DNA of 6,272 bases from an uncultured Eubacteriales bacterium (GTDB lineage Bacteria > Bacillota_A > Clostridia > Saccharofermentanales > Saccharofermentanaceae): positions 1 to 6,272 of the forward strand of contig OMQY01000017.1 of NCBI GenBank assembly GCA_900313405.1, read 5' to 3'. Below, piece by piece: positions 1-6,272 of this stretch (positions within the stretch are counted from its first letter, which is position 1; each line of letters opens with the position of its first letter). Below the pieces are notes generated by a model. That model made no database searches. It had not been told where the DNA came from and worked only from the letters and a program-made list of their open reading frames with translations. Position numbers and translations under genes: made by a program.

Positions 1-327
1 ATGAAGCATCAGCTTATTTCCGTATATAACACAGGCAAGCTCCTTCGTGCGTCCGTTGATCTTGAGGTCTCCGGATTGTCCGTAGATTATTCGAGTGAGA
101 TCGAACAGCTTGCCAGAAGAGCCCAGTTTAACGAGATCGACTGCGTCATCTATCTGCGTGACGGCAGAGAAGAGGCGAGCTCGAAGTCTATCGAACTGCT
201 CGATGTGTGTGACTATAATAATATTCCGTATGCGACTAACCTCGCTACGGCTGAGATCCTGATACTTGCCGTCGACCGGGGCGACCTCGACTGGCGCGAA
301 TGGCTCAAGGAATCTGCGGCACAGTAA
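1..327 (+). CDS. Methylglyoxal synthase-like protein with altered active site (probably 5' partial)
   Basis: MgsA converts dihydroxyacetone phosphate to methylglyoxal and phosphate in the cytosol. The 108 visible residues align with the last two thirds of clostridial-type MgsA: KHQL...TGKLL near the start, NEID at 54-57, NNIPYATNLATAEILI around 74-89 and RGDLDWREW near the end. The usual family length is about 120-150, and the first strand with the phosphate-binding Lys (the AHDxKK segment) is absent. The window begins exactly on this ATG, so the gene probably starts upstream, although an N-terminally shortened gene is possible. Set against the family pattern as I remember it, the ATGTTG phosphate loop reads VYNTG, the GGDQQ motif with the catalytic Asp has Ile34 in its place, and the PHxPD segment is two residues shorter and lacks its His and Asp. 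It is therefore probably not a working synthase and may have a binding or regulatory role. The family call is firm; the function is not. Confidence 0.7.
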   Translation: MKHQLISVYNTGKLLRASVDLEVSGLSVDYSSEIEQLARRAQFNEIDCVIYLRDGREEASSKSIELLDVCDYNNIPYATNLATAEILILAVDRGDLDWREWLKESAAQ

Positions 328-339
328 TGTGCCGTTTTT
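317..339 (+). terminator. Intrinsic terminator-like hairpin overlapping the stop codon
   Basis: A perfect 7-bp inverted repeat, CGGCACA (317-323) and TGTGCCG (328-334), encloses the tetraloop GTAA, which fits the GNRA pattern, and is followed by five T (335-339). The loop contains the TAA stop codon of the MgsA-like gene (325-327). The next gene starts only 15 bases after the T run and no obvious promoter fits between them. If the hairpin works, it acts as a partial terminator that lowers expression of the downstream hydrolase. The stem is short, so strength is uncertain. Confidence 0.6.
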
Positions 340-354
340 GTTATCGGTGATCCT

Positions 355-1008
355 ATGAGAGTTGAAGCGATCCCATATGGCCCTCTGGGGGCGAATCTGT
401 ATGTTGTAGAACATTTGGAGCGGTATCTGCTGATAGATCCGTGTGTCAGGCCTTCCAAGTGCCCGGTTGACGTTCCGCTCGATCGTATAGATGCGATCGT
501 TATTACGCACGGACATTTTGACCATATCATTTTCGCTGACAGTTGGCTGGATGCTGTCAAGGAAGTGTGTTCTAAGGCACCGGGGCTATATATCCACAGC
601 CTCGACATGCCTTGTCTTGATGATCCCGAGCTTAACTTATCGGCTGAATTCGGATATGACATCAGAGTTGCAGCCGCTACACGGGATATCGACGAACTTA
701 ACGGTAAAACGTTTCCGTTTGATTCCGGTGACGGTGCCGAGATCAGCATTATCCATACTCCGGGGCACAGCCGCGGTGAGGTCTGTATCGGACTTAAGAC
801 ACCGGATGAGCATCTGCTGTTTACCGGGGATATGCTGTTTGCCGGTTCAGTAGGGCGTCATGACTTCGTTACGAGCGATCCTTCGGATATGATGGCGTCT
901 GTAGAGATACTCAAAAAGCTGCCTGATAACATCAAGGTGTATCCGGGTCATGGCCCTTCGACGACGATTGCTCTTGAGAAGCAGTATAATCCGTTTTTCG
1001 CTTTATAA
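355..1008 (+). CDS. MBL-fold metallohydrolase, YcbL/glyoxalase II-like
   Basis: This is a cytosolic metal-dependent hydrolase of the metallo-beta-lactamase superfamily, with 217 residues, the normal length for the short YcbL-type glyoxalase II-like proteins. Visible motifs are the metal-binding THGHFDH at 51-57 (His52, His54, Asp56, His57), HTPGHS at 134-139 (His134), FTGD ending at Asp159, FAGSVGRHDF at 162-171, and YPGHGPSTT at 196-204 (His199), followed by NPF at 212-214. All expected metal ligands are present, so the enzyme should be active on a thioester or similar ester. The exact substrate cannot be read from sequence. The ATG at 355 is preceded by GGTGATC (346-352), which matches the distal part of the Shine-Dalgarno consensus. 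It follows the MgsA-like gene by 27 bases across a terminator-like hairpin, and a role in 2-oxoaldehyde detoxification is an inference from that context. Confidence 0.9.
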   Translation: MRVEAIPYGPLGANLYVVEHLERYLLIDPCVRPSKCPVDVPLDRIDAIVITHGHFDHIIFADSWLDAVKEVCSKAPGLYIHSLDMPCLDDPELNLSAEFGYDIRVAAATRDIDELNGKTFPFDSGDGAEISIIHTPGHSRGEVCIGLKTPDEHLLFTGDMLFAGSVGRHDFVTSDPSDMMASVEILKKLPDNIKVYPGHGPSTTIALEKQYNPFFAL

Positions 1009-1030
1009 TTCTCTAATTCGGTATTTGTAA

Positions 1031-1070
1031 TCAATTGTCAGGTTTTGTCGTGAATTGTTATGAATTGTGA
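1031..1070 (+). repeat. Three helically phased AATTGT repeats
   Basis: Ten-base units TCAATTGTCA (1031-1040), TGAATTGTTA (1051-1060) and TGAATTGTGA (1061-1070) share the pattern TSAATTGTNA. Their spacings are 20 and 10 bases, that is two turns and one turn of the helix, so all copies face the same side of the DNA. They lie within the candidate promoter of the pseudopilin genes and could be operator half-sites. Chance in an AT-rich gap is the alternative. Confidence 0.4.
1035..1064 (+). promoter_or_regulatory. Candidate promoter of the pseudopilin operon
   Basis: TTGTCA (1035-1040, five of six matches to the -35 consensus) is followed after 18 bases by TATGAA (1059-1064, four of six to the -10 consensus). 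A TG dinucleotide at 1056-1057 gives an extended -10. Transcription would begin near 1071 and leave a leader of about 60 bases before the ATG at 1130. The gap lacks a clear terminator for the hydrolase gene, so read-through is also possible. Confidence 0.45.
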
Positions 1071-1084
1071 GCCTTTTGGCTCGC
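1067..1084 (+). repeat. Small inverted repeat near the predicted transcription start
   Basis: GAGCC (1069-1073) and GGCTC (1078-1082) flank TTTT. A wobble pair (1068/1083) and a G-C pair (1067/1084) extend the stem to seven pairs. It has no T run after it, so it is a poor terminator candidate. If transcription starts near 1071 the repeat straddles +1 and would act as DNA, for example as an operator; if transcripts read through from upstream it forms a small RNA hairpin. Confidence 0.35.
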
Positions 1085-1090
1085 TTGCGT

Positions 1091-1133
1091 CTGTATCATT
1101 GGCTTAATAACACGAAGGAGGTCAATGATATGG
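1091..1133 (+). promoter_or_regulatory. Leader hairpin: start codon in stem, ribosome binding site in loop
   Basis: CTGTATCATTGG (1091-1102) pairs with TCAATGATATGG (1122-1133). The core is a perfect 8-bp match (1094-1101 with 1123-1130), extended by one G-C pair and three G-U wobbles. The loop exposes the strong Shine-Dalgarno GAAGGAGG (1114-1121), while the AUG (1130-1132) is paired in the stem. This could restrain translation initiation until melted by temperature, a protein or the ribosome itself. The Shine-Dalgarno, eight bases before the ATG, also fixes the start and rules out the upstream GTG at 1067. Confidence 0.5.
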
Positions 1134-1423
1134 GTTCTACATTGGAAACGGCAATTGTAATATCAGCCGTCATAACGATCATCGTATTCCTGATCCTGGC
1201 TCCGCTTGATATGTGCGGGGAATGCTTCGACAGTGCAATTACAGGGAAAAAGGAGCTTGATCATCAGCTGTCTGACACGGATATTATCGGTGCATACAAG
1301 ATCAACGACACGACAGGTTCCACTACGTCACCGGAAACACTTTGTACCTTCCTTACGGGAATATCCGAGAACTACAGACTCATCTACGGAACAGTGGCGG
1401 GGGTGACAGATGAAGAGGGTTAA
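1130..1423 (+). CDS. Small TadE-like pseudopilin
   Basis: A 97-residue protein with almost no N-terminal leader (MGSTLETAIV), one hydrophobic helix at about 8-26 and a polar C-terminal part of about 70 residues containing Cys29, Cys32 and Cys72. The GS-TLETAI start closely matches that of the third pseudopilin in this operon, which marks it as a TadE-type minor pilin-like protein, processed or anchored in the membrane and facing outside. In canonical Tad prepilins a Glu lies five residues after the cleaved Gly; here it is four (Gly2, Glu6) and the basic leader is missing, so processing is uncertain. The start is set by GAAGGAGG at 1114-1121. The last 14 bases overlap the next gene, implying translational coupling. 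A role as a structural partner of the two following proteins is inferred from position and shared N-terminus. Confidence 0.65.
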   Translation: MGSTLETAIVISAVITIIVFLILAPLDMCGECFDSAITGKKELDHQLSDTDIIGAYKINDTTGSTTSPETLCTFLTGISENYRLIYGTVAGVTDEEG

Positions 1424-2774
1424 TAAAACATGCCAAAGGATCAACCGGCGTGGAGCGTCTACGTTATTTCTCGCTATCATATTGTCGGCTCTGGTGCTTA
1501 TAGAATGCATTTATCTGGGGATAGCAGGTGATATTGACAGAAGGCTCGCGTACAGACGTGCGATGAAGCTTGAGATAGATACCGTTCTTGCTGATTATGA
1601 CAGGGAACTGTTCAGGACTTACGGGATCTATGCTTTTGATATTAACGGCGTTGATAAGGGCGTCTTTGATAAGGTTATCCGTGCCCAGGGGATCGAACCT
1701 GACGGTAAAATATATATCGAAGGCGGCGCGTGTTTTGAGACTGATGATCTCAGGCGGGCGATCTCGGTGTTCTATTCGTACAGGGCTTCAGGGATTGCTT
1801 TCGACAGCATATACGAGATGTTATCCGGTATGTGTGATTCTGTCGAGTCGGATGAACTTCAGGAGAAGATAGAGAGCTTTACGTCAAGCAAGGCTGCCAA
1901 GATCTTCAGGAAGCTCCTTAAAGGCGGCAAGGTAGTCGCGGGTGTCCTTAAGCAGATCGGAAAACTGTTTGACATAGACTCCCTAACCGAGAAGATGGAT
2001 GACTACAAGCAATTGCTCAGTAATATCAATTCCATGATGGATGAATCTCCGGATTATACGGGAGGCTTCAATATCGGCAGTCTGTCCGGATTCTCAGGCA
2101 TTATTCAGGATATGTATGAGCTAAAAGGTGATGCTGCAGAGTTTACCGATGATCATCTGTTCAGAACGGCCTCTTCGCATTACGGTGCCTACAATTTTGA
2201 TTCCGCTCTTGAAGATGATACGACGATCAACGGCAGGGAATTCGGTGATCTGCACGACGGCAACTGCGCAGATGCCGAATACATCCTTACCGGTAAGCCG
2301 GGAGACAGCGCTGTCTCGAGAACCAAACTGATGATCTTTCCGGCAGTCTATCTTATCGATCTGGTGAATATAATGCGCGATCAGGAGAAGATGACTGTTA
2401 TCGACGGGATCTCGGAGGTCCTGGCAGCGGCTGTCTCCATTTTGTCGGCGGGCACAGTGTCTTTGCCGCCGGCAGTATATAAAGCAGTGATACTGGTGCT
2501 CTATGCAGGCGTATGTGCCTGGCAGGATATGGATTCGCTTATGAACGGTGAGAAGATCGATGTTTTTGATATCGGAGAGACATGTTCGTTCTCGCTCGGG
2601 TACAGGGATTTTATCTTCATCTATCTGCATTTTATCCCGACGCATAAAGTGCTTGACCGGATATCAGATATCCTCAACCGTGATTATGAGGGCTACTGTT
2701 CTTCGGTCAAGGTTGTGGCGACATACGGGAGAGGGACATATACGGAAACAGCAACATATGCCCTGTACGGGTGA
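1410..2774 (+). CDS. DUF5702-family Tad-locus pseudopilin-like protein
   Basis: A 454-residue protein with a basic leader ending NRRG (Gly15), then ASTLFLAIILSALVL as the start of a membrane helix at about 16-40. The segment at 56-80 (IDTVLADYDRELFRTYGIYAF) and the C-terminal half fit the DUF5702 pattern as I recall it: EYILTGK at about 290-296, two hydrophobic stretches at 332-370, WQDMDSLMNG at 371-380, and GYRDFIFIYLHF at about 397-408. Members occur in Tad/Flp pilus gene clusters of Clostridia and behave as large, mostly extracytoplasmic proteins anchored by the N-terminal helix; their biochemical role is unknown. Phe20 replaces the Glu expected five residues after the Gly, so the usual class III prepilin residue is missing. 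The ATG overlaps the upstream gene, with GGGGGTGA (1399-1406) as ribosome binding site. Family call is good; whether it is cleaved is unclear. Confidence 0.75.
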   Translation: MKRVNKTCQRINRRGASTLFLAIILSALVLIECIYLGIAGDIDRRLAYRRAMKLEIDTVLADYDRELFRTYGIYAFDINGVDKGVFDKVIRAQGIEPDGKIYIEGGACFETDDLRRAISVFYSYRASGIAFDSIYEMLSGMCDSVESDELQEKIESFTSSKAAKIFRKLLKGGKVVAGVLKQIGKLFDIDSLTEKMDDYKQLLSNINSMMDESPDYTGGFNIGSLSGFSGIIQDMYELKGDAAEFTDDHLFRTASSHYGAYNFDSALEDDTTINGREFGDLHDGNCADAEYILTGKPGDSAVSRTKLMIFPAVYLIDLVNIMRDQEKMTVIDGISEVLAAAVSILSAGTVSLPPAVYKAVILVLYAGVCAWQDMDSLMNGEKIDVFDIGETCSFSLGYRDFIFIYLHFIPTHKVLDRISDILNRDYEGYCSSVKVVATYGRGTYTETATYALYG

Positions 2775-2806
2775 TATCAGTATTCATGTCGAAAGGAGTT
2801 ATATCA
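2772..2806 (+). promoter_or_regulatory. Second start-codon hairpin around a ribosome binding site
   Basis: TGATAT (2772-2777) pairs with ATATCA (2801-2806), with a possible G-U pair at 2771/2807. The Shine-Dalgarno GAAAGGAG (2791-2798) lies in the 23-base loop and the AUG (2806-2808) enters the stem, the same layout as in front of the first pseudopilin gene. The 5' arm includes the stop codon of the DUF5702 gene (2772-2774), so ribosomes finishing that gene would melt it. The stem is short and AT-rich, so stability is doubtful. The Shine-Dalgarno clearly sets the start at 2806. Confidence 0.35.
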
Positions 2807-3816
2807 TGCATAAGCGCGGTTCGGTTACACTCGAGACGGCCATAGCTTTCTCGGGCGTCCTAATACTTATAGTGAGCATAGTCAACTCTATCAGTGTCTA
2901 CAGGACGGATATCCTGATGCAAAGATCCGTATCGGAGTCATGCGAGAAGTTCGCTGTATTTGCGCCTTTGTCGGTAACTGCTTCTGATGCCGTCAATACA
3001 ATGGTCAATGCATTGCCCGATTCCGAGATCTACGGTTCCCGTACATTAGACATGATAAGCGAGGCAGCAGGCCTGGTTACAGGCTTTGACGGTTCGACAG
3101 GGCATAATCTTATGGAACTTATCCTTGACGGTTCCTTTGGCCGTGTAATGAGAGACGATATAGCAGCAGGTTATTCTGCCCGTAACGGCGGATCTTCATT
3201 CGGAGGACCGGATTCGATCGGTGTAGAGTATGAACTGTCTGATGATCACAGTATCATTGAGGTGACAGTTACTTATAAAGTCCTGACAGTACTCGGGTAC
3301 AGGACAAGGACGATATATTCCGTCATCCCGATCTACGGAGACTGGTCGTTTGTATTCAACGGGGACAGTGAAGAGGATTCCGGGTACAGTATCTGGAGTG
3401 AGTCGAATTTTGACAGGGGAGATTATTTTCGAGAGAGATACGGAGCGAATCTGCCTGATACATTTCCGGTCATAGATGCATTTAATGACGGGAATGCGGA
3501 GTCGATACTGAGCATTGATCTGACGTCTCCGTGGTATTATTCCGACAGCAGTAATATCCGAGATAAGATAGACCGTCATATTGACCGGCTAGTCGAGTTT
3601 AATGGCTGTGACGTTAATATAGACGGTGAGAATTACACGATAACGGGGGATTCGATCCTTAGCAGGACACTTACGGTAATAATACCTGAGAATTCATCCG
3701 ATGATGCGGTAAGCTCTCTTATGGATATTTTGTCGGGAGCGCAGGCTTCCGGAGTGGATGTTCAGGTGGTAAGAGACGGGATATCGACGAGATATGATCC
3801 GGCGGAGGATGAGTGA
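2806..3816 (+). CDS. TadE-like pseudopilin with C-terminal CdiA-CT/endonuclease-toxin-like domain
   Basis: A 336-residue protein. It begins MHKRGSVTLETAIAFSG: a short basic leader, Gly5 and Glu10 in the correct +5 position of a class III (Tad) prepilin, then a membrane helix at about 11-30. Residues 31-180 form a TadE-like extracytoplasmic region ending in a beta-rich part (EYEL, IIEVTVTYKVL, TRTIYSVIPIYGDW). From about 201 a second domain follows: FDRGDYFRERYGANLP, FPVIDAF (220-226), AESILSIDLTSPWYY (231-245), a helix KIDRHIDRLVEFNG (254-267), SRTLTVIIPE (286-295) and ASGVDVQVVRDG. This order resembles the domain seen at the C-terminus of CdiA/Rhs-type toxins (typically RGxxxE, FPxID, ATSIKSLDL, YIDKL, SRxLxVAIP). 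The expected Glu is Arg209 and the expected Lys of SIKS is Leu235, so nuclease activity is doubtful. The start at 2806 is chosen by its Shine-Dalgarno and leader, not the longer open frame from 2548. Confidence 0.7.
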   Translation: MHKRGSVTLETAIAFSGVLILIVSIVNSISVYRTDILMQRSVSESCEKFAVFAPLSVTASDAVNTMVNALPDSEIYGSRTLDMISEAAGLVTGFDGSTGHNLMELILDGSFGRVMRDDIAAGYSARNGGSSFGGPDSIGVEYELSDDHSIIEVTVTYKVLTVLGYRTRTIYSVIPIYGDWSFVFNGDSEEDSGYSIWSESNFDRGDYFRERYGANLPDTFPVIDAFNDGNAESILSIDLTSPWYYSDSSNIRDKIDRHIDRLVEFNGCDVNIDGENYTITGDSILSRTLTVIIPENSSDDAVSSLMDILSGAQASGVDVQVVRDGISTRYDPAEDE

Positions 3817-3829
3817 CGGGTGTATCTTA

Positions 3830-3888
3830 TATATTATTAATAATTATTATTTGTTGTTTTTGACCGCAAGTTAGGTTATCATTATATG
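3830..3888 (+). promoter_or_regulatory. Promoter of the small membrane protein-yerC-like-secA operon
   Basis: TTGACC (3860-3865, five of six to consensus) and TATATG (3883-3888, four of six) are separated by an ideal 17 bases. A run of nearly pure A/T at about 3830-3859 lies directly upstream, like an UP element. Transcription would start near 3895, giving a leader of about 18 bases before the TTG at 3913. This divides the pseudopilin operon from the secA operon, although no hairpin terminator was found between 3817 and 3860. Confidence 0.6.
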
Positions 3889-3899
3889 AATTATGTTCT

Positions 3900-3904
3900 G
3901 GAGG
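3900..3904 (+). promoter_or_regulatory. Ribosome binding site deciding a TTG start
   Basis: GGAGG sits eight bases before the TTG at 3913 and in the right place to serve it. The in-frame ATG at 3886 has no such site and lies inside the predicted -10 box, so it should not be transcribed from this promoter. Confidence 0.65.
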
Positions 3905-3912
3905 CATGCGCA

Positions 3913-4146
3913 TTGAAGAACAACACTTCGGTCAGGAAGCCGTCTTTGGCTTATTCTAACACGAGCAGGAACAACAAGAATGACCTGTCTGTTGGCGATA
4001 CGTTGAGGAAGGCCAGGAGAAATCTTCTAATCAGGAGATGTCTCTTCGGGATGCTTGCCGTAATACTGGTGACCGCTATCGTAGCGGCCGTTGTATTGGG
4101 GTACGCGGACGGATTCATTGACAGTTTCTATGCCATGATGGGTTAA
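3913..4146 (+). CDS. Small single-pass membrane protein, unknown function
   Basis: With the TTG start the product is 77 residues. A polar N-terminal part rich in Asn, Ser and Lys (1-30) leads to a strongly basic stretch (LRKARRNLLIRR, 31-42), then one hydrophobic helix at about 43-63 and a short tail GYADGFIDSFYAMMG. By the positive-inside rule the N-terminus is cytoplasmic and the tail faces outward. No family was recognised. It is the first gene of an operon with the YerC-like regulator (8-base gap) and secA, which hints at a link to membrane or export functions, but this rests on position alone. An immunity protein for the toxin-like domain encoded upstream was considered; the separate promoter and lack of any recognisable similarity argue neither way. 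The start is inferred from the ribosome binding site and promoter. Confidence 0.6.
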   Translation: MKNNTSVRKPSLAYSNTSRNNKNDLSVGDTLRKARRNLLIRRCLFGMLAVILVTAIVAAVVLGYADGFIDSFYAMMG

Positions 4147-4154
4147 GACGGATA

Positions 4155-4595
4155 ATGGAGAATACAAAGGCAGAGCACTATAGACTCGACCCCGAAGTCT
4201 GTACGGGGTTCTCCGATGAGGAGAGAGCGGCTCTGGAGAGCTTATACAGAGGAATACTTACACTGGATACAGTGGATGAGATGCATAAGTTCTTCGCGGA
4301 TCTTTGTTCCTACAATGAGATCTGTTCGATGATCCACAGATGGCAGATACTCCTTCTGATACACGAGGGCAAGAGTTATGAGGAGATAATCCGCGAATTG
4401 TCTCCTAAGAATGTGCCTGCCGAACTGACGGCCGGAGAGAAGACCGGCGGCCGCAGTACCCGCAAGGGTAAGGGCAGAAGCGGAACGACAGTTAGTTCCA
4501 CGACCATATCGAGAGTCAAGAACTGTTATGTTAAGGCCGACGGAGGCTACAGAACGGCACTCAGGCGGCTCGAGGGCAAAACAGATAATAATTAA
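4155..4595 (+). CDS. YerC/YecD-type TrpR-like DNA-binding protein with insertion in the helix-turn-helix
   Basis: A 146-residue cytoplasmic protein of the TrpR-like superfamily; YerC/YecD members are usually about 100 residues. Recognisable segments are LYRGILTLDTVDEMHKFF (30-47), DLCSYNEICSMIHRWQIL (49-66, matching the family's DLCTxxEIxSMxxRxxV), the first helix of the DNA-binding motif EGKSYEEIIREL (71-82), and the recognition helix STTISRVKNC (115-124), followed by GGYRTALRRL (130-139). Between the two helices, where relatives have a turn of a few residues, lie about 30 extra residues (83-112) rich in Lys, Arg, Gly, Ser and Thr. The frame is intact on both sides, so this is an insertion and not a frameshift. 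The targets of YerC proteins are not established; position directly before secA (16 bases) suggests they are co-transcribed. The ATG start has only a weak ribosome binding site (GACGGA, 4147-4152). Confidence 0.85.
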   Translation: MENTKAEHYRLDPEVCTGFSDEERAALESLYRGILTLDTVDEMHKFFADLCSYNEICSMIHRWQILLLIHEGKSYEEIIRELSPKNVPAELTAGEKTGGRSTRKGKGRSGTTVSSTTISRVKNCYVKADGGYRTALRRLEGKTDNN

Positions 4596-4611
4596 TAACG
4601 AGGTGGATTAA

Positions 4612-6272
4612 ATGGGTATAGTATCGGCTGTATTCGGAACGCACAGCGACAGGGAGATCAAGCGTCTGACACCGCTTGTGGATCGTGTTATGGGGCTGGA
4701 GGAGGAATACTCCAAGCTTACTGACAAGGAACTGCAGGCAAAGACTCCGGAGTTTAAGGAGAGACTTGCAGCAGGCGAGACACTGGATGATATCCTTCCC
4801 GAGGCCTTCGCTACGGTAAGAGAAGCTGCTTGGCGTGTCCTTGAGCTTAAGCCTTACAGAGTACAGGTTATCGGTGGTATCGTTCTTCACCAGGGAAGGA
4901 TCGTCGAGATGAGGACCGGTGAAGGTAAGACGCTCGTTGCTACAATGCCTGTGTACCTGAATGCTCTTACAGGCAAGGGTGTTCATGTAGTTACAGTTAA
5001 CGATTACCTGGCTCGCCGAGACAGTGAATGGATGGGTAAAGTCTATAAGTTCCTCGGTATGACAGTCGGTCTTATCATTCACGATATTCCGCCGAAGGAG
5101 CGTAAGGGAATGTATGCGTGTGATATCGTATACGGAACCAACAACGAGTTCGGATTTGACTATCTGAGAGACAACATGGTAGTCCGCAAGGAGCAGATCG
5201 CTCAGCGTGATCTTAACTACGCTATCGTCGACGAGGTAGACTCGATCCTCATCGATGAAGCACGTACTCCTCTCATCATTTCCGGTAGGGGAACAGAATC
5301 ATCCGAGATGTATGGTAAGGCAGACTCCTTTGTAAGAACTCTGAAGCCCTATACGGTCGTTGAGACAGATGATAAGGTCGATATGGATGAGATCGTAGGT
5401 GATGCCGATTATGTAATCGATGAGAAGGCTAATACGTCTATCCTTACGGCTAACGGTATTAAGAAGGCTGAGAAGTATTTCAGCGTAGAGAACCTCTCGG
5501 ATCCCGATAACTTCTCTCTTCAGCACTATATCAACAATGCACTTAAGGCACACGGTAACTTCCAGAAGGATCAGAAATATGTCGTTATTGACGGAGAAGT
5601 TGTTATCGTTGATGACTTCACAGGCCGTCTCATGCCCGGCAGACGTTACAGTGACGGCCTGCATCAGGCTATCGAAGCAAAGGAAGGCGTTAAGGTAGCT
5701 AACGAGAACAGAACGCTTGCTACTATTACATTCCAGAACTTCTTCAGAATGTATAACAAGCTCTCAGGTATGACAGGTACAGCCTACACCGAGGAAGAAG
5801 AGTTCAAGTCGATCTATAACCTCGATGTTATCCAGATCCCTACAAATAAGCCCATTGCACGTATTGATGAGAATGACTCGGTATTCAAGACTCAGAAGGG
5901 GAAGTATTCTGCTGTAGTTAAGAACGTTCTCGAGGCTCATAAGGCAGGACAGCCCGTACTTATCGGTACAGTTAACGTAGATAAGTCCGAATACCTTAGT
6001 AAGATCTTCACGAAGGCCGGCATCAAGCACAACGTATTGAACGCCAAGAACCATATGAGAGAGGCTGAGATCGTTGCACAGGCAGGACGTAAGGGCGCAG
6101 TTACGATCGCTACCAACATGGCCGGTCGTGGTACCGATATCCTCCTCGGCGGTAACTCAGAGTTCCTGGCTAAGCAGGAGATGCGTAAGCTCGGCTATCC
6201 GGATGAACTCATCGAAGCCTCCAATGCACATAACGAGACAGAAGATGAGCTCATCCTCGAAGCAAGACAGAG
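4612..6272 (+). CDS. secA: Preprotein translocase ATPase SecA (3' partial)
   Basis: SecA is the ATPase motor that drives unfolded preproteins through the SecYEG channel. The first 553 residues are present; the rest lies beyond the window (complete family members run to about 800-950). Seen are the N-terminus [19 protein letters not shown], Walker A MRTGEGKT at 100-107, VNDYLARRD at 129-137, [16 protein letters not shown] at 174-189, the Walker B/DEAD-type DEVDS at 207-211, the preprotein crosslinking region at about 228-370 with [16 protein letters not shown] at 334-349, LSGMTGTA at 384-391, and the second nucleotide-binding domain with [10 protein letters not shown] at 501-510. All catalytic motifs in view are intact. 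The start is supported by GAGGTGG (4600-4606), 16 bases after the preceding stop. Arg and Gly codons lean to CGT and GGT, unlike the AGG/AGA-rich pseudopilin genes, as expected of a highly expressed gene. One SecA cannot be told from a second, accessory SecA here, but nothing suggests SecA2. Confidence 0.98.

What the first reader, a model, noticed from the sequence alone, without database searches (positions are those of the whole stretch)
2806..3816. Tad-type pseudopilin fused to a CdiA-CT/endonuclease-toxin-like domain with lost catalytic residues
Seen: a correct class III prepilin start (Gly5, Glu10, membrane helix), a TadE-like middle, and a separate C-terminal domain from about residue 201 to 325. 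From memory, the order RG...GANLP, FPVID, A-SI-SIDL, KI--HID-L--F-G, SR-L-V-IP, GV-V-VV follows the toxin domain found at the end of CdiA/Rhs-type proteins in Firmicutes and Proteobacteria. The usual acidic residue after RGxxx is Arg209 and the usual Lys of SIKS is Leu235. Inference: a toxin-derived module taken over as a pilus-tip or binding domain, or an inactive relative. A toxin-like fold displayed by a Tad pilus would be a new arrangement.
Basis: partly seen in the sequence, partly recalled or inferred. Interest (0 to 1): 0.75.

Follow-up and report, generated by a model that had tools for sequence, protein, structure and literature searches.

The report
Tad pilin wearing a toxin-family head
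A Clostridia gene makes a subunit of a hair-like surface filament (a Tad pilus) whose outer end is folded like a DNA-cutting bacterial toxin but lacks two of the cutting residues; the same fusion recurs in many Clostridia, and one sister group keeps the cutting residues.

Summary

It is not a one-off. Of 99 aligned PF21111 proteins, 96 are prepilin-type and 3 are RHS toxins. Two of the 96 keep the tetrad; they belong to a group where it is invariant in 42 of 42. Two RHS loci carry an immunity-like gene with no homologue beside the pilins. The trio small ORF, DUF5702, pilin is kept in 44 of 44 related loci; one intact-tetrad relative lies in a Tad operon. In 12 of 20 other Clostridia loci the homologous pilin carries a different head.

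Best reading: a minor pilin presenting a non-catalytic nuclease-fold module, probably at the Tad tip. Known kind (modular pilins, variable Tad tips), new variant. Whether toxin became pilin or the reverse is unresolved.

The parts
1130..1423 (+). Small ORF (97 aa) with an N-terminal membrane helix, pilin-like by position; its start has G-x3-E, not the usual G-x4-E; first of the trio
   Evidence: Kept upstream of DUF5702 in 44 of 44 genome loci; no Pfam match; start read by eye
1410..2774 (+). DUF5702 protein (454 aa), second of the trio; prepilin-like start G-x4-F read by eye; TadG-like role is inference
   Evidence: PF18960 E 3.1e-6, 26.8 bits, cut-off 26; 44 of 44 loci
2794..2798 (+). Ribosome-binding site AGGAG
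   Evidence: Read in the sequence
2806..3816 (+). Modular minor pilin, 336 aa (the finding)
2806..2898 (+). Class III prepilin leader (cleavage expected after Gly5) and hydrophobic helix, residues 1-31
   Evidence: helix from residue 9 in the model
3388..3780 (+). Nuclease-fold head, residues 195-325
3430..3432 (+). Arg209, where the nuclease toxins have the catalytic Glu
   Evidence: alignment with RHS toxins; the structural alignment to 4zqu begins 206 to 174, which without a gap puts 209 on 177
3475..3477 (+). Asp224, retained catalytic Asp position
3502..3510 (+). Ser233 and Leu235, the S-x-K position: Ser kept, Lys lost

Best explanation
The gene encodes a modular minor pilin of a Tad (type IVc) pilus. 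Its N-terminal prepilin module is cut after Gly5 and packed into the filament base or tip complex together with its operon partners (the 97-aa ORF and the DUF5702 protein). Its C-terminal head is a PD-(D/E)XK-fold domain of the EC869-type CDI toxin family that no longer cuts nucleic acid and is displayed outside the cell, most likely at the pilus tip, as a binding or structural module. Shown here by computation: fold kinship, broken tetrad, prepilin signal, conserved gene trio, a Tad operon around one relative, no homologue of the RHS immunity gene nearby, different heads on the homologous pilin in other Clostridia. Inferred: export, processing, tip location, loss of cutting, binding role, ligand.
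Against: No genome is held for the window, so Tad genes in this very strain are unseen; in its lineage the Flp/ATPase cluster read (one genome) lies apart from the trio. T2SSE alone is weak evidence: 11 of 11 lineage genomes have it, but so have 14 of 14 control genomes. Pfam TadE does not match this protein. The pilin modules of the window's family align with those of other PF21111 pilins only over the first 52 columns. An immunity gene of another kind is not excluded. Tip location is not tested and no ligand is known.
Confidence: 0.66

Rival explanations
1. The head is a nucleic-acid-binding module: the Tad pilus catches extracellular DNA for uptake or adhesion, and the broken active site only holds DNA.
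For: Nuclease fold. R209 together with K/R at 235 in 64 of 96 pilins gives a basic pocket. T4c (Tad) pili are said to serve DNA capture in Micrococcus luteus (passage in PMC12153270). The alternative head is a putative zinc repeat, a type that from recall is often tied to DNA-binding proteins.
Against: The window's head is strongly acidic, net -14 over 126 aa; its family's median is -6 (range -16 to 12, 45 rows). Position 235 is Leu here. The alternative head has no Pfam match and no PDB match better than E 0.38.
Confidence: 0.14
2. It is a live toxin delivered into neighbours by the Tad pilus.
For: Toxin-family fold; Tad-like Kil pili kill by contact (PMC12075869, abstract).
Against: Tetrad R-D-S-L. 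Two immunity-like proteins from RHS loci find no homologue better than E 0.87 in the other sequences of 165 searched. Single gene per genome in fixed order.
Confidence: 0.04
3. The head is purely structural: it caps or locks the minor-pilin complex, with no ligand.
For: W197, R204, G205, P221 and P294 are invariant in 96 of 96 pilins; the trio stays together.
Against: Heads differ or are missing on the homologous pilin in other Clostridia, so no given head is needed for assembly there.
Confidence: 0.13
4. The similarity to CDI toxins is a chance profile match or a convergent fold.
For: Sequence identity to the solved toxins is about 20-21%; phmmer of the single sequence finds no PDB chain.
Confidence: 0.03

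Closest known systems
EC869/TA271-type CdiA-CT nuclease domain (PF21111; PDB 4g6u, 4zqu)
   Same: Head fold and sequence frame
   Different: Catalytic Glu and Lys lost here; carried by a pilin, not CdiA/RHS; no RHS-type immunity gene beside it
Tad tip complexes KilLMN and TadEFG (PMC12075869, sections 8 and 16)
   Same: Adjacent minor-pilin genes, one large, with variable C-terminal domains displayed at the pilus end
   Different: Clostridia; head from a toxin family; the variable head found here is on the gene after the large DUF5702 protein rather than on a TadG/KilN
CpaL of Caulobacter (PMC12607857, abstract and section 10)
   Same: Pilin module fused to a C-terminal module, placed at the pilus tip by prediction
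   Different: vWA domain instead of a nuclease-fold domain
PilB and PilC of Streptococcus sanguinis, modular type IV pilins (PMC8179133, passages)
   Same: Functional domain grafted on a pilin
   Different: Not a Tad pilus; vWA and lectin domains

Membership tests
PF21111 EC869-like domain family | Sequence profile match above the curated cut-off | tested here: met
   37 bits against 27, E 4.8e-9
PF21111 EC869-like domain family | Fold of 4g6u/4zqu | tested here: met
CDI/RHS nuclease toxin | Complete E-D-S-K active site (E177, D198, S209, K211 in TA271; passages of PMC9086364) | tested here: not met
   R209, D224, S233, L235
CDI/RHS nuclease toxin | Immunity gene directly downstream | tested here: not met
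   RHS loci L135 and L136 have one; no homologue beside pilins. Next gene is a conserved 86-aa membrane ORF; in 2 of 44 loci other DNA lies between. An unrelated kind of immunity gene is not excluded
CDI/RHS nuclease toxin | C-terminus of a large delivery protein (CdiA, RHS) | tested here: not met
   336-aa pilin
Type IV prepilin | Class III signal: G, then E at +5, hydrophobic helix | tested here: met
Pfam TadE (PF07811) | Profile match | tested here: inconclusive
   None in this protein; at E 0.1, 4 of 24 A1 members and 30 of 42 A2 members; the model is 43 positions long
Tad minor pilin | Linkage to Tad machinery | tested here: inconclusive
   Met in a relative, L140; in the window's lineage a Flp/ATPase cluster exists but apart from the trio; the window's own genome is not held
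Tad minor pilin | Peptidase processing and presence in the filament | not testable with these tools
   needs an experiment

The most novel reading that the evidence does not exclude
The pilin that follows DUF5702 in clostridial Tad systems is an exchangeable display slot, and in one clade (L110, L119, P0122-P0163) the displayed head is a working nuclease: a pilus-tip enzyme that acts on extracellular or target-cell DNA and needs no immunity gene because it never enters its own cytoplasm. The window's protein would be the non-catalytic, re-purposed end of the same series.
Probability: 0.3. Interest if true: 0.85.

Novelty: new variant of a known kind. Interest (0 to 1): 0.62.

Why it matters
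A Pfam family named as a CDI toxin turned out, in the class sample, to be a pilin head in 48 of the 50 matches read; automatic annotation may call such pilins toxins. The set links polymorphic toxins and Tad pilus tips by a shared domain, gives a series from complete to broken active sites within pilins, and shows different heads on one homologous pilin. That makes a direct test possible of what clostridial Tad tips do.

Tried and rejected

Rows dropped or unread. Before the count of 99: L106 and L123 (weak false matches) and L075 (duplicate of L023); L045-L067 are re-fetched copies of earlier loci and were not counted. L116 (very long branch) was left out of the trees; it fell beside the RHS toxins. 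The trees used 86 or 85 chosen rows, not all. Of one search's 52 matches 50 were read (G040 and G049 not). Of one search's 91 matches only L068-L075 and those that coincide with other loci were read. Of 8 RHS hits six were fetched. Of one search's 183 hits 120 were listed, 97 of them with PF21111 precomputed, and 23 plus the window's own went into A1. The family search misses some: 4 of the 20 DUF5702 loci thought to lack PF21111 do carry it (L176 and L182 by Pfam; L180 and L181 by motif only), so its counts are lower bounds.

Full report
What is in the window. The ORF at 2806-3816 reads as a 336-aa protein, has a good ribosome-binding site and follows a DUF5702 gene by 31 bases. Its start, MHKRGSVTLETAIAF, is a class III prepilin signal. 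In Pfam the only match over a cut-off is PF21111, CDI_toxin_EC869_like, at residues 213-321: E 4.8e-9, 37 bits against 27; the C-terminal 141 residues alone give 39.9 bits. NCBIfam and PADLOC had nothing, and the bare sequence finds no PDB chain.

The tetrad. I aligned 99 distinct PF21111 proteins: the window's, 44 from genome loci and 54 from family searches. 96 have a prepilin start; three are RHS proteins. All three RHS copies read E-D-S-K, as do the six further RHS rows (one of these is the same protein as L108). Among the 96 pilins position 209 is R in 76, E in 12, other in 8; 224 is D in 65, A in 16, S in 13, other in 2; 233 is S in 48, A in 27, M in 16, other in 5; 235 is K in 39, R in 31, other in 26. 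Only L110 and L119 are complete. That the window's R-D-S-L cannot build the usual metal site is inference.

How common. In a class sample of 391 genomes, 51 have a match at E 0.001, 49 over the cut-off. Of the 52 matches 50 were read: 48 pilins, 1 RHS toxin, 1 false. In the family of G006, 91 of 98 genomes have a match, one each. The strict prepilin test is passed by 95 of 96 pilins and 0 of 464 control frames of at least 250 aa; the loose test by 96 and 2.

Neighbourhood. In 44 of 44 loci the order small ORF, DUF5702, PF21111 pilin, 86-aa membrane ORF, YerC-like, SecA is kept on one strand. The gap from the end of the pilin match to the 86-aa ORF match is 60-117 bases in 42 loci; in L041 and L011 it is 846 and 1153 bases and holds other ORFs, which I read, from recall, as a HicA/HicB-like pair and a nuclease-like protein. 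Across the class sample 40 of 52 matches have a listed DUF5702 match 0.48-1.03 kb upstream on the same strand (typed; the listing was cut). Of the 12 others one is the RHS toxin, one the false match, and four (G004, G006, G020, G024) have the DUF5702 relative by tblastn; the other six (G036, G040, G045, G047, G049, G317) were not looked at one by one. L140, with the intact tetrad, reads TadZ-like, T2SSE, T2SSF, T2SSF, Flp1_like, TadE, DUF5702, PF21111 pilin, Peptidase_A24, DUF6382+FHA (one T2SSF at 22.0 bits and TadE at 22.4 lie just under their cut-offs of 25.2 and 22.9). Its pilin stop is 8 bases from the peptidase frame. L125 and L127 look alike by gene map only. In the window's lineage 11 of 11 genomes hold T2SSE proteins, but so do 14 of 14 controls; in one of the lineage a T2SSE/T2SSF/Flp1_like/FHA cluster lies apart from the trio.

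Immunity. The RHS toxins of L135 and L136 are each followed by an ORF (152 and 172 aa), 61% identical to each other. By tblastn in 165 sequences neither finds a homologue outside the RHS loci; the best other match is E 0.87. This tests that kind of immunity gene only.

Different heads. In 20 DUF5702 loci from genomes without a PF21111 match the next gene is a pilin with two H-x3-4-C ... C-x2-C repeats in 12, a missed PF21111 pilin in 4, a headless pilin in 2, and not seen in 2. The pilin modules of 41 PF21111 pilins and of the 12 repeat-headed ones align over 159 columns (probability 99.6, E 7.4e-24 for the pair), and with the 2 headless ones over 179. So the pilin is homologous and the head differs. 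The window's own family (45 rows) aligns with the 41 only over 52 columns, so there the pilin module is more diverged or another one.

Charge. Head net charge: window -14; its family's median -6 (45 rows, -16 to 12); other pilins +1 (49 rows, -10 to 16); RHS +3 to +5 (3); the two intact pilins +1 and +6. This speaks against plain DNA binding by the window's member and leaves it open for others.

What is known. Modular pilins and Tad tips with variable domains are in print (PMC8179133, passages; PMC12075869, abstract, sections 8 and 16 and passages; PMC12607857, abstract and section 10). I found no report of a CDI/nuclease toxin domain on a pilin in these searches of the held library: polymorphic toxin + TadE + pilin, 1 paper, seen by passages and not on this; CDI_toxin_EC869 or PF21111, 1 paper, whose one passage names the CDI family only; and two wider ones, 20 of 23 and 8 of 10 papers seen as listings. 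Most subscription papers are not in that library.

Verdict. The protein belongs to the domain family, fails three defining features of the toxin, and works most likely as a display pilin. The larger finding is the breadth of this fusion, the clade with the intact site and the variety of heads.

Noticed in passing
L110 and L119; L140:4836-6056: Tad pilins whose PF21111 head keeps the full E-D-S-K active site, invariant in 42 of 42 relatives; L140 is a Tad operon.
   Followed up: partly
L165-L175, L179: Homologous pilins with a C-terminal double H-C-C-C repeat (putative zinc head); no Pfam or NCBIfam match in those scanned and no PDB match better than E 0.38.
   Followed up: partly
window 3886-4146: 86-aa ORF with one membrane helix between the pilin and the YerC-like gene, kept in 44 of 44 loci, without a family over its cut-off.
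   Followed up: partly
L135:1-458 and L136:1073-1588: Immunity-like ORF directly after RHS toxins with the intact PF21111 domain, 61% identical between the two loci.
   Followed up: partly
L116: A divergent pilin with K-D-S-R at the tetrad and a very long branch that falls beside the RHS toxins in one tree.
   Followed up: no
L041:6662-7292 and L011:11173-12076: Extra ORFs between the pilin and the 86-aa ORF in 2 of 44 loci, read from recall as a HicA/HicB-like pair and a nuclease-like protein.
   Followed up: no
window 1-327 and 355-1008: MGS-like ORF that starts at the window's first base (relatives in L001 and L006 are 134 and 130 aa, so it is probably cut by the edge) and a metallo-beta-lactamase-fold protein upstream of the trio.
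   Followed up: no
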